NCBI GenBank assembly: GCA_009780595.1
Contig: WQZT01000102.1
Location: 1 to 6,161, forward strand
DNA: 6,161 nt
DNA from: Treponema sp.
GTDB taxonomy: Bacteria > Spirochaetota > Spirochaetia > Treponematales > Breznakiellaceae
Direction of reading: 5' to 3'
The position numbers and the translations under genes were made by a program. Positions 1-6,161 of this stretch are shown piece after piece. The notes below the pieces were generated by a model. The model was not told the origin of the DNA and searched no databases. It worked only from the letters and a program-made list of their open reading frames with translations. Numbering within the stretch: the stretch's first letter is position 1; the number at the start of each line of letters is the position of its first letter.

Positions 1-590
1 CACTGCCCGCACTTGATACACGGACCGTCGCCCAGCGGAATATCCGCCGAACTTGCGATGCGCCCCTTGTAGCCCCGCCCCTGGAACTCAAGCGCCCACA
101 CGTTTTGCACTTCCTGGCAAACCTTCACGCAACGCCCGCATTTTATGCACTTCTCCGGGTCAAGAATAATTGACGGGTTGGAATCATCAATCGGAAGATT
201 TCTGAGTATCTGCTTAAAGCGCATCTCCCTGATTCCGAACTCCGCCGCCAGATTTTGTAGCTCGCAGCTGCCGTTGCGCGGGCATTGCAGACAATCGCTG
301 GGATGGTTGCTGAGCATAAGCTCCACGACAGTGCGGCGCGTGGCAATAATCTCAGGGTCGTGGGTGATAATGTCCATATTCTCCGCCACTTTTGTGGAGC
401 AGGCACGAGCCATGCGCGGAGAACCCGGCCCCGCCGTCCGCACAATGCAGAGCCCGCACGCCGCCCAGGGAGTCAGATTCGGGTTATAGCAGAGCGTAGG
501 AATCTTTATGTTGATTTTCTTCGCCGCTTCCAAAATGGTACTATTCTCTTCAACCTGAAGTGGTTTACCGTTAACTTTAATATTCACCAT
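1..590 (-). CDS. hndD: [FeFe]-hydrogenase catalytic subunit HndD/HydA, N-terminal part (cut by window edge)
   Basis: The first 196 residues are visible; the rest lies left of base 1. In order they show a plant-type [2Fe-2S] domain (Cys34, Cys45, Cys48, Cys64), a His-Cys cluster motif H96-x3-C100-x2-C103-x5-C109, and a ferredoxin-type [4Fe-4S] motif C148-x2-C151-x2-C154-x3-C158. The second cubane motif begins at C191-x2-C194. This is the electron-relay module shared by complex I NuoG and by multi-subunit [FeFe] hydrogenases. The neighbouring NuoE-, HndB- and NuoF-like genes make the hydrogenase subunit, which reduces protons or oxidises H2 in the cytoplasm, the best reading. The H-cluster domain that would prove it is outside the window, so a NuoG-like formate dehydrogenase subunit is not formally excluded. 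The ATG at 590 follows an AGGAG with a 7-nt spacer, 10 bp after the hndC stop. Confidence 0.88.
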   Translation of the reverse strand, partial: MVNIKVNGKPLQVEENSTILEAAKKINIKIPTLCYNPNLTPWAACGLCIVRTAGPGSPRMARACSTKVAENMDIITHDPEIIATRRTVVELMLSNHPSDCLQCPRNGSCELQNLAAEFGIREMRFKQILRNLPIDDSNPSIILDPEKCIKCGRCVKVCQEVQNVWALEFQGRGYKGRIASSADIPLGDGPCIKCGQ

Positions 591-600
591 TTTTTAGCTC

Positions 601-2421
601 CTATGCCTTGATAATGGCTTGGAATTTACAAGCGCTTAAGCACTCGCCGCATTTCACGCAGTTTTCCGAATTAATAAAATACGGCGGTCGTTTCCTGTCA
701 GGGTACTTCGCCGCGTCCTCCAGTGAAATACAGTTAGCCGGGCAGCGCGTAGCACACGCCTTGCAACTAATGCACTTTTCAGGAATTATCGTAAAGCTGA
801 GCAAGTTTTTGCACTTTCCCGCCCGGCATTTTTTATCGTGAATATGCTCTTTGATCTCGTCCATAAAGTTTTTGAGCGTGGACATTACCGGATTTGGCGC
901 AGTTTGCCCCAACGCGCACAGCGACGCTTTCGCCATCGCTTTGCCAATGGCTTCGATTTTTGGAATGTCCGAATCTTCGCCTGTGCCGCCTGAGATTTTA
1001 TTGAGCAGTTCGAGCAACTGGACAGTTCCAATGCGGCAGGGCGCGCACTTCCCGCACGATTCGTCGACGCAGAAATCCATGTAAAACCGCGCAACGTCAA
1101 CCATGCAGTCGTCTTCGTCCATAACGATCATACCGCCTGAACCCATCATCGAGCCGTTGGCAACCAGCGATTCAAAGTCGATGGGCACATCAAGCGCCGC
1201 TTCGGTGAGAATACCGCCTGACGGCCCGCCGGTTTGAACACCCTTGAACTTCTTGCCGCTGCGAATTCCGCCGCCAATGTCAAAGATAATCTCGCGCAAC
1301 GTCGTTCCCATCGGCACTTCCACAAGACCGGAATTTTTCACCTTTCCCGTCAGCGCAAAAACTTTCGTGCCCTTGGATTTCTCAGTCCCGATTTGCGCCA
1401 GCCATGCGCCGCCTTTGGTCATAATAACCGGAACGTTTACCAGCGTTTCCACGTTGTTGATGATAGTCGGCTTGCCCCACAAGCCTTCGTTGGCAGGGAA
1501 GGGCGGCTTCGGCACAGGCATTCCGCGGTTGCCTTCGACCGACTTAATCAGCGCCGTCTCTTCGCCGCAGACAAACGCGCCCGCGCCCAGCCGGATTTCA
1601 ATCTCGAAATCAAAGCCCGAGCCGAGAATGTTCTTGCCCAACAGCCCGAATTCCTCCGCCTGCTTCAGCGCCTTTTCCAGCCGCTCCAGCGCCAGCGGAT
1701 ACTCGGCACGGATATACACAATCCCGTAATTCGCGCCAATCGCCTTACCAGCCGTGATCATTCCCTCAATCACCGAGTGCGGATCGCCTTCGATTACAGA
1801 CCTGTCCATATAGGCGCCAGGATCACCTTCATCGGCGTTGCAGATAATGTACTTCGGGCTGCCAGTTGCTTTCCGCGCCAAATCCCACTTCATCCACGTG
1901 GGGAACCCCGCGCCGCCGCGCCCGCGTAACCCCGAGATTTTCACCTCTTCGATAATCTTCTCAGGCGTCCACTCGAAGAGGGCTTTTTCAAGCCCCTGAT
2001 AGCCTTCGCGGGCGATATATTCGTTGATACTTTCAGGATCGATGCTGCCGCAGTTTCGCAACGCCACGCGGAACTGCTTTTGGTAAAACTTAATGTCGTG
2101 AACCTTCAGAGTATCCTTATGCTCCTGCTCTCCGTCACCTTTGTACAGCAGCCTTTTTACTTCGCGCCCTTTGATAATATGCTCCTCGATAATTTCGGGA
2201 ACATCCTTCGGCGTTACATAGACGTAGAACGAATCTTCAGGGAGCACTTTGACGATTGGACCAGCTTCGCAAAAACCAAAGCAGCCCGTTTTCACAACCT
2301 GCACCTGATTTGCTATACCGTGTTTTACCGTCTCCGCGATCAAGCTCTTGTAAATCTCGTCGCCCTGATTTGATTCGCACGCAGTTCCGCCGCAAACAAG
2401 AATAAAGTGATTGTACGACAT
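601..2421 (-). CDS. hndC: NuoF-like flavoprotein subunit of the NAD(P)-linked [FeFe] hydrogenase (HndC/HydB)
   Basis: This 606-residue protein should be the diaphorase subunit, moving electrons between NAD(P)(H), FMN and Fe-S clusters of the hydrogenase complex. Domains in order: an N-terminal thioredoxin-like [2Fe-2S] domain (C10, C15, C47, C51); the NuoF core with the glycine-rich GRGGAGFPT nucleotide-binding loop (about 167-175) and NADEGDPGAY (195-204) for FMN; GAGAFVCGEETAL (279-291); and the N3-type [4Fe-4S] motif C456-x2-C459-x2-C462 with C502. The C-terminus carries two [4Fe-4S] ferredoxin motifs (C550/553/556/560 and C588/591/594/598). This full architecture and length match HndC of Desulfovibrio and HydB of Thermotoga; complex I NuoF lacks both end domains. 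The ATG at 2421 follows AAAGGAGG with a 6-nt spacer. HndC/HydB-type subunits are linked to flavin-based electron bifurcation; that activity is inferred here from family membership. Confidence 0.96.
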   Translation of the reverse strand: MSYNHFILVCGGTACESNQGDEIYKSLIAETVKHGIANQVQVVKTGCFGFCEAGPIVKVLPEDSFYVYVTPKDVPEIIEEHIIKGREVKRLLYKGDGEQEHKDTLKVHDIKFYQKQFRVALRNCGSIDPESINEYIAREGYQGLEKALFEWTPEKIIEEVKISGLRGRGGAGFPTWMKWDLARKATGSPKYIICNADEGDPGAYMDRSVIEGDPHSVIEGMITAGKAIGANYGIVYIRAEYPLALERLEKALKQAEEFGLLGKNILGSGFDFEIEIRLGAGAFVCGEETALIKSVEGNRGMPVPKPPFPANEGLWGKPTIINNVETLVNVPVIMTKGGAWLAQIGTEKSKGTKVFALTGKVKNSGLVEVPMGTTLREIIFDIGGGIRSGKKFKGVQTGGPSGGILTEAALDVPIDFESLVANGSMMGSGGMIVMDEDDCMVDVARFYMDFCVDESCGKCAPCRIGTVQLLELLNKISGGTGEDSDIPKIEAIGKAMAKASLCALGQTAPNPVMSTLKNFMDEIKEHIHDKKCRAGKCKNLLSFTIIPEKCISCKACATRCPANCISLEDAAKYPDRKRPPYFINSENCVKCGECLSACKFQAIIKA

Positions 2422-2439
2422 CGATAGCCTCCTTTCCGC

Positions 2440-2832
2440 TTACGCCACAATATCCGCGGCGGGTCTGTCCAGAATATGATTATCCACAAGCTTTCTTCCA
2501 ATGATGTGCTTGTCTACAATTTCCTTCGCTACTTCCTCGTTCACGTTGCCGTAAATAACAACCGGCATTCCCGGAACCGCAACTTCAACCGTCGGCTCAG
2601 AATGGCACAGCCCCATGCAACCAGTTTGCCTGACCATAACCGTTTCGACAAGGTTCTTTGTTTCAAGCGCCCGCAGAAACGCATCGAGCGTTGCCTTTCC
2701 TCCGGCAACAATTCCGCACGTTCCCATCCCGACGATAATCTGGATTTCCTTGCCCTCGATTTGCCTTCGGACAATGTCCTTCTTTGTCGAATCCCGCAGA
2801 TTCCGCAGTTCTTCCAATGTCATTTTAGCCAT
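2440..2832 (-). CDS. hndB: Thioredoxin-like [2Fe-2S] ferredoxin subunit HndB
   Basis: This 130-residue protein has the size and operon position of HndB, a small subunit of the NADP-reducing hydrogenase of Desulfovibrio. Residues about 31-85 resemble the thioredoxin-like [2Fe-2S] fold, with a GMGTCGIVAGG loop around Cys39 and a TGCMGLC motif with Cys72 and Cys76. Only three of the four ligand positions are cysteine: where HndA and HndC of this operon have C-x4-C, this protein has Gly44. I recall the CGIAAG-type loop in other HndB proteins, so this may be normal for the family, but cluster binding here is uncertain. The N-terminal 25 residues (MTLEELRNLRD onwards) look helical and may serve for docking. 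The ATG at 2832 follows AAGGAG with a 6-nt spacer. The gene sits 18 bp before hndC and 20 bp after the ATPase gene, so co-transcription is very likely. Confidence 0.9.
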   Translation of the reverse strand: MAKMTLEELRNLRDSTKKDIVRRQIEGKEIQIIVGMGTCGIVAGGKATLDAFLRALETKNLVETVMVRQTGCMGLCHSEPTVEVAVPGMPVVIYGNVNEEVAKEIVDKHIIGRKLVDNHILDRPAADIVA

Positions 2833-2852
2833 ACTCCGCTCCTTACCTTGAA

Positions 2853-3470
2853 TTAATCTCCCTCATGCTCTTCGAGGGAGCGCAAATAACGATCTAGTAA
2901 AATGATAGACTGAACATCTTCGATGCCGCCGAGCGCATCAACAAGCTCTGTTTTGCGAATCTCATAATCAGTGATGCCTTCGGGCGTTTGCCGGAAACGC
3001 TTGATAACCATTTCCGCAGGACCCTCAAACAAGAGCGACGTGCGAAACATCCCCGGAATATCCCCGACCGGCGGTGTGTCAACGTTGCCCAAATTGAACC
3101 ACGCACTGACCGTTGTGCCAGAAGCTTTCGCCGCTTGCGGCGTTCCATCGGTTGTACCGCTGGGTGCTTGCTGCCGCTTTTCGGAATCTATTTTCCAGCC
3201 GCCGCCTGATTGCTCGGAAGTCTGAATGAGAAACGGAAGCCCAAGCCCGACTTTACGCCCGGGATGTTTCACCCCGTCAGTAACGAACGGGTCTTGCGCC
3301 AGTTTTAGCTCCGCCGCCGTCATCCCTTTGCCGTTGTCCTTCACCGTAAAACGAAACTCACCGCCTGAAGCGTTGAGCGTTTCGCGCAACTCCAGTTCGA
3401 CCACATCAGCGCCGGATTCAATCCCATTTTGGGCAATGTCTGTTACCAAATCCATCAACGTAAAATGCAT
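2853..3470 (-). CDS. Stand-alone GHKL (HATPase_c) ATP-binding protein in the hydrogenase operon
   Basis: The product (205 residues from the chosen start) is a single GHKL ATP-binding domain plus a short C-terminal part. Visible motifs are the N-box region DIAQNGIESGA (11-21, Asn15), the G1 box DNGKGM (45-50) and the G2 box KVGLGLPFL (73-81). There is no sensor, membrane segment or phospho-acceptor histidine domain, so it is not a complete histidine kinase; it resembles RsbW-type kinases and the ATPase lobe of sensor kinases. A Ser/Thr/Gly/Ala/Gln-rich insert (about 98-117) splits the usual G2-to-last-strand segment. I chose ATG at 3470 because AAGGA precedes it by 6 nt and the domain starts there. 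The frame stays open to a TTG at 3530, 6 bp after the hndA stop, which would give 225 residues but has no ribosome-binding site. Its place between hndA and hndB suggests a role in control or assembly of the hydrogenase; the actual function is unknown to me. Confidence 0.87.
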   Translation of the reverse strand: MHFTLMDLVTDIAQNGIESGADVVELELRETLNASGGEFRFTVKDNGKGMTAAELKLAQDPFVTDGVKHPGRKVGLGLPFLIQTSEQSGGGWKIDSEKRQQAPSGTTDGTPQAAKASGTTVSAWFNLGNVDTPPVGDIPGMFRTSLLFEGPAEMVIKRFRQTPEGITDYEIRKTELVDALGGIEDVQSIILLDRYLRSLEEHEGD

Positions 3471-3476
3471 TCGCAA

Positions 3477-3481
3477 TCCTT
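3477..3481 (-). promoter_or_regulatory. Ribosome-binding site deciding the ATPase start
   Basis: On the minus strand AAGGA lies 6 nt before the ATG at 3470. No purine-rich site precedes the alternative TTG at 3530, which would have to rely on coupling to the hndA stop. This favours the shorter 205-residue protein. Confidence 0.6.
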
Positions 3482-3536
3482 CGCTTTCAAGTACCGTGTT
3501 TGTGATGTTTCGTGCGTGTTCCGCAATCAAGAATGA

Positions 3537-4025
3537 TCAGGCGTTCTGGTACTTTGCGATGATACCCGGCAGCATATCTTTGGTGAGTTTGCCGTAATTT
3601 TCCGCACCAACCGTGAGAATCGGCGCAAGCCCGCAACAACCGATGCAGCGTACCGCGTCGACAGAGAAAAGCCCGTCGCTGGTAACCCCATCAGGTGCAA
3701 GCCCTAAAATCTGCCGTGTTTCGTCGAGAAGATCCTGCCCGCCTTTGAGGTAGCAAGCCGTTCCCATACACACGGCAATCCGGTATTTTCCCGGTTTGAC
3801 AGTTTTGAAGAAGTGGTAAAAGGAGATAACTCCATAGACGCGGGCAAGCGGAATGTTTGTCATTTTAGACAACGTGCCTGCCGTTTCCCGTGAAATGTAC
3901 CCGAACGTCTCCTGCGTTTTATGAAGCATCATAATTAATCCGCCCGGCTTCTTCTTCCATTCGTTGATGAATGAAACAAGCTCCTCTGGAAACGCATTGC
4001 TCTGTTCAGATTTTACCGCAATCAT
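3537..4025 (-). CDS. hndA: NuoE-like [2Fe-2S] subunit of the NAD(P)-linked [FeFe] hydrogenase (HndA/HydC)
   Basis: This is a 162-residue NuoE/24-kDa-family protein. The N-terminal half is a helical domain (LIMMLHKTQETFGYIS around 30-45, then a GVISFYHFF-type segment around 65-73). The C-terminal half is the thioredoxin-like [2Fe-2S] domain with ligands C86-x4-C91 and C127-x3-C131; an additional Cys130 lies between the last two. In the HndABCD/HydABC complexes this subunit docks on the NuoF-like subunit and carries electrons near the FMN. It is the first gene of the operon. An upstream in-frame ATG at 4043 would add six residues. I place the start at ATG 4025 because a perfect GGAGG lies 5 nt before it, and that Shine-Dalgarno would be inside the gene if the longer form were used. 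Length and motifs are normal for the family. Confidence 0.94.
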   Translation of the reverse strand: MIAVKSEQSNAFPEELVSFINEWKKKPGGLIMMLHKTQETFGYISRETAGTLSKMTNIPLARVYGVISFYHFFKTVKPGKYRIAVCMGTACYLKGGQDLLDETRQILGLAPDGVTSDGLFSVDAVRCIGCCGLAPILTVGAENYGKLTKDMLPGIIAKYQNA

Positions 4026-4030
4026 GAATA

Positions 4031-4035
4031 CCTCC
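4031..4035 (-). promoter_or_regulatory. Ribosome-binding site deciding the hndA start
   Basis: On the minus strand GGAGG is followed by a 5-nt spacer (TATTC) and ATG at 4025. It supports the internal methionine over the ATG at 4043. Confidence 0.8.
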
Positions 4036-4057
4036 GATGGCATAGATGCTTTTGATC

Positions 4058-4077
4058 AACGTCTTTAAAAAGACGTT
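4058..4077. repeat. 20-bp perfect inverted repeat in the hnd leader
   Basis: AACGTCTTT and AAAGACGTT (9-bp arms) flank a 2-nt centre. On the plus strand the hairpin is followed by TTT, within a T5 run (4076-4080), so it could act as a weak intrinsic terminator against antisense transcription. On the minus strand it lies in the hnd 5' leader, about 30 nt before the Shine-Dalgarno and about 30 nt after the likely transcription start, where it could be an mRNA hairpin or a protein-binding palindrome. The A/T-rich arms make a strong hairpin less likely. Confidence 0.6.
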
Positions 4078-4089
4078 TTTAATAACGCT

Positions 4090-4108
4090 GTGTATTTACA
4101 CGAGTGTA
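4090..4108. promoter_or_regulatory. Operator-like triple repeat gtgta-tt-tacac-ga-gtgta
   Basis: Three alternating 5-bp half-sites (GTGTA 4090-4094, TACAC 4097-4101, GTGTA 4104-4108) are separated by 2 bp each, giving two overlapping 12-bp palindromes. They lie immediately downstream of the predicted -10 box of the hydrogenase promoter, at about +1 to +20, where a repressor could block transcription. A further TACAC occurs at 4162-4166. The regulator is unknown. Confidence 0.45.
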
Positions 4109-4114
4109 CCTACC

Positions 4115-4145
4115 ATTATAAGCCGCATGTTCCGATATTTGTCAA
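4115..4145 (-). promoter_or_regulatory. Predicted sigma-70-type promoter of the hydrogenase operon
   Basis: On the minus strand a perfect TTGACA (4145-4140) is followed after 19 bp by a perfect TATAAT (4120-4115). The spacer is 2 bp longer than ideal, so the promoter may be moderate or dependent on an activator. Transcription would start near 4108, giving a leader of about 80 nt before the hndA ATG at 4025. Confidence 0.6.
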
Positions 4146-4158
4146 GTATTTTTTGACA
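4140..4158. promoter_or_regulatory. Inverted repeat overlapping the hnd -35 box
   Basis: TGTCAA-N7-TTGACA: the arm at 4140-4145 read on the minus strand is the -35 hexamer itself, so a protein bound here would cover or contact the -35 region. A 6-bp-arm palindrome in A/T-rich DNA could be chance, but its position makes it a candidate operator. Confidence 0.4.
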
Positions 4159-4194
4159 TTTTACACAATTTTATTAGCATTTAATTCGACATCG

Positions 4195-5094
4195 TTACAT
4201 CCACAAATATTCGCGGCGCAAATGCGAAGCGATGAGCCACGTTCCAGCTGCGAGCAGCAGACCCCCCGGAAGCGGCGTGATCCACGTATCCGCGCCAATG
4301 AGCATATTTCTCCCCGCCAGTGCCATGAGCGAACCGGCGGCAATTCGCACGTATGTGCGCGAACCTTTCGTGTGGGCAGAAATCAAAAAGGTAGCCACGG
4401 TAACCGCCGCAATTCCCGCCTCAACCAGCGCAAACATACTGCGGTAGCCGGAGTGCGGCATCAGCGTGGAATCCCACACCGCGCCGTCAATCGGAGTTCG
4501 TACGGCGATAACGAGCGCGGCGAGCGTGGCAATAAAGAAAGCGTTCTGCTGTTTCTGGGCGTTCAGCCCAGCAGAGTACACGCTGGCAGTAAACAGCGCA
4601 AACAGCCCGAAGTGCCGCGCGAAAAGCAAAACCCTCGCCCCGCTGATAATATACAAGGTGGAAATCGGGAAAACGTTCGCCAGCGGTATCAACAATCGTA
4701 AAAACTCAAAGGAAAGGGACGCGGCAAACAGCGCGAAAAAAAGAATCTCAGGCGACTGCGTGTTTTCAAAAAAACGGTAGATGAGCACGAGGCTGACAAA
4801 GGAATACACAGCGGCGGCAAGCACCGTAAAGAATGGTACGAGCGCAACAGCTTGCGCGTGCTCCGCCACGAGCGTGGAAAATACACCGTCAGGGCGAAGT
4901 GTGGCGGAAGCGGCAGCCGCCGGGTATGCGGCAACAGCCGGGTATGCGGCAAAAGCCGGGTATGCGGCAAAAGCGAAGAAAGCGCCCGCCGCAATACTGC
5001 AGAGAGACAAAGCCGCCAGAGCTATTCCGCCCTTGAAAAAATCATTTCGCGCCGAAAGCGTCATACCACAGCATAGAACATTATTCTTTTTCAC
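4195..5094 (-). CDS. Unrecognised multi-pass membrane protein, Ala-rich
   Basis: I do not recognise a family for this 299-residue protein. It is strongly hydrophobic, with roughly seven or eight likely membrane segments: about 22-46, 86-108, 116-140, 146-172, 184-200, 220-240, 248-264 and 272-290. The first segment could instead be a signal sequence ending at an Ala-rich stretch. Directly after it, residues 41-58 are three copies of a hexapeptide (AFAAYP, AFAAYP, AVAAYP) encoded by a perfect 18-bp tandem repeat. No enzyme or transporter signature is evident. The start is GTG at 5094, with only a weak AGAAG upstream; ATG at 5064 (residue 11) is an alternative. The gene diverges from the secreted-protein gene at 5142 with a 47-bp gap, and its stop is about 40 bp before the hydrogenase -35 region with no visible terminator. 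Read-through into hnd is therefore possible, but a functional link is not shown. Confidence 0.8.
   Translation of the reverse strand: MKKNNVLCCGMTLSARNDFFKGGIALAALSLCSIAAGAFFAFAAYPAFAAYPAVAAYPAAAASATLRPDGVFSTLVAEHAQAVALVPFFTVLAAAVYSFVSLVLIYRFFENTQSPEILFFALFAASLSFEFLRLLIPLANVFPISTLYIISGARVLLFARHFGLFALFTASVYSAGLNAQKQQNAFFIATLAALVIAVRTPIDGAVWDSTLMPHSGYRSMFALVEAGIAAVTVATFLISAHTKGSRTYVRIAAGSLMALAGRNMLIGADTWITPLPGGLLLAAGTWLIASHLRREYLWM
4921..4974. repeat. 3 x 18-bp in-frame tandem repeat
   Basis: Three units cgggtatgcggcaaaagc occupy 4921-4938, 4939-4956 and 4957-4974. The last two are identical and the first differs at one base (c for a at 4935). They encode residues 41-58 of the membrane protein. 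Because 18 is divisible by three, copy-number changes would keep the frame and only alter the length of the A-Y-P segment. Confidence 0.95.
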
Positions 5095-5141
5095 TCAAGG
5101 CTTCTGTGCAAATTCCGATACTAGAGAAAGAGGGGTAATCT

Positions 5142-5834
5142 ATGTTTGATAGGTTCAATAAGAAAACTCTTTGCATCTTTGCTGTAATTGTGCTGGGGGT
5201 TTCCAGCCTGAGTGCCAAAGATACGGCAACGTTTGTCGATCTTGGCTTTTCGTCTGACGGTGCAACGTTTATGTTCGCACAGTACGGCGTTCATTCGGGA
5301 ACGCTGAAAGCTTGGGCGGATTTGGGCGTTGTTGATGTTGCAGGAAGCAGCTTTGTCCAGGACGGAAGGGTGTCGTACACGAATGATCGGCCTGTTGTTT
5401 TTGGGCAGGACGGTTCTGGGGCGTTTCACACCGCGCTGGTGAAGAATGTTCCGCTGGTACAACGGAACAAAATCGACCATACCGTACAAGGCCGCCCTCT
5501 GTTTATTTCGATAGGCGGCAAGGATACAAACGAAATCCAGTTCAGAAACTTTGAAACTGGCGCTCTGTACCGGGCATCGTTAATTCAAACATCAGAGGGT
5601 AGAGGCGTATCGTTGGCATCGTCGTTCCATATCAACCTTGTACGGGAAGCCAAAGACGGAACGCGCACAAGCTGCACTGTTGGAGCGCCACAGTTCAAGC
5701 GGGCGATGGTGTCGTCGTACCAGATTCGGCAGGTGCGTGTTTACGGCACTTCGATGGTTTTGGTTATCGAGATGACAAAGCTGGAAGCCGGACAACCCAC
5801 GATACGTTATATGGTAGAAACTGTACATTTTTAA
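5142..5834 (+). CDS. Predicted secreted DUF2259-like protein
   Basis: This 230-residue protein begins with a clear Sec signal peptide: basic N-terminus (FNKK), hydrophobic core at residues 10-20, and a likely signal peptidase I site after SLSA (residue 25), leaving a mature periplasmic or secreted protein. There is no lipobox cysteine at the cleavage site. The mature N-terminus, FVDLGFSSDGATFMFAQYG (31-49) followed by WADLGVVDV, resembles DUF2259/COG5497 proteins, predicted secreted proteins of unknown function that I recall from treponemes. The C-terminus (about 185-230) looks like alternating beta strands ending in VETVHF. No catalytic motif is visible. The ATG at 5142 follows AGAGGGG with a 6-nt spacer. 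It is divergent from the membrane-protein gene and is followed by a terminator-like hairpin and the hairpin cluster. The family call rests on remembered similarity. Confidence 0.85.
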   Translation: MFDRFNKKTLCIFAVIVLGVSSLSAKDTATFVDLGFSSDGATFMFAQYGVHSGTLKAWADLGVVDVAGSSFVQDGRVSYTNDRPVVFGQDGSGAFHTALVKNVPLVQRNKIDHTVQGRPLFISIGGKDTNEIQFRNFETGALYRASLIQTSEGRGVSLASSFHINLVREAKDGTRTSCTVGAPQFKRAMVSSYQIRQVRVYGTSMVLVIEMTKLEAGQPTIRYMVETVHF

Positions 5835-5862
5835 CGTTTTTGTTTGATTCTCTTATTAATTG

Positions 5863-5889
5863 CAAGCCGCCGTACGCAACGGCGGCTTG
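5863..5889 (+). terminator. Terminator-like hairpin after the DUF2259 gene
   Basis: An 11-bp perfect stem (CAAGCCGCCGT with ACGGCGGCTTG) encloses a 5-nt loop (ACGCA), 28 bp after the stop at 5834. The stem is G/C-rich and strong, but only TTCT-like sequence follows, so the U-tract is weak and termination may be inefficient or factor-assisted. Confidence 0.6.
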
Positions 5890-5904
5890 TTCTGCACCGC
5901 GTTC

Positions 5905-5946
5905 GTACCCGTATGAAGTTTTGGCGGAGCCAAAACTTCATGGTAC
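5905..5946. repeat. Hairpin 1 of the cluster (loop GGA)
   Basis: Thirteen perfect base pairs (5913-5925 with 5929-5941) close a 3-nt loop GGA at 5926-5928 through a C-G pair. After a 3-nt bulge (5910-5912) the stem continues with GTACC 5905-5909 pairing GGTAC 5942-5946, the longest stem of the four. Confidence 0.9.
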
Positions 5947-5954
5947 ACAGGCCT

Positions 5955-5977
5955 GGAGTTTTGCTGTGCAAAACTCC
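5955..5977. repeat. Hairpin 2 of the cluster (loop TGT)
   Basis: Ten perfect base pairs, GGAGTTTTGC with GCAAAACTCC, surround the loop TGT at 5965-5967. The AGTTTTG core of its left arm is shared with hairpin 1, and part of its right arm recurs at 6007-6013. Confidence 0.9.
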
Positions 5978-6017
5978 CCAGCAAACTAGCCACAGGCTAG
6001 TTTGCCAAACTCCCCAG
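5971..6017 (+). repeat. 11-bp direct repeat bracketing hairpin 3
   Basis: AAACTCCCCAG occurs at 5971-5981 and again at 6007-6017, 36 bp apart, with hairpin 3 between the copies. Either copy of AAACTCC can pair with GGAGTTT at 5955-5961, so two folds of this segment are mutually exclusive. Confidence 0.9.
5981..6005. repeat. Hairpin 3 of the cluster (loop ACA)
   Basis: Eleven perfect base pairs, GCAAACTAGCC with GGCTAGTTTGC, surround the loop ACA at 5992-5994, again closed by C-G. Confidence 0.9.
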
Positions 6018-6043
6018 AATAATCTGCCGAAGGCAGATTATTC
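6017..6043. repeat. Hairpin 4 of the cluster (loop GAA)
   Basis: Twelve perfect base pairs, GAATAATCTGCC with GGCAGATTATTC, surround the loop GAA at 6029-6031. C-GAA-G is the loop type of the unusually stable GCGAAGC DNA mini-hairpin. It ends 39 bp before the dnaE start. Confidence 0.9.
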
Positions 6044-6082
6044 CGCTCTTGCCGTGTGCGCTGATTCCGGGTATTCTTAGCA

Positions 6083-6161
6083 ATGACCGATTTTGTACAC
6101 CTCCACGTTCACTCTGATTATTCCCTGCAAGACGCGTCGGTTGCGACGGCGAGCCTTGCCG
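6083..6161 (+). CDS. dnaE: DNA polymerase III alpha subunit, N-terminus (cut by window edge)
   Basis: Only 26 residues are visible, but they start with MTDFVHLHVHSDYSLQDA, the opening of the PHP domain of DnaE. The H-x-H motif (HLHVH) and the downstream SDYSL-DA pattern are characteristic of bacterial replicative polymerase alpha subunits. A TGA in the same frame at 6062-6064 leaves ATG 6083 as the only credible start, though no good Shine-Dalgarno is visible before it. The rest of the gene lies right of the window. PolC or a stand-alone PHP phosphoesterase are less likely, given that the motif starts at residue 4. Confidence 0.85.
   Translation, partial: MTDFVHLHVHSDYSLQDASVATASLA

Follow-up and report, generated by a model that had tools for sequence, protein, structure and literature searches.

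The window analysed here is a stretch of 6,161 nucleotides from Treponema sp. (Breznakiellaceae; contig WQZT01000102.1). At 1-4043 its minus strand carries a cluster that, judged from the translations alone, resembles an NAD-linked iron-only hydrogenase, with apparent NuoG/NuoF/NuoE-like subunits and a histidine-kinase-like ATPase. Towards the other end lie a gene for a DUF2259 secreted protein, a terminator-like hairpin, a cluster of four further hairpins, and the start of a gene that we take from its sequence to be dnaE (DNA polymerase III alpha). The features of this part are as follows, where R1 denotes a covariance model of the repeat unit built from 10 sequences:

5142..5834, plus strand: DUF2259 secreted protein, the upstream neighbour (Pfam PF10016, E = 1.8e-26)
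5863..5889, plus strand: terminator-like hairpin of 11 bp with a 5-nt loop, outside the repeat (the terminator scan scores 5869-5886)
5913..5941, minus strand: a lone hairpin A facing the next unit head-to-head, with a 13-bp stem and the loop GGA; matches to R1 at 5911-5943 (minus strand, 33.8 bits) and 5911-5946 (plus strand, 29.9 bits)
5942..5954, no strand: 13-nt spacer GGTACACAGGCCT separating the two A hairpins
5951-6006, plus strand: match of the complete unit to R1, 66.9 bits
5955..5977, plus strand: hairpin A of the complete unit, GGAGTTTTGC TGT GCAAAACTCC, 10 bp
5978..5980, plus strand: linker CCA between A and B of the complete unit
5981..6005, plus strand: hairpin B of the complete unit, GCAAACTAGCC ACA GGCTAGTTTGC, 11 bp
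6006..6016, plus strand: remnant CAAACTCCCCA, the right arm of a second A with its CCA linker, recognised by a 15-nt direct repeat
6017..6043, plus strand: 12-bp B hairpin of the truncated second unit, GAATAATCTGCC GAA GGCAGATTATTC
6083..6161, plus strand: start of dnaE, continuing beyond the window end (26-residue start compared with relatives)

The four hairpins span 5913-6043 and consist of perfect stems of 13, 10, 11 and 12 bp, all closed by C-G and capped by the triloops GGA, TGT, ACA and GAA in this order; lengths, loops and closure are exactly those given by an earlier sequence-only reading. Triloop stems of at least 9 bp number four in the window, compared with a mean of 0.04 and a maximum of 1 in 100 dinucleotide shuffles, and the 142-nt strand with the hairpins folds with z = -10.4 as RNA and -13.4 as DNA. 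The same reading had described four different hairpins, which is wrong or incomplete: two modules recur here in a set order, with the hairpins at 5913 and 5955 representing one module (A) and those at 5981 and 6017 the other (B). Only the A-CCA-B unit at 5955-6005 is complete; the hairpin at 5913-5941 is an A on its own, and at 6006-6043 a B follows half an A. A 15-nt direct repeat (D3; TGCAAAACTCCCCAG / TGCCAAACTCCCCAG, at 5967 and 6003) marks a partial tandem copy of the unit. The B stem of 6017..6043 recurs in 5 of 34 units from contigs of the window's own genome, and the spacer before hairpin A often finishes in GCNT in other copies. The four hairpins are modules, or copies, of one dispersed paired-hairpin repeat.

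The placement ahead of dnaE, which had been part of the earlier description, is not conserved among relatives. The 26-residue dnaE start has a match in 20 of 23 genomes, own genome included, and none of the 13 other genomes (of 19 matching) with at least 400 nt readable has an A-B unit upstream of the gene; in three of the 13 a different solo triloop hairpin is found there. A tblastn search with two neighbour proteins of the window gave no hit at the relatives' dnaE loci. With no common neighbour, a strict empty site is therefore not demonstrated at these loci. For a neighbour protein of 299 aa no related locus was found.

The unit consists of hairpin A, a linker of 2-3 nt, and hairpin B, and every loop is 3 nt long. 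On own-genome contigs the A stem is GRAGTTTTGGC or GGAGTTTTGC, the 10-bp form differing from the 11-bp form by one pair gone from both arms, and the B stem is variable, mostly 10-12 bp. The linkers of 39 units from this genome are CCA (24), CTA (8), TCA (4) and others (3). Longer forms of the type B-A-spacer-A-B are present in three genomes (G048, G005, G113). Two copies appear nested: at L047:2319-2367 a B hairpin lies within an A loop on a continuous stem of 23 bp, and at L060:7277-7388 a unit is apparently inserted into the loop of another unit's B. Such nested copies could delimit the mobile unit.

The own genome (G000), which is 64% complete, harbors many copies. A BLAST search with 5836-6083 returns 61 places (query itself included), model R1 gives 138 matches at E <= 0.01, with overlapping hits on the two strands counted, and the contigs examined yield 39 units, each in a context of its own, none of whose hairpins has more than one mismatch. 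The sequence-only reading had proposed a scan for triloop hairpins, and their number lies far above shuffles in this genome: 33 contigs chosen blind to hits (472,460 bases) contain 31 triloop stems of at least 9 bp, against a mean of 1.3 in three local shuffles of 200-nt blocks, and 24 of at least 11 bp, against 0. Hairpins with 4-nt loops are also enriched on these contigs, to a lesser degree (13 vs 0.7). Within the same genus, 17 stretches of G002, including one contig picked for its hits, contain 23 triloop stems of at least 9 bp (2.0 shuffled), and two stretches of G003 (40 kb) contain none (0.3 shuffled).

The expectation that the hairpin plan would be kept in relatives holds for many of them, although a third member of the genus (G001, 97% complete) has no R1 match. 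As lower bounds, since sets of more than 40 genomes were searched with stricter filters, R1 matches 25 of 58 genomes of a first relatives set at E <= 0.01 (own genome counted); 19 of these are among the 34 family relatives and 5, matched weakly with one or two matches each, among the 23 order-level genomes outside the family. At E <= 1e-5 the matched genomes number 58 among 118 of the family (own genome counted) and 3 among 149 of a phylum sample: besides the own genome, another member of the family and a genome from outside it. This multi-copy spread in genome and family bears out the suggestion of a dispersed miniature element family. A scan of named genomes with the A-hairpin pattern gave, among the matches listed, Breznakiella homolactica, many Treponema and Spirochaetaceae MAGs, some solo hairpins in other phyla, and two viral contigs, both with solo hairpins. 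Four Bacteroidales hits among these listed matches were rejected as units, being solo hairpins of 11-20 bp and of another kind. One Bacteroidales MAG, Iy174_bin98 (L249, L254, L326), carries a different repeated hairpin (...CACAGGAGTTTTGC, 18-20 bp) that has the A core. The available text of PMC13067680, which is our basis for tying Breznakiellaceae to termite guts, together with the names of the carriers, makes it likely that the carrier family is the termite-gut Breznakiellaceae.

The two arms of hairpin B change together. In an alignment of 22 B hairpins of 11 bp all 242 cells pair, which is partly due to the choice of rows, and 7 of the 11 pairs have changed on both sides. The covariation of 0.435 compares with 0.138 in shuffled alignments, and none of 500 shuffles reaches it. 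Sites can also be anchored on a perfect or near-perfect A with a YYA linker, such that the following sequence is not selected for B. Of 42 such sites in the own genome, 30 are followed by a perfect triloop hairpin of 10-12 bp, 6 by one with a single mismatch, and 6 by something poorer. In G048, 26 of 28 anchored sites are B-like and 2 are not; the B-like sites comprise 17 without change, 6 in which both arms differ at one position, 2 with a single-arm mismatch and 1 with an altered centre.

The loops vary as well. In 24 oriented units of G048 with near-identical stems, a tally in which copies are not deduplicated, the A loops are AAA (10), TTT (8), GGA (2), TCC (1) and others (3), and the B loops are AAC (14), GTT (5), GGC (1), GCC (1) and others (3); they combine as AAA+AAC (7), TTT+GTT (4), TTT+AAC (2) and AAA+GTT (1). 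In the own genome, 17 hairpins on the stem GGAGTTTTGC include the loops GTA and TAC four times each. We counted pairs of exact reverse-complement loops on identical stems in seven genomes chosen for high copy number, after deduplication and removal of doubly used hairpins, for stem classes of at least three and against 3000 column shuffles. Five of the seven show an excess that no shuffle reaches: the own genome (18 pairs vs 3.8 expected), G048 (128 vs 29.2), G131 (9 vs 1.5), G087 (26 vs 5.2) and G113 (12 vs 2.9); the shuffles ignore the kinship of copies, and separate events are fewer than these pair counts. G002 is borderline (4 vs 1.1, reached in 162 of 3000 shuffles), and G064 has no excess (0 pairs vs 0.2). 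Pooled over the seven genomes, 118 loops deviate from the modal loop, and 31 of these, 15 of them from G048, are its exact reverse complement. A set of named genomes shows the same excess, which is not independent, as this set overlaps with G048.

Not every stem takes part. The B stem GCAATGTGCT carries GAA (5) and AAA (3) with no reverse complement, a hairpin D of G048 has TGC in 10 of 13 copies and no GCA, and a hairpin C of the same genome has GTT (9), GCT (3), CTT (3) and AAC only once among 16 loops. The pooled B loops of the own genome give 14 pairs against 10.1 (p about 0.14). A loop before and after a flip at one physical locus was not seen; a local BLAST of named loci against own-genome contigs gave matches that are mostly 65-80% identical, with no usable strain pair among them, the exceptions being two matches of 87 bases with 87 and 94% identity.

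Both patterns are those of template switching at inverted repeats, and the excess of reverse-complement loops in five of seven genomes backs the earlier suggestion of such a process. DNA polymerase would switch between the two arms of a hairpin during replication, and an interstrand switch would invert the loop and rewrite one arm from the other. Because an arm is rewritten from its partner, a mutation in one arm would be either erased or copied into the other, whereas the loop itself would escape repair and drift. In its available text PMC8604942 describes template switching between inverted-repeat arms that homogenises the arms and inverts the spacer, with ten spacer inversions in yeast genes, only where arms exceed 9 bp. 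The corresponding text of PMC8794818 (PNAS 2022) ranks loop inversion accompanied by compensatory change above all other support and finds it extremely rare. The repeat described here carries both marks, arm homogenisation and loop inversion, though never both in one dated event. We conclude that the perfect pairing is probably maintained, at least in part, by replication template switching. The sequence-only reading had argued against simple duplication and for a process that makes or keeps hairpins. Of the three processes that it named, template switching and a miniature element family are supported, the third being selection on DNA/RNA shape; copying of a unit does contribute.

The rival that fares best is selection alone: the hairpins would be structured 3'-UTR or DNA-binding elements purged of unpaired changes, and the reverse-complement loops a set of stable triloops. 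Co-change of arms is equally expected under selection on RNA or DNA shape, and some loops never flip (GCA in 8 of 8 copies of the B stem GCTGAAAGCC). Position also speaks for a function in the own genome, where genes came from a simple codon-usage caller and 27 of the contigs were chosen for hits: of 33 B sides, 19 lie -30 to +15 nt from the predicted 3' end of a gene and only 1 lies that close to a 5' end, and of 21 A sides none lies at a 3' end. The stop codon is often within the B stem, and in G002 units follow two tRNA-Ser genes at 0-1 nt. Outside the own genome placement at the 3' ends of protein genes is weak (G048 3 of 60, the named set 5 of 71, G002 0 of 7), and the copy upstream of dnaE does not suit such a role. 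The loops, too, speak against selection. The main loops of G048 (AAA/TTT and AAC/GTT) differ at all three positions on near-identical stems, and just 3 of the 24 A loops and 2 of the 24 B loops are a single step away from either main loop. Selection on shape accounts for the paired arms, not for loops that jump to the reverse complement past the one-step variants, and as the sole explanation we regard it as unlikely.

The units at gene ends deserve some detail. B holds the stop codon of the adjacent gene in differing frames, for example at L075:2421-2469, L035:6135-6185, L060:7278-7330 and L062:4687-4737, and for three own-genome proteins the repeat encodes the last residues (G-E/K-L-A-x-G). 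For nine own-genome genes ending at B a Pfam search places the end of a domain within 20 residues of the C-terminus in four, one of them below cut-off, so at least those four genes do not look truncated. At L082:18095-19472 of G002 twin units lie 0-1 nt after tRNA-Ser genes and after repeated remnants of the tRNA-Ser 3' end; a tandem array, considered for this region, was rejected, as it consists of tRNA-Ser genes and 3'-end remnants followed by units. That B lies at the ends of genes in the own genome may come from a preference in insertion or from a role at the 3' end. This position suggests that some of the copies also work as 3'-end structures or are tolerated as such, and it is a hint of a function for which mutation bias does not account.

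Template switching concerns how the hairpins are kept, and a further question is how they spread. The repeat is likely a small non-autonomous mobile element, which we infer because its copies are dispersed, are near-identical in G048, and are lacking upstream of dnaE in the relatives read. Copies occupy many unrelated loci, and G048 holds many near-identical ones. Neither a transposase tied to the units, nor a target duplication, nor an empty site was found. One candidate mover is a Y1 tyrosine transposase (RAYT) that recognises folded hairpins, the repeat being of REP/REPIN type or derived from IS200/IS605. REP/REPINs are likewise high-copy, short intergenic palindromes with short loops, often arranged as head-to-head dimers (available text of PMC3116915 and PMC3733652), and the repeat shares with them short palindromes, head-to-head pairs with short spacers and multi-copy intergenic placement. 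Each half of a head-to-head A-A pair consists itself of two different hairpins, however, and such pairs may or may not correspond to the inverted doublets of REPINs. Y1_Tnp genes occur in the family, and the available text of PMC3733652 reports CGTC-type REP repeats from Spirochaetes.

The distribution of these genes does not follow that of the units. Among the family relatives, 8 of the 19 that bear units have Y1_Tnp, as do 10 of the 15 that bear none, and five of nine further unit-bearing genomes lack it; this pattern is stronger evidence than the absence of Y1_Tnp from the own genome, which is weak given a completeness of 64%. Units are near Y1 genes in none of four stretches of G048, and six other stretches gave one weak match (18 bits). 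A GTAG-like tag precedes A in 1 of 39 units and a CGTC-like tag in none. The repeat differs from REP/REPINs in lacking a GTAG/CGTC tag, in having two different hairpins per unit, and in that no RAYT association was found, and we consider an origin of this kind improbable. RAYTs are described as single-copy in the available text of PMC3116915. Genes of RAYT size with Y1_Tnp matches reach high copy in G044 (at least 62, which is the number scored out of 102 candidates) and in G040 (28); R1 matches neither of the two genomes. In G048 a separate 14-bp palindrome with a 4-nt loop (AGCTGTTCTGAAAC; L189, L190, L191) is present on the contigs that carry 3 of the 4 Y1_Tnp genes and perhaps represents a conventional REP family.

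Even less probable is a family of non-canonical bidirectional transcription terminators amplified by recombination: units do occur in both orientations between convergent genes with B outward (e.g. L047, L080), yet a T tract follows none of the four window hairpins, copies are too few for most genes (34 units beside 483 predicted genes on the contigs examined), and loops and B stems vary freely. Ordinary intrinsic terminators were rejected, in line with the earlier reading, as the terminator scan scores only 5869-5886 and none of the four hairpins. A CRISPR array, to which that reading had likewise seen no resemblance, is rejected since no direct repeats with regular unique spacers are found in 5600-6161, and a known RNA family is rejected with 0 Rfam matches at gathering.

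Integron attC sites conserve structure over sequence and are placed 3' of genes. The two separate triloop hairpins of the repeat presumably depart from the attC plan, and attC sites were rejected, as an integron-integrase over cut-off was found in none of 10 genomes searched, of which 7 are drafts less than 90% complete or contaminated above the filter; matches below cut-off are seen in each of the 10, and also in each of the 14 control genomes.

The closest known systems are the mitochondrial RHE/DHE elements, which according to the available text of PMC2800124 are likewise short dispersed units of at least one hairpin with conserved stems and variable loops, lineage-specific, and thought to be mobile with an unknown mover. 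As in double-hairpin elements, the double hairpins found here are dispersed in many copies, and their stems are conserved while the loops vary. The twin-hairpin repeat differs from them by its location on a bacterial chromosome, its fixed A-linker-B order with triloops, B stems that vary in both arms and more than the RHE/DHE definition implies, and the excess of reverse-complement loops. Among the papers listed on repeats and hairpins of such kind, outside subscription journals, no title or abstract opening describes it, and it appears to be a previously undescribed variant of repetitive hairpin elements. With template-switch mutation it shares arm homogenisation and spacer or loop inversion at perfect inverted repeats; the published cases, as given in the available text of PMC8604942 and PMC8794818, are isolated (10 yeast spacer inversions, 69 rRNA clusters with loop inversion only), whereas the twin-hairpin repeat shows apparent recurrence within one dispersed family and in several genomes.

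Taken together, we consider it fairly likely that the cluster consists of copies of a twin-hairpin repeat, likely a small mobile element, whose arms are probably kept paired by template switching. A bolder version, which we offer as speculative, is that termite-gut spirochaetes carry self-perfecting hairpin parasites, which switching at the fork repairs, diversifies and flips without a dedicated enzyme or a benefit to the host, and for which it may also seed copies. If this were true, structure would persist while sequence drifts freely. Compensatory change in a hairpin is usually taken as a mark of selection on structure. Paralogous hairpins with free loops appear to record the flips of the polymerase, such that maintenance by template switching could be measured rather than assumed. 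These genomes offer many candidate loop inversions, an unusually rich record, and the repeat likely marks a major family of termite symbionts.
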